Assembly (NCBI GenBank): GCA_025358455.1
Contig: JANYJP010000116.1
Coordinates: forward strand, 1 to 62,956
Source: Bacteroidales bacterium
Lineage (GTDB): Bacteria > Bacteroidota > Bacteroidia > Bacteroidales > VadinHA17
Direction of reading: 5' to 3'
Length of the DNA: 62,956 nucleotides
Shown here one piece after another: positions 1 through 62,956 of the stretch. The position numbers were made by a program, and so were the translations under genes. Within the stretch, counting starts at the first letter, position 1. The number at the start of each line of letters is the position of its first letter. The notes under the pieces are model-generated. The model searched no databases and was not told the DNA's origin. It saw only the letters and a list, made by a program, of their open reading frames with translations.

Positions 1-386
1 AACAAAATTTATATTTACAAATAGGAATAGTCACTTTTATAAAAAGAACGAATCAAACTCCTTTATTAATGAAAAAACCTGTGGGCTTACCTAACAAAAT
101 TGGTCAGGAAACCAGGCTCTTGATGTTGACTATCGTCGGGCTTCGGCCAACGTTACTATATGTAAGGCCTGCGGCCTTTAGTTTAAAACAAAGTCCCCTA
201 AATTAACATATAGCAAAGGTTTATAATGATAAGGTATTAACTATCAGAACATTTCAAGTTGCTGAGGTGTCAGGTAGTTTTGCCGGATCTCTGCTGCGAA
301 AAAACTCCATCATCCCGAATTGTTTATCAATAGATATCAATATTATTACGGAATGGCGATTAAAGGGTCATGGCATGACCCTGACA
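1..386. other. Intergenic region at window edge, no gene seen
   Basis: No open frame here looks like a real gene. The stretch is A+T rich with short G+C-rich hairpins: an AAGGCC/GGCCTT inverted repeat around 162-177 with a three-base loop, and a stronger one at 365-381 that is listed separately. Upstream neighbours lie outside the window, so a truncated gene further left cannot be excluded. Confidence 0.5.
365..381 (-). terminator. Hairpin just after the monooxygenase stop codon
   Basis: GGGTCATG and CATGACCC form a perfect inverted repeat five bases past the end of the minus-strand monooxygenase gene. On the minus strand it is followed by TTTAATC, a weak U-tract. It probably serves as a terminator or 3' stabiliser, but the short T run leaves this uncertain. 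Confidence 0.45.
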
Positions 387-812
387 TTATTGATTTACCT
401 CTTTAGCCACACTGACTATTTTAATTTTGGCAGGTCCCTCAACAAAGTCACTGATCTTTGGACCAAATGCTTTAAAATAACCGGCAGCAAAATGGGCATC
501 AACTGCAGCCTGATTTTTGTATTCTTCCACGAAAACAAATTTTGAATTGTCGTAGGGATCCTGATAAAGCTGATAAGAAATGCATCCGCTTTCTTTATTT
601 GATTTTTCGATTATTTCCCTGGCAGCGTCAATAAAATCTTTGGTCTTATCCGGCTTAACGGTCAGTTTTGCCACTATCATCATTTTAGTCTCCACCGCGG
701 GCGCTGTTACCTGGTTTTCAGTTACCTTTGCACTTTGTCCTGATGCTTTATTACCGAAACTAATGTAAATTACAGCCGTGAGAAGGAGCGGAAATAAGAT
801 TTTTACTTTCAT
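387..812 (-). CDS. Exported ABM-domain (quinol monooxygenase-like) protein
   Basis: This 141-residue protein starts with a signal peptide (hydrophobic stretch about residues 5-20, likely cut near ASG-Q at 24-26). Residues about 43-138 form an antibiotic-biosynthesis monooxygenase (ABM, dimeric alpha/beta barrel) domain, recognisable from the opening MMIVAKLTVKPDK, the SGCISYQLYQD strand and the FVFVEEYKNQAAVDAHF segment, as in YgiN-type quinol monooxygenases. Members act on quinols or other electron-rich aromatics without cofactor, but many have no known substrate. The signal peptide would put this one in the periplasm, which is unusual for YgiN itself. It stands alone, with its own 3' hairpin, and the start is an ATG. 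The fold assignment is good; the substrate is unknown. Confidence 0.75.
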   Translation of the reverse strand: MKVKILFPLLLTAVIYISFGNKASGQSAKVTENQVTAPAVETKMMIVAKLTVKPDKTKDFIDAAREIIEKSNKESGCISYQLYQDPYDNSKFVFVEEYKNQAAVDAHFAAGYFKAFGPKISDFVEGPAKIKIVSVAKEVNQ

Positions 813-1011
813 AGTTTTCCTGTTTTTAATTATTGTACTAAGAAGACCTGAATATATTAAAAATTATTCGAACCATATTAATTTGAAATAATTAAGGTAA
901 CGTGAATTATCAGGCATGCCACAGCATGATCCTCCAAATTTCGATACGGTGTTATGAGGTCACGCCATTGACGTATCCCCACGATATCATTTAAGGTGAT
1001 ATTATTTCAGA

Positions 1012-1779
1012 TCAGAAACACAATCCAATAGAGAGAATAAACATTTTTACAGGGATCTTACCCATAGTGGTTGTTGTGGTCGGACTAACAGTAAAATCTT
1101 TGTAAGTAACATCATATGCAGGTTTGACAAAATAACCCTCCAATGATATAACTGCCATCATGTATTTTACTGAGAGCCCCGGGCTACTTGAAAGAATAAA
1201 TACAGGTGCACCTTCTCCAGTCGCCATTGTTCCGGAAAAATTAAAAGTCTCAGCAGTTGTAGCTGTTTTATTATTGACTGCAAAATCGAGAGGAATAACT
1301 AATCCCGGACGATAATAGAGAGCCACGGAAAGATCTTTGATAGGTTTTACAACAACACCATATCTTTGTCCGATATCAATAGCGCGTACCGGTTTGGTAT
1401 AAATGGCTTTATCTTTGAAAAAACCACCCAGGGTACTCCAGTCGAGTGAAGTCTTCCAGTAAGAAGCCAGAATCGGGTAATAATAAAATGCTACCATTTT
1501 ATCAGTGTTGCTGAAGTTCATGCCTACACCTATCTCAGCAAAAAAACCTGTTTTTGCTCCCATTACTCCATTAGTATACTTTGAAATGGATGAACGGACT
1601 GGTACTGTACCAAAATTACCCAGAGGCATAGCCAACCCATATTTCATTGTAAAAGAAGCTTTTGGTTTTGCAGAAGCATTGGTTGCAGCTGGTTTTGGGG
1701 CTCCATCACCTACAAATTGAGCAGAAAGTGCAGAACTGATCAACAGAAAAAATCCTATAACTAATATCCTTGATTTCAT
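1012..1779 (-). CDS. Probable outer-membrane beta-barrel protein, unknown function
   Basis: This 255-residue protein has a clear signal peptide (MKSRILVIGFFLLISSALSA, cut before QF). The rest alternates hydrophobic and polar residues in short strands and ends in ...FILSIGLCF, a terminal aromatic typical of outer-membrane barrels. I do not recognise a named family. It lies 19 bp downstream of the TolB-like lipoprotein gene on the same strand, so the two are probably co-transcribed, and the propeller lipoprotein may be a partner. No catalytic motif is visible. Confidence 0.55.
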   Translation of the reverse strand: MKSRILVIGFFLLISSALSAQFVGDGAPKPAATNASAKPKASFTMKYGLAMPLGNFGTVPVRSSISKYTNGVMGAKTGFFAEIGVGMNFSNTDKMVAFYYYPILASYWKTSLDWSTLGGFFKDKAIYTKPVRAIDIGQRYGVVVKPIKDLSVALYYRPGLVIPLDFAVNNKTATTAETFNFSGTMATGEGAPVFILSSSPGLSVKYMMAVISLEGYFVKPAYDVTYKDFTVSPTTTTTMGKIPVKMFILSIGLCF

Positions 1780-1798
1780 CTTAATATTTTTTAGGTGG

Positions 1799-2833
1799 TT
1801 ATTTTACGATATCTATGCTCCAAACGTTATAGCTTCCTTTTGCGCTTCCGCGTTGTGATAGAAAGTATATTGATTTCCCATCAGGCGACCATGCCGGAGA
1901 AACGTCAGACCCAGGGTGAAACGTGAGTTGCTGAAATCCGGTACCGTCAACATTTACCATAAATATATTCAGGTTTGCATCTGCAGGTTTGGCACCTGTT
2001 GTAGACCCGACGCACAGGATACGTTTACCGTCAGGCGAAATTTTTGGAGTAGAAAAACCCTTTAAGTTATCTCTTAATATCAGAGTTTCCTGTCCTGATT
2101 TGAGGTCAAGCATCCAGATTTCTCCCTGATTGGTAGTTTTATTTGATTTAGTGAAAAGCAGTTTATCGCCCGGAACAAATTCAGGGGATGATCCTTCAAC
2201 ATACTGGGTGGTTATTGATGTATTCTTATTCATCGACCAGATAGAATAGGTCCAGGTAGTACTGGGAACATTTCCAATGTAAGTAGTGGAAGCGAGCCCT
2301 CTTGTATAAAAGATACTTTGCCCGTCCGATGAAAACACAGGTGCAGTTGCCACACCTGACTGAGATTCTGTAAGGTGTTGAATAGCGCTTCCTTCATTGG
2401 TATTGATCATGCAGATATTTGACTTATCCTGCCCCGCGAATGTTCCGCTGAAACATATGAATTTCCCATCGGGAGAAAAGCATGGTCCTGATGATGAAAT
2501 GCCAAATGTGCGCTGTACTGAGCTACGGCCTCCGCCAGTGGATCTGACATAGATATTTCCTTCTTTCTGATCAGCTGAAGTTGATCCTATATAAACTAAA
2601 TGCTCCCCGTCTTTTGAAACATCAAACATCGACCCGGTGAACCATTGAAGTTTACCTGAAGTATTCACTACCATAGGACCCCATATTATCTGATCCTCCG
2701 CGGTTATTTGTTTAAACTGATACCCGCCTTCCTGCGGAACTGATATTTGAGAATAATCAATCATTCTTGTAGGTACGCAAGATGCTGCGGCCAATAAAAT
2801 CAGCCCCAGGAATAAACATAGTTTTTTATTCAT
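1799..2833 (-). CDS. TolB-like six-bladed PD40 beta-propeller lipoprotein
   Basis: I place the start at the internal ATG at 2833, because the protein then opens with a lipoprotein signal (MNKKLCLFLGLILLAAASC, Cys about 19); the frame is open 29 codons further but that extension has no signal features. The mature protein carries at least six PD40/WD40-like repeats with the (F/W)SPDG(K) core: DVSKDGEHLVYIG, CFSPDGKFICFSG, VFSSDGQSIFYTR, a degenerate EFVPGDKLLFTKS, KISPDGKRILCVG and AWSPDGKSIYFLS. This is the architecture of the TolB propeller. No N-terminal TolB domain is present, so it is not a bona fide Tol-Pal TolB. It probably scaffolds a periplasmic or outer-membrane interaction, perhaps with the barrel protein encoded 19 bp downstream. 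Confidence 0.75.
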   Translation of the reverse strand: MNKKLCLFLGLILLAAASCVPTRMIDYSQISVPQEGGYQFKQITAEDQIIWGPMVVNTSGKLQWFTGSMFDVSKDGEHLVYIGSTSADQKEGNIYVRSTGGGRSSVQRTFGISSSGPCFSPDGKFICFSGTFAGQDKSNICMINTNEGSAIQHLTESQSGVATAPVFSSDGQSIFYTRGLASTTYIGNVPSTTWTYSIWSMNKNTSITTQYVEGSSPEFVPGDKLLFTKSNKTTNQGEIWMLDLKSGQETLILRDNLKGFSTPKISPDGKRILCVGSTTGAKPADANLNIFMVNVDGTGFQQLTFHPGSDVSPAWSPDGKSIYFLSQRGSAKGSYNVWSIDIVK

Positions 2834-3096
2834 ACAATTGTATTTTTTCGGTTTGGCGGAACTCAAAGTGAACGCACAATAATACAAAAAATAATCATCG
2901 CTAATATTAGCAGGAAACATATTTTTGGTATTCCTGAGGGGGCGGGAATAAGAATAAATTATGAAATGAATCGTAAACCATTAGAGGACTGCATATTAAA
3001 TAATATCGGGTCATTCCGGTTGCAGACCGGTAGTTTCAGGGGATTAATATTATGTGACTTTTATCACCTTGAAGGATTTTTAAACATCCATAATGT

Positions 3097-4329
3097 TTAA
3101 GTAAAGAATAGATACGCTACAAAGATTGCAGTGGTAAAACCTGCCAGATCTGCCAGCAATCCGCATCCGATAGCGTGTCTTGTGTTTTTGATTCCCACTG
3201 ATCCGAAATAAACTGCAACAATATAAAATGTTGTATCTGTTGTACCCTGCATGGTACAGGCCAGACGTCCAATGAATGAATCGGCTCCGTGGGTCGTCAT
3301 AGCATCAATCATAAGGCCCCGGGCTCCACTACCCGAAAGAGGCTTCATAAACGCAACAGGTAAGGCAGCAGTGAATTGAGTATCAACCCCTAACCATGCG
3401 AAGAACCTCGCTATTACTGCTATTATAAAATCCATTGCACCGGAGGCTCTGAATATGCCGATTGCAACAAGTATGGCAACAAGAAATGGTATAATTTTAA
3501 TAGCTATATTAAATCCTTCTTTTGCTCCTTCAATAAATGAATCATAAACATTTACCTTTTTAATAAGGGCCAGTATAATGAATGTTACAATGATCGATAA
3601 TAGAATGAAATTTGCGGCAAACGTGGAGATTGTCGATATCTGTTCCTTTGGAAGGCTGCTGAAATAAAAAATTATACCGGCTACAATTGCTGTAAGTCCT
3701 CCAAGGTAAGCCATAATTACTTTATCGAACAGATTTATTTTCTGAATTATTGCAACACTGATCATTCCGGTCAGCGACGCTGCAAATGTTGAAATAAGAA
3801 TTGGAATAAAAATATCGGCCGGATTAACCGCACCCAGCTGGGTTCTGTAAACAATTATACTAACAGGTATGATTGTAAGACCTGCTGCATTCATGACCAT
3901 AAACATTATCTGGGCATTTGAAGCAGTTTCTTTATCAGGGTTAACCTCCTGCATTTCTTTCATAGCCTTGAGTCCCATTGGAGTTGCAGCATTATCGAGA
4001 CCGAGCATGTTGGCTGATATATTAAGCATTATTGAGCCGTATGCCGGATGACCTTTAGGTAAACCGGGGAAGAGTTTCTGAAAAAGAGGACCTATCAGCC
4101 TTCCCAGTATGGTCACAACTCCTCCTTTTTCTCCCACTTTCATCAATCCCATCCAAAGGGTTAACGCACCTGTAAGCCCAAGAGATATCTCAAATCCTGT
4201 CCTGGCGTTTGAAAATACTGAGTTAACCAGTTCATTAAATATCTGAGTATTACCTGCAAATATCAACTGGCCGAGAGCAACTATGAATCCAATGAGGAAA
4301 AACGCGATCCAGATATAATTAAGTGCCAT
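3097..4329 (-). CDS. Fused SpmA/SpmB-type nucleoside-recognition (Gate) membrane protein
   Basis: This is an integral membrane protein of about 410 residues starting at the ATG at 4329 (MALNYIWIAFFLIGF); the upstream 14 codons are less likely to be translated. The N-terminal half matches the spore-maturation protein A type Gate domain (GLTGALTLWMGLMKVGEKGG, then LDNAATPMGLKAMKEMQ). The C-terminal half resembles SpmB (EGAKEGFNIAIKIIPFLVAILVAIGIFRASGAMDF, then LPVAFMKPLSGSGARGLMIDAM). In spore formers the two halves are separate genes; in non-sporulating Bacteroidota a single fused protein is common. The transported or sensed substrate is unknown; relatives include nucleoside transporters. It is divergent from the aldolase gene. 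Confidence 0.8.
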   Translation of the reverse strand: MALNYIWIAFFLIGFIVALGQLIFAGNTQIFNELVNSVFSNARTGFEISLGLTGALTLWMGLMKVGEKGGVVTILGRLIGPLFQKLFPGLPKGHPAYGSIMLNISANMLGLDNAATPMGLKAMKEMQEVNPDKETASNAQIMFMVMNAAGLTIIPVSIIVYRTQLGAVNPADIFIPILISTFAASLTGMISVAIIQKINLFDKVIMAYLGGLTAIVAGIIFYFSSLPKEQISTISTFAANFILLSIIVTFIILALIKKVNVYDSFIEGAKEGFNIAIKIIPFLVAILVAIGIFRASGAMDFIIAVIARFFAWLGVDTQFTAALPVAFMKPLSGSGARGLMIDAMTTHGADSFIGRLACTMQGTTDTTFYIVAVYFGSVGIKNTRHAIGCGLLADLAGFTTAIFVAYLFFT

Positions 4330-4391
4330 TTTCAGAGTTTGAGACGCTAAGATAATTATTAGGAAAGACAAAAGACAGGACCGAGCTTTAA

Positions 4392-4414
4392 AAACTTACC
4401 CGGGGGGCAAGTTT
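4392..4414. repeat. Short G+C-rich inverted repeat upstream of the Gate-domain gene
   Basis: AAACTT and AAGTTT flank a CCC/GGG core, giving a compact hairpin in the divergent intergenic region. It has no clear U-tract, so its role (regulatory or structural) is open. Confidence 0.3.
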
Positions 4415-4501
4415 AGCGAAGGTGACGTTACAACCGTTAAAGCCATTCCAGCAATACATCTACTAAACTCTTTAAAGCTTTTTTATTACAGCTTTTTTAA
4501 A

Positions 4502-4509
4502 TACATTTG
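4502..4509 (+). promoter_or_regulatory. Bacteroidota-type -7 element for the aldolase gene
   Basis: TACATTTG matches the Bacteroidota -7 consensus TAnnTTTG exactly and lies 20 bp before the aldolase ATG. No clear TTTG -33 box is present at the usual spacing; a T-rich stretch (4481-4498) is there instead. Confidence 0.45.
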
Positions 4510-4520
4510 TCTATACAAAT
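4505..4520. promoter_or_regulatory. Inverted repeat overlapping the aldolase promoter (candidate operator)
   Basis: ATTTGT-CTAT-ACAAAT is a perfect 6-bp inverted repeat with a 4-bp spacer. It overlaps the -7 element and the probable transcription start of the aldolase gene, where a repressor site would be expected. The binding protein is not identifiable here. Confidence 0.35.
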
Positions 4521-4529
4521 CACAATAAA

Positions 4530-5204
4530 ATGGCACGTTTCACTAGAATTGATGTTATCCTCAAAATGAGGGAACCCGGCATAGTTCCGGTGTTTTATCA
4601 TAAAGATCCGGAAGTTTGCAGAAATGTGATTAAAGCGTGTTATGACGGAGGAATTAAAGTTTTTGAGTTCACAAACCGGGGAGATTATGCTCATGAATTA
4701 TTCAGCGATTTAAATAAATGGGCTGAGAAAGAGGTTCCCGGTATGGTTATGGGAGTCGGTTCAGTTGTTGACGCCGGAACTGCTTCGCTCTACATTCAAC
4801 TTGGTGCAAATTTCATTGTATCGCCGATCCTCAATCCGGAAATGGCAAAAGTATGCAACCGTAGAAAAATATTATGGACACCGGGGTGCGGATCACTTTC
4901 TGAGATCAACTACGCTGAAGAGCTTGGCGCTGAAATAGTTAAAGTATTCCCTGGATCATCTATTGATGGTCCTGATTTTGTAAAGGCAATAAAAGGACCC
5001 TGCCCCTGGACAAGTGTTATGCCAACCGGAGGTGTTGAACCTACCCTTGAAAATCTGAGAGATTGGTTTAATTCAGGAGTAACTTGTGTAGGAATTGGTT
5101 CAAACCTTATAACCAAAGAAATTATCCAGAAAAAAAATTGGGTGGGCCTTACAAAGAAAGTGGTAGCTGCTATTAAAATAGCCAGAATGTTCCAGATACT
5201 CTGA
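4530..5204 (+). CDS. eda: KHG/KDPG aldolase family protein
   Basis: This 224-residue class I aldolase cleaves 2-keto-3-deoxy-6-phosphogluconate to pyruvate and glyceraldehyde 3-phosphate, and/or 4-hydroxy-2-oxoglutarate to pyruvate and glyoxylate. The family signatures are VPVFYHKDPE near the N-terminus, the catalytic glutamate in VFEFTNRG (E46), the PGCG loop, the Schiff-base lysine in EIVKVFPG (K138), and the phosphate-binding MPTGGVEP and GIGSNL segments. Length is normal for the family. It is a single gene with its own promoter and an overlapping inverted repeat, and no 2-keto-3-deoxygluconate kinase gene lies nearby, so hexuronate degradation versus Entner-Doudoroff cannot be decided from context. 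Nearby sugar genes (GH29, ROK kinase) suggest carbohydrate catabolism. Confidence 0.88.
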   Translation: MARFTRIDVILKMREPGIVPVFYHKDPEVCRNVIKACYDGGIKVFEFTNRGDYAHELFSDLNKWAEKEVPGMVMGVGSVVDAGTASLYIQLGANFIVSPILNPEMAKVCNRRKILWTPGCGSLSEINYAEELGAEIVKVFPGSSIDGPDFVKAIKGPCPWTSVMPTGGVEPTLENLRDWFNSGVTCVGIGSNLITKEIIQKKNWVGLTKKVVAAIKIARMFQIL

Positions 5205-5260
5205 TCATTTTAAAAACTATTCTGTATATTCTTCCTTTCTCCCAGTATCCCCGTCTTTCT

Positions 5261-6706
5261 TTAATTCCCCGGGGCCCTGTATAATTCAATATTTGATATA
5301 ACAGGACATGCTTTTGATTTGTAGATAGTTACTTTGATAGTGGTGGTTTTTACAACAGGGAATTTTCTTATTATTTTGTGACCTATCGTTGTGCCATCAA
5401 TTAATGGTTTCCATTCTCCCAAAATGAATGCTGATACTTTAAATGCCTGAACTCGTTGTCCGAGTTTTATATACTCCTGAAGAATTATCCTGTTCACTTC
5501 TGTATCGGCTCCCAGGTCAATTATTATATCCCCCGCTGTCTCTTCATCCTTTGTGGCCCAATATGTTTCAGGATTACCGTCATTGACATTTGATGCTTCA
5601 TATCCCTTTCCGCGGTATGAAGATGCATTCACTTTTTTCCCCTTTGCCAGGTTAGTTTCAAATTCCTTTTTAAGCAAATCCCTGAAAGCAAGTAATGAAT
5701 TAACATCTTTCTCAAAAAGCTTGCCCCTCCTGTCGGGCGGAACATTAAGCAGTAGATTACTGTTACGACCAACTGATGAATAATAAAGATCCATCAGGTT
5801 TTCAGGTGTTCTGACAAGAGAATCCTGGCTGGTATGATAGAACCATCCCGGACGAATAGATACATCGACCTCAGCCGGCACCCAGTAGTTTCCATCTTCA
5901 TGGCCTTCTCCCAGAATCTTTGCAAAGTCGCCTCCCGGATACATTCCGTCTTTTTTAAGAAGGCACCAGTTAGTCAGGCTTCCCATTCCGCTTTCATTCC
6001 CGACCCAACGGATATCGGGACCGGCATCACTGAACATTACAGCATGAGGCTGCAACTCCCTTACAATAGAATGGGTATTTGGCCAGTCGTAATATGTTTT
6101 ATTATCAATTTTCCTTGTCTCTTTTGCGCCTCCATAGAATCCATCACCTCCATTTGCGCCATCGAACCAGACTTCGAATATATCGCCGTAATTTGTAAGA
6201 AGTTCCCTGAGCTGATTACGGTAGTACGCGAGATATAATGGAGTTGAGTATGCTGAACTGTTACGATCCCAGGGTGAAAGATAAACGCCAAACTTCAGTC
6301 CGAATTCTTCACAAGCATTTTTAAGTTCCCTCAGAACATCACCCTTTCCATCTTTCCAGATAGAGTTTTTAACTGAATGTTCTGTAAATTTTGAAGGCCA
6401 GAGACAAAAGCCGTCATGGTGTTTGGCTGTTATAATAATACCTTTCATCCCGGCATCTTTTGCAGCTTTTGCCCATTGTCTGCAGTCAAGTTCAGAAGGA
6501 TTAAAGACAGATTCCTTTTCGTCACCATATCCCCATTCCTTATCAGTGAATGTATTCACAGTAAAGTGAACGAACATGTAATACTCCATCTCATGCCAGG
6601 CTAGCTGCCGCTCCGAAGGTACGGGACCAAATGGTTCAGGAGGCTTAACCTGCGAACAGGCTGATAGTAAGATAATTGAAATTAAAAGACATGAAATTCT
6701 ATTCAT
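5261..6706 (-). CDS. GH29 alpha-L-fucosidase-like lipoprotein with C-terminal F5/8-type domain
   Basis: This 481-residue protein has a lipoprotein signal (ISIILLSAC, Cys about 16). The catalytic domain (about residues 30-335) shows GH29 hallmarks: the WHEMEYYMFVHF opening, the AKHHDGFCLWPSK motif, GVYLSPWDRN, and the putative nucleophile aspartate in EVWFDGANG (about residue 182). The tail, from about 350 on, resembles a coagulation factor 5/8 type C (discoidin) domain: ASSYRGKGYEASNVNDGNPETYWATKD. GH29 enzymes remove terminal alpha-L-fucose with retention, and the F5/8 domain would hold the enzyme on the glycan. Activity on another sugar is possible, as many Bacteroidota GH29 members are untested. 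It lies downstream of the DUF1080 and oxidoreductase genes on the same strand, separated from them by a CACAGA-repeat element. Confidence 0.85.
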   Translation of the reverse strand: MNRISCLLISIILLSACSQVKPPEPFGPVPSERQLAWHEMEYYMFVHFTVNTFTDKEWGYGDEKESVFNPSELDCRQWAKAAKDAGMKGIIITAKHHDGFCLWPSKFTEHSVKNSIWKDGKGDVLRELKNACEEFGLKFGVYLSPWDRNSSAYSTPLYLAYYRNQLRELLTNYGDIFEVWFDGANGGDGFYGGAKETRKIDNKTYYDWPNTHSIVRELQPHAVMFSDAGPDIRWVGNESGMGSLTNWCLLKKDGMYPGGDFAKILGEGHEDGNYWVPAEVDVSIRPGWFYHTSQDSLVRTPENLMDLYYSSVGRNSNLLLNVPPDRRGKLFEKDVNSLLAFRDLLKKEFETNLAKGKKVNASSYRGKGYEASNVNDGNPETYWATKDEETAGDIIIDLGADTEVNRIILQEYIKLGQRVQAFKVSAFILGEWKPLIDGTTIGHKIIRKFPVVKTTTIKVTIYKSKACPVISNIELYRAPGN

Positions 6707-6728
6707 TTTTAATAGGCATTATTATGTA

Positions 6729-6805
6729 AATTCTCTGTGCCCCTTGTGATAGTTCTTTTTATTACACGAGAGACACAGAGGAGACACAGAAAGCCACAGA
6801 GGAAA
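6729..6805. repeat. CACAGA-repeat intergenic element
   Basis: Three direct CACAGA units sit at 6774, 6785 and 6795, and an opposed TCTGTG unit at 6734-6739, so the element can fold back on itself. Runs of this CACAGAGG type recur in Bacteroidota intergenic DNA. It falls between the DUF1080 gene and the fucosidase gene and may affect mRNA stability or be a mobile-repeat remnant. Confidence 0.45.
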
Positions 6806-6821
6806 ATGCAGGTTCTATTTA

Positions 6822-9800
6822 TTATTCTGAAAGATCTTTAATTCGTATGTTTTTGAATTTAAGTTCCGATCCATGACCAAGAAAACCTATATGTCCGGTT
6901 TTATTTTTTAATCCAGGGTGATCATTATGATCCATTGTTCCATTGTCCCTTGGACCAGCAATATCCCCATCAACGATTGTGGCGCCATTTAAAACAATTG
7001 TTATCCGGCTGCCTTTAGCGGTAACCTCTTCATAATTCCATTCACCTACCGGTTTTTGAAATCCTCTTCTGGATGGAATTACTCCGTAAACAGATCCATG
7101 GTACTGGTATGGCTGAAGATTTGCATAGACAGGAGCTGTGTCGTCGAGAATCTGAAGTTCCATTCCAACATAAGCAGCGTCTCCGGTGAGGGGAGCCCTT
7201 ATACCAAGACCGTTATTGGCTGCCGCAGTAAGCTGAAATTCAAACCGGAAAACAAAGTCGGCATACTCTTTGCCCGTATAAAGATTCCCTCCTGAACCGT
7301 CATTTGGCTTAACCACAATCATTTCATTTTCGACAATATATGAATCTTTGTTACCGACCCAGTTATTGAGATTTTTCCCATTGAATAATGAAACAAATCC
7401 TTCAGATTTTTCTTCAGAAGTGAGGTTATACTCATTCTCACTTATCTCCCTCGCGTAAATATCCCTGAAAGCCAGATCAGTTCCATGTGCCTGAAGTTCA
7501 ATTGCTCCTTTCGGAAAGATGGGTATGTTGCGATCCCAATAATTCTCCATTGTAACGTTATCAACAACAAGTTCTCCGTTAAGCCAGACTGATACCTTCT
7601 CCCCAATCATAATGATTCTGAATGTATTCCAGTCGCCAACAGGGTTATCAGCAACCTTTAGAGGTTTTGCCTGGTTTTTCTGATTATTATAAAGACCACC
7701 TGAACCCACCTGTGCTCCAGCCTCTACCCGCGAGGTATCCCATATCTGAACTTGTGGTGAACCTCTGAGATAAATACCGCTATCGCCTTCCTTCGATATT
7801 TTCCAGTCAACAAGCATCTCAAAATCACCATATTCCTTTATTGAACACAAATTAGCTCCGGCACCATTAAACCAGATACAACCATCTTTAACACTCCAGT
7901 TCCCTGTCACCTTTTTGTCTGCTTCCAGTTGTTTTTTTGCCAGTTCATCAGGTTTCATCGTAGCTCTTACAACGGGATTTTCAACCAGTCCCTGCCAGCC
8001 TGTCAGATCCTTTCCGTTAAACATTGGTGTAAACCCTTCATCTGCCGGCATGCCTGCCAGGTACTTGTTAACCATCTCTTTATCATAATCACTTTCCTGA
8101 CCTGCCAGTTTACCTGTTACCTTTATGAGAATTTTCTTCACAAGATCCCCATACATTCCTACTCTGTCATTTACTGATGGAAGTGCTATATACATGGCGG
8201 CTTTTGCAGCTGCACCAGAAGTTGAAGGATCATCGAGGTACTTTGCCACAAAATATAATGACTGATAAGTCTTTAATTTCCCAATCTCCGCGAGTATTTT
8301 ATTTTGTCTTTCAGCACTCCTGGCAAATGGCATTATTTTCCTGAATAGAAGTAATTTCTGTTCATCAGGCAATTCTGCAGAACTTATTTGACCTACATAG
8401 CCTTCAAAAGCCGGACCTTCAAACGTCTTGTTGCCGGAAGCACATATCTCATAAAGTGCAGAAGAAGCCGAAAAATCGCTCCAGCCAGTCAATGTTTTAA
8501 AGCAGACCTCACGCGTACTGGAATTACCATTTTCAAATTCTTTCAAAACAACACTCAGCGCTTCACGTCCGCCTGTTTTTGCCAGAACAGGGATAATCTT
8601 TTCTTTCTGCGTACTACCTTCCATTCCTTTCAGGATAGTTGAGGATTTTTTTTCAGGATCTGAAATTTTCCCGGCAGCAACAGCAAGTGCATTTTGAATA
8701 TCAGAAATATATTCAGGATTTGTTGTTACATAAAGCAGTTCAATCAGCTTAGGCTGATCATCTGGTGCAGCAAGTCCCGCTAGTGCTTTCATAGCTGCAG
8801 ATTTCACCTGTTCGTCTTCTGCTGCTGTAAATGGAAGAACTTCTGAAAAATATTTATTATCCTTGTTCCAGGCCAGCAACTCAATTGCACTTTTCTTTGC
8901 AACAAGGTTTCCTTCTCTCAGAACAGGGATCAGGAAATGCATATTATCGTTACTCATAACTCTCATAAGAGCTGATTTTGCAGCTTCCTGATCAGGGGTA
9001 TTATTGAATACCAGCATATAATTTATCAGAGAATTTATTGCCTGATTACCGCTTAATTTTACAATTGCTTCAGATGCTTCTTTCCTCACGTTAAAATCTT
9101 TATCCGACAATGAGGAAGTTATCAGTGGAAGCGCAAGTTGATCGCCTCTGATTCCAAGCGCTGTAATTATCTCAGGTTTTGCAGCCGGTATAGCTTTAGG
9201 AAAATAAGTGATCCATTTTTTCACAATCTCTGATCCGGGAATACCCAGTGAAATGCGCATAGCTGCACTCCTGTACTTATCATTTGCATTAGCAGCAGCT
9301 TTAAGCAGGTCGGGCATAGCATTAATACCATGGAAGCTGACATAAATATCCAATGCTGCAGTTTTATTCTGAATATTCAGGTTCTCATCGCATTTAGAAA
9401 TTACCAGTTTACAGATTTTATCCATGGTTTTGATATCGCCATTCTGAGCAATCACTCTGGCGTAGTTCAGCAGCGAGGCCGTGGCCCCTGTTCGCTCCCA
9501 CATATATGAAACAGATTGGGCAGCGCTTGAAAGAACCGGATATGCTAATGGACTACCACTTTGAGCAAGTGCATTATAAGCTGATGCTTTTATATTCAGA
9601 TCAGTACCAGAAGCCCATGTGATATATTCATTAACTGCTGATTGTGATTTCATATTTGCAAGTGCATTCATTACCGCGGCAGCACAGGGGAGAGTTTGAT
9701 TCCTGAGTGATTCAGCAAGAATCGATTCTGCAGTTTTTCCGCCAACTGCAACAATAACAGCTAATGCCGGTTCGCATATTTCTTTGCTTGCCAGGAAAAC

Positions 9801-10220
9801 TTTCATTGCATTGGCTGAGGAATCACCACCCACAAGCTGAAGTTGTTTCATGAAGAAATCTTTAACTCCATTGTCTTTTTGACCTGTTGCATAACTTATA
9901 CAAATCTTTTCCCACATTGCTTTATCAACCTCTTTTCCCTTTTGGGTGAGAAACCGGGAGAAGCTTTCAACGGCGAATCTAGGGCGGGTATCATCTCCTG
10001 ATCCTGAGGGGATAATCTGATCGCAAATCTGCTTAATCCCCGGTTCACCAAGAAGAATCATATCGCCCATCAATTTGTCTGCGAACTGGCTGTCGTTTGC
10101 AGGAAGACGTGCAAGAAGATCAGCAACTTTTGTTTCGGTTGTTCTTTTATCCTGCGGGTATAAGGCCAGGGAAATCAACAGGAGTGAAAAACTAATAATA
10201 ATTATTTTCTGTAGTTTCAT
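6822..10220 (-). CDS. Large exported protein: HEAT-like repeats plus two DUF1080 (3-keto-glycoside hydrolase) domains
   Basis: The start is the ATG at 10220 (MKLQKIIIISFSLLLISLALYPQ, a signal peptide), giving about 1132 residues. Residues about 25-720 are helical HEAT/armadillo-type repeats with recurrent units such as DKDFNVRKEASEAIVKLSG and EDEQVKSAAMKALAGLA. Two DUF1080 (concanavalin-like) domains follow, one opening at about 730 (FTPMFNGKDLTGW) and the second at about 942 (FVSLFNGKNLNNWVG). Characterised DUF1080 members hydrolyse 3-keto disaccharides made by oxidation of the sugar C3. The gene lies 21 bp downstream of a Tat-exported Gfo/Idh/MocA oxidoreductase, the enzyme class that makes such 3-keto sugars, so joint action is plausible. 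The HEAT region probably serves for binding or assembly. Confidence 0.82.
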   Translation of the reverse strand: MKLQKIIIISFSLLLISLALYPQDKRTTETKVADLLARLPANDSQFADKLMGDMILLGEPGIKQICDQIIPSGSGDDTRPRFAVESFSRFLTQKGKEVDKAMWEKICISYATGQKDNGVKDFFMKQLQLVGGDSSANAMKVFLASKEICEPALAVIVAVGGKTAESILAESLRNQTLPCAAAVMNALANMKSQSAVNEYITWASGTDLNIKASAYNALAQSGSPLAYPVLSSAAQSVSYMWERTGATASLLNYARVIAQNGDIKTMDKICKLVISKCDENLNIQNKTAALDIYVSFHGINAMPDLLKAAANANDKYRSAAMRISLGIPGSEIVKKWITYFPKAIPAAKPEIITALGIRGDQLALPLITSSLSDKDFNVRKEASEAIVKLSGNQAINSLINYMLVFNNTPDQEAAKSALMRVMSNDNMHFLIPVLREGNLVAKKSAIELLAWNKDNKYFSEVLPFTAAEDEQVKSAAMKALAGLAAPDDQPKLIELLYVTTNPEYISDIQNALAVAAGKISDPEKKSSTILKGMEGSTQKEKIIPVLAKTGGREALSVVLKEFENGNSSTREVCFKTLTGWSDFSASSALYEICASGNKTFEGPAFEGYVGQISSAELPDEQKLLLFRKIMPFARSAERQNKILAEIGKLKTYQSLYFVAKYLDDPSTSGAAAKAAMYIALPSVNDRVGMYGDLVKKILIKVTGKLAGQESDYDKEMVNKYLAGMPADEGFTPMFNGKDLTGWQGLVENPVVRATMKPDELAKKQLEADKKVTGNWSVKDGCIWFNGAGANLCSIKEYGDFEMLVDWKISKEGDSGIYLRGSPQVQIWDTSRVEAGAQVGSGGLYNNQKNQAKPLKVADNPVGDWNTFRIIMIGEKVSVWLNGELVVDNVTMENYWDRNIPIFPKGAIELQAHGTDLAFRDIYAREISENEYNLTSEEKSEGFVSLFNGKNLNNWVGNKDSYIVENEMIVVKPNDGSGGNLYTGKEYADFVFRFEFQLTAAANNGLGIRAPLTGDAAYVGMELQILDDTAPVYANLQPYQYHGSVYGVIPSRRGFQKPVGEWNYEEVTAKGSRITIVLNGATIVDGDIAGPRDNGTMDHNDHPGLKNKTGHIGFLGHGSELKFKNIRIKDLSE

Positions 10221-10226
10221 TTTATT

Positions 10227-10250
10227 CAAATTTTCAAATTTTCAAATTTT
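10227..10250. repeat. Three tandem 8-bp repeats at an operon junction
   Basis: CAAATTTT is repeated three times in tandem, spanning the stop codon of the oxidoreductase gene and the leader of the DUF1080 gene. Such a tract can slip, which would change the spacing before the DUF1080 start. Confidence 0.6.
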
Positions 10251-11510
10251 CCACGGACCACGCATTGGCGGGTTAATGAGTCGGTTAGCTCCATCATCAT
10301 CGATGAACTGTTGTTTAATGGGGTCATATTTAAGGTTTCTCCCGAGCCGGAGTGCGATAATGCCAAGGTTCACAATTGAACAGGATCTGTGTCCGTTTGA
10401 TTCATTCAGTGCAAATTTTTTCCTTGTAAGTACCGATTCTGTGAAAGTACTTATCTGAGGTTCAGGATCAGGAAGTGATGCAATCAGTTTTTCCATATTT
10501 GGGATATCCGATTTAAATCCCTTAAATACCTTTCCATGAGGACCTTCTATATAAGCAGCATCTTTGTCGCGGTTTTCACCGTCAAGTATTATCTTGCATC
10601 CATCGGCATAAGTATATGTTATTCTTCGCCATGATCCTACCGCATCGTAATGCTGTTCGGGAGCATCTATTTCAATTGATACAGGACCGGTATCATCTTT
10701 CCCCAGCAGATATTGTACGGGGTCGAGATAGTGCTGACCCATATCACCCAGGCCACCTCCGTCATAGTCCCAGTAACCACGGAATTTTGCATGAACTCTT
10801 TCCGGATTATAAGGTTTATAAGGTGCAGGGCCCAGCCAAAGATCATAGTCCAGCTCAGGAGGTACGGGCATAGGCTTAAGATTATGAAGTCCACTCCAGT
10901 AAAATTTCCAGTCGTAGCCGGTTATTCCGCTAACTGTAACTTTAAGTGGCCAGCCGAGAACGCCGCTATCGACAAGTTTTTTAAGGGGTTTAACAGTAGT
11001 TCCGAGACCGTAAAACTCGTCTTTAAAACGGAACCATGTATTCAACCTAAACATTCGTCCGTACTTCTGAACTGCTTCCACTACTTTAATCCCCTCTCCG
11101 ATTGTGCGGGTCATTGGCTTTTCACACCATATATCTTTTCCAGCCTCAGCAGCTGTTTTGGCTATAATTCCATGCCAGTGAGGCGGAGTTGCAATATGTA
11201 TAATATCTATGTCAGGCCGCGCTATCAGCTCACGAAAATCGTGGTATCCGGTTACATTCCCTCCGGCTATAGCTATTGCCTGATCGAGGTGTGATTTATC
11301 AACATCGCAAACTGCAAGCAATTTTGTTCCTTCGTAAACTATATGTCCGCGCCCCATTCCTCCAACCCCTATAATTCCTTTTGTCAGTTGGTTACTGGGT
11401 GAAGTATATCCCTGCCCTCCAAGGACATGCCTTGGAACAATAGTAAATGCAAGTGCAGCAGCGGTTGTCTTCCTCAGGAAATCGCGTCTGCCTAGAATGG
11501 ACTTTTTCAT
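10242..11510 (-). CDS. Tat-exported Gfo/Idh/MocA family oxidoreductase
   Basis: This 422-residue NAD(P)-dependent sugar dehydrogenase type protein has a twin-arginine signal at the N-terminus (GRRDFLRKTTAAALAFTIVP), so it is exported folded with its cofactor. The Rossmann domain opens with KGIIGVGGMGRGH (about residues 43-56), and the family's EKP motif is present in WCEKPMTRTIGEG. The C-terminal alpha/beta substrate domain contains the LGDMGQHYLDPVQYLLG segment. Related Bacteroidota enzymes oxidise glycosides at C3 or act on other sugars. It is the first gene of a probable operon with the HEAT-DUF1080 gene. Substrate and product are inferred from the neighbour, not from the sequence alone. 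Confidence 0.85.
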   Translation of the reverse strand: MKKSILGRRDFLRKTTAAALAFTIVPRHVLGGQGYTSPSNQLTKGIIGVGGMGRGHIVYEGTKLLAVCDVDKSHLDQAIAIAGGNVTGYHDFRELIARPDIDIIHIATPPHWHGIIAKTAAEAGKDIWCEKPMTRTIGEGIKVVEAVQKYGRMFRLNTWFRFKDEFYGLGTTVKPLKKLVDSGVLGWPLKVTVSGITGYDWKFYWSGLHNLKPMPVPPELDYDLWLGPAPYKPYNPERVHAKFRGYWDYDGGGLGDMGQHYLDPVQYLLGKDDTGPVSIEIDAPEQHYDAVGSWRRITYTYADGCKIILDGENRDKDAAYIEGPHGKVFKGFKSDIPNMEKLIASLPDPEPQISTFTESVLTRKKFALNESNGHRSCSIVNLGIIALRLGRNLKYDPIKQQFIDDDGANRLINPPMRGPWKI

Positions 11511-12253
11511 AGTATTTTGTTTTATATTGATAGTAGAAAATTTAAAAGCGTCAAGTGTCGGACATCAGGCGTCAGTCATCAGGCGCCGGGTATTATATAT
11601 AGTAAAAAAATTAAAGAATCAGAATAATTATTTGATACTGCAATTTGCACGTTTAAAACTCAATTTACAAGTACGGAAAGTTCTATTTTTTGAGAACAAC
11701 AGGTACGATTCCTGCCGGCAGAAGATTAAAAAGAGGAACCCCCTTCATATTGTGTGTATTTTCTGTCTTGAAAATTTCACATCTGAAGGGGGATGGATTG
11801 TTCCGGAGGATTAGGGAAATTGGGGAATAGGGAACTCCGGAACAAAGAAGAATTAACCTAAAACTCTATTTTCTTACATCTTTCTGATATTAATAATTAT
11901 TCCGGGAGAATTTAAAATTCTATTGCTTAGTCGGGGTGAGAGGTCGCCATTACGGATCATTCCTGCACGCGGACGAATCTTCACTTCCAACAAAGTCAGG
12001 AATACTAAGAGAGACATTAGCATCAGAATATTAATTGATGAATCAAACTTTATATAATTAAGAAAGAATTGCTGCATTGACTAACAGTTGTTCAAACCCA
12101 GTGCTAATGTAGTTTGATCTCATGGAAAAAGCCACTAATATATGAGGTTTTGTACGAACGAACAGATTTAGTGTATATACTAAGCTCCTGATTGGATGAA
12201 GGTACTCTATACAGAAAAAATGAATACGAAGTCCTGGAAACTGATTTGCTAAC
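11511..12253. other. 743-bp intergenic region with stacked inverted repeats
   Basis: No convincing gene is visible. The region holds CATCAGGCG twice (11563-11571 and 11577-11585), a 9-bp perfect inverted repeat (11739-11747 with 11784-11792) and an 11-bp perfect inverted repeat (11798-11808 with 11835-11845). Short frames at 11497-11814 (+) and 11874-12077 (-) lack any family resemblance. The stretch separates the Tat oxidoreductase operon from the LytTR operon. Confidence 0.55.
11739..11845. repeat. Two adjacent long-stem inverted repeats
   Basis: CCCCCTTCA (11739-11747) pairs with TGAAGGGGG (11784-11792), and six bases later TTGTTCCGGAG (11798-11808) pairs with CTCCGGAACAA (11835-11845). 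Both pairings are perfect. Two such stems back to back suggest a structured RNA, a decayed miniature element, or a recombination remnant. Confidence 0.55.
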
Positions 12254-12997
12254 TTACCGCTTTATCTTTTCAATCAGTTCTGCAATTAGGTCATGCGATA
12301 TATCACATTTGAATTCCACTCCATCCTTAACCATTATACATTGCAACTGTTTTGAATTGATCTTTTTCAGATAATCCATATTAATAATAAATGACCGGTT
12401 AATTCTAAAGAATTTTTCATTTGGTAGCATATCTTTGATCTTCCCTATCAGCATTGTAACTGTTTCAGTTCTGTTCACATTAAGATGGAAAATCGAATAA
12501 TTTCCTGCTGCTTCAACATAAATGATTTCAAGGGGATCAATAAAAACCACTCCGGAAATGTTCCTGAACATAAGCTTTTTGTATGATTCAATAAGTAAAT
12601 CAGCTTTTTGAAGTTGTGAGGATGATTTCGAATCGATACATCGTAGAATTGAATCATTCAGTCTTAGCGGATCAACAGGTTTTAATAAATAATCAAATGC
12701 TGCATACTGAAAAGCCTTTACTGCAAACTCATCATAGGCAGTAGTAAATATAATATACGGGTTGACCGACTTGATCTTTCTGAGGTCATCAAGGATTTCA
12801 AAACCACTTTTACCCGGCATTTTAATATCAAGGAACAGGATATCCGGAGCTGAAGAAACTATGATTTCAATGGCTTCACAGGGATCAGAAGTTGATCCTA
12901 CCACTTCTGCATGGCCATTTTCAAATATCAAATTATGAAGTAGTTGAAGCGATTCAGCCTCATCCTCAATTATTACTGCTTTTAACAGATGGTTCAT
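12254..12997 (-). CDS. LytTR-family response regulator
   Basis: This 247-residue protein has an N-terminal receiver domain (residues about 5-120) with the acidic pair E11/D12, the phosphoacceptor D57 in ILFLDIKMPG, and the conserved lysine in YLLKPVDP. A LytTR DNA-binding domain follows (about 150-245; VFIDPLEIIYVEAAGNYSIFHLN and FFRINRSFIINMDYLKKI). Its kinase partner is encoded 12 bp upstream on the same strand. It is the last gene of a probable ROK-MFS-kinase-regulator operon, so its likely targets are the sugar genes of this region. Confidence 0.92.
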   Translation of the reverse strand: MNHLLKAVIIEDEAESLQLLHNLIFENGHAEVVGSTSDPCEAIEIIVSSAPDILFLDIKMPGKSGFEILDDLRKIKSVNPYIIFTTAYDEFAVKAFQYAAFDYLLKPVDPLRLNDSILRCIDSKSSSQLQKADLLIESYKKLMFRNISGVVFIDPLEIIYVEAAGNYSIFHLNVNRTETVTMLIGKIKDMLPNEKFFRINRSFIINMDYLKKINSKQLQCIMVKDGVEFKCDISHDLIAELIEKIKR

Positions 12998-13009
12998 GAT
13001 AATAAAAGA

Positions 13010-15967
13010 TTAATTAAATTTATTGAATCCAAACAGATAATCGCCGGGGATAAAGATTTTCACTTCAGTTCCGGATGGATGGCTTCCGACACCATACAAG
13101 TCAACCAGTTCAATTGTCGTCTTGTTTTTATTGTTTCTGTTCATCTGATCAAAGAGTCCGGTAATAATCTTAATTCCATTGCCGGTACCACCTGTATTCT
13201 GTTGTCTGGCAGCAACCCTGCCTATACCATTATCGATAACAGTTATTTCAAGTCCTGAACTGATATTTGACAGGTTGATGTCTACCCTTCCTCCTTCTCT
13301 CCGGCTTTCTAGTCCATGCTTAATGGAATTTTCTACAAATGTCTGTATTGTCAGTTTTGGTATTTCCTGTAGCATGTTCACATTTTCATTGACGGTAATA
13401 TTCCAATTAAACCGGTCTCCGAATCTAAGCTTCTGAACTTCACAATAGCTTTTGACAAAAGCGAGCTCTTCTTCAAGTGGTTTGATGATCAGAGAGCCAT
13501 CATTAAGAACTGTCCTTAGCAGAGCGGATAATTTTAATAAGTAATCGTAAGCCTCTTCTTTTTTCCCCTTCATTATCAGGGAGCCTACTGAAGACAGAAC
13601 ATTAAATGTAAAATGAGGATCAAACTGTTTAATCACTGATCCAATTTGCAAGTGTGATAGTTCTGAGTGAAGCTTCTCCTGTTCTCTCTTTATCTTATGC
13701 CGGTATTTCATTATTACCCATGTTATCAGAACTGAAATAATTATAGTAAGTACAACTATCAATATCTTGTACATAAGTGTTTGCCAAAAAGCAGGTTTTA
13801 TAATAATATTAACTGCACGGGGTTCCTTAATCCCTATTCCATCAGCATTAAATGATTTTACCTGGAATGTATAACGCCCGGGAGGAAGATTTTCATAAAC
13901 AGCCTTACGACCGTGGCCCAGCGATGACCACACTTCTTCATAACCGGATAAGCGGTATTGATAATTTACTTTTTCAGGATTGGTTGTTGAGATTCCTATA
14001 AAGCTTATTCGAACAGTGTTCTGCTTCCTGTTAAGGTTTATTTCGCCATTTTTACTATAAAATAGTTGTGGCTCATTTATTGGTTCCCATGTAAGACTAT
14101 CCGTCTTATAATCTACTCCCGTGATATATGTTTCAGGGCGAAATCTGTTTGTTTTAAGCTTACGAGGGTCCAGTATATCTACACCTTCCGAAGTAAGTAT
14201 CATATATTTGCCATCACGGTTTTTAATGATCCCATTATCAAGGCAGTCATTTCCTGAAAAGCCATCACTTTTATCGTATATCTTGTAATAGTCAGGGTTT
14301 TTACTGTAGAATTTTTTAAGATCAATGATACAAATGTCTGTAGTACGTCCTACCAAAACAGAAGAACTATCCATAACAATCAAGCTGTTTGCCGGTTTGT
14401 TAATTGATTCCGGAATGGCATGTATGAAACTTTTAGAATCTTTATATTTAAAGTAGAGTCCTTCCTCTGAAGTAACCCATAGTCCACCTCTGCTGTCCTT
14501 GTCTATTGTATACGTGTAAGTCTGGGGTATCACACTATCTCTGATCTGCTGAAAATGCGCCCCATCGAAAAGCACTAAACCCTTATGACCTGAAAGCCAG
14601 CACTTGCCTGAATCTTCTCTTACAGCTCCTTCAATAACACCCAAATAGTCATCAGTGAATTCAGGGAAGATTTTCATGGAGCCACCCTTAAGATAGTATA
14701 AGCCCCTGCTCGTTCCAAATAGTACCGATTTATCGGCAATATCCTCATAGATATAACAAACCTGAGCATCATGCGGGATCCCTTTAATTATTGAAAAGGA
14801 TTTCCCGTTCCAGACAAGAACTCCCTGGTTGGTTGAAAAAAATATATCACCATTTGACATTTTACTGCTCCCCTTATAAAATCCAATAGTCTTCCTATTA
14901 AAAAAGGTTTTATATTCGTTTCTTAACCTGAATTCTTTCCCATCATATTCCTGAAGATCTCCATATAATGATCCAAACCACAAATGCCCATTCTTATCCT
15001 GGGATAATGCCCAGATAGAATTCGCTAGTCCATCGGCAATCCCTATCTTTGAGAATGCTGTCGAAATTAGTCTGTAAAGATTTTTTTCAGTGGCAATCCA
15101 TATATTTCCTTCATGGTCAATTATATGGTTTGTTGCATTACCAAACGGCAGTTTTATCAGAAATTCGGATCTGTCAATTATTAAATCCAGATAATTATTC
15201 ATTTCCGACCTGCTGATAATTCTAATCTCAGATATCCCTGATTTTTTCTGATTTAATAGTTTAAGTGAACCATTTGCATATTCAAATGCCTTATCATCAG
15301 AGGTAAATACTATCTGATCCTGTTCAACTGATATGGAATTAAATTTCTTTTCTGATATCTGGGTTAATCTATTGTTTTTCCATGATAACGCCCTCCCTTT
15401 TTTATCCAGTAAGAGCAGTTCATTATTGTTCGTTTTAAAAAAATAATTTTCTATATCAAGAGTATCAAGGGCAGTAAATGACCCGGAATAGTCAGAGTAG
15501 ACTCCATCTTTGAAGTTTACAAGTCCGGAGATACTATCTACAGGATCAAAATTAATTAGTAAAAAATTATCAGCAATCCCGGTTGGTGTTCCTGATGAAA
15601 ATGAGAAACTGTATGAATCTCCCGGAGGTGGAAAATAAGTAAATTTCAGGCCATCAAACTTTGACAAACCGCGTGATGATAGGGCATAGATATACCCATT
15701 ATAATCTTCAAAAATCTGATTTATATAGTTGGATGGCAGTCCATCATTCTTAAAATAATTCCGGAACTCAATGCCATCGAATCTCGACACACCGTTCCGG
15801 GTTGATATCCAAAGATAACCCCTGCTGTCCTGGAAGATTCCTGAACTCTGGCTTTGAGGAAGCCCGTCCATAACAGTATATTCGCGAAACGGATAACTCT
15901 GTGAATAGAGAACTTTCTCCCCAAATAAGAGGCACCCCAATATTAATAGGATAAAAAGACCTCTCAT
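13010..15967 (-). CDS. LytS-type sensor histidine kinase with periplasmic two-component-regulator propeller
   Basis: This 985-residue protein has a signal/anchor (about residues 1-22). A long periplasmic region (to about 665) is built from regulator-propeller blades, for example DSRGYLWISTRNGVSRFDG, EDYNGYIYALSSRGLSKFDG, DKNGHLWFGSLYGDLQEYDG and DSRGGLWVTSEEGLYF. A Y_Y_Y domain follows (about 670-715), then a single membrane helix (about 730-752) and a LytS-type kinase core with HFTFNVLSSVGSL (phosphoacceptor His about 783) and the N-box TFVENSIKHGLE and G-box DNGIGR. Unlike hybrid two-component systems of polysaccharide utilisation loci, receiver and DNA-binding domains are on a separate protein, encoded 12 bp downstream. 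The ligand is probably a sugar or glycan fragment, because the gene is the third of an apparent operon with a sugar kinase and transporter. Confidence 0.9.
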   Translation of the reverse strand: MRGLFILLILGCLLFGEKVLYSQSYPFREYTVMDGLPQSQSSGIFQDSRGYLWISTRNGVSRFDGIEFRNYFKNDGLPSNYINQIFEDYNGYIYALSSRGLSKFDGLKFTYFPPPGDSYSFSFSSGTPTGIADNFLLINFDPVDSISGLVNFKDGVYSDYSGSFTALDTLDIENYFFKTNNNELLLLDKKGRALSWKNNRLTQISEKKFNSISVEQDQIVFTSDDKAFEYANGSLKLLNQKKSGISEIRIISRSEMNNYLDLIIDRSEFLIKLPFGNATNHIIDHEGNIWIATEKNLYRLISTAFSKIGIADGLANSIWALSQDKNGHLWFGSLYGDLQEYDGKEFRLRNEYKTFFNRKTIGFYKGSSKMSNGDIFFSTNQGVLVWNGKSFSIIKGIPHDAQVCYIYEDIADKSVLFGTSRGLYYLKGGSMKIFPEFTDDYLGVIEGAVREDSGKCWLSGHKGLVLFDGAHFQQIRDSVIPQTYTYTIDKDSRGGLWVTSEEGLYFKYKDSKSFIHAIPESINKPANSLIVMDSSSVLVGRTTDICIIDLKKFYSKNPDYYKIYDKSDGFSGNDCLDNGIIKNRDGKYMILTSEGVDILDPRKLKTNRFRPETYITGVDYKTDSLTWEPINEPQLFYSKNGEINLNRKQNTVRISFIGISTTNPEKVNYQYRLSGYEEVWSSLGHGRKAVYENLPPGRYTFQVKSFNADGIGIKEPRAVNIIIKPAFWQTLMYKILIVVLTIIISVLITWVIMKYRHKIKREQEKLHSELSHLQIGSVIKQFDPHFTFNVLSSVGSLIMKGKKEEAYDYLLKLSALLRTVLNDGSLIIKPLEEELAFVKSYCEVQKLRFGDRFNWNITVNENVNMLQEIPKLTIQTFVENSIKHGLESRREGGRVDINLSNISSGLEITVIDNGIGRVAARQQNTGGTGNGIKIITGLFDQMNRNNKNKTTIELVDLYGVGSHPSGTEVKIFIPGDYLFGFNKFN

Positions 15968-15992
15968 TTTTCCTATGTATTGACGAGTAATT

Positions 15993-17147
15993 CTATTTCT
16001 TCAGGCTATATACTGAAACTGATAACAGATAAATCATACAAACTATAAGGATTGACATCCCTATAGCAACACTGCTCAAATCGCTTACATATCCGATTAA
16101 TAACGGTATTACTGCACCACCAGAAATTGCCATCATCATAAGTCCTGAAATTTCATTGCTGCGTGTTGGATATTTCTCAACAGTAATGGAGAAGACCAAC
16201 GGAAAAATATTTGCAACAGCAAGCCCTATCATGAAAACAAGACCCCATGCAATCACAGGCGAATGAATTAGCAAAATTGCCGCCAGACTTAATATTCCCA
16301 GAATTGACGTCCACACAAAGAATTTACGTGAGGATATTCTTGTAAGCATAATAGCTCCCGCAAATGTACCAAGCATACGTCCGAAGAAATATACGCTTCG
16401 TCCCGATTCTGCTGCAGTAGAATCAATCCCGAACTGTTTTACAAGGAAATTTCCGGAATTTGAGTTAAAACCAACATCTATACCTACCACCAGAAAAATG
16501 GATATAACCATCATCAGAACAAAGCCTGTGCCCAGCAATTTGAAGGAAGAAGTAAATGTTGCTTTACTTTCTGCCAGTTCTCCTTCGTCAATTTTCGTCA
16601 GAGCCAACCATATAACAGAAAGAATAGAAACTATGCCGAATACCAGGAATAAAAGTTTCCAGTCATGCGTGAAATGTGCAGCAAAAACAGCAGCCAGCGG
16701 AGCTCCGATCATAGATCCTATAGCCTTTACAAATTGTGAAAAGCTTAAAAAGCTTGAAGCCCGGTTTGAAGGAACTACATATACCATAAGTGGATTAGCA
16801 GAAACCTGCACTATTGTGTTTCCAATCCCAAGCAGTGCAAATCCGACAAGAACCATAGCAAAAGTATAGAAGAAAAAAGGCACCAGTAATCCTAATGCTG
16901 TTACAACCATGCCCATGTTTAACATATACCTTTTACCAAGTCGCGACTGCATAACACCCACAGGAACAGAAAGCAGAAGAAACCAGAGAAAAGCCGCGGA
17001 CGGAATTAACTGTGCCAGTGTGGCGCTCAGGTTCATGTCCTTACTTACCCGGTCAACTCCTATGCCGACAAGGTCAACGAAACTCATGACAAAGAATGCC
17101 ATAAGGACAGGTGCTATTTTGGAAATGTTTACTTTTTGTGTATTCAT
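15993..17147 (-). CDS. Sugar MFS transporter
   Basis: This 384-residue integral membrane protein has about twelve hydrophobic segments. Features include the family's AFFVMSFVDLVGIGVDRVSKD first helix, the VGVMQSRLGKRYMLNMGM cytoplasmic loop (the conserved MFS loop 2-3) and ISGLMMMAISGGAVIPLLIGYVSD near the end. It resembles FucP/GluP-type sugar:proton symporters of Bacteroidota, though no residue seen here fixes the sugar. It lies 31 bp downstream of the ROK kinase gene and 25 bp upstream of the sensor kinase gene, all on one strand, which supports a role in taking up the sugar that the kinase phosphorylates and the sensor detects. Confidence 0.85.
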   Translation of the reverse strand: MNTQKVNISKIAPVLMAFFVMSFVDLVGIGVDRVSKDMNLSATLAQLIPSAAFLWFLLLSVPVGVMQSRLGKRYMLNMGMVVTALGLLVPFFFYTFAMVLVGFALLGIGNTIVQVSANPLMVYVVPSNRASSFLSFSQFVKAIGSMIGAPLAAVFAAHFTHDWKLLFLVFGIVSILSVIWLALTKIDEGELAESKATFTSSFKLLGTGFVLMMVISIFLVVGIDVGFNSNSGNFLVKQFGIDSTAAESGRSVYFFGRMLGTFAGAIMLTRISSRKFFVWTSILGILSLAAILLIHSPVIAWGLVFMIGLAVANIFPLVFSITVEKYPTRSNEISGLMMMAISGGAVIPLLIGYVSDLSSVAIGMSILIVCMIYLLSVSVYSLKK

Positions 17148-17178
17148 GATACCAGAGTTTAGAGGTTAGAGTTTGGGG

Positions 17179-18114
17179 TTACATCAATGGAAGAGCATGC
17201 TGAACAGATTTCCAGAAATCGTCATCAAGCAGATAAGCGCTTCCGATAAGCGCTGCATCTTCTTTCAGTGTTGAAAGTTTTACTACGCAATTACAATTCT
17301 CCTTTTTAAGACGAGCTTCAAAAACATCACCAAAAAGGCTGTAGGCATGTGAAATATTTCCTCCGATAACGAGTACTTCAGCTTTGAACTTTTTAAGCCA
17401 TGGCGCGAGGAATAATGCAGCTTTGTCTCCAAATTCCGTAAATAAATCCCTGACTATCTTATCAGAAGGGGCAAGTTCTGCCATCTCTTTTACTCCACTA
17501 AGTTCTTTACCGGTAATATTTTTATATTGTTTTATAAACCAGCGTGTTGAGAAATAATCATCAGCTATACCGTCAAGATAAGGTAAATGATAAACGCAAC
17601 CAAGTTTTGGTACCTCCGGCCCATCAACAATAGGAATCCGGTTATTTATAAATGCAGATCCAAAGCCGGTGCCCAGTGTGATGGAAAGCGACCTTTTTGC
17701 CTTTATAGCACTTCCTGCCCATGCCTCTCCAACAGCAAATGACGAAGCATCATTCATAAATCTGATAAGGAAGCCTTCCGGTACTTCAAGACTGCTTGAA
17801 ATAGCATCGGTAATATTAATACCATATAGATTCTCATATTTTGCCACACCTCTTATATAACAGATTCCTTTTACATAATCGAACGGACCGGGCATCGCAA
17901 AACCAATTCCTTTTACCTTATCAAACGGTACTTTAGATAAAACACCTGACAGTGCTTCTGACCATACATCAATAATAACGCTGGACTGAGCCTGATTATT
18001 AACTGCCCTTTCAGTTAATGTTTCTTTAAGTATTTTCCCGGTAAGAAGATCAATAGCGGCACAACTGATATGGCTTCCACCGATATCAGTGCCTATCGCG
18101 ATGTTTTTATTCAT
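17179..18114 (-). CDS. ROK family sugar kinase (glucokinase-like)
   Basis: This 311-residue protein has the ASKHA phosphate-1 motif in IGTDIGGSHISCAAIDL (residues 6-22) and the phosphate-2 segment SITLGTGFGSAFINN. The EVLVIGGNISHAYSLFGD segment near the C-terminus is the adenosine region. ROK kinases phosphorylate glucose, N-acetylglucosamine, fructose or mannose at the expense of ATP. The CxCGxxGCxE zinc motif usual in the family is not present; its place is taken by PKLGCVYHLPYLDG, as in a subset of divergent glucokinases. It is the first gene of an apparent four-gene operon with the sugar transporter, sensor kinase and regulator. The exact substrate cannot be read from the sequence. Confidence 0.82.
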   Translation of the reverse strand: MNKNIAIGTDIGGSHISCAAIDLLTGKILKETLTERAVNNQAQSSVIIDVWSEALSGVLSKVPFDKVKGIGFAMPGPFDYVKGICYIRGVAKYENLYGINITDAISSSLEVPEGFLIRFMNDASSFAVGEAWAGSAIKAKRSLSITLGTGFGSAFINNRIPIVDGPEVPKLGCVYHLPYLDGIADDYFSTRWFIKQYKNITGKELSGVKEMAELAPSDKIVRDLFTEFGDKAALFLAPWLKKFKAEVLVIGGNISHAYSLFGDVFEARLKKENCNCVVKLSTLKEDAALIGSAYLLDDDFWKSVQHALPLM

Positions 18115-18169
18115 AAATTAGAATTATATCAGGATAAAAAATATTTTTAAATCTGCCGTTGAAAATATC

Positions 18170-18177
18170 TAAATTTG
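18170..18177 (+). promoter_or_regulatory. Possible -7 element far upstream of the malic enzyme gene
   Basis: TAAATTTG matches the TAnnTTTG consensus but lies about 150 bp before the start codon. A weaker match, TAATTTCG at 18300-18307, is at a more usual distance. Neither has a convincing TTTG -33 box. Confidence 0.25.
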
Positions 18178-18330
18178 TTATCAATGCAAAATAAATTCAG
18201 ATGATAAAAAAATTAAATCATACGGAATTTACTTCAATCTGTTTTACAGCAGTTCTAAAACATATGATTAAACTCATAAATAGAGTTGGCAAAATGTTGT
18301 AATTTCGAATGAAAATAAAACTTTAATATC

Positions 18331-19638
18331 ATGCCAAAAGTTACAAAAGAAGATGCGCTTCTTTACCACAGCAGAGGTCGCAAGGGTAAGGTTGAAGTGA
18401 TTCCTACAAAACCCTATGGTACTCAGTATGATCTCAGCCTTGCCTATACTCCCGGAGTAGCATATCCATGTCTTGAAATTGAAAAGAATCCTGAGGATGT
18501 TTATAGTTATACGGCAAAGGGGAATCTTGTTGGTGTGATATCAAATGGAACAGCAGTGCTGGGTCTTGGTGATATTGGTGCAATGGCAGGGAAACCTGTA
18601 ATGGAGGGCAAAGGTCTTCTTTTTAAGGTATTTGCTGATGTTGACGTTTTCGATATTGAGATTAATGAAAAAGATCCTGAAAAACTTATCCGGATATGTG
18701 CGGCGATAGCTCCTACCTTTGGAGGAATAAACCTTGAAGATATTAAGTCTCCTGAATGCTTTGAAGTTGAAACCAGGCTTAAAGAGATGCTGGATATTCC
18801 TGTATTCCATGACGACCAGCATGGGACAGCAATTATCTCCGGGGCAGGATTATTGAATGCACTGGAGATAACCGGGAAGAAGATTGGTGAAATAAAATTG
18901 GTAGTATGCGGAGCCGGGGCAGCTGCAATATCGTGCTCAAGACTATATATTTCTCTTGGCGTCAGAAAAGAAAATATTACTATGGTCGACAGTAAAGGTG
19001 TTATTAACCGAAAAAGAAAAGATCTTAATAAATTTAAGCAGGAGTTTATAACTGACCGGGATATAGATACTTTAGCTCAGGCTGTAAAGGGCGCCGATAT
19101 GTTCCTGGGACTTTCTGCTGCCGACATGATGACTAAGGAAATGCTGGCTTCAATGGCAAAAAACCCCATAGTTTTTGCTATGGCAAATCCAAACCCTGAA
19201 ATATCTTTTGAGGATGCAATGTCAACAAGAAATGACCTGATATTTGCTACCGGAAGATCTGACTATCCAAATCAGATTAATAATGTCCTGGGATTCCCTT
19301 ATATCTTCCGAGGAGCACTTGACGTAAGAGCTTCAACAATTAACGAAGAGATGAAACTTGCTGCATCCAAAGCTCTTGCTCAACTTACAAAAGAACCAGT
19401 TCCTGCTTCAGTATTAAGGGCTTATAATCTAAGTGAACTTACCTTTGGAAAAGAATACATTATACCAAAACCTGTTGATACAAGGCTTATTTCATGTATT
19501 GCTCCGGCAGTTGCAAGAGCAGCAATGGAGAGCGGTGTGGCAAAATTCCCGATTACTGATTGGGACGAATATAAGAAAAGCCTCGACAAAAGATTAAATG
19601 TCCATATAAAAAATATAGCTCATTGTGGTGATCTGTAA
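18331..19638 (+). CDS. NAD(P)-dependent malic enzyme, short form without PTA domain
   Basis: This 435-residue enzyme oxidatively decarboxylates malate to pyruvate. Diagnostic segments are [49 protein letters not shown], the metal-site region [13 protein letters not shown] (E-D-D ligands around residues 137-162), the dinucleotide-binding [14 protein letters not shown] and the NPNPEIS segment. Many Bacteroidota carry a malic enzyme of about 760 residues with a C-terminal phosphotransacetylase-like domain; this protein ends after the catalytic part, so it is the short form. The gene is convergent with the cytidylate kinase-like gene with only three bases between stop codons. Confidence 0.93.
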
Positions 19639-19641
19639 ACA

Positions 19642-20364
19642 TTAACTGATCCTTCTAATCTTCTTTCTTTCAGTTATCTGTTTGTTCACTTTCTTTTCAT
19701 ATAATGTAATGATCAGTTCAGATAATTCCTTAGGAGTAAAGGAACTTCGGTTGAGAGTGGCATCAAAAAGAAAATCGAGATTAAGAGGTTTCTTATCGAG
19801 AAAGTTCTGTATCAGGTTGAATCTTTTTTTATCGTTATCAATCACATACTCTTCTGCAGTTTCAATATCCATCTCTTTATTTTTCATCACATTTTCCACC
19901 CGCCAGTATAATGGCGCAACAAGGCGGACATGCAATGAATCACTTATTTCATGAGCTATTGAAACACCTCCTCGTCCGACAAGTATAATAAATCCCTCTT
20001 TACAAATATCCAGAATAACATCTTTAATAGCTTTTTTTACTCTCAGGTCGCTGACAAAACCACCTGAAAAAGCCATTATCATCTCTGTGATGTTTGATAA
20101 TTCAATTCCTTTATAGAAATTCTCAACACGTTGGGTATCGGTATTCAATTCTTTGGCAGCTGCATAAATGATATCTTTATCAACCCATCTCCATTTTGTA
20201 GTTCCGTATTTCCTGTTAAGGTCATCAACCAGAATGGCTGCTACCTGTCGGGCGTCACAGCCTGTTAATCTGGAAATTGTAATTACAGGGCCATCCCCGC
20301 CAGAGAGTTTGGTTAATAAAGACTCTCTGTACCGACCATCAAAATAATCGAAGAATTTTTCCAT
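19642..20364 (-). CDS. Cytidylate kinase-like family protein
   Basis: This 240-residue protein resembles the cytidylate kinase-like family 2. The opening ITISRLTGCDARQVAAILVDDLN stands where a P-loop would be but lacks the GxxGxGK lysine, as is common in this family. Further family landmarks are WRWVDKDIIYAAAKEL, GFIILVGRGGVSIAHEI, LHVRLVAPLYWRVENVM and the DLLFDATLNRSSFT-like segment (here DFLFDATLNRSSF). Whether members really phosphorylate CMP is unclear. It is a single gene, convergent with malic enzyme. Confidence 0.78.
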   Translation of the reverse strand: MEKFFDYFDGRYRESLLTKLSGGDGPVITISRLTGCDARQVAAILVDDLNRKYGTTKWRWVDKDIIYAAAKELNTDTQRVENFYKGIELSNITEMIMAFSGGFVSDLRVKKAIKDVILDICKEGFIILVGRGGVSIAHEISDSLHVRLVAPLYWRVENVMKNKEMDIETAEEYVIDNDKKRFNLIQNFLDKKPLNLDFLFDATLNRSSFTPKELSELIITLYEKKVNKQITERKKIRRIS

Positions 20365-20618
20365 TTTAATTTTCCCTTTCCTGATTATTAATTTGAGATA
20401 TTTTAATACAGAGCGTATTAATACTTAAGCACGAAGAACTTACCCCGCCTGATTAACGGAAGAGATAAAGATTATCTCAGAGCAATTCCTTAGGAATTCA
20501 GGATGCCAAATTATGAAAAATAAATGACTCCTCAAAAAATATTTTCGTGCTATTCCATTGATTAAGAATAATTTTGCCATTCTATTGTCAGTAACGATGC
20601 AGGTTGATCCAAATTTTG

Positions 20619-20626
20619 TAAATTTG
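20619..20626 (+). promoter_or_regulatory. Bacteroidota-type -7 element
   Basis: TAAATTTG, an exact TAnnTTTG match, lies 16 bp before the start codon of the 180-residue lipoprotein gene, implying a very short leader. No clear -33 TTTG is seen. Confidence 0.4.
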
Positions 20627-20642
20627 CATTTAATAGGTTTAT

Positions 20643-21185
20643 ATGAAAGTAATTCCTTATAAAATAGCTGCTATCTCTTTACTGGTCTTGTTTACAGCAG
20701 GATGCAAAAAAAATTATGTTATCAGCAATAAACAGGAGATCCTGTTCCAGTTTGAATATATCAACTATGCCTGGGGTTATCATCATTATGGTTTTATAAT
20801 AGATAATAATGGAAAAGTTCTGACTTACAACAATCCTGAAAACTGGAATTTTCCTGACAAAGACCTTAGTATAACCGCAACCCTGGTAGATGAAAACTTA
20901 AACAAATGCCATCATTCTGTTATAAATATCTCTAAAGAGGAACTCCAAAAATATACCAATTGCATAAAAAACATTACTTCAAGCAAAGTAACAGCCTTGA
21001 AGAATGTTGCGGCAGATGCCGGATCTACTGAATTTATTTGCTATCAGTATTCCGAGAATACTTCAACTTATAAGGGTACACTTATTAAAATGGAAGGAGA
21101 TTTTACCCGCGAGAACCTGAATTTCTATTCCAAAAAGGTTGTTGCCTGGATGAAAGGAATCAATAGCAGAATATCAAAAAACTAA
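20643..21185 (+). CDS. Lipoprotein of unknown function
   Basis: This 180-residue protein has a clear lipoprotein signal (ISLLVLFTAGC, Cys 21, then KK). I do not recognise the mature domain. It contains EILFQFEYINYAWGYHHYGFIIDNNGKVLTY-type sequence, in which the repeated aromatic/His residues stand out, and a short lysine-rich C-terminus. It has its own probable promoter and is followed by a 133-bp gap before the NfeD gene. Confidence 0.7.
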   Translation: MKVIPYKIAAISLLVLFTAGCKKNYVISNKQEILFQFEYINYAWGYHHYGFIIDNNGKVLTYNNPENWNFPDKDLSITATLVDENLNKCHHSVINISKEELQKYTNCIKNITSSKVTALKNVAADAGSTEFICYQYSENTSTYKGTLIKMEGDFTRENLNFYSKKVVAWMKGINSRISKN

Positions 21186-21318
21186 ATACAATACCCTTTA
21201 ATTCATTTCTTACCAATGTTAATAATTGCAGATTGATTCTTTTTGAAACTTCAAACTTATTTATTGTATCTTTACTTCTACCAATCACATTTCTCGCTAA
21301 CAAATTAATATTTGCGTT

Positions 21319-21774
21319 ATGTTTGAAATTATCTTTAACAAACCGGAACTCCTGTGGTTCTTTATTGGCCTGGGTCTGTTTCTGCTTGAACTGGTTATCC
21401 CCGGGTTCTTCATATTCTTCTTTGGACTTGGAGCATGGGTAACAGCTCTGGTCTGCCTGTTTGGGGAACCAGGTACCAATTTGCAAATAGCTATTTTCGC
21501 GTTAACATCGGTACTCTCGCTTCTTGGTTTGAGAAGAATAATTCAGAAAAAATTCTTTTACAGCAAGGGAGATCTGTCTGCTGAAGTTGAGGATGAATTT
21601 ACCGGAAAAGAAGCACTTGCCACGTCCGACTTTGGTCTTGAAAAAACCGGAAAAGTCGAGTTCAAAGGTACAACCTGGACAGGTGAATCGAAATCATTAA
21701 TCAAGGAAGGTCAAAGAGTAATTATTATCGAAAAAGAGAACTTTAAATTAATAGTTGAACCAAAAAATAATTAA
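21319..21774 (+). CDS. NfeD-like membrane protein
   Basis: This 151-residue protein has two to three hydrophobic helices (about residues 11-75; LLWFFIGLGLFLLELVIPGFFIFFFGLGAWVTAL) and a small C-terminal OB-fold domain (DEFTGKEALATSDFGLEKTGKVEFKGTTWTG, about 94-148). This is the short NfeD form without a ClpP-like protease domain. NfeD proteins pair with SPFH-domain proteins, and here the partner gene starts two bases after the NfeD stop codon, so the two are surely co-transcribed. Confidence 0.9.
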   Translation: MFEIIFNKPELLWFFIGLGLFLLELVIPGFFIFFFGLGAWVTALVCLFGEPGTNLQIAIFALTSVLSLLGLRRIIQKKFFYSKGDLSAEVEDEFTGKEALATSDFGLEKTGKVEFKGTTWTGESKSLIKEGQRVIIIEKENFKLIVEPKNN

Positions 21775-21776
21775 AC

Positions 21777-22715
21777 ATGGAAGGATCAAGCACTACTTTT
21801 ATTCTCGTCGGTGTAATTTTTTTAGGATTTATCCTGATTGCATCTATGATAAAAATTGTTCCCCAGAGAACAGCAATTATTGTTGAACGACTTGGTAAAT
21901 ACCGGGCAACCTTTACAGCAGGTTTCCAGATACTTATCCCCTTTTTCGATAAAGTAAGATACAGACATACACTTAAAGAACAGGCAATTGACGTCGCACC
22001 TCAGATTTGTATAACACGTGACAATATAGCTGTTGAGGTGGACGGGATCTTGTATCTGCAGGTACTTGATGCCCAGAAAGCATCGTATGGCATTGATAAT
22101 TACAGATTTGCCTCTATTCAGATAGCTCAAACAACCATGAGAAGCGTTATTGGGAAGCTGGAGCTTGACAGAACATTTGAAGAGCGTGAGACAATTAACG
22201 TTTCAATTGTTGAGGCTGTCGATAAGGCAAGTGAGCCCTGGGGTGTTAAGGTTACACGCTATGAGGTTAAGAATATTTCCCCGCCTCAGAGCATTAAAGA
22301 TGCAATGGAAAAACAGATGAGGGCTGAGAGGGAAAAAAGAGCAGTTATTGCCGAATCTGAAGGAACCAAACAGGCAAAGATTAATAATGCAGAAGGTGAT
22401 AAGCAGCAATTGATAAAAAATTCTGAAGGGGAAATGCAGAAACGCATAAATGAGGCTGCCGGCAGAGCTTCAGAAATAGAGCAACTTGCAAAGGCTACTG
22501 CCAATGGGCTAAGAGCAATATCATTAGCAATTTCTGAAGAAAACGGATTAAATGCTGTCAACCTGAGGATCGCAGAACAATATCTTACAGCTTTTGCGAA
22601 TATTGCCAAAACAAATAACACACTTATTATTCCGGCGAACCTGACTGATATAGCCGGCGTTATTGCTACAGCTACTTCAGTTTTTAACGAAACGAAGGAT
22701 AAGAAGACCAAATAG
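21777..22715 (+). CDS. Paraslipin-type SPFH/band 7 protein
   Basis: This 312-residue protein is membrane-anchored by one N-terminal helix (about 8-26). The SPFH/prohibitin domain (about 27-185) starts KIVPQRTAIIVERLGKYRATFTAGFQILIPFFDKVRY and includes QTTMRSVIGKLELDRTFEERETIN. An alanine/glutamate-rich coiled coil follows (about 185-250; AEREKRAVIAESEGTKQAKINNAEGDKQ). These are hallmarks of stomatin-like QmcA/YbbK proteins, which oligomerise at the inner membrane. The NfeD gene directly upstream is the standard partner. Transcription probably stops at the perfect stem that follows. Confidence 0.93.
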   Translation: MEGSSTTFILVGVIFLGFILIASMIKIVPQRTAIIVERLGKYRATFTAGFQILIPFFDKVRYRHTLKEQAIDVAPQICITRDNIAVEVDGILYLQVLDAQKASYGIDNYRFASIQIAQTTMRSVIGKLELDRTFEERETINVSIVEAVDKASEPWGVKVTRYEVKNISPPQSIKDAMEKQMRAEREKRAVIAESEGTKQAKINNAEGDKQQLIKNSEGEMQKRINEAAGRASEIEQLAKATANGLRAISLAISEENGLNAVNLRIAEQYLTAFANIAKTNNTLIIPANLTDIAGVIATATSVFNETKDKKTK

Positions 22716-22736
22716 AAATAAGTAGAAATATATTGT

Positions 22737-22785
22737 AATAAACTTAGAAAGGCAAAGTATCAAACTTTGCCTTTCTAAGTTTATT
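22737..22785. terminator. Bidirectional terminator, 21-bp perfect stem
   Basis: Positions 22737-22757 pair perfectly with 22765-22785 around a 7-base loop (TATCAAA). The stem lies between the paraslipin gene (plus) and the glycyl radical enzyme gene (minus) and includes the last bases of the latter with its stop codon. A-T rich flanks on both sides allow function for both strands. Confidence 0.85.
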
Positions 22786-25144
22786 CATGCTCCGTCCTCC
22801 TGATGATCTCATTCTGAAGATCCTCACCAAGATCATTAAAATAATCACTGTAACCTGCCACCCTGACAATCAGATCCCTGTAACGTTCGGGGTGCTGCTG
22901 GGCATCTTTAAGTGTACCGGCATTAACAACATTAAACTGTATATGATGGCCATCGAGACTGAAATAGCTACGGATCAATGCCGTAAGGTTACTATAACTA
23001 TCCTCATCTTCAAAAAATGACGGGGAGAACTTTTGATTCAGAAGCGTTCCTCCTGTACGCAGTTGATCTATCCTGGATGCTGATTTGATTACAGAGGTGG
23101 GGCCGTTATGATCAACCCCCTGAAAAGGAGATATACCTTCTGAAAGAGGCAGGTGAGCATTACGTCCATCGGGTGTTGCTCCCATAACACTTCCAAAATA
23201 AACATGTGAAGTTGTCGGCAACATATTGATCCTGTGCACACCTCCTCTGGAGTTTGGACGTCCGTTTACAGCATCATAATATATTTCAAATACTAAAACC
23301 GCCTGATTATCTGCATAATCATCATCATTGCCATACTTCGGAGTATTATAAATCATCTCATGCTGCAACTGTTCAAATCCTGCAAAATCAGCCTCCAGAG
23401 CCCTTGTCAACTCATCCCAGGTTATTTTCCTGTTATCATAGATATTATATTTTATCGCGGTAAGCATATCTGTAATACTTCCCAGTCCAACACCCTGGAT
23501 ATAAGAAGTGTTATACCTGGCTCCACCTGAATTGTAGTCTTTGCCATTTAATATACAATCTTCGACAAGCAATGACAAAAATGGAACCGGCAGCCAACCG
23601 GCAAAAGTTCTCTCAATTACATTATTACCTCTGATCTTAATGTCAATAAAATAATTTAACTGAAGTTTATATGCTTCCATAAGATCATCAAAGCTCTTGT
23701 AATCATGGGCATAGCCTGTCTGAAGACCGGCCTGCTTATTTGTCCTTTTATCAAATCCGTTATTCAGTGTAAGCTCCAGCACTTTTGGCAGATTGAAATA
23801 GCCTGTAAGCCAGAAAGCCTCAGTACCAAAAGCGCCTGTTTCTACACAGCCCGATGCACCGCCATTCCTTGCGTCAACTATGTTCTTGCCCTGCCTTAAC
23901 AACTCCTTGATAATTGCCTCAGTATTAAAGCATGATGGTTGTCCGAATCCGGTTTTAATAATATCAAGCGCTTTATGAATAAACCTGTCGGGGGTTATTT
24001 TGCTTATCTGTATCATTGAACTTGGTTGCAGAATCCGCATCTCTTTAATAACATCAAGGAGAATATATGACATTTCATTAACAGCATCAGCGCCCTCAGA
24101 TGTAACTCCGCCGAGGTTAATGAGGCAAAAGTCAGTGTATGTATTGCTTTCACTTGCAGTAACACCCATTTTAGGAGGCGATGGGTGGTTATTGAACTTT
24201 ACCCAGAAACAACCAAGAAGGTCATCCAGCTTCTCAGTTGAAAGTGTGCCTGATTCAATTTCTTTTTTATAAACCCGATACAGATGCTGATCAAGCCTTC
24301 CCGGGTTAAAAGAATCCCATGGATTCAGTTCAGTAATTACTCCCAGATGAATAAACCAATAATGCTGAAGCATTTCATGAACAGTATCGGGAGCATTTGC
24401 CGGAACTTTCCTACAAATACCTGCCATCTTCAAAAGCTCATTTTTTCTTTCAGGATTCTTTTCTATTGTTGCCAGTTTTTCAAGCGCATCAGCATTTCGG
24501 AACGCGTACATAATAATAGCGTCGCACGCGATATCCATTGCCTTTAGCTCCTCATTCTTTTCAAAGGCCTGATTATCGGTAAAATAATCAAGTGATTCAA
24601 TTGCTTTTCTTATTTCTTCCTTAACAGAAATAAAGCCTTTGCTGAACATTTGATAGCCCAATACAGTATGTCCGGGGGCACGTTGCTCCTGGAATTCCGT
24701 GAACAGGCCTGCATTATACGCATCATTCCATTCAGGCGTCATCAGTGACATAATTCTGTCGCGGTTGCTTTTACCTTTCCAGAAGGGGATAATCTCATTT
24801 TTATATAAGTTTTTTACCTCATCATCAACTTTGAAAAAGACCTTTTCCCTTGAATCCAGAATCTCGAGATCCTTCAGTGAATGAAGGCTTATCTCAGGGT
24901 ATGTGGAAGTTTCTTTTGGAGCAGGTCCTCTTTCGCCTACTATCAGTTCGCCTTCATTGATACATATTTTCTTATTTTTAAGGAGGTATTCAAATGCCCG
25001 TGCTCTTTTTACCGGGGCAGATAATTCACGGGCTTCGTCACTTTTATAAAATTGAGTTATTAACAATGCTCTTTCCGCACTTATTTTTTCTACAGCATCC
25101 AGGCTCTGTTGCCTTAACTTTTTAACTCTTGGCGATATATACAT
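22781..25144 (-). CDS. hypD: Glycyl radical enzyme, HypD-like (trans-4-hydroxyproline dehydratase family)
   Basis: This 787-residue enzyme has the catalytic cysteine and base in SGCVETGAFG (Cys about 430) and the glycyl radical loop LIVRVAGYSDYF (Gly764). It resembles HypD more than pyruvate formate-lyase: CVE rather than the CC pair of PFL, plus TPEWNDAYNAGLFTEFQEQRAPGHTV, LDQHLYRVY, KFNNHPSPPKMGVT, DYNSGGARYNTSYIQGVG, TPKYGNDDDYAD and GGTLLNQKFSPS. HypD dehydrates trans-4-hydroxyproline to 1-pyrroline-5-carboxylate. No proC gene is seen nearby. Its activating enzyme is encoded 124 bp upstream on the same strand. Assignment to the family is firm; hydroxyproline as substrate is a likely inference and a related diol or amine substrate remains possible. 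The radical is oxygen-sensitive, so this implies anaerobic growth. Confidence 0.85.
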   Translation of the reverse strand: MYISPRVKKLRQQSLDAVEKISAERALLITQFYKSDEARELSAPVKRARAFEYLLKNKKICINEGELIVGERGPAPKETSTYPEISLHSLKDLEILDSREKVFFKVDDEVKNLYKNEIIPFWKGKSNRDRIMSLMTPEWNDAYNAGLFTEFQEQRAPGHTVLGYQMFSKGFISVKEEIRKAIESLDYFTDNQAFEKNEELKAMDIACDAIIMYAFRNADALEKLATIEKNPERKNELLKMAGICRKVPANAPDTVHEMLQHYWFIHLGVITELNPWDSFNPGRLDQHLYRVYKKEIESGTLSTEKLDDLLGCFWVKFNNHPSPPKMGVTASESNTYTDFCLINLGGVTSEGADAVNEMSYILLDVIKEMRILQPSSMIQISKITPDRFIHKALDIIKTGFGQPSCFNTEAIIKELLRQGKNIVDARNGGASGCVETGAFGTEAFWLTGYFNLPKVLELTLNNGFDKRTNKQAGLQTGYAHDYKSFDDLMEAYKLQLNYFIDIKIRGNNVIERTFAGWLPVPFLSLLVEDCILNGKDYNSGGARYNTSYIQGVGLGSITDMLTAIKYNIYDNRKITWDELTRALEADFAGFEQLQHEMIYNTPKYGNDDDYADNQAVLVFEIYYDAVNGRPNSRGGVHRINMLPTTSHVYFGSVMGATPDGRNAHLPLSEGISPFQGVDHNGPTSVIKSASRIDQLRTGGTLLNQKFSPSFFEDEDSYSNLTALIRSYFSLDGHHIQFNVVNAGTLKDAQQHPERYRDLIVRVAGYSDYFNDLGEDLQNEIIRRTEHE

Positions 25145-25268
25145 ATGTATTTTAATTTAATGTTAACCCTCTTTGTATCATATTATTACAGTCCAAAACC
25201 CCCTAGAGTAGGCTAAATAAAAACATGAAATATTAAAGTCCCCTTTATGCGATTCAGGAATGATCAAA

Positions 25269-26069
25269 TTATCCTCCGATTTTAATTTTAACGCCTGTCT
25301 CTGAAAAATATTCCTTCAATTCCTTCATTCTTTCCTTTGAAGGGGGTTCTGTTTGTTTCATTCTATATGGAATATTAAATCTTTTATATTTTGATAATCC
25401 GATTTTATGGTATGGAAGAAGACTGATCTTTTTAAGTGATATTGTTTTTGTTTCCGTCAGAAATTGCCTTAGCCTCTTAAGATGATCAGGATCATCATTA
25501 TAACCCGGAATGACCGGTATTCTTACCATAATATCTCTTCCACTTTCAATCAGAATACGGTAATTATCAAGTATAACCCCATTTGGTATACCTGTGAATT
25601 CTTTATGTTTGTCTTCATCAAGATGTTTTAAGTCGAAGAGAAACAGATCAGTATAAGGAATAATTGCTTTAAACTTTTCAGCTGTCGAATACCCCGAAGT
25701 GTCAACAGCAGTGTGATATCCATTTTCTTTGATGATTTTTAAAGTTTCATGCAAAAAATCGAACTGAAGCAACGGTTCTCCTCCTGAAAATGTTACACCC
25801 CCATTCGACTGATTAAGGAAAACTTTCTCTTTTTCAAGTATCTCCAGAATACCTTCAGCGGAGTAATATTTCCCCACATCTTCTCTATGATGGAATTCTC
25901 TTGTGCCTATCCTGTTTGTTTGTATTACTGTTTCCTTTAATGGAGATATACCTTCAGGATTATGACACCACATGCAGCTTAAGGGGCATCCCTTCATGAA
26001 GAATGCAACCCTTATACCCGGACCATCATTGATCGAATACCTTTTTACGCTGAAAATGAATCCTTCCAT
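25269..26069 (-). CDS. Glycyl-radical enzyme activating protein (radical SAM), compact form
   Basis: I choose the ATG at 26069 (MEGFIFSVKRYSINDGPG), giving 266 residues; the frame extends 44 codons upstream but that part has no family match. The radical SAM motif CxxxCxxC is in MKGCPLSCMWCHNPEG, and the SAM-binding GGEP is in VTFSGGEPLLQ. It transfers a 5'-deoxyadenosyl-derived radical to the glycyl loop of the enzyme encoded downstream. Activases of this GRE class often carry two extra [4Fe-4S] clusters in a ferredoxin-like insert after the SAM motif. Here the corresponding stretch (KETVIQTNRIGTREFHHRED) has no cysteine, so only one cluster is expected, as in PflA. Confidence 0.9.
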   Translation of the reverse strand: MEGFIFSVKRYSINDGPGIRVAFFMKGCPLSCMWCHNPEGISPLKETVIQTNRIGTREFHHREDVGKYYSAEGILEILEKEKVFLNQSNGGVTFSGGEPLLQFDFLHETLKIIKENGYHTAVDTSGYSTAEKFKAIIPYTDLFLFDLKHLDEDKHKEFTGIPNGVILDNYRILIESGRDIMVRIPVIPGYNDDPDHLKRLRQFLTETKTISLKKISLLPYHKIGLSKYKRFNIPYRMKQTEPPSKERMKELKEYFSETGVKIKIGG

Positions 26070-26478
26070 TTTAGGGATATAAGTAGAAATAAATGGAAAT
26101 AAATAGTTTTTTGAAAACCGGAAGTTCCTGTTCTGAAGATGCAGAACAGAGGAATGGTCAGAAACTGTAAAACATAAGACAGCTATACAGCCTTCTTCCA
26201 AGTCGCTGCATCATGAATCGGTATTTCAGTTTAGCTATCATAGTTTTTCAAAGATGGGTGCAAGTTAAGCTTTTTTATTAGGTCCCGAAATTAAATAATT
26301 GCAATAAAGCTCCCCTGAAAAACGATGGTAAAATAAAAATGATCTTTTATTAACATTTACTTTCTTCGTTCAATTTAATATTAATTATCTGACTACCATG
26401 CATATGTAAATATTTAACAAATGATTAACAAAACATTAACAATAATTCCTGCAACATTTTGATCTTACTCACGTCTAT

Positions 26479-26672
26479 ATGTTGAATGAAAAACAAAAGG
26501 ACAAAAAAATATATTCTGATAGTTCATTTTTATAGGAACATTGATACAGACATAAAATAAATAGGTTTAACGTCATTTTAAAACTCTCACAATCGCCATT
26601 CGGCAGATTCTACGATCAGGTTTAGGTAAATCAAGGAAAGCGCCTCCCAGGTGACTTTCCTTTTTTTTTAAG
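26479..26672 (+). ncRNA. Candidate small RNA ending at an intrinsic terminator
   Basis: A plus-strand transcript starting somewhere near 26480 would end at the strong terminator at 26633-26669 without crossing a recognisable gene. A small GCC-ATTC-GGC hairpin precedes the terminator (about 26595-26604). I do not recognise the RNA family, and the 5' end is a guess from a weak -7-like TATGTTG near 26478 with TTTG at 26458-26461. Confidence 0.35.
26633..26669 (+). terminator. Intrinsic terminator without an upstream protein gene
   Basis: AAGGAAAG-CGCCT pairs with AGGTG-A-CTTTCCTT (one G-U pair, one bulged A) around a CCC loop, then follows a run of seven or more T. It is one of the clearest terminators in the window on the plus strand. 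Confidence 0.75.
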
Positions 26673-26783
26673 ATTAATATCATATTTTCTCATTTCAAAA
26701 GTGCTTATTTTCGTCTGAAATATAATGATATCTGAAAATTCAGGAGAGCCTGATTAAATTCAATTTTGGGAAAAGCATAATAT

Positions 26784-28613
26784 ATGGGAAGGAAGATAAG
26801 GTTTAGTCTTGTATACCGCGACATGTGGCAATCGTCGGGTAAGTACCAGCCACGTATAGATCAGCTTCAGGAGATAGCTCCGCATATTATTGAAATGGGA
26901 TGCTTCGACAGGATCGAAACAAATGGTGGTGCTTTTGAACAAGTGCAACTGTTGTATGGCGAAAATCCAAACACTGCCGTACGCGAATGGACAAAACCTT
27001 TCAATGAAGCCGGGATAAAAACGCACATGCTTGAAAGAGCTTTAAACGGAATAAGAATGTTCCCGGTACCAGCCGATGTCAGAAGACTGATGTATAAAGT
27101 AAAAAAAGCACAGGGAGTAGATATAGCCCGGTCATTCTGCGGACTAAACGATCACCGTAACCTTGAACTCTCTATTAAATATGCTAAAGAGGCTGGGATG
27201 ATATCACAGGCAGCACTTTCTATAACTTATTCTCCTGTACATACAGTTGATTACTACATGGATGTAGTTGATCATATAGTTAATTATGGGGCAGATGAGA
27301 TATGTCTGAAGGATATGGCTGGTGTAGGGAGGCCGGCGATGCTGGGCGAACTGGTAAGAAGAATTAAAACAAAATATCCCGGAATTGTTGTTCAGTATCA
27401 TGGACATTCGGGTCCCGGAATGTCGGTAGCTTCGATGCTTGAGGTAGCAAGAGCCGGCGCCGATTACCTGGATGTTGCCATGGAACCGTTGAGTTGGGGA
27501 ATGATACATCCTGATGTGATAGCAATACAGGCCATAATGAAAGATGCAGGTTTTGATGTGCCTGAAATAAATATGGATGCTTATATGAAAGTCAGATCAC
27601 TCACCCAAAAATTTATAGATGACTTTCTGGGTTATTTTATTGATCCGAGGAATAAGCAGATTTCGTCGTTGCTAATTAGCAGCGGACTTCCGGGTGGTAT
27701 GATGGGCAGCCTGATGGCCGATCTGAAAGGTGTGCATCAGGGTATCAATACCACATTAAAAAGTAAAGGACAACAGGAATTAAGTGAGGACGAACTTATA
27801 GTTAAGCTTTTTAATGAAGTGGAGTATATCTGGCCAAAACTTGGATATCCCCCACTCGTTACTCCTTTCAGTCAGTATGTTAAAAATGTTGCACTCATGA
27901 ATATTATTCAGCTGACAGGCGGAAAAGAAAGATATTCGATGATAGACAACAATACATGGGATATGATACTTGGAAAAGCCGGTAAGCTTCCGGGCGCTCT
28001 GGATGAAGAGATCATAAACCTGGCTAAGAGTCAATCAAAAGAATTCTATACTGGCACACCCCAGGATGTATATCCCGATCAGCTTGATACATTCAGAGAT
28101 GAGATGAAAACAAATGGTTGGGAGACTGGGAAAGATGATGAGGAGCTTTTTGAGCTTGCTATGCACGACAGGCAATATCGTGATTATAAATCAGGCGTTG
28201 CAAAATCAAGATTTGAAAATGAGCTTGCAAAAGCAAAAGAACAAGTTACAAAAAGCGTAACAAGTTCTGCAGTTGAAAAACCTCTTATAAACACGAATAC
28301 TCAAAAGGTAGAAAAGATAACTGATCCGGATATGAAAAATATCCTTTCACCTGCCAAAGGCAAGGTCTATTATAATCTGTTCAGCGAAATGACAGAACCT
28401 TCAGTTATTGGTGATCCGGTATATGAAGGCGAGCGTATCTGTTACCTCCAGACGAACTCTTATATAACTGAAATCACCTCCCCATACAATGGTGAGGTGG
28501 CTGGAATAGTTGTTCTTCAGGGAGCTAACGTGGCCAAAGGCGACGTGCTATTCAGAATAAAAGAAGTAAATAAGAAAATCAAAAAGATAAAGAAAACAGC
28601 TATTGGTAAATAA
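26784..28613 (+). CDS. Carboxyltransferase (pyruvate carboxylase subunit B / oxaloacetate decarboxylase alpha type) with lysine-less biotinyl-like domain
   Basis: This 609-residue protein has a DRE-TIM carboxyltransferase barrel (about 1-300): SLVYRDMWQSSGKYQPR, the active-site lysine in ICLKDMAG, and the metal-binding His pair in YHGHSGPG. A conserved carboxylase domain follows (about 300-480), with LPGGMMGSLMADLK and WPKLGYPPLVTPFSQYV. The last 90 residues look like a biotinyl/lipoyl domain (LSPAKGKVYYNLF, then GDPVYEGERICYLQTNSYI, then SPYNGEVAGIVVLQGANVAKGDVLF). The position of the AMKM biotin site is occupied by LQTNSYI (about residues 555-561), with no lysine, so it cannot be biotinylated there. 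Either a separate biotin carrier protein supplies the carboxyl group, or the domain is only structural. It may decarboxylate oxaloacetate or carboxylate pyruvate. Confidence 0.85.
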   Translation: MGRKIRFSLVYRDMWQSSGKYQPRIDQLQEIAPHIIEMGCFDRIETNGGAFEQVQLLYGENPNTAVREWTKPFNEAGIKTHMLERALNGIRMFPVPADVRRLMYKVKKAQGVDIARSFCGLNDHRNLELSIKYAKEAGMISQAALSITYSPVHTVDYYMDVVDHIVNYGADEICLKDMAGVGRPAMLGELVRRIKTKYPGIVVQYHGHSGPGMSVASMLEVARAGADYLDVAMEPLSWGMIHPDVIAIQAIMKDAGFDVPEINMDAYMKVRSLTQKFIDDFLGYFIDPRNKQISSLLISSGLPGGMMGSLMADLKGVHQGINTTLKSKGQQELSEDELIVKLFNEVEYIWPKLGYPPLVTPFSQYVKNVALMNIIQLTGGKERYSMIDNNTWDMILGKAGKLPGALDEEIINLAKSQSKEFYTGTPQDVYPDQLDTFRDEMKTNGWETGKDDEELFELAMHDRQYRDYKSGVAKSRFENELAKAKEQVTKSVTSSAVEKPLINTNTQKVEKITDPDMKNILSPAKGKVYYNLFSEMTEPSVIGDPVYEGERICYLQTNSYITEITSPYNGEVAGIVVLQGANVAKGDVLFRIKEVNKKIKKIKKTAIGK

Positions 28614-28670
28614 AGCTATTTTTTTTTATAATTTGCATCCCGATTACCAAACAAAACCAATATTCAAGAT

Positions 28671-30767
28671 ATGAAAAAGACCTTGATTTTTATTATCCTG
28701 GCATCCGTTGTATTTACAGGATACAAGAAAGAAGAAAAAAACACTAACCCTTTCTTCAATAAATTTGATACTCCCTTCGAGGTACCTCCATTTGAAAAGA
28801 TTAAAGCAGCTCATTATATGCCTGCCTTTCTGAAAGGATTTGAGGAACAGAAAAGTGAGATAAAATCTATTATAAATAACCCTGAAGAACCAACTTTCGA
28901 AAACACGATTAAACCATATGTGTATAGTGGACAGCTTCTTCAAAGGGTTAGCAGTGTGTTTGGCGCGCTTAATTCTGCAAATACGAATGACTCTCTCCAG
29001 ACGATAAACAGAGAACTCTCTCCTATATCTTCAAAACACAGAGACGACATCAGCCTCAATGATACTCTTTTTCGGAAAGTTAAATCAGTATACGGGAATA
29101 AGGAAAAATTTAATCTGACCGGGGAGGAGAAAAAGCTCCTTGATGATACTTATAAAGATTTTGTAAGAAGTGGAGCTGCATTATCAACAGAAGATAAAGG
29201 GAAACTCCGTAAAATGAACGAGGAGCTTTCGCTCTTGTCTGTAAAGTTTGGTCAGAACCTCCTTGCTGAAACTAATGGTTTTAACCTTATTATCGACAAA
29301 AAAGAGGATCTTTCAGGATTGCCAGAGGGAGTAATTACACAAGCAGCTGCTATGGCAAAATCTCTGAAAATGGATGGCAAATGGGCATTTACACTGCAGG
29401 TTCCCAGTATGACTCCATTCCTTCAATATTCTGACAGGCGTGATCTCAGGGAAAAGCTTTTTACTGCATATTTTATGAAAGGCGATAACGATAATGACCA
29501 TGATAACAAAGCAATAATTGCCAGAATCACCAAACTCAGAGTTGAAAGATCTCATCTCCTTGGTTACGACAGTTTCTCAGATTTCGTGCTGGAAAGAACA
29601 ATGGCAAAAACTCCGGAAAAAGTTTTATCATTTCTAGGGCAGGTTTGGGATGCTGCCCTGCCTTTCGCTAAAGCTGAAGCAGCAGCTCAACAGGATCTGA
29701 TAAATAAAGAAGGCGGAAAATTCAAACTTGCTCCCTGGGACTGGTGGTATTATACCGAAAAAATAAAGAAAGAAAAATATGATCTTAATGACGAAGCTAC
29801 CAGACCATATTTTAAGATAGATAATGTAATGGAAGGTATGTTCTATGTTGCCAATCAGTTATATGGGCTCAATTTTACAAAGAGAACAGACATATCCAAA
29901 TATCATCCGGATGTTAACACTTTTGAAGTTACCCGCGATGGCAAACATGTTGGGATACTTATGATTGATAATTATCCGCGTTTATCAAAACGGGGCGGAG
30001 CATGGTGCGGGGCTTTCAGAGGTCAGCGTCGTGATATAAACGGGAAAATGATTTATCCTGTTGTTACCATGGTCACCAACTCAACTCCCCCTACTACTGA
30101 CAAACCTTCTCTGTTGACTTCCGAAGAAGCCAGTACTCTTTTCCACGAATTTGGTCATGCCCTGGCCGCATTACTGTCAAATAAAACGTACCCGGGCGGT
30201 TCCTTGCCACGTGATTTTGTTGAATTGCCATCACAGATAATGGAACATTGGGTTCTGGAACCTGAAGTGCTCAAAGTATATGCAAAACATTACAAGACAG
30301 GTAAAATCATCCCTACTGAATTAGTTGACAAACTTGTTAAATCTGGTAAATTCAATACAGGATTTCAGACAGTCGAGTACGTTGCTGCTGCACTTCTGGA
30401 TATGGAATATCATACACTAAAAGAACCGGTGGACCTAAATATCAGGGATTTTGAAAAGAAATCGATGGATAAATACGGGTTGATTCCTGAAATTAAACCA
30501 AGATACAGATCAACATATTTCAACCATATCTGGGCAGGCGGATATTCTGCGGGCTACTATGGTTATATCTGGTGCGAGATTCTTGATGCGGATGCTTTCC
30601 AGGCATTCAAAGAAACCGGAAACATTTTCAATAAAGAGGTTGCGGCAAGGTTTGAAAAAGAGATATTGTCAAAAGGCGGCACCCGCGATCCACTTCAAAT
30701 GTACATTGCCTTCAGAGGAAAAGAACCAGGTATTGATGCTCTTCTTATAAACAGAGGGCTTAAATAA
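28671..30767 (+). CDS. dcp: M3 family peptidyl-dipeptidase (Dcp-like)
   Basis: This 698-residue zinc metallopeptidase has the motif HEFGH at 492-496 (STLFHEFGHALAAL), the third ligand glutamate in FVELPSQIMEHW, and the family's WAGGYSAGYYGYIWCEILDADAF near the C-terminus. Dcp enzymes remove C-terminal dipeptides from oligopeptides. The N-terminus (MKKTLIFIILASVVFTGYKKEEKN) has all parts of a lipoprotein signal except that Cys is replaced by Tyr18 (TAC). One G-to-A change from TGC would explain it. The protein is therefore probably exported but not lipidated, or stays tethered by an uncleaved signal. Transcription ends at the terminator at 30791. Confidence 0.9.
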   Translation: MKKTLIFIILASVVFTGYKKEEKNTNPFFNKFDTPFEVPPFEKIKAAHYMPAFLKGFEEQKSEIKSIINNPEEPTFENTIKPYVYSGQLLQRVSSVFGALNSANTNDSLQTINRELSPISSKHRDDISLNDTLFRKVKSVYGNKEKFNLTGEEKKLLDDTYKDFVRSGAALSTEDKGKLRKMNEELSLLSVKFGQNLLAETNGFNLIIDKKEDLSGLPEGVITQAAAMAKSLKMDGKWAFTLQVPSMTPFLQYSDRRDLREKLFTAYFMKGDNDNDHDNKAIIARITKLRVERSHLLGYDSFSDFVLERTMAKTPEKVLSFLGQVWDAALPFAKAEAAAQQDLINKEGGKFKLAPWDWWYYTEKIKKEKYDLNDEATRPYFKIDNVMEGMFYVANQLYGLNFTKRTDISKYHPDVNTFEVTRDGKHVGILMIDNYPRLSKRGGAWCGAFRGQRRDINGKMIYPVVTMVTNSTPPTTDKPSLLTSEEASTLFHEFGHALAALLSNKTYPGGSLPRDFVELPSQIMEHWVLEPEVLKVYAKHYKTGKIIPTELVDKLVKSGKFNTGFQTVEYVAAALLDMEYHTLKEPVDLNIRDFEKKSMDKYGLIPEIKPRYRSTYFNHIWAGGYSAGYYGYIWCEILDADAFQAFKETGNIFNKEVAARFEKEILSKGGTRDPLQMYIAFRGKEPGIDALLINRGLK

Positions 30768-30790
30768 CCCCTGCCGGATAATAACAGATT

Positions 30791-30830
30791 AAAACACCCT
30801 TTTTGCAATAAGCTATCAAGGGTGTTTTTT
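30791..30830 (+). terminator. Intrinsic terminator of the M3 peptidase gene
   Basis: AAAACACCCTT (30791-30801) pairs perfectly with AAGGGTGTTTT (30818-30828), 11 bp around a 16-base loop, followed by more T. The A-tract before the left arm could make it work on the other strand too, though no minus-strand gene ends here. Confidence 0.85.
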
Positions 30831-30843
30831 GATCTGAAAAATA

Positions 30844-30851
30844 TATATTTG
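30844..30851 (+). promoter_or_regulatory. Bacteroidota-type -7 element before the 7TM sensor kinase gene
   Basis: TATATTTG matches TAnnTTTG exactly, 25 bp before the start codon and just after the preceding terminator, so this is the likely promoter of the sensor kinase. A TTTG box lies at 30828-30831, but closer than the usual -33 spacing. Confidence 0.45.
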
Positions 30852-30876
30852 TAAAAATGTACTTTACCTGCCAGCA

Positions 30877-32940
30877 ATGAGAATCAGGATTTTATTATTG
30901 TCTTTATTTGTTACACTGAATCTGTATTCAAAAGTCCCTGACCCCGTTGCATTAAAGGGGATACTCGACCTTCGTGAACTTAGTAACCCTGATCATTTTG
31001 TTGTAAAACTTAATGGAGAATGGGAGTTTTACTGGATGAAACTTATACGTCCTCATGATTTTAAATCAGATAATGTTATTCCTGCCTATTATGGCAAGGT
31101 CCCTTCATATTGGACTGATTATTCCACGGAATCATTTAAAACTACAAGCTTTGGTTATGCCACTTATCGTTTAACGGTTTTATTTCCATCTGGTTACAAA
31201 AACGCCCTGGCAATTGATCTCCCGGTATTTGATTCTTCATATGACATTTATATAAACGGTAAATATCTTGGAGGAAATGGAACCCCGGGGAAATCGGCCG
31301 ATGACACAAAACCTGAATACAAACGAAACTTTTACAGGCTTATTCCGGATTCAGACTCAATGACAATTATTATAAATGTTTCAAATTATGATCATCGTCG
31401 TGGTGGCTTCTGGCTTCCGGTAAAACTGGGAACTTTTACTGAAGTTCAGAAAATGTTGGCTAACAGCTGGGCGGCAGAATGGTCAGTGATCAGCCTGCTA
31501 CTGGGATTCTCTGTTTTTTTCCTTTTCTTATTTATCATTTCTCCAAAGGAAAAAATTATGGGTTTCTTCAGTATTGCTACAATCGGACTGGCACTGAGAC
31601 CACTTTTCACTTCCCATTATCTCATTCTTAACCTGTTTAGCATTTCGTGGCTTTGGATCGTAAGACTGGAGTTTATAGGTTTATTCATCGTGATCATAGG
31701 ATGGTCATGGTTTTCCACAAATCTTTACCCTTCAAAATTTGTCAGAATACTGGCATGGATAAACACAATGATTTTCTTTACTTTATTTGTTCTTACATTA
31801 TTTCTTCCGGTAAAAGTTTTTAGCTATTCCTCATTATTGTACTATCCTTCAATGATCCTGCTGATCTCTTACCTCATATATGAGAGCCTTATCGGGTCAT
31901 TCAAAAAAAATACTGTTGATATAATATATTTTCTGGCGTTTGTTCTTTTGTTATTCGGGGGAATAAACGACATAAGGGTATCAATGGGGCAGTCAAACAG
32001 CGGCTCAGGTTATTTATTGACATATATAATAGTACCGTTTGTTTTTATTCAGGCATCATTATTATTATATAAATGGGTAAAATCATACCAGGAAAAAGAA
32101 AAGCTTCAGAACGAGCTGGAATTTGTGAACAGAAACCTTGAACTTCTTATTAATGTGAGAACAAAGGAACTCCAGACAAGAAATGTAGAAATCGAAAAGC
32201 AGAACAGCAAAATTGCATTGCAAAACAAGCAATTGTCAGATACAATTCAACTGAAAAACAGAATATTCTCTGTAATAGCTCACGATTTACGAAGTCCTGT
32301 AGTAAACATACTGTACATGCTTAATCTACTTAAAGAGAAGGAGTATAAAGAGAAGTATGACACCTTTGCAAATTCGAGTATCCAATATGCTCAACTTGTA
32401 ATCAGCCTTCTGGAAAATATGCTTGTCTGGGGCAGAGGACAGGAAGACAAGATTAAATTCTCTCCGGAAAAAAGAGATCTGGCCGATATAATTCTTACTA
32501 ACCTGAGCATCTTCAAAGAAACTGCAGATAAAAAATCGATTTCTGTTAACTTCACACAGGTAGGCAGCTCAACGGCCTTTTTTGACAAAGACCTTCTGGA
32601 TATAATAATCAGAAACCTGCTCTCAAATTCTGTGAAGTACACCCCACGCGGAGGAAGGATAAGCATATTACTGAAGGATAAAACGATGACGGGCGAAGGC
32701 ATTATGCTAAAGATTTGTGACAATGGTGTGGGTATGCCTGAAGTAAAACAAAAATATCTGTTTACCTCTACTGAAATTGAAAGTACCCCCGGTACAGAGA
32801 ATGAAAAAGGAACTGGCCTGGGTCTCAAGCTTTGTAATGATCTCGTTAGAATTAACAATGGAAGAATTGTAGTCGAGAGCAAATTGAATGAAGGAACATG
32901 CTTTTCTATTTTCCTGCCAGTTGAAAAGGTTCATTCTTAA
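30877..32940 (+). CDS. 7TM-DISM sensor histidine kinase
   Basis: This 687-residue protein has a signal peptide (1-18) and an extracytoplasmic galactose-binding-like domain (about 25-190; LNGEWEFYW, YATYRLTVLFPSG, DSSYDIYINGKYLGGNG), as in 7TMR-DISMED proteins. Seven hydrophobic helices follow (about 200-405), then a coiled coil (about 410-460) and a HisKA domain with H469 in VIAHDLRSPVVNI. The HATPase domain has NLLSNSVKYTPRGG, DNGVGMPE and GTGLGLKL. The sensory domain suggests a carbohydrate or related extracellular ligand. No response regulator gene is adjacent, so its partner is encoded elsewhere. The PAP2 phosphatase gene follows after 78 bp on the same strand. Confidence 0.88.
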   Translation: MRIRILLLSLFVTLNLYSKVPDPVALKGILDLRELSNPDHFVVKLNGEWEFYWMKLIRPHDFKSDNVIPAYYGKVPSYWTDYSTESFKTTSFGYATYRLTVLFPSGYKNALAIDLPVFDSSYDIYINGKYLGGNGTPGKSADDTKPEYKRNFYRLIPDSDSMTIIINVSNYDHRRGGFWLPVKLGTFTEVQKMLANSWAAEWSVISLLLGFSVFFLFLFIISPKEKIMGFFSIATIGLALRPLFTSHYLILNLFSISWLWIVRLEFIGLFIVIIGWSWFSTNLYPSKFVRILAWINTMIFFTLFVLTLFLPVKVFSYSSLLYYPSMILLISYLIYESLIGSFKKNTVDIIYFLAFVLLLFGGINDIRVSMGQSNSGSGYLLTYIIVPFVFIQASLLLYKWVKSYQEKEKLQNELEFVNRNLELLINVRTKELQTRNVEIEKQNSKIALQNKQLSDTIQLKNRIFSVIAHDLRSPVVNILYMLNLLKEKEYKEKYDTFANSSIQYAQLVISLLENMLVWGRGQEDKIKFSPEKRDLADIILTNLSIFKETADKKSISVNFTQVGSSTAFFDKDLLDIIIRNLLSNSVKYTPRGGRISILLKDKTMTGEGIMLKICDNGVGMPEVKQKYLFTSTEIESTPGTENEKGTGLGLKLCNDLVRINNGRIVVESKLNEGTCFSIFLPVEKVHS

Positions 32941-33018
32941 AATACGTTCAGACTTTAAACTTAATTAATGGGTAAATTACTGGTTAAATAAATTTACTAA
33001 CGAATACACTTATTATTG

Positions 33019-34008
33019 ATGATAAGATTGACCTGCGTCCTTTTTCTTGTAATTAGTAATCAGGTTTACAGCCAGAATCTGCAGGTTGTAGATTCTGTTG
33101 GCTCAAAACAAGCAACCTATTCAACTCAAAATAAGGATAATACCGGCATTAAAAAATCGGCAGACAATTTTTACAAAACAGACAGTATCTTCTCATTTCG
33201 TTCTCCGAAAGGATATTTCCCCTCGTTGCTTCACAATTTTGGAGAGCAGGCAACTGCTCCTCTCCATTTTAAAAAAAAAGAATGGATAATTACCGCTGCG
33301 TCAGTAGGCATCACTGCGGCATTCATTCATTTTGACGGAGACATAGATGAATGGGCACGTGTTCAAAAACAGAAACATAATTGGGTAAATATATCCTCAC
33401 CCTTTATTTCTGAATTTGGAAGTAACTATGGTATGTATAGCGTTGGTGCATTTGGCTTATTGAGTGCAGCATTAAAAGATGAAAAAGGAGTTCAGACGAG
33501 TCTGCTTGCAACACAGGCAATGATTACGTCGGGAGTCTGGGTTCATCTGATAAAAATATTAACAGGTAGAGAAAGGCCCTCTGCTGATTACGTCTTCAGT
33601 AAATATGATGCCGGAAAATGGTATGGCCCCTTCGCTCAGTTTGACCAGGACTTAGCCCTTAGAAAACCCGGATCATCTTTTGATGCTTTCCCGTCGGGCC
33701 ATACAATCACTGCCTTTTCAATTGCTACAGTTTTTGCAACTATGTATAAAGATAAACCAGCCATTCCGATAATAAGTTACTCAGCAGCGACATTAGTTGG
33801 CATATCAAGATTAACAGAACATGCTCACTGGGCATCCGATGTTTTTGTCGGGGCGTTATTAGGTTATGCCTGCGGGAAACAGGTGGTGGCTCACTTTAAT
33901 AAGACACATCAAAAGGCACTTGCTTCCGGATCGTCAAAATCATTGAAAAAAGCAGAACTTACATTTATCCAATATGGAAATCAGGTTGGTTTGTCATTGA
34001 AGTGGTAA
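33019..34008 (+). CDS. PAP2-family membrane phosphatase with N-terminal exported segment
   Basis: The start is the ATG at 33019 (MIRLTCVLFLVISNQVYSQ, signal peptide); the frame can be read from TTG one codon earlier. The protein is 329 residues and carries the three PAP2 phosphatase motifs: KILTGRERPSADY, PSGHT in DAFPSGHTITAF, and SRLTEHAHWASDVFVG. PAP2 enzymes dephosphorylate phosphatidic acid, undecaprenyl diphosphate or similar lipids at the membrane. The last 15 bases overlap the end of the convergent GT39 gene. Substrate unknown. Confidence 0.85.
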   Translation: MIRLTCVLFLVISNQVYSQNLQVVDSVGSKQATYSTQNKDNTGIKKSADNFYKTDSIFSFRSPKGYFPSLLHNFGEQATAPLHFKKKEWIITAASVGITAAFIHFDGDIDEWARVQKQKHNWVNISSPFISEFGSNYGMYSVGAFGLLSAALKDEKGVQTSLLATQAMITSGVWVHLIKILTGRERPSADYVFSKYDAGKWYGPFAQFDQDLALRKPGSSFDAFPSGHTITAFSIATVFATMYKDKPAIPIISYSAATLVGISRLTEHAHWASDVFVGALLGYACGKQVVAHFNKTHQKALASGSSKSLKKAELTFIQYGNQVGLSLKW

Positions 34009-35634
34009 TCTCAGGTAAAACAGGAATCCTCCTTCTGCTTTAATAAGCTTAAAATCAGGATGTTTTTCAATGGTGTCCTTTGACGTTACTTTTGCTATCA
34101 GGTAAACAGGTTTATCAATTGCACCCTCCAGTAACCAGTTTTTATCTCTGCTTTCAGCTTTTTCTCCCGGCATTTTCTGAAAATAGAAAAATGGAGCATA
34201 ACTATAGAATCCCAAAGTGCTCACATACACATCTTTTCCTGTTATGCTCTGTAAAAAATTTACATATGGCGCCTGGGAATACTTTTCGATTTTTGGAACC
34301 ACTTCCAGCAGATAAAAAAACATGCAAAACGATGTTGCATAAGATAATGTTAAAAACCCCTTAAAGAATTTTTTCCTGTTCAACATTATTATGGAGATCA
34401 GCACAATGATGAAATAAATTATACCAATAGAAAACTCATAACCATTCCATTTAACCGGAGCGTTCAGGCAGGCTGCAATAAATGGATCTTTGATATATGG
34501 GATAATTATCTCTTTATTCTGAGCCAGCAATGGGATGGCTGTTAAAAGAATTGAAAAAACGGCTCCGGTTATAGCAATAATCCACAAAAGGTATTTTTTC
34601 AGGGTAGTCCTGTTATTAACCAGTTCATATATAAAACAGGAAGCAATAAATGAGACCGGGAAATATGCAAGTGACGAGTAGTGTACAATTTTTGTTTTAA
34701 CTATTGTAAATAAAATCATTACAACCCAGAACAAAATAAACATCAGTTTCAGGAAACCAGTATCTTCTTTAAAGAATGTAGATTTCTTACTCAGGAATAG
34801 AGGAAGCGCCAATACGGATATGGGAAAGCATCCTAAAAAGACTATAAGGAAATGATAATAAACAGGTCCGCTATGGCCTGCGACCGGCTTAAGAAACAGA
34901 TCAGCCTGATACCTGATAAACTCTGTTAAAAACCATGGCCCGTTCTTTATCATCTCAAAACCAAACCAAAGCGATGACACTAAAATAAATGAAACTGCAA
35001 AAACAAAGATATTTTTAAAATTTGTTATCTTTTTAAATCTGACACTCACCCAATATATAATCATGGAAATACTCACTATCAGTAATCCAACTGGTCCTTT
35101 GGTAAGTGTAGCCAACCCTATAGCAATGCCAGCAGCAAAAGCATAAAGTATTGGCCTCCTCTCCCCTTGTTCATTAATACTTTTGAACAGAAAAAAGAAA
35201 GTCAGGAAAATGAAATAATTAAAAGCCGGGTCGATAATCCCTGATTTGAAATAAAGATGAGGAAGGAATGATCCCATGTAAGCAAGTGCCCATATTAGTC
35301 CGAATTTTTCATCGTAAAGTTTCCTGCCAATATAATAGAATGTCAGAATTGATATAACTCCAAAGATTGCGTTTGGTAATCTCGCGGCAAACTCATTTAT
35401 CCCGAATACCTTCATGCAACCTGCCTGCATCCAGAAAAATAAGGGAGGTTTCTCCCAAAAAGGTTGAAAATCGATCTGAACCCGGCTGAAATTACCGGTA
35501 ACAATCATCTCACGGGCTGATTCAGCAAAATTAATTTCATCCCAATCGAACAAATGTACCGAACCAAGAAATGGTACGAAGAAAAATGTCGCTGAAATAA
35601 CAATCAATAACGGATAAAACTTTTTATATGACAT
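33994..35634 (-). CDS. ArnT/PMT-like GT39 family glycosyltransferase
   Basis: This 546-residue membrane protein has about a dozen hydrophobic helices. The first extracytoplasmic loop carries the catalytic acidic motif HLFDWDEINFAESAREM, and FQPFWEKPPLFFWMQAG and FGINEFAARLPNAIFG follow, all typical of ArnT/PMT (GT-C fold) transferases that move a sugar from a polyprenyl phosphate onto lipid A or protein. Its stop overlaps the PAP2 gene, and the PHP-like membrane protein gene lies 26 bp upstream, on the same strand. The acceptor and sugar are unknown. Confidence 0.87.
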   Translation of the reverse strand: MSYKKFYPLLIVISATFFFVPFLGSVHLFDWDEINFAESAREMIVTGNFSRVQIDFQPFWEKPPLFFWMQAGCMKVFGINEFAARLPNAIFGVISILTFYYIGRKLYDEKFGLIWALAYMGSFLPHLYFKSGIIDPAFNYFIFLTFFFLFKSINEQGERRPILYAFAAGIAIGLATLTKGPVGLLIVSISMIIYWVSVRFKKITNFKNIFVFAVSFILVSSLWFGFEMIKNGPWFLTEFIRYQADLFLKPVAGHSGPVYYHFLIVFLGCFPISVLALPLFLSKKSTFFKEDTGFLKLMFILFWVVMILFTIVKTKIVHYSSLAYFPVSFIASCFIYELVNNRTTLKKYLLWIIAITGAVFSILLTAIPLLAQNKEIIIPYIKDPFIAACLNAPVKWNGYEFSIGIIYFIIVLISIIMLNRKKFFKGFLTLSYATSFCMFFYLLEVVPKIEKYSQAPYVNFLQSITGKDVYVSTLGFYSYAPFFYFQKMPGEKAESRDKNWLLEGAIDKPVYLIAKVTSKDTIEKHPDFKLIKAEGGFLFYLRLPLQ

Positions 35635-35660
35635 ATTTTTTCCGGCACGTGTTTTTATAA

Positions 35661-36881
35661 CTAATTCTTCCCGGTTATAATTGATCTATGCTTTATTATC
35701 AAAAAAAATATTAATAGGGAAATGATAGCAAAGGATATCCTGTAAGCGTATGTGGCTATAACATTTACTTCAGGTAAGTTAACCGGTAAGTAAGACCCAT
35801 TATTTCTGAAAACAGGGTTGAGAAAATATACGGATCCGTCATTGCAAACTATTTCTGTCCTTATATATGTATCATCCAAACTAAATGGATACCTGCCAAT
35901 CCTACTGTTTAAAAACACCGTTTTGAGAATTCCATTCTGCCCAATAAATTTAATTGAATCAGCTTTTTGATTCATTTTCACTATTACGGTATCATGATGT
36001 ATTTCAAATCCTGTTAATACAGGTAACCTTTCCATAGCCACTCTCTTTTCATAATTTGTTTTATAAGGCTTCAGGTTTAGAACAACACCGTACGATTTGC
36101 CGGTTCGTAATGCGCAAATAATTGAGCGACTATCAGGATCAGCATTAATAACATTAAAACTATGAGCACCATCAGTAAAACCTGACAAATCATGTGAATC
36201 GTCATTTGCAATAATAAATACCGGATGCCCCGATGATAGAATTGTATCGTAATACATTGAAAAAGCATGTTTGCTGTCTGCAATTTCAAGATAGTCATAA
36301 TTTCCAAGGTGTTTAAAATCAGAGAGCAGATATCCATCTCTCGTTTTCGGATGAACTATAGCAACCAAAGCGCTACTATCCCTCTTTAACCTGTTAATAA
36401 TATATTGTTTATTGTTCAGTGTCTGACGGAAAAAATAATCAGTCCATAAGATCTTGTTTGTATTTATAACAAGCTGATGCGTCTTATAGTACTGATATCC
36501 ATGTTCATATGAAGCGATAAAAATTCCGTTATTGCTCTTATAGTTATTTATCCTCATATAGTCAGAGATACTGGAAACATCATATCCGAAAAATTTATAA
36601 AAACTGTCCGCGATCTGAACTGAATTTCCGGCACCATCAGTTAATCCAAACAATAACCTTGTATGAAGATGAAAATTTGCCCGTTTCCATTTTGCAGTAT
36701 CTATGTCAGTATAAGGATTATATAGATTCTTCCCCGCGAACGCGCCGGGTTGTGGATATGAATATTTAATATTTATAACAAATTGAAAAACAATTACCAC
36801 AGTCAGGATAATACATAAAAAATAAAATATAGTCTTAACAGAGCTCAATCTGATGGATTTTAGAAATACAGATATTCTCAA
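35661..36881 (-). CDS. Membrane-anchored PHP-domain-like protein
   Basis: This 406-residue protein has an N-terminal membrane helix (about 17-38) and a second one near the C-terminus (about 380-400). Between them is a domain with PHP-type metal-ligand motifs: NFHLHTR (about 71-77), the IVHPKTRDGYLL segment and NDDSHDLSG, as in polymerase-and-histidinol-phosphatase family phosphoesterases. No ATG fits this frame; the only usable start is TTG at 36881, which puts the membrane helix at the right place. It is 26 bp upstream of the GT39 gene, with which it is probably co-transcribed, so a role in envelope glycan metabolism is possible. Confidence 0.65.
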   Translation of the reverse strand: MRISVFLKSIRLSSVKTIFYFLCIILTVVIVFQFVINIKYSYPQPGAFAGKNLYNPYTDIDTAKWKRANFHLHTRLLFGLTDGAGNSVQIADSFYKFFGYDVSSISDYMRINNYKSNNGIFIASYEHGYQYYKTHQLVINTNKILWTDYFFRQTLNNKQYIINRLKRDSSALVAIVHPKTRDGYLLSDFKHLGNYDYLEIADSKHAFSMYYDTILSSGHPVFIIANDDSHDLSGFTDGAHSFNVINADPDSRSIICALRTGKSYGVVLNLKPYKTNYEKRVAMERLPVLTGFEIHHDTVIVKMNQKADSIKFIGQNGILKTVFLNSRIGRYPFSLDDTYIRTEIVCNDGSVYFLNPVFRNNGSYLPVNLPEVNVIATYAYRISFAIISLLIFFLIIKHRSIITGKN

Positions 36882-37001
36882 AACTAATATCTCAAAAAAC
36901 CTGATCTTTTACTTTCTTTTAAAAATGTCAATTTTAAAAATACAAAAAATTCATGACTAATAACTGATGTGGTTTAATAGTGGGATTAAAAGAAATCATA
37001 G

Positions 37002-37673
37002 TTAGTCTTGTGTAAGATTAAGAAGTGCGTTTTTATCGATGATCAGGATATTCCTGCCACTAACTTTAATATAACCTTCCTGCTCCATTTCCTTTAAAAC
37101 TCTCGCGATAGAAGGTCTGGCAACACCAAAATAATCGGACAGATCATTCTGTGTTCTGTCGAGCTTAATTTCATTTTTCTGATCATCAGCAAGCTTTAGG
37201 ATATATTGTGCAAGTTTGCCTTTTATTGTTTTGAAATTCAAAAATTTGATCTTCTCTGACAGGAATTGGGAACGGTTTGAAATCAGGTCAAGGAAGTTCA
37301 CAAGGATTTTATCATTATTTTTCAGCAGTTTCAGGAAATCTGATTTTTCAGCAACAAGTAAATCAGTATCTGAAATGGCGATTACATTTACCGGAAACCT
37401 ATTTATACTGCCAAAAATAAATGCTGCGGCCAGGGCCCCTGGTGCCTTTATATCCTCAATCTTGATTATTCTCCCTGCATAGTCAACCATTTCTCCTTTA
37501 ACAATCCCGCCTAAAACGATAACCAGTGAATTAATCGTATCGCCACTCTGATATATAAGAGTGCCGGCCTTATATTTTCTTATCCTGTGAGGCAATTGCA
37601 ACAGAATTTTTTCAATCTCAATTGCGGTTAACCCTCTGAATAAAGGGGATTCTGATAAAAGAGAATAGTCCAT
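37002..37673 (-). CDS. Crp/Fnr family transcriptional regulator without cysteines
   Basis: This 223-residue protein has an N-terminal cyclic-nucleotide-binding-like domain (about 10-120; FRGLTAIEIEKILLQLPHRIRKYKAGTLIYQSGD) and a C-terminal winged helix (about 150-215) with the recognition helix in DLSDYFGVARPSIARVLKEME. There is no cysteine in the protein, so it cannot hold an Fnr-type iron-sulphur cluster; an HcpR- or heme/redox-type signal or a small ligand is more likely. It is divergent from the ferredoxin-activase operon, and the 18-bp palindrome in between is a strong candidate for its binding site. Confidence 0.85.
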   Translation of the reverse strand: MDYSLLSESPLFRGLTAIEIEKILLQLPHRIRKYKAGTLIYQSGDTINSLVIVLGGIVKGEMVDYAGRIIKIEDIKAPGALAAAFIFGSINRFPVNVIAISDTDLLVAEKSDFLKLLKNNDKILVNFLDLISNRSQFLSEKIKFLNFKTIKGKLAQYILKLADDQKNEIKLDRTQNDLSDYFGVARPSIARVLKEMEQEGYIKVSGRNILIIDKNALLNLTQD

Positions 37674-37780
37674 GGTTTTTACGTAAAATTACGAAATTGT
37701 TAATCAAAAACACTGGTAGTGTGGCTTATCATGTTGCTATTTGACGGATAAAGTATATTGCAGAAACATATAAATTCATT

Positions 37781-37798
37781 TTGTAACATATGTTACAA
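37781..37798. promoter_or_regulatory. Perfect 18-bp palindrome, candidate Crp/Fnr operator
   Basis: TTGTAACATATGTTACAA is exactly self-complementary. Its form (TGT-A ... T-ACA half sites) is that of a Crp/Fnr-family operator. It lies in the 181-bp gap between the regulator gene (minus) and the ferredoxin gene (plus), 57 bp before the ferredoxin start codon, a position consistent with activation or with control of both promoters. Confidence 0.75.
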
Positions 37799-37854
37799 TC
37801 TATCCGGTTCTATTCCTTCAATTTTGTAAGAGAAAACAATTAACCCATACAATT

Positions 37855-38766
37855 ATGAAAAGGGATATTTTAAAAATTGATGAAGAACTTTGTAACGGTT
37901 GCGGACAATGCGTCCCAAACTGCCACGAAGGAGCCTTGCAGGTAATAGACGGTAAAGTAAGAATGGTAAGTGAATTAATGTGCGACGGACTCGGTGCCTG
38001 TATAGGGCATTGTCCTGAAGGAGCAATCACCATCGAGACCCGCGAAGCTGAGCCCTACAATGAAGTAAGAGTTATGGAGCAGATGAAGGATAAGGGTAAG
38101 AATACAATAATTGCACATCTTAAACATATGAAGGATCATGGGGAAACAGTTTTCCTGCAAGAGGGTGTCACATATCTCAAAGGCATTCGCAATGAGCTTA
38201 ATTTTAACCTGGATGAAGTTGTAAATGAGGTACATAATCACGGTAAAGTCATAACAAGCCCTCAACAAATTCAAGTTTTGCCTAATGCCCATGTGCATGA
38301 AGGAGGTGGATGTCCGGGATCAAGAACTATGGTTATTGAAAAGCGCGATTCTTCAAAAGACAGTCAGGTTTTAGCTGACCAGCCTTCAGAATTAAGACAA
38401 TGGCCCGTGCAGATGCATCTTGTTAATCCAAATGCATCATATTTCCAGGGTTCCGATCTATTGCTTGCTGCTGACTGTGTTGCATTTTCAATGGGAGGGT
38501 TTCATAATAAACATCTGAAAGGCAAGTCACTGGCAATTGCATGTCCGAAACTCGACCATGGGACTGATGTTTATGTGGAAAAACTTACTGCAATGATTGA
38601 CACAGCTAAAATAAACACAATTACTGTTATGATGATGGAGGTGCCATGCTGCGGAGGATTATTGCAAATGGTAAGAGCAGCTCTCGCTGTTGCATCACGG
38701 AAGGTACCTGTGAAGAAAATGATTGTAGGAATAAACGGGGAGGTTCTCCAGGAGGAATGGGTCTGA
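37855..38766 (+). CDS. Ferredoxin-like 4Fe-4S protein with C-terminal extension
   Basis: This is a 303-residue protein. The first cluster site is complete, CxxCxxCxxxC (ELCNGCGQCVPNC, about 12-24). The second site reads MCDGLGACIGHCPEG; it keeps three cysteines but has Leu where the second Cys of CxxC should be, so it may bind a [3Fe-4S] cluster or use a different ligand. The C-terminal region (about 125-300) is not a plain ferredoxin: it has GGGCPGS, LAADCVAFS, IACPKLD and MEVPCCGGLLQMV, several cysteines that could hold further metal. Proteins of this shape occur next to Crp/Fnr regulators and redox enzymes in anaerobes. It is the first gene of a unit with the giant activase. Confidence 0.82.
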   Translation: MKRDILKIDEELCNGCGQCVPNCHEGALQVIDGKVRMVSELMCDGLGACIGHCPEGAITIETREAEPYNEVRVMEQMKDKGKNTIIAHLKHMKDHGETVFLQEGVTYLKGIRNELNFNLDEVVNEVHNHGKVITSPQQIQVLPNAHVHEGGGCPGSRTMVIEKRDSSKDSQVLADQPSELRQWPVQMHLVNPNASYFQGSDLLLAADCVAFSMGGFHNKHLKGKSLAIACPKLDHGTDVYVEKLTAMIDTAKINTITVMMMEVPCCGGLLQMVRAALAVASRKVPVKKMIVGINGEVLQEEWV

Positions 38767-38910
38767 AAAACGACGTAACAGTTCCTGTTGTGCCGTTATG
38801 ATATATATCAGCTTCCGGTTTATTTAAATTGATTCTAAGTCACATAATAATTACTTTTGGGTCAGAGAGTTATTTCTACAACAGGTATCAAATCTGAAAT
38901 TATTCAAGTA

Positions 38911-41900
38911 ATGACGCAGGACTCTAAAAATATTACCGGATCTGGTAGTTCCTATTTTCTTGGATTTGATATTGGTTCAGTGTCCCTGAACACAGTCATT
39001 CTGGATAAGGATAATAATATTCTTGAGGAGTATTATGATTATGTACATGGGAAGCCATTTAATGTACTTAATGAAAGACTCACCCTGATACTTGATAAGA
39101 TATCGCCAGAATTAATTAATGGGATAGCTATAACTGGTACAGGAGGGAAACTTGCTACAGAGCTTATTGGCGGAATATTTGTAAATGAGATTATCGCACA
39201 GGCAACTTCAACTGGCCATTTATTCCCTGATGCCAGAACGGTAGTAGAGATCGGTGGTGAGGATTCAAAACTAATTCTTCTTGAAAAAGATCCTTTAAAT
39301 GGTCATTCCAGGCTTGTAGATTTTGAGATGAATAGTATTTGTGCCGCAGGAACAGGGTCATTTCTCGACCAGCAAGCCAGAAGAATCGGAGTTCCAATTG
39401 AAAAAGAGTTTGGGGAGATGGCACTTAAATCTGTCAATCCCCCTCGTATTGCAGGTCGATGCAGTGTTTTTGCGAAAAGTGATATGATTCACCATCAGCA
39501 GATTGCTACTCCTTTGCACGATATTGTTGCAGGGTTATGCTTTGCTCTGGCCAGAAATTTCAGGAGTAATGTTGCCAGAAGCAAAGAGATAAAAAAACCA
39601 GTTGTATTTTCTGGTGGTGTAGCTGCTAATATTGGTATGGTAAAAGCTTTCAGAGAGGTTCTAAACCTGACAGAAGAAGAGTTGATTATACCACCCCATC
39701 ATGCTTCTATGGGAGCCATTGGTGCAGTTATGTATGCAAGGTCGTGTAAGCTCGACATGAATCATTTCAGTGGAATTGATAAACTCAGAAAATATCTTGC
39801 AAATGATTCAACTCTCTTTACCAGCCTCCCTCCTCTCAGAAAATCAGATGCCATATACAATAAAGATGTTGATGTCAGACTTAAAACCGATGAAAAAACC
39901 CAGGTTTATCTAGGACTTGACATCGGCTCACTAAGTACAAACGTAGTTTTAATAGACCGGCAGCACAGGGTTGTCTCAAGAAGATATCTTCCAACGGCTG
40001 GTAAACCACTGGAAGCAATACGACAGGGATTGACAGAGATTTATGATGAGGTTGGAGAAAGTGTTGAAGTTTTAGGTGTTGGAACAACCGGATCGGGCCG
40101 GTACCTCACCGGTGACTTTATAGGTGCCGATACAATACAGAATGAGATCACAGCTCAGGCTACAGCTGCAATAGATTTTGACCCGACAGTTGAAACAATA
40201 TTTGAAATAGGCGGTCAGGATTCAAAATATATCAGTATTGAAAACGGCGTCGTGGTTGATTTTGAAATGAATAAAGTCTGTGCAGCAGGTACGGGCTCCT
40301 TTCTTGAGGAACAGGCTGAAAAACTGAATATCAATATTATTAATGAATTCGGAGAAATGGCACTTGGATCCGAGTGTCCGGTAAAGCTTGGTGACCGCTG
40401 TACTGTCTTTATGGAATCTGACCTGAACTCTTTTATGCAAAAGGGTGTACGAAATGAAAATCTGGTTGGCGGACTTGCGTATTCAATTGTATATAATTAT
40501 TTGCAGAAGGTTGTCGGGGATCGTAAGGTTGGAAATAAGATCTTTTTCCAGGGTGGAGTAACTAATAATAAAGCTGTTGTTGCTGCTTTTGAACAGGTTA
40601 CCGGGAAAAAGATAATAATACCACCCCATTTTGACGTAACCGGCGCAATCGGTGCCGCAATACTGGCCAAAAGGTCAATGACTGAAGGCCAGAAGACAAG
40701 ATTCAGAGGCTTTGGTGTCAGGAATGTAAATTATGATATAAGCAGATTTGTTTGTCAGTCATGTGCAAATCATTGCGAGATAAGAAGGGTTAAAATAGAT
40801 GGTTATAACAAACCTCTTTTCTATGGTGGAAGATGCGAAAGATATGAGACTGACGACAGGAAAAATGAACGCACAGATATTCCAAACCTCTTCAAGAAGA
40901 GACTTGAAATGCTTATGGATGGTTATTCAGAACATGATGTATGGAAAACTACAACTATAGGAATACCAAGATCTCTGATGGTATACTATCAGCAATTTCC
41001 TTTCTGGAGAACCTTCTTTGAACACCTTGGATTCACTGTTGTGCTTTCAAAAGAATCAGATAAAGATCTGGTGAACAAATCTATTGAGACAATAACCGCG
41101 GAGACTTGTCTGCCAGTAGAACTTATGCATGGTCACGTGATCGATCTGATTGAAAAAGGAGTTGATTATATTTTTCTGCCATTCATTGTTAACGCGAAAA
41201 AGAAGGAAGGTAACCCGACAAATAATTGTAACTGCCCATGGGTACAGACATATCCATTTATGGTAAAAGCTGCACTCCGGGGTAAAGTTGACGAATCCAA
41301 ACTTTTAGTGCCTACGCTTCATTTCAGATTCTTTGAAAGGGCTCTTGTTCCGGAGTTATCTGAGTTTTTCCATGACAAATTCGGAATAGAGAAAGTGGAG
41401 ATAAAAAAAGCAATTTATAAAGCAGATAAAATTCAGATTGAATTCGAAAACAGTCTGATTGAATATGGGAAGAAAATACTTAATTCACTGCCGGAAAACT
41501 GTCGGCCTGCAGTATTGCTGGGCAGACCATATAACAGCTCTGATTCTCATCTGAATCTTGGACTGGTAGAAAAGCTTATAAACCAGAACGTTATGCCAAT
41601 ACCTGTCGATATGCTTGATCTGTCGGAGTATAAGATCTTCGACAGTTACAGGAATATGTACTGGCCCAACGGACAAAAAATGATAGCTGCCGCTCAAATG
41701 GTTGCAAAAACTGACGGACTTTATGCAATTTACCTGAGCAATTTCCGCTGCGGACCCGATTCGTTCATATGGCATTATATTACTGAAGAGCTAAAAGGGA
41801 AACCGTTCCTCCATCTCGAAGTTGATGAACATTCAGCTGATGCCGGAATGGTTACACGTATTGAAGCTTTCCTCGATAGTCTGAAAGGCGCTGAAAAGAA

Positions 41901-43167
41901 CGAAAAGAAAGAGTATCAGATTATCAGACCAAGAACCGGGCCGGCATCACCCCAAAAAGAACGGATACTATATTTTCCGTATATGAACGACAGTGCATAC
42001 CTTATTGCAGCAGCTGCACGCGGATGTGGAATTGCTTCAGAGGTTTTACCTAAACAAACAGCAGAAGATCTGGCAATCGGAAGAAAATATACATCTTCAA
42101 AAGAATGCTTCCCTATGATCTGCACTACAGGTAGTTTTATAAAAAAATTACAGGAGCCGGGTGCAGATCCCTCAAAAATGAGCTTCTTTATGCCTGATCA
42201 TAATGGCCCATGCCGTTTTGGACAATATAACCAGTTTCACAGAGTACTTTTTGACAAGCTTGGCTACAAAGACGCTGAGCTTATAACACCTTCCAACGAT
42301 ACCTCATATGCTGATGTTGCAGGTAAACACAGCCAGAAATTCAGAATAAATGCATGGAAAGCGTTTTTAGTGTGCGATTATCTCAGGAAAATTTACAGGG
42401 AAACCAGGCCCTATGAAATTAATAAAGGGGAATGCGATATTCTTTATAACAAGTCACTTGCAAAACTTGAAAAATGTATTGAAAAAGGATCCAAAGGGCT
42501 GCATAATGTGCTGACGAGTATTGTATACGATTTCAAAGCTGTGAAAACTCATATGAGTGTGAAGAAACCAGTGGTAGCTATTATTGGTGAGATATTTATG
42601 CGCGACAACTCCGGTTGTAACGGTAGTATTGCGAACAGGCTTGAAGACCTTGGAGCTGAGGTTATTATCGGACCATTCTCAGAATGGCTGCATTATTCCA
42701 CTTACAGATTTACCCGCGACAGCCGGTGGAAGAATGACACTAAAGGGGTTATCAAGTCGAGAATTCAGGAAGTAGGTCAGGACATTATAGCAAGGTCATT
42801 ATTAAGAAATATTAAAGAGTTTACGGATCGCGGGAAGGATGTTTCACTTCATGAAATGCTAAGTCTTTGCAATCCTTATATCAGTAAGTTTTATGATGGT
42901 GATCCCGCCATTGCAATGGGCACTTCAGTAGCCCTTTATAATAAAGGTGTTACCGGAATAGCCGCTATCCTGCCCTTTACATGCATGCCCGGAACAGTCG
43001 TTGCCTCTGTAAGCGATACCTTCAGAAAAGATCATAACAACATTCCATTCATTAATATTGCTTATGATGGTCAGGACTCTGTTTCCCTCGATACCAGGCT
43101 TCAGGCATTTGTATTTCAGGTTAAGGAGTTTGCTTTAGCCAGGGAAAAGGTTCCTATAGAATTTTAA
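38911..43167 (+). CDS. Giant acyl-CoA dehydratase activase-type protein (two BadF/HgdC-like ATPase domains plus dehydratase-related C-terminus)
   Basis: I choose the ATG at 38911, giving about 1418 residues; the frame opens with TTG 18 codons earlier. Two ASKHA ATPase domains follow each other: YFLGFDIGSVSLNTVIL (about 14 on) and VYLGLDIGSLSTNVVLI (about 331 on). Each has the cluster-binding signature CAAGTGSFL (FEMNSICAAGTG and FEMNKVCAAGTG) and a second Cys in RC(S/T)VF. A cysteine motif, FVCQSCANHCEIRR, begins about 612. The rest (about 640-1418) contains DUF2229/2-hydroxyacyl-CoA-dehydratase-like segments (AETCLPVELMHGH, ILGRPYNSSDSHLN, SKECFPMICTTGSF). HgdC-type activases use ATP to fire low-potential electrons into a dehydratase or a double-cubane protein. 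Here activase and acceptor-like parts are fused. It is probably fed by the upstream ferredoxin. The reaction is unknown. Confidence 0.82.
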   Translation: MTQDSKNITGSGSSYFLGFDIGSVSLNTVILDKDNNILEEYYDYVHGKPFNVLNERLTLILDKISPELINGIAITGTGGKLATELIGGIFVNEIIAQATSTGHLFPDARTVVEIGGEDSKLILLEKDPLNGHSRLVDFEMNSICAAGTGSFLDQQARRIGVPIEKEFGEMALKSVNPPRIAGRCSVFAKSDMIHHQQIATPLHDIVAGLCFALARNFRSNVARSKEIKKPVVFSGGVAANIGMVKAFREVLNLTEEELIIPPHHASMGAIGAVMYARSCKLDMNHFSGIDKLRKYLANDSTLFTSLPPLRKSDAIYNKDVDVRLKTDEKTQVYLGLDIGSLSTNVVLIDRQHRVVSRRYLPTAGKPLEAIRQGLTEIYDEVGESVEVLGVGTTGSGRYLTGDFIGADTIQNEITAQATAAIDFDPTVETIFEIGGQDSKYISIENGVVVDFEMNKVCAAGTGSFLEEQAEKLNINIINEFGEMALGSECPVKLGDRCTVFMESDLNSFMQKGVRNENLVGGLAYSIVYNYLQKVVGDRKVGNKIFFQGGVTNNKAVVAAFEQVTGKKIIIPPHFDVTGAIGAAILAKRSMTEGQKTRFRGFGVRNVNYDISRFVCQSCANHCEIRRVKIDGYNKPLFYGGRCERYETDDRKNERTDIPNLFKKRLEMLMDGYSEHDVWKTTTIGIPRSLMVYYQQFPFWRTFFEHLGFTVVLSKESDKDLVNKSIETITAETCLPVELMHGHVIDLIEKGVDYIFLPFIVNAKKKEGNPTNNCNCPWVQTYPFMVKAALRGKVDESKLLVPTLHFRFFERALVPELSEFFHDKFGIEKVEIKKAIYKADKIQIEFENSLIEYGKKILNSLPENCRPAVLLGRPYNSSDSHLNLGLVEKLINQNVMPIPVDMLDLSEYKIFDSYRNMYWPNGQKMIAAAQMVAKTDGLYAIYLSNFRCGPDSFIWHYITEELKGKPFLHLEVDEHSADAGMVTRIEAFLDSLKGAEKNEKKEYQIIRPRTGPASPQKERILYFPYMNDSAYLIAAAARGCGIASEVLPKQTAEDLAIGRKYTSSKECFPMICTTGSFIKKLQEPGADPSKMSFFMPDHNGPCRFGQYNQFHRVLFDKLGYKDAELITPSNDTSYADVAGKHSQKFRINAWKAFLVCDYLRKIYRETRPYEINKGECDILYNKSLAKLEKCIEKGSKGLHNVLTSIVYDFKAVKTHMSVKKPVVAIIGEIFMRDNSGCNGSIANRLEDLGAEVIIGPFSEWLHYSTYRFTRDSRWKNDTKGVIKSRIQEVGQDIIARSLLRNIKEFTDRGKDVSLHEMLSLCNPYISKFYDGDPAIAMGTSVALYNKGVTGIAAILPFTCMPGTVVASVSDTFRKDHNNIPFINIAYDGQDSVSLDTRLQAFVFQVKEFALAREKVPIEF

Positions 43168-44278
43168 ATCCCATATTATTAAGTATTTCCCTGACCTTTT
43201 CTGTTCCTCCGGTCATATCTATTGAATAGGAAGTAAACTCTCTTCTGAGAGGGTATCCTCCTCTAAGTTTTTCAAAATCAGCTGGCGAGAAACGAAGCTT
43301 TATATCGTCATCGGCAATATTATAGCTATGGAAAACAGCTTCCCTGATTATGTCATAGTCTGATTTCCCCTTCCCTTTTATAGTTATCGCAGTATTTAAA
43401 GGAAGAGGAACATTTCCGGGATACCAGTTTTCGGGCGGAAGATTGAAGAAACGGCATAAAGAATTGACTACCATAGCAGTGCCATTGGCCTTACCATCTG
43501 TGGAATAGCCTGCTATATGGGGTGTGGCAATAAAAGTATTTGCCATAAGGTCAAGATCAATATCCGGTTCATTTTCCCAAACATCAATTACGGCCCCTCC
43601 CAGTCTTCCCTTTATCAGGATTTTCTTCAGCGCACCTGAGTCTGTCACTTCACCTCTGGAGGAGTTAAAAAACCAGGTTCCTTTTTTCATCTTTTTAAAG
43701 ATCTCGTCATTAAACAGATGATAGGTTTTATCTTCGCCTGATAGTGTAAGCGGAACATGAACAGTGATTATATCTGAATCAGTAAGAATTGTTCCAAGTG
43801 AAACAAAGTTCTTATCTCCCTCTCTTCTTTGACGGGGAGGATCGTTTAGCAAAACATTCATCCCAAGTATTCTGGCAATTTTTTCAACTTTGGCTCCTAC
43901 ATTTCCTGCACCTACTATCCCGATGGTTTTTCCATTCAGGTTATACTTATGATCCTGTGCAAGTTTAAGCAGGGCCGCGGTAATATATTGCTGAACCGAC
44001 GATGAATTACATCCAGGTGCATTTGTCCACGCTATATTATTGCTATCGCAGTAAGAAGTATCAATATGATCGAATCCGATTGTAGCAGTGCCTATGAATC
44101 TTACTCCTGTTCCATTAAGCAGATCCTCTGTACACTTGGTGCGTGTCCTTATCAGCAGAGCATCAGCGTCCATAATTAGTTCTCTGCTGATCTGATTTCC
44201 CGGGACATAAACCATTTCAGCCAGAGACTCAAGTGCTCCCTTCAGAAATGGAATTTTATCATCCGCTACAATTTTCAT
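43154..44278 (-). CDS. pdxB: Erythronate-4-phosphate dehydrogenase
   Basis: This 374-residue 2-hydroxyacid dehydrogenase of the PdxB type catalyses the second step of DXP-dependent pyridoxal phosphate synthesis. The NAD-binding motif GIVGAGNVGAKVEKIARILGM is at about 117-137, FFNSSRGEVTDSGAL carries the active-site Arg, DVWENEPDID the Glu, and TPHIAGYS the catalytic His. The C-terminal dimerisation domain is present (DYDIIREAVFHSYNIADDDI). The start overlaps the S46 peptidase stop by four bases (ATGA), and the last 14 bases overlap the convergent activase gene. Confidence 0.92.
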   Translation of the reverse strand: MKIVADDKIPFLKGALESLAEMVYVPGNQISRELIMDADALLIRTRTKCTEDLLNGTGVRFIGTATIGFDHIDTSYCDSNNIAWTNAPGCNSSSVQQYITAALLKLAQDHKYNLNGKTIGIVGAGNVGAKVEKIARILGMNVLLNDPPRQRREGDKNFVSLGTILTDSDIITVHVPLTLSGEDKTYHLFNDEIFKKMKKGTWFFNSSRGEVTDSGALKKILIKGRLGGAVIDVWENEPDIDLDLMANTFIATPHIAGYSTDGKANGTAMVVNSLCRFFNLPPENWYPGNVPLPLNTAITIKGKGKSDYDIIREAVFHSYNIADDDIKLRFSPADFEKLRGGYPLRREFTSYSIDMTGGTEKVREILNNMGFKIL

Positions 44279-46443
44279 TCCGAAATTGTCATTTCTTTGA
44301 GAAGGTATCCTGCACCCGCAAACTTGTCAATTATAAATAGGGCATATCTGATATCAAGGCTTATATTACGGCTCTGTTCAGGATTATAGGCAAGGTCGCT
44401 CGCAACTCCTTCCCAGGCTCTGTCGAAGTTTATCCCTATTAGCTGACCATCCGCGTTTATTACAGGGCTGCCCGAATTTCCACCTGTCGTATGATTATTG
44501 GCTATAAAGCAGACAGGTACTTCACCATTCTGGGTGTAACGGCCATAATCTTTGGTCTTATATAATTGCCTGAGTTTCTCTGGAACATCATAATCATAAA
44601 TATCCGGATTGTCTTTCTCCATAATTCCTTTCAGGGTCGTATAATGAGTATAATATACCGCATCTTTTGACACATATCCTTTTACTGTTCCATAAGTAAC
44701 CCTCAAAGTTAAATTCGCATCCGGATAGAAAATCTTTTCTTTATCGAACTCCATCTGCGCGGTCATATAATCACGGTTAAGGTTTTGTATCTCCCCGTTG
44801 AGCCTGGCCAATTCAGGCCTTACATTTGCAGCCAGAAAATCCGAAACATTTATAGCAATAGTGTAAAATGGATCTTTATTCAGTTTACTGACACTGGCTG
44901 AATTAAACCCCTTTACGAACGCGATAAACCTGGCTTCATCTGAAAAAATTGTCTTCCCATACACCTTGTCAGCAATTGATGAAAAATTTCCCTTGCACGA
45001 ATTCTTAAGCCTGATATATTCAGATGCCTGCCATTTCAGATCAATATTCTCACCGTACAATGTCATCAGTGAAACAAAAAGCTTTTTATCTGTGGCAACA
45101 TTGTAGTTTTTAAAGAAGCTTCCGGCGGTCGCAAGTAAATTAATTTTCATGACTTTTACTTTCTCCCCATCCGGCTTTGTTTTAAATAATTCTGCCAATG
45201 CCTTAATATTCCTGGCAAAGCTTATTGCTTCAACTCCGCTATTGAAAAAGACTTCATTGGTATAGCTATTCACAATATTATACTCATTGAGTCCGGCATA
45301 ATATTCTTTATACTTCGGAAGAAGGTTACCATATCTGGCTTTACGATTATTGTCCTCATTAATCCAAAGAGTGAGCCGTTTTTCATATTCTCTTTTCTTC
45401 TCAATTGTCGACATCTTTTCCAATCCCTGACTCTCACCTATCCATTTCTTCCAGGCGTTAGCCAGATTTGATTTCTTAGCTGAATACTGGATCCTTATCA
45501 ACGGGTCAGTGTTCATAGCTGTTTCCATGATTTCAATTTTTTTCGTTCTTATCACAATCATTTTGGGATTAAGATGGTCCTTCACCATTTCGATATGATA
45601 AGAGGGAACATACTCTGCAGTTGTACCCGGGTATCCGAAAACCATTGTAAAATCGCCTTCTTTAACACCTTTAAGTGATATCGGGAAATGATAGAGAGGC
45701 TTAAACGGAACATTTTCTTTCGAGTACTCAGCAGGCTTATTCTCTTTGTTTGCATATATTCTGAAAAGTGAAAAGTCACCTGTATGACGTGGCCAGACCC
45801 AGTTGTCAGTTTCACCTCCAAATTTTCCTATAGCAGAAGGGGGAGCACCCACGAGACGAATATCCATGAATGATTCATTAACAAAAAGAAAGTATTGTTT
45901 TCCCATGTAAAATGGTCTTACAAATGCAGTATAACCTGTTCCTTCAATAACTTTTTTTGTGATTTCCGAGATATTTGAACTAATTAATCTATCTCTCTCC
46001 TCTGCTTCCATTCCATCTGTTACACCATTCAAAACCGCATCAGTAACCTCTTCCATCCTTTTGAGGAAGGTTACTGAGAGGCCGGGATTAGGTAATTCTT
46101 CCCCGCGCGACATAGCCCAGAATCCGTTTGTAAGATAATCATGATCAAGGGATGAATGTTTCTGTATCTGTCCATATCCGCAGTGATGATTTGTTATCAA
46201 CAGTCCATCGGGTGAAATTATTTCACCGGTACAACCACCACCGAACAATATAACAGCATCTTTCATACAGGCCTTATTAACGCTGTAGATATCCTCAGCT
46301 GAAAGTTTGAAGCCCTTCTCCTGCATCAGCTTTATGTTGTATTTTTCAATCAGGAGAGGTATCCACATTCCTTCATCAGCCCTCATGGCAGGCATCAGGA
46401 GTGTTGTCAGTAACATCCAGGTAATCAGTAGTTTGTTTCTCAT
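44275..46443 (-). CDS. S46 family dipeptidyl-peptidase, DPP11-like
   Basis: This 722-residue exported serine peptidase has a signal peptide (about 1-21), the catalytic histidine in LLITNHHCGYG (H87), the aspartate region WPRHTGDFSLFR, and the catalytic serine S657 in GGNSGSPVI. Eighteen residues later, NFDRAWEGV has Arg675, which by spacing corresponds to Arg673 of the characterised Porphyromonas DPP11, the residue that confers preference for Asp/Glu at P1; DPP7 has Gly there. So acidic dipeptides are the likely product. It acts in the periplasm in peptide use. It is the fifth gene of the operon and overlaps pdxB. Confidence 0.9.
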   Translation of the reverse strand: MRNKLLITWMLLTTLLMPAMRADEGMWIPLLIEKYNIKLMQEKGFKLSAEDIYSVNKACMKDAVILFGGGCTGEIISPDGLLITNHHCGYGQIQKHSSLDHDYLTNGFWAMSRGEELPNPGLSVTFLKRMEEVTDAVLNGVTDGMEAEERDRLISSNISEITKKVIEGTGYTAFVRPFYMGKQYFLFVNESFMDIRLVGAPPSAIGKFGGETDNWVWPRHTGDFSLFRIYANKENKPAEYSKENVPFKPLYHFPISLKGVKEGDFTMVFGYPGTTAEYVPSYHIEMVKDHLNPKMIVIRTKKIEIMETAMNTDPLIRIQYSAKKSNLANAWKKWIGESQGLEKMSTIEKKREYEKRLTLWINEDNNRKARYGNLLPKYKEYYAGLNEYNIVNSYTNEVFFNSGVEAISFARNIKALAELFKTKPDGEKVKVMKINLLATAGSFFKNYNVATDKKLFVSLMTLYGENIDLKWQASEYIRLKNSCKGNFSSIADKVYGKTIFSDEARFIAFVKGFNSASVSKLNKDPFYTIAINVSDFLAANVRPELARLNGEIQNLNRDYMTAQMEFDKEKIFYPDANLTLRVTYGTVKGYVSKDAVYYTHYTTLKGIMEKDNPDIYDYDVPEKLRQLYKTKDYGRYTQNGEVPVCFIANNHTTGGNSGSPVINADGQLIGINFDRAWEGVASDLAYNPEQSRNISLDIRYALFIIDKFAGAGYLLKEMTISE

Positions 46444-46455
46444 GTTATTGTCTTA

Positions 46456-47043
46456 TTACATTATGAAGTTCTGAAGTTCTTTGTAGAGTCTTTGAACAGG
46501 CAGCCCTACAACATTGAAATAAGAACCATCAATATGGCTGCAGGCAATAATACCGATCCATTCCTGAATACCATATGCTCCTGCTTTATCGTATGGTTTA
46601 TATTTTTCAATGTAATAAGAGATCTCGTCTTCAGCTATAGACTCAAATGTAACTTTTGTTGATTCAGAAAAAGTCAGCTCTTTTGATTTAGATAGAAGCG
46701 TAACACCTGTGATAACTTCATGCGTGTTTCCGGAGATTTCTTTCAGGATCCGGGTTGCATCTTCGTGATCAGCAGGTTTCCCAAGTACCTTTTTGTTACA
46801 CCATACAATTGTATCTGCTGTGATAACAATTTCATTATCAGTTATTTCTTTTTTAAATAAGATCGCCTTTTCATGTGCAATATACCTGGCTATTTCTTCG
46901 CCCGTAAGATCATCAGGAAAAGATTCGTTAAATTCTCTTATTACAACTTCAAAATTCAGACCCAGTTCACGTAGAAGCTGCTGCCTGCGTGGTGAACGTG
47001 AAGCCAGAATTATTCTATAGTTATTCAGGTTATCAACTATCAT
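46456..47043 (-). CDS. maf: Maf family nucleotide pyrophosphatase
   Basis: This 195-residue protein opens with the family signature ILASRSPRRQQLLRELGLNFEV (residues 12-33) and carries VITADTIVWCNKKVLGKP and the KAGAYGIQEW segment. Maf proteins hydrolyse non-canonical or pyrimidine nucleoside triphosphates to monophosphates. The length is normal. It sits two bases after the UbiA-like gene and 12 bases before the S46 peptidase gene. Confidence 0.93.
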   Translation of the reverse strand: MIVDNLNNYRIILASRSPRRQQLLRELGLNFEVVIREFNESFPDDLTGEEIARYIAHEKAILFKKEITDNEIVITADTIVWCNKKVLGKPADHEDATRILKEISGNTHEVITGVTLLSKSKELTFSESTKVTFESIAEDEISYYIEKYKPYDKAGAYGIQEWIGIIACSHIDGSYFNVVGLPVQRLYKELQNFIM

Positions 47044-47045
47044 AT

Positions 47046-48029
47046 TCAGAAAAGGTTCCAGGTGAGTATTATTTTTACCACAACTGAATAAAATATTCCG
47101 GTGAGCATAACAATTTTCATAAAGCTGCTTGCATAATGAAGCTGTTTCCTGCTTTTGCTGATAACCAACTTATAAATGACAAATAACAGAGGCAGAACAA
47201 TTGCCACTGAGAGGTAAATAAGCGTAAAAATATCATTAATAAAGAAATACCAGACCAGATAAAGGAAAGCAACAGTAAGAATTATAAGGCATATCGAAAC
47301 CACTCTGGCTGAGAGTACTCCTATTACCACAGGAACAGTATTTCTGCCATAGGCAACATCCCCTTCAAAATCCTCTATGTCTTTAATAATCTCTCTGGTC
47401 AGCGTAGTTAAAAATGCAAACAAAGCAAATCCGCCAATCCAATAGAAAATAAAGTTAAACTCAGGAAGGGATATAGCATTAATAGTATAAAACCTGTATA
47501 AAGCCGGCCATTCATAACAAACAACCAGAAGAGGTACCATTGCAGTGAGCAATGCCACAATTACATTTCCGACAAGAAACTGCCTTTTATAACTTGCTGA
47601 ATAAAAATAAAGCAATCCTGACACTATCAGAAAGAGCGCTCCCAGCATCAGATAACCTGCCTTCCATGAAATATAGAAACCAGCTGCCACACCGGCTATA
47701 TTAAAAATGTTATGCCACATCATCGCCAGACGTCTCGGTATTTTTGTACCAACGATGACTTTCCCTTTATTAATAAGATCTGTCTGTATATCGAAATAAT
47801 CATTTATCACATAACCTCCGGCAGTCAGAAAAACAGTTGCCAAAATTAACAAAATGAAGTCATACCATGGAAACTGAAGAGTCATCGGGATCTCTTCTCC
47901 GGTACCTTTTGTAAGAATGACACCAATTTTACTGATTAAAGGGGCGAGTACCGCATACCTCATCAGTACCATAGTAAGAATAACTATGAGAAGATTCTGC
48001 CATCTGATCAGTTTAAGAAATGCTTTCAT
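47046..48029 (-). CDS. UbiA-like prenyltransferase
   Basis: This 327-residue membrane protein has about eight or nine hydrophobic helices. The two aspartate-rich motifs of the family are present: NDYFDIQTDLIN (about 90-101) and REIIKDIEDFEGD. These bind the Mg-diphosphate of the prenyl donor. Related Bacteroidota proteins are usually called geranylgeranylglycerol-phosphate geranylgeranyltransferase, but the acceptor here (quinone precursor or other) is not shown by the sequence. It is three bases after the KdsC-like gene. Confidence 0.88.
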   Translation of the reverse strand: MKAFLKLIRWQNLLIVILTMVLMRYAVLAPLISKIGVILTKGTGEEIPMTLQFPWYDFILLILATVFLTAGGYVINDYFDIQTDLINKGKVIVGTKIPRRLAMMWHNIFNIAGVAAGFYISWKAGYLMLGALFLIVSGLLYFYSASYKRQFLVGNVIVALLTAMVPLLVVCYEWPALYRFYTINAISLPEFNFIFYWIGGFALFAFLTTLTREIIKDIEDFEGDVAYGRNTVPVVIGVLSARVVSICLIILTVAFLYLVWYFFINDIFTLIYLSVAIVLPLLFVIYKLVISKSRKQLHYASSFMKIVMLTGIFYSVVVKIILTWNLF

Positions 48030-48032
48030 AAT

Positions 48033-48554
48033 TTACCATGTAAATGCGTCAGAATCCATCCAGTTGTCATGTAATCTCAGTACTTGTTCAATAATATCCC
48101 GTACACACCCTTCCCCGCCTTTTTTATCGGAGATATAAGCTGCAACCTGCCTGATCTCAATATCAGCATCGGAAGGGCAAACAGCCACTCCGGCTTCTTT
48201 CATAACTGCGAAATCAGGGATATCATCACCCATGAATAAAACATCTGACTTATTAAGATTATGCCTTTTCAGAAAAGTATTGAAATGATCAAGTTTTGCG
48301 CGGCTGTTAAGATATATATCCTTTATTCCCAGCATTTTAAGCCTTCGCTGATATTCCTTTGAGCGGCTTCCGGAAATAATTCCAATCGGGTAACCTTTTT
48401 TAACTGCAAGCTGTAAAGCATATCCATCTCTAAGGTTAACGGTTCTGTTCGGGACGCCAAAAGAATTCAGGCTTACTGTCTGTTGCGACAATACGCCATC
48501 AATATCAAAAACAAATGCTTTTACACGTACAAGGTCTTCTTTAAAATTAGTCAT
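48033..48554 (-). CDS. kdsC: KdsC-like HAD phosphatase
   Basis: This 173-residue HAD-family phosphatase has motif I FDIDGVLSQ (nucleophile D17, general acid D19), motif II IIGIISG-like GIISGSRS, and motif III GDDIPDFAVMKEAGVAVCP. It lacks a cap domain, as in KdsC tetramers, which make KDO from KDO 8-phosphate for lipopolysaccharide. The gene order DUF2520, kdsC, UbiA-like, maf is frequent in Bacteroidota. A related sugar-phosphate specificity cannot be excluded. Confidence 0.88.
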   Translation of the reverse strand: MTNFKEDLVRVKAFVFDIDGVLSQQTVSLNSFGVPNRTVNLRDGYALQLAVKKGYPIGIISGSRSKEYQRRLKMLGIKDIYLNSRAKLDHFNTFLKRHNLNKSDVLFMGDDIPDFAVMKEAGVAVCPSDADIEIRQVAAYISDKKGGEGCVRDIIEQVLRLHDNWMDSDAFTW

Positions 48555-48559
48555 ATTGG

Positions 48560-49408
48560 TTAATTATTGTCTTCTGTCTTTTTATCCTTTTGCCCCCTGC
48601 TATTTGTCCCCAGTCCCCGTAAATGGGGGTCTTTCTTATTATAGTATTTAATTATTGATTGTGTCATGTCTTTATATATGCTCTGCAAATCAGGAGAGAA
48701 AGATAGTAATTCCAAATGTTTTTCAATTGTATTCTGATCATTGCGTATGGCAGGACCAGTCTGGGAATTTTCCGGACCGATTGTCAGCGCTTTTGAAATT
48801 GTTTCATTTATTAAAGGTATAAATAGTTCGAATGAAATACCAGCTCTTGTGGTTACTTCCTTTCCTGATGTAAGCATATGATTTGTAAAGTTATTGAGAA
48901 ACACGGCTGCCAGATGTAGAATCCTTCTATGTTCAGTATCTACATAATGCACTTTACCCCCGATTGATTCTACGAGGATTTTCATACATACCGATGATTG
49001 ATCGTCTGATGATTCAAGCAAAAAAGGGAGGCCTTTGAAACTGACAACCCTATCCCTTGTGAATGTTTGCAAAGGATAAAAAACGCCTTTTTGTTTAATA
49101 CTTTCAGGGAAAATATCCATGCCATAACTTCCTGCAGTATGGATAACTAAAGTATGGGGATGGCATCTGATTTCAGTAAGAACGTTTTTTAATCTTTGGT
49201 CAGGAACTGCTACCACTATTACCTGAGTTGACTCAGGGAAAATGAGATCTGTCGACCATGAGGCATTGCATGATTCAGCCAATAACCTGCTACTTCTTTC
49301 AGATTCTGAAACAATCATATCGATATTGTAACCCGCGTTAAACAGTTCCCTGCAAATAGCACTTCCGGCTCTTCCTGCTCCTGCAAAAGATATGTTAAAT
49401 TGATTCAT
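48560..49408 (-). CDS. DUF2520 / Rossmann-like NADP-binding protein
   Basis: The ATG at 49408 gives 282 residues; a GTG precedes it by one codon. The N-terminal Rossmann domain has the dinucleotide motif ISFAGAGRAGSAICREL (about 7-23) and VIVVAVPDQRL. The C-terminal DUF2520 domain is helical (about 150-250; LHLAAVFLNNFTNHMLTSGKEV). Members look like 6-phosphogluconate or F420-type dehydrogenases but have no known reaction. It is the first gene of a tightly packed operon (5, 3, 2, 12 and -4 base spacings) running to pdxB. Confidence 0.88.
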   Translation of the reverse strand: MNQFNISFAGAGRAGSAICRELFNAGYNIDMIVSESERSSRLLAESCNASWSTDLIFPESTQVIVVAVPDQRLKNVLTEIRCHPHTLVIHTAGSYGMDIFPESIKQKGVFYPLQTFTRDRVVSFKGLPFLLESSDDQSSVCMKILVESIGGKVHYVDTEHRRILHLAAVFLNNFTNHMLTSGKEVTTRAGISFELFIPLINETISKALTIGPENSQTGPAIRNDQNTIEKHLELLSFSPDLQSIYKDMTQSIIKYYNKKDPHLRGLGTNSRGQKDKKTEDNN

Positions 49409-49541
49409 CACTGAATTTTTCAGAAATATACGAAATTGTCTGAAGAATTTATAATCGCAGCAGCAGGCTAATGGACTACATCCCGAATCGGAAAACTATA
49501 ATAAATCAGACGAGGATTAATATGTTTTTGGGATCTGTGAG

Positions 49542-49943
49542 TTATTTCTTACCGTAAAGATTTGAGATAACATCGGTTACTACTACCTGGTAAGTTTTAT
49601 ACGGAGACCCATAATTATAATTACTGGATTGATAAACATAGGAACAATCCCAGAATACCTTACCGGTTACCTGAAGAATATCACCTGATTTTGCATCTGC
49701 TAATTTTGAAAACATCTCGGAGGGATTGCAGAAATAATAAGTTGAGTAAGGGTCAGCAAGGGGGGAAAAATATATACTGCCTCCACTGGCGCTAAAATAA
49801 ACCGTTGAAGGCGTCATGGTAAGTTGATAAAGGATATCTCCATTGCAACCACATTTCTTCTGCTTCTTACAATCTGAATAGGTAAAAACCGGTATAATAA
49901 CGATAAATATCACAAGGAGTTTTCTAATAATCTTTCCTCTCAT
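49542..49943 (-). CDS. Small exported cysteine-containing protein, unknown function
   Basis: This 133-residue protein has a positively charged N-terminus and a hydrophobic stretch (about 9-22, LVIFIVIIPVFTYS), then DCKKQKKCGCNGD. The Cys at 25 follows Asp, which fits poorly with a lipobox, so it may be cut by signal peptidase I or not lipidated. The mature part has a CNPSEMFSKLADAKSGD segment and ends in a beta-rich VVVTDVISNLYG strand. I do not recognise a family. It stands alone after the terminator of the RNA polymerase operon. Confidence 0.5.
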   Translation of the reverse strand: MRGKIIRKLLVIFIVIIPVFTYSDCKKQKKCGCNGDILYQLTMTPSTVYFSASGGSIYFSPLADPYSTYYFCNPSEMFSKLADAKSGDILQVTGKVFWDCSYVYQSSNYNYGSPYKTYQVVVTDVISNLYGKK

Positions 49944-50008
49944 TTTAAATCTGTCTTTTTGCGGTTATTTTAATCAACGGACAAAGTAACCTTTTATTTC
50001 AATGATAA

Positions 50009-50045
50009 CAAAAAAATAAGCCGTCAAAACAAGAGTATGACGGCT
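50009..50045 (-). terminator. Intrinsic terminator at the end of the rpoBC operon
   Basis: On the minus strand AGCCGTC (50039-50045) pairs with GACGGCT (50019-50025) and is followed by TATTTTTTT. It lies 23 bases past the DUF3467 stop codon, so DUF3467 is the last gene of the operon. Confidence 0.8.
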
Positions 50046-50067
50046 GTAAATTATTGTTAAAAGCAAA

Positions 50068-50385
50068 TCAGGCCTGGGCAGTCGGACCACCAAAGTTTAA
50101 TGGCATCAATGGCCCCGATCCTTTTACTTCTTTTATAGTTCCATGAACAGATTCATACTTCCCAATATTATCCTGTAATGCTGCAACTAGTCTCTTTGCA
50201 TGTTCAGGAGTAAGTATAATTCTCGATTTTACCTGAGCTTTAGGTATTCCAGGCATAATCCGTACAAAGTCGATAACAAATTCAGAGGCTGAGTGAGTTA
50301 TAACAGCAAGGTTTGAATATGTTCCCTGGGCCACTTCTTCATTCAGTTCAATACTGATTTGTTGCTGATTCTTTGGATCTGTCAT
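50068..50385 (-). CDS. DUF3467 protein
   Basis: This 105-residue cytoplasmic protein is recognisable as DUF3467 from SIELNEEVAQGTYSNLAVITHSASEFVIDFVRIMPG and the following KSRIILTPEHAKRLVAALQDNI. Members are widespread in Bacteroidota and related phyla with no proven function. It follows rpoC by 17 bases and precedes the operon terminator, so it is made with RNA polymerase, which hints at a role in transcription. Confidence 0.85.
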   Translation of the reverse strand: MTDPKNQQQISIELNEEVAQGTYSNLAVITHSASEFVIDFVRIMPGIPKAQVKSRIILTPEHAKRLVAALQDNIGKYESVHGTIKEVKGSGPLMPLNFGGPTAQA

Positions 50386-50402
50386 GGTAATAATTATTTA
50401 GT

Positions 50403-53400
50403 TTACTTACCTTTTTCAGCGCCAGCTTCAGCTTCCTGATCAACGCCAACAAGGCTTTCGTATTCCTCAAGTGATCCGACTATAATTCCGTTGTATTGAC
50501 GTTGTCCGGTTCCTGCCGGGATTAGGTGTCCAACAATAACGTTCTCCTTCAGCCCTTCAAGTCTGTCAATCTTGCCCAGTATGGCAGCTTCATTCAGAAC
50601 CTTGGTTGTTTCCTGGAAAGAAGCAGCTGAGAAGAAGCTTTTCGTCTGAAGAGAAGCTCTTGTAATACCTTGCAGAACCTGGCTTGAAGTTGCAGGAATT
50701 GCATCCCTCGCTTCAACGATCTTCAGGTCACGACGTTTCAGAACCGAATTATCGTCTCTTAATTTACGTGCCGAGATAATCATTCCAGGGCGAAGTGTCT
50801 GAGAATCACCGGAATCAACTATAACTTTCTTTCCATAAATCCAGTCATTTTCATCCATGAACTCAAGTTTATCAACTACCTGACGTTCAAGAAATTTTGT
50901 ATCACCCGGATCGACGATCTCAACCTTGCGCATCATCTGGCGCACAATGATTTCAAAATGCTTATCATTGATTTTTACACCCTGTAAACGATACACTTCC
51001 TGGATCTCATTGACAATATATTCCTGAACTTTTGTAGGGCCTTTAATTGCCAGAATATCTGATGGTGTAATGGCTCCGTCGGAAAGAGGAATACCTGCCT
51101 TCACATAATCATTTTCCTGAACAAGGATCTGTTTTGAAAGAGGTACCAGATATTTCTTGGTTTCATCAGTCTTTGACTTGATGGTAATTTCCCTGTTGCC
51201 TCTTTTGATCTTACCAAAAGTAACTTCACCATCGATTTCGGATACAGTTGCCGGATTGGATGGGTTACGTGCTTCGAATAATTCTGTAACACGAGGAAGA
51301 CCTCCGGTTATATCACCCGATTTTCCAACTGCACGAGGTATTTTAGCAAGCACTTCACCTGCTTCTAACATCTTATCCGTATCCACAACAAGGTGAGATC
51401 CTACAGGGAGGTTGTAAACTCTAAGTTCTTCACCTTTCGGTCCCAGAATTTTAATAGCAGGGTTTTTGGTTTTGTCCCTGCTCTCTATAATTACTTTTTC
51501 TTTAAATCCGGTCTGTTCATCTGACTCCTCGCGGAAGGTTATACCTTCAATAAGGTAATCATAACCGATCTTACCAGCAAGTTCCGAAATGATAACGGCA
51601 TTGAACGGATCCCATTCGCAGATAAGCTTACCCTTTTCAATTTCCTGTCCTGGTTTAATATAAAGTTTTGATCCATAAGGAATTGTATGGGTTGTGAGAG
51701 CAATACCGGTTTTCTTGTCAATAATTCTTAATTCTGCAAGTCGTCCGATAACTATATCTATGTCACCTTTTTCGTTGTCTTTTTTAGGAACAGTTCTTAT
51801 CTCTTCAATTTCAGCAATACCACCGTAGCGTGCAACAAGCCTTGACTCGGTAGTAATGTTTGATGCGGTACCTCCAACGTGGAATGTACGAAGAGTCAGC
51901 TGGGTTCCGGGTTCACCGATACTTTGTGCAGCTATTACACCAACAGCCTCACCTTTCTGAACCATTAGTCCGTTCGCGAGGTTTCGGCCATAACATTTGG
52001 CACAGACTCCTTTTTTTGATTCGCAAGTGAGAACCGAACGGATCTCGACCTGTTCGATCGGAGAATCTTCAATCTTCCTGGCAAGATCTTCAGTTAGCTC
52101 CTGTCCCGATTCTACAATAAGTTCTCCTGTAAGAGGATGGTAAACATTATGAACAGTTGTACGTCCGAGAACTCTTTCGTACAGTGATTCAACAACTTCC
52201 TCATTTTTCTTTATAGCTGTAGCGATCAATCCTCTCAGTGTTCCACAGTCTTCTTCATTAATAATGACATCCTGTGAAACGTCAACAAGACGGCGGGTCA
52301 GATAACCGGCATCAGCTGTTTTAAGAGCAGTATCAGCAAGACCTTTACGGGCACCGTGGGTTGAAATAAAGTACTCAAGAACTGACAGTCCCTCTTTAAA
52401 GTTAGAAAGGATAGGGTTTTCGATAATCTCCGAACCCGAAGCACCTGATTTCTGAGGTTTTGCCATAAGACCCCTCATCCCCGACAGCTGACGTATCTGT
52501 TCCTTTGAACCCCTGGCGCCTGAATCAAGCATCATATAAACTGAGTTGAATCCCTGCTTGTCTGTGGAGAGCTGTTTCATCAGAGTCTGAGTCAGCCTTG
52601 CGTTAACATGTGTCCAGATATCAATTATCTGGTTGTAACGTTCGTTGTTGGTAATGAATCCCATGCTATAGTTACTCAAAACCTCCTCAACCTGCTCATA
52701 TCCTTCAGCAACAAATTTTTCCTTCTCTGCAGGTATAATAACATCATCAAGGTTAAATGACAGGCCACCCTTAAATGCCATATGGAATCCAAGGTTCTTA
52801 ATTGCATCAAGGAAATCAGCGGTTTTCGCAGTCCCTGCAAGCTTAAGAACACGACCTATAATATCCCTTAATGATTTCTTTGTTAAGATCTCATTAATAT
52901 AGCCAACTTCACGGGGAACAAACTGATTGAAGATAACCCGTCCAACAGTTGTTTCAAGAATATGGTTAACGAATTCACCATTTACCCTGTCGTCGACTTT
53001 AACTTTTATAACAGCATGAAGATCTATCCGACCTTCGTTATATGCAATATTTACTTCTTCGGGTGAATAGAATGTAGAACCTTCGCCTCTTACTTTCTCG
53101 GCAGCTGAGCTCTTTCTTCCTTTTGTAATATAATACAGACCAAGAACCATATCCTGTGAAGGAACAGTTACAGGAGCACCGTTAGCAGGGTTAAGAATAT
53201 TGTGTGAAGCAAGCATAAGCATCTGAGCTTCAAGAACTGCGCCATTTCCGAGAGGAAGATGAACAGCCATCTGGTCACCATCGAAGTCAGCGTTAAAAGC
53301 TGTACATACAAGCGGGTGGAGCTGGATAGCCTTACCTTCAATAAGTTTCGGCTGGAATGCCTGAATACCAAGCCGGTGAAGTGTAGGAGCTCGGTTTAGA

Positions 53401-54701
53401 AGAACCGGATGCCCCTTAAGAACGTTTTCAAGAATATCCCAGACAACCGGGTCTTTCCTGTCAACAATTTTCTTAGCTGACTTTACAGTTTTTACTATGC
53501 CTCGTTCAATAAGTTTACGGATAATAAATGGCTTATATAGTTCTGCTGCCATATCCTTTGGCAACCCACATTCGTGAAGTGCGAGTTCCGGGCCAACAAC
53601 AATTACGGAACGGGCAGAATAGTCAACCCTCTTACCGAGGAGGTTCTGACGGAACCTTCCCTGTTTCCCTTTCAGACTGTCACTAAGTGATTTAAGAGGA
53701 CGGTTTGCATCTGTTTTTACAGCATTTGCCTTCCTTGAATTATCAAACAATGAATCTACAGCCTCCTGTAGCATACGTTTTTCATTACGCAGGATCACTT
53801 CGGGAGCCTTGATCTCAATAAGTCTTTTCAGACGATTGTTCCTGATTATAACCCTTCTGTAAAGGTCGTTCAGGTCGCTTGTTGCAAAACGTCCGCCATC
53901 GAGAGGAACAAGGGGTCTCAGTTCAGGTGGAATAACAGGAACTACTTTAATGATCATCCATTCCGGTTTGTTAACCGCTTTGGAATCTCGGAAGGCTTCA
54001 ACAACCTGAAGACGCTTAAGCGCTTCATTTTTACGTTGTTGTGAAGTTTCGGTATTTGCCCTGTGACGAAGAGAATATGACATCTCATCGAGATCTATAC
54101 GGCTCAGAAGCTTATAAAGGGCTTCAGCGCCCATATCTGCAACAAATTTATCGGGATGATTTTCTTCAAGATACTGGTTTTCTTTTGGAAGTGATTCAGT
54201 AATCTCGAGGTATTCTTCTTCTGTAAGGAAATCGAGATATTTAACACCATCCACAGCTTTGATACCGGGATTAATGACTACATATCTCTCATAATAAATA
54301 ATTGAATCAAGCTTCTTGGTCGGAAGGCCCAGAAGATACCCGATCTTATTTGGCAATGAACGGAAATACCAGATATGAGCAACCGGAACAACAAGTGAAA
54401 TATGTCCCATTCTTTCGCGGCGAACCTTCTTTTCTGTTACTTCAACACCGCAACGGTCGCAAACGATTCCTTTATAACGGATTCTTTTGTATTTTCCACA
54501 ATGGCACTCGTAATCTTTTACCGGGCCAAATATCCTTTCGCAGAATAATCCGTCGCGCTCAGGCTTGTAGGTACGGTAATTAATAGTTTCGGGCTTCAGT
54601 ACTTCACCACTTGAACGATCAAGTATTTCTTCAGGTGAAGCCAGACCTATTGAGATTTTTGAGTAACTGGTCTTCGTTTTGTTATCTCTTCTGAATGACA
54701 T
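50403..54701 (-). CDS. rpoC: RNA polymerase subunit beta'
   Basis: This 1432-residue catalytic subunit has the active-site motif NADFDGDQM (about residue 470) with the Mg-binding aspartates. The N-terminal zinc motif is [20 protein letters not shown] and the second zinc site is [17 protein letters not shown]. Bridge-helix/trigger-loop segments such as [19 protein letters not shown] are intact. The length is that of the Bacteroidota protein. It is 53 bases downstream of rpoB. Confidence 0.98.
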
Positions 54702-54754
54702 ATGCTGAATATTTTTTTATTCTAAAACTAAAAATTCAAAACACGGCGAAATAC

Positions 54755-57700
54755 TTAATCAAGTATTACGCTTAGTCCGAGACCTCTCAGTTCATGTAAG
54801 AGAACATTAAGTGATTCAGGGATACCTGGTAAAGGCATTGGTTCGCCTTTCACAATTGCCTCATATGCTTTGGCGCGGCCAACAACATCATCAGATTTAA
54901 TTGTGAGTATCTCCTGCAGGATATGAGCAGCACCGAATGCTTCAAGTGCCCACACTTCCATTTCACCAAAACGCTGACCTCCGAACTGAGCTTTACCACC
55001 TAAAGGTTGCTGAGTGATAAGGGAGTATGGCCCAATTGAACGGGCATGCATCTTATCATCAACCATGTGGCCTAGTTTAAGCATGTATATAACGCCTACG
55101 GTTGCAGGCTGATCGAATCTTTCGCCTGTTCCACCATCATAAAGGTAAGTCTTTCCGTATTTTGGAACTCCAGCCTCTTCGGTGTAATCAGTGATCTGAT
55201 TTATAGTTGCACCATCGAATATAGGTGTAGAGAATGTAAGCCCGAGTTTCTGACCTGCCCATCCAAGAACAGTTTCATAAATCTGGCCAAGGTTCATCCT
55301 CGAAGGAACACCAAGCGGATTAAGTACAATATCAACAGGCGTGCCATCTTCAAGAAAAGGCATATCTTCAGCACGTACGATCCTGGCAACGATACCTTTG
55401 TTACCATGACGTCCTGCCATCTTATCTCCCACTTTAACCTTACGCTTCTTGGCAATATATACTTTTGCGAGACGTACTATACCAGCTGGAAGCTCATCGC
55501 CGATAGTGATATTATACTTCCGGCGTTTGTAGACACCGTCAATCTCCTTGTACTTAATAATATAATTATGCAGAAGTTGTTTGATACTGTCATTTTTCTT
55601 CTTATCGGTGGTCCATTTACTGGGATTTACGTTAAGGAAATCAACCTCCTGAAGCTGTTTCAAAGTGAACTTGCTTCCCTTAGGAATTACATCAACGTTC
55701 AGATAATCCTTTACGCCCTGTGAAGTTTTACCATTAACAAGAATGAAAAGCTTATCAACAAGTCTGGCTTTAAGTTCATCAGCACTTCTGTTGAACTCGG
55801 TTTCGATTTTGTCGAGCAGCGGTTTTTCAACTGCTTTGGCTTTCCTGTCTTTTATAGCTCTTGTAAACAGTTTTTTATCTATCACAACACCGTCGAGAGA
55901 TGGCCCTGCTTTAAGAGAAGCGTCTTTAACATCGCCAGCCTTATCGCCGAAGATAGCACGAAGCAGTTTTTCTTCGGGTGATGGGTCTGATTCACCTTTA
56001 GGTGTAATTTTACCAATCAGAATATCACCTGGTCTGATATGCGCTCCAATCCTGATAAGTCCATTCTCATCGAGGTTCTTGGTAGCTTCCTCGCTTACGT
56101 TTGGTATATCGGATGTAAGTTCTTCAAGACCACGTTTTGTATCGCGTACTTCAAGCTGGTACTCATCGATATGAACAGATGTGAAGTAATCTTCCTGAAC
56201 AACTTTCTCTGAGATAACAATTGCATCCTCGAAGTTATAACCTTTCCATGGCATGAAAGCCACTTTAAGGTTCCTTCCCAGTGCGAGTTCGCCATGTTTG
56301 GTTCCGTAGCCTTCCGAAAGTACCTGACCTTTAGATACTTTTTCGCCTTTTCTGACAATAGGTATAAGGTTAATACAGGTATTCTGGTTTGTTTTTTTGT
56401 ATTTCGGAAGAGTGTAACGTTTGATGTCATCATCGAAGCTTACAAACTTTTCTTCGTCGGTACGGGTGTATCTTACTACTATTTCATTTGAGTCAACAAA
56501 TTCAACCACTCCGTCGCCTTCAGCAGCAAATAAGATACGGCTGTCTCTTATTACCTGGGCTTCTAGGCCTGTGCCTACTATCGGAGCTTCGGGGTTAATG
56601 AGCGGAACAGCCTGGCGCATCATGTTTGATCCCATAAGTGCCCTGTTGGCATCGTCGTGTTCGAGAAATGGGATAAGAGATGCGGCTATTGAGGCGATCT
56701 GATTTGGTGCAACGTCCATAAGGTCGACTTTAGAAACCTCTTCAAATGGATAATCAGCCTCGTATCTGCATTTTGCCCTGAGATTTTCGAAATGTCCGTC
56801 TTTAAGAAGCGGAGCATTAGCCTGGGCAATCATTTTTTCTTCTTCTTCTTCAGCGCTCAGCCATATAACACCATCTTCACTGAAATCAACCTGGGAATCC
56901 TTAACTTTAAGGTAAGGCGTTTCGATAAACCCAAGTGTATTTATTTTTGCATAAACGCAGAGTGAAGATATGAGACCGATATTCGGACCTTCAGGTGTTT
57001 CAATGGGGCAAAGGCGTCCGTAGTGTGTATAGTGAACGTCCCTGACCTCAAATCCTGCTCTTTCACGCGAAAGACCTCCGGGGCCCAGTGCAGAAAGACG
57101 ACGTTTGTGTGTCATTTCAGCCAGAGGGTTTGTCTGGTCCATGAATTGTGAAAGCTGGTTTGTTCCGAAGAATGAGTTAATAACCGATGAAAGGGTTTTT
57201 GAGTTTATCAGGTCAACAGGTGTAAACACCTCATTATCCCTGACATTCATTCTTTCACGAATAGTTCTTGCCATTCTTGCAAGACCAACTCCGAACTGTG
57301 AATATAGTTGTTCACCAACGGTACGGACCCTCCTGTTACTCAGGTGGTCGATATCATCAATATCGGTTTTGGAGTTAATAAGCTCGATAAGGTAACCGAT
57401 AATTTTGATTATATCTTCACGTGTCAGAATCTTAGTACCCATGTCGGTGTTCAGACCCAGTTTTTTGTTAATCCTGTAACGTCCTACCTCACCGAGATCA
57501 TATCTCTTATCCGAGAAAAACAGTTTATCGATCACATCGCGGGCTGTTGCCTCGTCGGGTGGTTCAGCATTACGCAGCTGGCGATAAATATAAATAACTG
57601 CCTCTTTCTCAGAGTTACATGGGTCTTTCTGAAGTGTATTATATATGATTGCGTAGTCCGAGAGAGTAGTATCATCTTTATGCAGAAGTATTGCTTTTGC

Positions 57701-58564
57701 ACCTGAGTCTACTATCATATCGACATGTTCCGGTTCAATTACCGTTTCCCTGTCGAGGATTACTTCATTTCTTTCAATTGAAACAACCTCGCCGGTATCC
57801 TCATCAACAAAGTCTTCGACCCATGTCTTCAGCACCCTGGCAGCCAGTTTACGTCCGACAAGTTTCTTGATATTGGTTTTGGAAACCTTATGTTCTTCGG
57901 CAAGGTTAAAAATCTCGAGTATCTCCTTATCGCTCTCGAACCCGATAGCGCGGAGAAGGGTAGTTACCGGCAGTTTTTTCTTTCTGTCGATATAAGCATA
58001 CATCACATTATTAATATCTGTGGCAAATTCGATCCAGGATCCCTTGAAAGGAATAATTCTGGCGGAATAAAGTTTAGTCCCGTTTGCATGTACACTTTGA
58101 CCAAAGAAAACTCCGGGGGATCTGTGCAGCTGTGAAACGACCACTCTTTCAGCACCATTAATAACGAAGGTAGCACGATCGGTCATGTATGGTACTGTAC
58201 CAAGATATACATCCTGGATAACTGTATCGAAATCCTCATGTTCAGGGTCGGTACAGTAAAGTTTTAGTTTAGCTTTAAGAGGAACGCTGAATGTAAGTCC
58301 GCGTTCGATACATTCTTCAATTGTATAACGTGGAGGGTCAATATAATAATCCAGAAATTCAAGAACGAAATTGTTCCTAGTATCAGTTATCGGGAAATTT
58401 TCAGTAAAGACTTTGAAAAGTCCTTCTCTTTTCCTGTTTTCGGGAGTCGTTCCAAGCTGAAAAAACTCACCGAAGGATTTCAACTGAATCTCCAGAAAAT
58501 CAGGGTATTCGAGCTGATTTTTTCTGGATGCGAAACTTATTCTTTCGGTATTTTTTGAGGACAT
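54755..58564 (-). CDS. rpoB: RNA polymerase subunit beta
   Basis: This is the 1269-residue core subunit. Typical segments are present: [16 protein letters not shown], the rifampicin-pocket region [54 protein letters not shown] and HGNKGIV. In the rifampicin region no obvious resistance substitution is seen (D, H and S residues of the core are present). An attenuator-like hairpin lies upstream of the start. Confidence 0.98.
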
Positions 58565-58601
58565 TTATTAAAAGATTAAGTGAACTTAATATTTAAAGAA
58601 C

Positions 58602-58632
58602 AAAAAGGCCTAGTCCCGAAAAATCGGGACTA
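58602..58632 (-). terminator. Attenuator-like hairpin between rplL and rpoB
   Basis: A 9-bp perfect stem (TAGTCCCGA at 58611-58619 with TCGGGACTA at 58624-58632) is followed on the minus strand by GGCC and then five T. It lies in the 96-bp gap between rplL and rpoB. In other bacteria this gap carries an attenuator or RNase processing site that lowers rpoBC relative to ribosomal protein synthesis; a similar role here is inferred. Confidence 0.6.
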
Positions 58633-58660
58633 AACCAATAACCCAGTGAATAGGTATAAC

Positions 58661-59035
58661 TTATTTAAGTTCAACTTCAGCTCCTGCTTCAACTAATTGA
58701 CCTTTAATAGCTTCAGCCTCTTCTTTGGAAACACCTTCTTTAACTGCGGAAGGAGCAGCATCAACTACTGCTTTAGCTTCTTTCAGTCCAAGGCCGGTGA
58801 TGTCCTTAACTAATTTTACAATCTGGAGTTTCATGCCTCCTGCGCTTTTGAGAATTACATCAAATGATGATTTCTCTTCAACAGCGGCTGCTTCACTTGA
58901 GGCCGGTCCGGCAACAGCTACTGCAGCAACAGCAGGTTCAATACCGTACTCGTCTTTAAGTATTTTAGCCAGTTCATTTACTTCTTTTACAGATAAGTTA
59001 ACCAGTTCCTCTGCAAATTTCTTAAGATCTGCCAT
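58661..59035 (-). CDS. rplL: Ribosomal protein L7/L12
   Basis: This 124-residue stalk protein has an N-terminal dimerisation domain (1-30), an Ala-rich hinge (about 33-55) and the C-terminal domain with [34 protein letters not shown], the factor-binding surface. It is directly downstream of rplJ by 31 bases. Confidence 0.97.
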
Positions 59036-59066
59036 TTTTATCGATTTTTAATTTGATTACACTTTA

Positions 59067-59588
59067 TTATTCTTCTCTTTTTGATAGTGTTTCAAGAACA
59101 CCATGAATTGTATTTCCACCTGATTGAAGGGCTGAAATAACGTTTTTGGCAGGTGATTGCAAAAGCATGATTATATCACCGATCAGTTCTTCCCTGGTTT
59201 TAACTGAGATAAGTGCATCAAGCATATTATCTCCCACGTAAACTGATTCCTGAACGTATGCTCCTTTAAGCACAGGTTTATCATGTTTCTTACGGAATTC
59301 CTTAATAAGTTTTGCAGGAACATTTCCGGATTGAGTGAACATGATGGACGATGTACCTTTAAGAACCGGATATAGTTCCTCAAAGTTTCCATTAGACTGC
59401 TCGAGTGCTCTTTTAAGCAGAGTATTCTTAACAACAACAAGTTTAATATTGTTCTCAAAACACTTTCTTCTCAGGGCACTTGTATCAGCGGCATTAAGCT
59501 GAGCAGTATCAGTCAGATAAAAGTGGCTGTACTCTTTTAGTTTCTCAGCAAGGCTGTCTATGATAGCATTTTTTTCTTCCCGTCTCAT
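59067..59588 (-). CDS. rplJ: Ribosomal protein L10
   Basis: This 173-residue stalk base protein contains FYLTDTAQLNAADTSALRRKCFENNIKLVVVKNTLLKRAL and PAKNVISALQSGGNTIHGVLETL, as expected. It lies 27 bases downstream of rplA, too short a gap for a large L10 leader. Confidence 0.96.
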   Translation of the reverse strand: MRREEKNAIIDSLAEKLKEYSHFYLTDTAQLNAADTSALRRKCFENNIKLVVVKNTLLKRALEQSNGNFEELYPVLKGTSSIMFTQSGNVPAKLIKEFRKKHDKPVLKGAYVQESVYVGDNMLDALISVKTREELIGDIIMLLQSPAKNVISALQSGGNTIHGVLETLSKREE

Positions 59589-59615
59589 TATTTCTTCAAG
59601 TTTTAACTTAACTAA

Positions 59616-60311
59616 TTAATCATCAAGACCTTTTGGATCAATTCTAACACCCGGGCTCATGGTGCTGGAAATGAATACGCTACGGATGTAGGTACCTTTG
59701 GCAGCAGCCGGTTTGAGTTTGTTTACAATTGAGATAAACTCCCTTGCATTATCGACGATCTTAGTTGCCTCGAAAGAGACTTTTCCGATTGAGGCATGAA
59801 TGATTCCGCTTTTGTCAACTTTGAAATCAATCTTACCCTGCTTCACTTCTTTAACAGCCTTACCAATTTCCATGGTAACAGTTCCACTCTTTGGGTTAGG
59901 CATCAGTCCACGCGGACCGAGTATTCGACCTAACTGACCGACCTTTCCCATAACAGATGGCATGGTTATTATAACATCCATATCTGTCCAACCACCTTTG
60001 ATCTTTTCAACAAATTCGTCAAGACCAACAAAGTCAGCTCCGGCTTCTTTTGCTTCAGCTTCCTTATCGGGGGTACAGAGAACGAGTACACGTGTCTCTT
60101 TACCTGTTCCGTGAGGGAGTGATACAACGCCGCGAACCATTTGATTGGATTTCCTTGGATCTATACCTAACCTTACATCTAAATCGATAGAAGCATCAAA
60201 CTTGGTTTTGGTCATATCCTTAACCAAAGAAGAAGCTTCTTTCAATGTATAAAGTTTGTCCTGATCTAGTTTTTCAAGAGCAAACTTCTGGTTTTTGGTA
60301 AGTTTAGTCAT
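59616..60311 (-). CDS. rplA: Ribosomal protein L1
   Basis: This 231-residue protein has the two-domain L1 fold. Hallmarks are [35 protein letters not shown] and the C-terminal [22 protein letters not shown]1 usually represses its own operon by binding the leader of rplK or rplA. The gap to rplK is only 16 bases. Confidence 0.97.
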
Positions 60312-60327
60312 TTTTTCTCCTAATTAA

Positions 60328-60768
60328 TTATTTTACCGGGAATTCGCCTTTAACGGTGATTCCCATACTTCTGGCTGTACCAGCTACCATTCGCATAGCG
60401 GACTGCACTGTAAAACAGTTTAAGTCCTCCATTTTATCCACAGCAATTGTTTTGACCTGGTCCCAGGAGACTGAAGCTATCTTTTCTCTGTTAGGTTCCT
60501 GAGAACCCTTCTTCGATTTAGAAACTTCAAGAAGCTGTACAGCAACCGGTGGTGTTTTAGTAACAAACTCGAAAGATTTGTCACTATATACAGTTATAAC
60601 AACCGGTATTACTTTTCCAGCTTTGTCCTGAGTCCTCGCATTAAACTGCTTACAGAAATCCATAATATTCACACCTTTTGAACCTAAAGCAGGTCCTACT
60701 GGTGGTGATGGATTAGCTCCTCCGCCACGAATCTGTAACTTAATAAGTCCAGCAACTTCTTTTGCCAT
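60328..60768 (-). CDS. rplK: Ribosomal protein L11
   Basis: This 146-residue GTPase-centre protein has the N-terminal [35 protein letters not shown] and C-terminal RNA-binding segment [20 protein letters not shown]. Length and motifs are normal. It follows nusG after about 83 bases. Confidence 0.97.
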
Positions 60769-60851
60769 AATTTTAAATTTGCTTATTTATTGCGAGAGCT
60801 TGATAGTTATTCAGGAAGCATTATGAATATTACAACTATCAATATCTTCTG

Positions 60852-61400
60852 TTAATTCTCTTTTTCTACCTGCATAAAACTTAGCTCAAGCGGGGTTTTT
60901 CTGCCAAATATTTTAACCATAACCTTAAGCTTTTTCTTTTCATCATTCACCTCTTCAATTATACCTGTGAAACTATTGAACGGACCATCTATAACTTTAA
61001 CTGATTCGCCGACAAAGAATGGTATATTCAATTCTTCATCACTTGCATTCAGTTCATCAACTTTTCCGAGGATCCTGTTAATTTCCGCTTTTCTGAGTGG
61101 CACCGGTTCTCCGTCCTGTGAGCCAAGAAATCCGATTACATTAGGAACATTTCTTAATAAATGAGGAATTTCACCAACCAGAACAGCTTCTACAAGCACG
61201 TATCCCGGGAAAAATGTTCTTTCTTTACTTATCTTCTTTCCTGCTCTTATCTGATAAACCTTTTCAGTAGGGATAAGAACCTGTGAGACATACTCTTCGA
61301 GTTTTAAGCGTGCAACCTCACTATCGATATATTCTTTTACCTTTTTTTCTTTTCCACCGATAGCCCGAAGCACGTACCACTTCTTTATATTCTCACTCAT
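60852..61400 (-). CDS. nusG: Transcription antitermination protein NusG
   Basis: I choose the ATG at 61400 ([21 protein letters not shown]), giving 182 residues; a frame open 21 codons further upstream overlaps secE and lacks family support. The NGN domain (about 5-105) contains [31 protein letters not shown], and the KOW domain (about 125-180) has [22 protein letters not shown]. NusG binds the RNA polymerase clamp and affects pausing and Rho action. Confidence 0.96.
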
Positions 61401-61416
61401 TAGAACCTTCTCCTGA

Positions 61417-61608
61417 TTAGTATAACAAACTGTAAATGAATTGCATAATCTTACTGAAGCCAAAATCCATTCCTGCTACGATAAGTGCAAATATCAGTGA
61501 AGTCACCATTACTAAAACGGCACTGTTCTGAAGTTCGCTCCATGAAGGCCAGGTAACTTTGTGAACTAGTTCCGTGTATGATTCCTTAAAATATCCTTTT
61601 ATATTCAT
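61417..61608 (-). CDS. secE: Preprotein translocase subunit SecE
   Basis: This 63-residue short form has a single membrane helix (about 33-55), with the conserved amphipathic segment [27 protein letters not shown] before it. It lies between tRNA-Trp and nusG, the standard place. SecE clamps SecY in the translocon. Confidence 0.95.
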
Positions 61609-61625
61609 AGTACTAAATTATTTTG

Positions 61626-61698
61626 CACGGGAGGAGAGACTCGAACTCCCGACACCTGGTTTTGGAGACCAGTGCTCTACCAACTGAGCTACACCCGT
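61626..61698 (-). tRNA. trnW: tRNA-Trp (anticodon CCA)
   Basis: A 73-base cloverleaf can be drawn on the minus strand. The acceptor stem is ACGGGTG with CTCCCGT (one T-T mismatch), the D stem GCTC/GAGC, the anticodon stem CTGGT/ACCAG with loop CTCCAAA (anticodon CCA), and the T arm GGGAG-TTCGAGT-CTCTC. The discriminator base is G; the terminal CCA is not encoded. Position between tuf and secE is conserved in Bacteroidota. Confidence 0.96.
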
Positions 61699-61704
61699 AT
61701 TTGT

Positions 61705-61738
61705 TTGGTACGGAACAGTCGCGACTGTTCCGTACCAA
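61705..61738. repeat. 34-bp perfect palindrome between tuf and tRNA-Trp
   Basis: Positions 61705-61721 are the exact reverse complement of 61722-61738, with TCGCGA at the centre. In the tuf transcript it would fold into a very stable hairpin six bases before the tRNA 5' end. It has no U-tract, so it is more likely a processing or stability element, or a repeat insertion, than a terminator. Confidence 0.85.
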
Positions 61739-61758
61739 CAACATACATCCAAAACCTG

Positions 61759-62946
61759 TTATTCGAGTATCTGAGTAACCTGTCCGGCACCTACAGTTCT
61801 GCCACCTTCACGGATAGCGAAACGCAGACCGACATTAATAGCAACCGGATAGATCAGATCAATTGTGATTGTAACATTATCACCAGGCATAACCATTTCT
61901 GTTCCCTCAGGAAGAGTGATCTCACCTGTAATATCAAGAGTTCTTACGTAGAACTGAGGACGGTATTTATTATGGAATGGGGTGTGACGTCCACCTTCTT
62001 CTTTTTTAAGAACATAAACCTCAGCTTTAACTTTTGTGTGAGGTGTTATTGAACCTGGTTTAGCAAGAACCATACCTCTTTTGATCTCTTTTTTATCAAC
62101 TCCGCGAAGAAGCAGACCTACGTTATCACCAGCTTCACCCCTGTCGAGAATTTTGCGGAACATCTCAACGCCTGTGCATACTGATTTACGTTTAGTCGCG
62201 GCAAGTCCGATCAGTTCAAGCTCGTCGCCTGTGTTGACAACTCCTGTTTCGATACGGCCTGTTGCAACGGTACCACGACCTGTGATTGAAAAAACGTCTT
62301 CAACCGGCATCAGAAATGGTTTTTCATTTTCACGTGGAGGTATAGGAATATATGAATCAACTGCATCCATAAGTTCCATTACTTTATCTTCCCATTTCGG
62401 TTCGCCGTTCATTGCACCGAGTGCTGAACCACGGATAACAGGAGCATTGTCTCCATCAAATTTATAGAAGTTCAGAAGATCGCGGACTTCCATCTCAACC
62501 AGATCAAGAAGTTCCAGATCATCAACCATATCTACTTTGTTCATGAACACAAGCACAGTAGGTACGTTAACCTGGTGTGCCAGAAGGATATGCTCACGTG
62601 TCTGAGGCATTGGGCCGTCATCAGCAGCAACAACAAGTATGGCACCATCCATCTGTGCAGCGCCTGTAACCATATTTTTAATATAGTCAGCGTGGCCAGG
62701 ACAATCAACGTGCGCATAATGACGTTTAGCTGTCTGATATTCAACGTGAGCGGTGTTAATGGTAATACCTCTTTCCTTTTCTTCAGGGGCATTATCAATT
62801 GAGTCAAAATCCCTTATTTCAGAGAGACCCTTTTTGGCAAGGACCATAGTGATCGCTGCCGTCAAGGTGGTCTTACCATGGTCAACGTGACCAATTGTAC
62901 CAACATTTACGTGCGGTTTCGACCTGTCAAATTTTTCTTTTGCCAT
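61759..62946 (-). CDS. tuf: Elongation factor Tu
   Basis: This 395-residue GTPase delivers aminoacyl-tRNA to the ribosome. The G motifs are GHVDHGKT (P-loop, 18-25), DCPGHADY and NKVD. Domains 2 and 3 end in [12 protein letters not shown]-like [11 protein letters not shown]. The gene is complete, with its ATG at 62946, ten bases before the window end; its promoter lies outside. Confidence 0.98.
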
Positions 62947-62956
62947 AACTCCAAGC

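Follow-up and report, generated by a model that had tools for sequence, protein, structure and literature searches.

The HcpR–frdX–hcp regulon is a nitrosative-stress gene set described in Desulfovibrio and the Clostridia, and an HcpR2 branch of the regulator occurs in Bacteroides, Clostridium and Thermotogales. The rule given for HcpR2 is a proline at CRP position 181, beside Arg180, in the recognition helix (PMC1274295). For the HcpR of P. gingivalis, Met68 is described as functional and used for heme, and His149 as neither conserved nor essential (PMC12750200). Other described systems pair ATPases of the HgdC/BadF type with acceptor proteins: class I benzoyl-CoA reductases (BCR; BzdNOPQ, MbdONPQ), 2-hydroxyacyl-CoA dehydratases (HAD; HgdC with HgdAB, HadI with HadBC), and the ATP-dependent double-cubane cluster protein (DCCP) with its reductase, in which DCCP forms homodimers that carry six-Cys double cubanes. 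According to PMC11971306, this protein can reduce acetylene, hydrazine and azide, and the physiological role of such small-molecule reduction is unclear. In the literature we searched, we found no report of HcpR linked to an activase and no function for giant proteins that combine activase and reductase in one chain.

Here, we describe a locus in which such a giant follows an HcpR-type regulator and a ferredoxin, within a window of 62,956 nt (the whole stretch of DNA that was analyzed). Open reading frame coordinates confirm three genes called earlier in a sequence-only reading: a Crp/Fnr regulator (37002..37673, minus strand), a ferredoxin-like protein (37855..38766, plus strand) and the giant (38911..43167, plus strand). 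With modest confidence, we lean towards the giant being an ATP-driven low-potential reductase that joined an HcpR nitrosative-stress locus in a single recruitment event.

The regulator (223 aa) contains cNMP_binding and HTH_Crp_2 domains and, as had been noticed before, not a single cysteine. Its class, left unnamed at that time, tells more about the locus than any other part does. Among solved structures, 1o5l and 9day (an entry for full-length HcpR) come closest to the regulator. Its recognition helix carries Arg186-Pro187-Ser188, with Arg186/Pro187 kept in 57/57 relatives. Met62 (55/57) aligns with Met68 of P. gingivalis HcpR, and Lys143 takes the place of His149, the second proposed heme residue. 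In front of the ferredoxin gene lies a perfect palindrome, TTGTAACATATGTTACAA (37781..37798, without strand), the HcpR2 operator, with the core GTAACN4GTTAC at 37783-37796. The window has a single match, where 0.03 would be expected. Of 78 loci, 62 carry it ahead of the ferredoxin gene, a position where none of 59 permuted half-sites turned up in any locus. Typed by the Arg-Pro pair, the methionine and the operator, the regulator is, judging from its sequence, HcpR2-like, and it may bind heme and sense nitric oxide. An hcp neighbor, a further HcpR2 trait, is found in relatives and is absent from this genome, which lowers the probability that the regulator controls hcp here and leaves its type unaffected. 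A genome-wide palindrome regulon was considered and dropped, as the genome's other two exact sites (n=3 in total) lie inside an ORF or past a 3′ end, and sites with one mismatch are not enriched (22 versus 19 in the control).

The cysteine-free Arg-Pro regulator, the GTAACN4GTTAC operator and a divergent FrdX-like gene are common to this locus and the HcpR–frdX–hcp regulon, and hcp comes next in many relatives. Unlike that regulon, the present genome has no hcp, and the giant activase-reductase follows FrdX instead. The ferredoxin (303 aa, Fer4 domain) is called FrdX-like because of this context, rather than by sequence comparison with the Desulfovibrio and Clostridium proteins. In a 41-row alignment it has one CxxCxxCxxxC site, a second site with three cysteines only (C43, C49, C53) and an invariant Leu46, and a C-terminal domain with invariant C153, C208, C230, C265 and C266. 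Its predicted fold is of low confidence at the N-terminus; a fold search gave weak β-carbonic-anhydrase-like matches, none with E ≤ 0.001, and a comparison with PHROGs gave 0 matches. FrdX-like genes adjoin hcp (≤3 kb) in 39/49 order-level genomes that encode both. Their further neighbors include NrfHA, YgbA_NO, Rrf2, DUF438-hemerythrin-PAS and cupin genes, in a survey that left out 3 of 102 loci (L048, L078, L184).

The giant has 1418 aa when read from the ATG at 38911; an alternative TTG start gives 38857-43167 (plus strand). The first HgdC/BadF ATPase domain (38959..39738, plus strand) holds C144 and C184 in its CAAGTG and GRC motifs, and the second (39910..40668, plus strand) holds C457 and C497; both domains combine intact ATPase motifs with two cluster cysteines. 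BcrAD_BadFG matches the giant twice (264.7 bits, cut-off 31.5), as does TIGR00241; across the whole genome, PF01869 has two hits in the giant and a single additional weak one that falls short of the cut-off. A linker with four cysteines (40753..40836, plus strand; C615, C618, C622 and C642, each kept in 63/63 homologues) leads to the first dehydratase/reductase-like module (40948..41910, plus strand), which contains DUF2229 (218.7 bits, cut-off 29.4), the end of HGD-D (weak, 28.2 bits, just under the cut-off of 28.4), and C733, C775 and C947. The second module (41953..43122, plus strand) contains C1066, C1101 and C1358. The two modules are homologous, with three cysteines in register in each (probability 96.9, E 1.5e-10). 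This domain scan agrees with the earlier description of two HgdC/BadF ATPases fused to dehydratase-related sequence. Fourteen cysteines of the giant are kept in 35/35 distant homologues; this count was made without a filter, replacing a first one in which a motif filter (ETC or CGPDS) had favored two sites and kept 11 distant rows (alignments A2, A4 and A5 still derive from filtered rows). Two more cysteines, C1071 and C1236, are found only in the giant's own clade and in a clade of about 60% identity, and they bring the C-terminal module of the own clade to five (C1066, C1071, C1101, C1236, C1358), with C1320 present in 20/27.

The AlphaFold model of the giant is only fair (pLDDT 68, pTM 0.60), and Foldseek TM-scores by query are 0.22-0.25. 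All 10 of the 10 PDB matches with E ≤ 0.001 are DCCP, BzdNO, MbdON(PQ) or HAD chains, DCCP being the best (7yzm_A), and the acceptor half is accordingly predicted to have the BCR/HAD/DCCP fold. A sequence profile of this half found chance matches only in the PDB (best E 0.8). The predicted fold and the conserved cluster-type cysteines uphold the earlier view of an activase and an acceptor in one chain, of the ATP-driven, low-potential type. The C-terminal half, for which the earlier reading had asked whether the cysteines form cluster sites, holds two three-Cys sites and no clear double cubane.

Class I benzoyl-CoA reductases share with the giant two HgdC/BadF units and two homologous acceptor units, and the spacing of C1066-C1101-C1358 (35, 257) approaches that given for Cys95-Cys128-Cys380 of BzdO (33, 252). 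Unlike these enzymes, the giant is one chain with an extra four-Cys linker and no sign of a six-Cys double cubane, and three residues after C1101 it has a Gly where BzdO has His131 after Cys128. Two traits of benzoyl-CoA reductase are absent: the catalytic His three residues past the second Cys, where the giant has C1101-R-F-G and C775-P-W-V, and a double cubane in the partner unit, as no six-Cys set is conserved in the family. 2-Hydroxyacyl-CoA dehydratases likewise have an ATPase and two three-Cys modules, whereas the giant is a single chain with two unequal ATPase domains. As reported before, neither a separate dehydratase pair nor a CoA-transferase is seen among the proteins scanned adjoining the locus. 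Compared with the six-Cys double cubanes of DCCP, three cysteines per module are general in the giant, C1071/C1236 being limited to clades. The same architecture and the same 14 cysteines are found in 'acyl-CoA dehydratase activase' giants (TIGR00241 twice plus DUF2229). The fusion is no peculiarity of this genome but widespread: DUF2229 occurs in 42/148 order-level genomes, most of the matching open frames being of ~1400 aa. No relatives of the giant were found among viral contigs, and its comparison with PHROGs gave one weak match. What sets the own clade apart from other sampled giants is its tie to the HcpR locus and its own dyad-promoter.

This tie arose once and is restricted to the clade: in the tree, the linked giants form a single group of 26 rows (support 99), with 25 linked and one of uncertain linkage. 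In the giant-ascertained family sample, close giants adjoin FrdX in 44/52 stretches. In three others the giant is preceded directly by regulator and palindrome, two combine regulator, palindrome and hcp, one further stretch (1 kb long) has hcp, and in two (L260, L307) the 6.3 kb fetched contains neither FrdX nor regulator nor hcp. This sample leaves out 9/60 close-giant genomes (N-terminus missing or hardly any sequence upstream) and takes in 7/18 genomes with a giant of ~54-64% identity; its linkage counts are unbiased, whereas those of FrdX-ascertained loci are biased. FrdX is beside 0/7 giants of ~60% identity, and FrdX, regulator and hcp are near 0/45 giants of wider samples, 36 of these stretches having at least 2.5 kb upstream. 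Genome-wide co-occurrence of giant and FrdX was rejected for lack of enrichment, with FrdX in 19/42 order-level genomes with a giant versus 58/106 without (p = 0.36). The trio is thus conserved within a defined clade, and for the giant family as a whole the expectation fails, most homologues standing without ferredoxin and regulator.

These counts bear on the sequence-only reading that the trio is one electron-transfer system with FrdX as the giant's dedicated donor. The frequent adjacency within the clade and the ferredoxin cluster motifs of FrdX are what such a role would predict. However, most of the FrdX-like genes in the 58 genomes without a giant lie beside hcp, and five close giants (L280, L281, L290, L291, L304) keep regulator and operator without FrdX. 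FrdX-like genes mostly occur without giants and giants without FrdX, and both regulator and ferredoxin are members of a known set, the HcpR/FrdX genes of nitrosative stress. We consider a dedicated system unlikely.

The giant gene is preceded by an Fnr-like dyad, TGATATATATCA (38799..38810, without strand), and, 47 bp past the dyad center, by TACTTTTG (38852..38859, plus strand), which fits the -7 promoter box of Bacteroidota (TAnnTTTG). Exact TGATN4ATCA occurs in 11/33 gaps before giants, compared with 0 or 1 for 11 permuted half-sites; within the window alone, it is no rarer than chance. TAnnTTTG occurs in 21/33 gaps (shuffles: mean 4.0, largest 11). No TAnnTTTG box precedes the giant in L280, L281 and L304; there the distance from palindrome to giant is 202-207 bp, and the palindrome may be a remnant. 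That the giant has a promoter-like box and dyad of its own weakens the case for its co-induction by HcpR, which we infer.

These elements could belong to a general-purpose or fermentation-type enzyme (e.g. a radical dehydratase/reductase) whose Fnr-like promoter responds to anoxia rather than nitric oxide, and which one ancestral rearrangement placed beside hcpR–frdX. Dyad and -7 box are kept even in L307, where the giant copy is far from any hcpR–frdX genes, giants of other clades are unlinked, and a single origin of linkage could be one chance event that was inherited. Yet the linkage has held in most close giants despite losses and insertions nearby (M28 peptidase, hcp, loss of FrdX), and in L280, L281 and L304, which lost FrdX, regulator, operator and giant stayed together. 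Moreover, no giant of the 60% clade or of the distant set has the dyad at the same place (1/24 has it elsewhere). We regard this alternative as rather unlikely.

The genome (95.7% complete) gives 0 matches to Hcp, which raises the idea that the giant substitutes for Hcp in nitrogen-oxide handling where hcp was lost; Hcp is also absent from 17/25 FrdX-giant genomes. However, Hcp is present in 8/25 such genomes versus 2/6 near relatives without DUF2229, 4/6 of which keep FrdX with neither Hcp nor giant. Hcp is thus absent as often where there is no giant, giving no sign of replacement. FrdX, Hcp and giant also occur together in six loci, and MAG incompleteness may account for some absences, most hosts in the set being MAGs. 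We hold substitution to be very improbable.

In the recruited-reductase reading, HcpR2 would sense nitric oxide, presumably by heme, and turn on frdX via GTAACN4GTTAC ~70 bp before the start. The giant gene would join the same response by read-through and/or from its own promoter with the Crp/Fnr-type dyad. A low-potential ferredoxin, FrdX or another, may then pass an electron to a [4Fe-4S] cluster between the ATPase domains (C144/C184 and C457/C497), and ATP hydrolysis would drive it to a very low potential. From there, perhaps via a cluster in the four-Cys linker, it would reach two site-differentiated [4Fe-4S] clusters (C733/C775/C947 and C1066/C1101/C1358), where the substrate would be reduced. 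We think it most probable that this substrate is something nitrosative stress produces or harms (an N-oxide, or an injured metal or cofactor center) and not a fermentation CoA ester. A more specific version, decidedly unlikely in our view, makes the own-clade giant a nitrogenase-like, HcpR-controlled and FrdX-fed reductase of an N-oxide-derived molecule or NO-damaged metal center, acting at site-differentiated or enlarged Fe-S clusters (with the extra C1071/C1236).

For these widespread giants, a clade placed with a regulator whose signal class is known gives the first concrete handle on function, and the protein offers an exact cluster count that is open to testing. The locus suggests that some anaerobic bacteria may cope with nitrogen oxides using a one-chain ATP-driven reductase. 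A nitrosative role would be one answer for small-molecule reduction of the DCCP type, and the more specific version above, if true, would give one-chain machines of the BCR/HAD/DCCP type their first physiological role.

A different gene, Ddes_0545 of D. desulfuricans, encodes a separate 2-hydroxyglutaryl-CoA dehydratase D-component and is reported to be up (log2 3.97) on nitrate (PMC5701242); it is of another kind than the giant, and its reported inducer is nitrate.

All three open reading frames lie where the sequence-only reading had placed them, and their domains are backed by Pfam and NCBIfam: a Crp/Fnr protein of 223 aa on the minus strand (37002-37673), a ferredoxin-like protein of 303 aa on the plus strand (37855-38766), and a giant protein of 1418 aa, also on the plus strand (ATG at 38911, stop at 43167), that carries two HgdC/BadF-type ATPase domains, a four-Cys linker and two acceptor modules in one chain. 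The flanking genes scanned (PdxB, a Dpp7-like S46 peptidase, a PMT_2 glycosyltransferase, a PAP2 protein and a weak CehA-like protein) look unrelated to this trio. The draft genome spans 3.4 Mb at 95.7% completeness, and its relatives are mostly MAGs titled Bacteroidales or Bacteroidetes. We moderately favor the giant being a one-chain, ATP-driven low-potential reductase that was recruited into an HcpR nitrosative-stress locus. Each of the three components (regulator, ferredoxin and giant architecture) is already known; for their combination, as well as for the clade-specific promoter and Cys pair, we found no report in the open-licence PMC papers searched.

Judged by its sequence, the regulator is HcpR2-like. 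Its closest solved structures are 1o5l and 9day, the latter code occurring in a description of full-length HcpR (PMC12750200). Rodionov et al. (2005, PMC1274295) set the HcpR2 branch apart by Pro at position 181 (CRP numbering) together with the operator GTAACnnnnGTTAC, which lies upstream of hcp in Clostridium, Bacteroides and Thermotogales. The present regulator has the helix sequence A-R186-P187-S188, with Arg186 and Pro187 conserved in 57/57 aligned relatives. Met62 (Met in 55/57) aligns with Met68 of P. gingivalis HcpR, a residue needed for function, and a Lys occupies the position of HcpR His149, the second suggested heme residue, described as neither conserved nor essential (both PMC12750200). 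A GTAACN4GTTAC core (37783-37796), within the perfect palindrome TTGTAACATATGTTACAA, matches once in the window versus 0.03 expected. It recurs ≤300 bp upstream of the ferredoxin gene in 62/78 loci, with most copies beginning 60-90 bp ahead of the start codon, versus 0 matches for each of 59 other half-site permutations. Because a T(A/G)nnTTTG box follows 22-23 bp downstream of the core in 28 of these 62 loci, the core is compatible with an activator site. Only the ferredoxin-side copy of three exact TGTAACN4GTTACA sites in the genome is plausibly placed before a gene, and one-mismatch sites number 22 versus 19 in the control. Several relatives (L004, L005, L008, L009, L016 and others) have an M28-type peptidase gene between hcpR and frdX, with the operator remaining beside frdX.

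The ferredoxin is FrdX-like. Across a 41-row alignment, its first cluster site is CxxCxxCxxxC, its second has three Cys with an invariant Leu replacing one Cys, and its C-terminal domain holds five further invariant Cys; a model of that domain has weak matches to beta-carbonic anhydrases (best E 0.008). In C. difficile, NO leads to ~200-fold HcpR induction of frdX and hcp, and frdX knock-down results in NO sensitivity (PMC12915319). In an order-level sample, Hcp occurs in 49/77 genomes with FrdX versus 16/71 without (odds ratio 6, p 5e-7), the two genes lying ≤3 kb apart in 39 of those 49. Neighbors in 99 of 102 FrdX loci include Hcp, NrfHA, cupins, Rrf2 regulators, YgbA_NO and DUF438-hemerythrin-PAS proteins; FrdX-like genes located apart from hcp (L052, L060, L083, L182 to L199) lie near the same non-Hcp families, a wider nitrogen-oxide neighborhood. 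These 99 are the loci whose neighborhoods were compared. Six near relatives (L022, L024, L029, L031, L044, L064) keep hcpR-frdX without any DUF2229 giant, and four of them also lack Hcp; FrdX must therefore serve a function that requires neither the giant nor Hcp. The reading in which FrdX is the only donor, dedicated to the giant, is weakened, since FrdX mostly occurs without giants. Likewise, the giant might stand in for Hcp, which is missing in 17/25 FrdX-giant genomes, but its absence from 4/6 near relatives without DUF2229 weakens this idea.

In the giant, HgdC-type ATPase motifs are intact in both domains. Among 63 homologues taken without a motif filter, 14 Cys are conserved in all 35 below 45% identity (C144, C184, C457, C497, C615, C618, C622, C642, C733, C775, C947, C1066, C1101 and C1358). 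The acceptor modules align with each other in profile comparison (281 columns, probability 96.9, E 1.5e-10), placing C733/C775/C947 in register with C1066/C1101/C1358. For the acceptor half, an AlphaFold model (pLDDT 68, pTM 0.60) gave ten PDB matches with E ≤0.001, at low TM-scores, all of them chains of double-cubane cluster protein, BzdNO, MbdON(PQ) or 2-hydroxyisocaproyl-CoA dehydratase. In BzdO, the active [4Fe-4S] is held by Cys95, Cys128 and Cys380 (PMC11971306), spaced nearly as in the C-terminal module, whereas BzdO His131 has no counterpart in the giant. From these motifs, Cys sets and fold matches, we infer that the chain functions like an ATP-driven reductase or dehydratase that is complete in itself and has two acceptor sites; its residues are not those of a benzoyl-CoA reductase. 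Two additional Cys, C1071 and C1236, occur in 28/28 homologues of at least 45% identity versus 1/35 and 0/35 distant ones, being confined to this clade and a 60% clade, and may supply further cluster ligands to the C-terminal module.

A tree of 91 giants groups the FrdX-linked members in a single clade (26 rows, support 99), with 25/26 linked and the other (L206) having FrdX on another contig of the same genome; six (L032, L034, L037, L046, L059, L065) show the order FrdX-Hcp-giant. As these loci had been found through FrdX, the linkage test was redone starting from the giant (117 genomes of the family, 80 with a match). Close giants gave 52 upstream stretches from 51/60 genomes, the other nine having no usable upstream side, and these contain FrdX (44), the regulator (38), the palindrome (41) and Hcp (12). 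Of those without FrdX, L280, L281 and L304 have regulator and palindrome immediately upstream of the giant, L290 and L291 have both plus Hcp, L284 (1 kb) has Hcp, and L260 and L307 have none of the four. Conservation of the trio, for which the sequence-only reading had proposed a survey, holds in the close clade and not in the wider samples: FrdX linkage was found in 0/7 giants of ~60% identity (7 of 18 checked), and FrdX, regulator or Hcp in 0/45 stretches from order and phylum samples (36 with at least 2.5 kb upstream). The strongest counter-reading, which we consider rather unlikely, sees in the giant an enzyme regulated by anoxia that came to lie beside hcpR-frdX in one event and was then retained.

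An Fnr-like dyad and -7 box precede the giant gene (38799-38859) and are common to close relatives. Between the giant gene and the FrdX (or Hcp) gene before it, a TAnnTTTG box occurs in 21/33 loci versus 4.0 in shuffles (largest 11), and the exact TGATN4ATCA dyad in 11/33 versus 0 or 1 for permuted half-sites. Dyad (≤1 mismatch) and box lie 47-49 bp apart in 8/12 loci having both, and L307, with neither FrdX nor regulator nearby, retains the two at 47 bp. Among other-clade giants, the dyad appears in 1/24, at a different position. Given this enrichment, recurrent spacing and retention, a Crp/Fnr-type promoter of its own probably drives the giant gene, with read-through from frdX perhaps additional.
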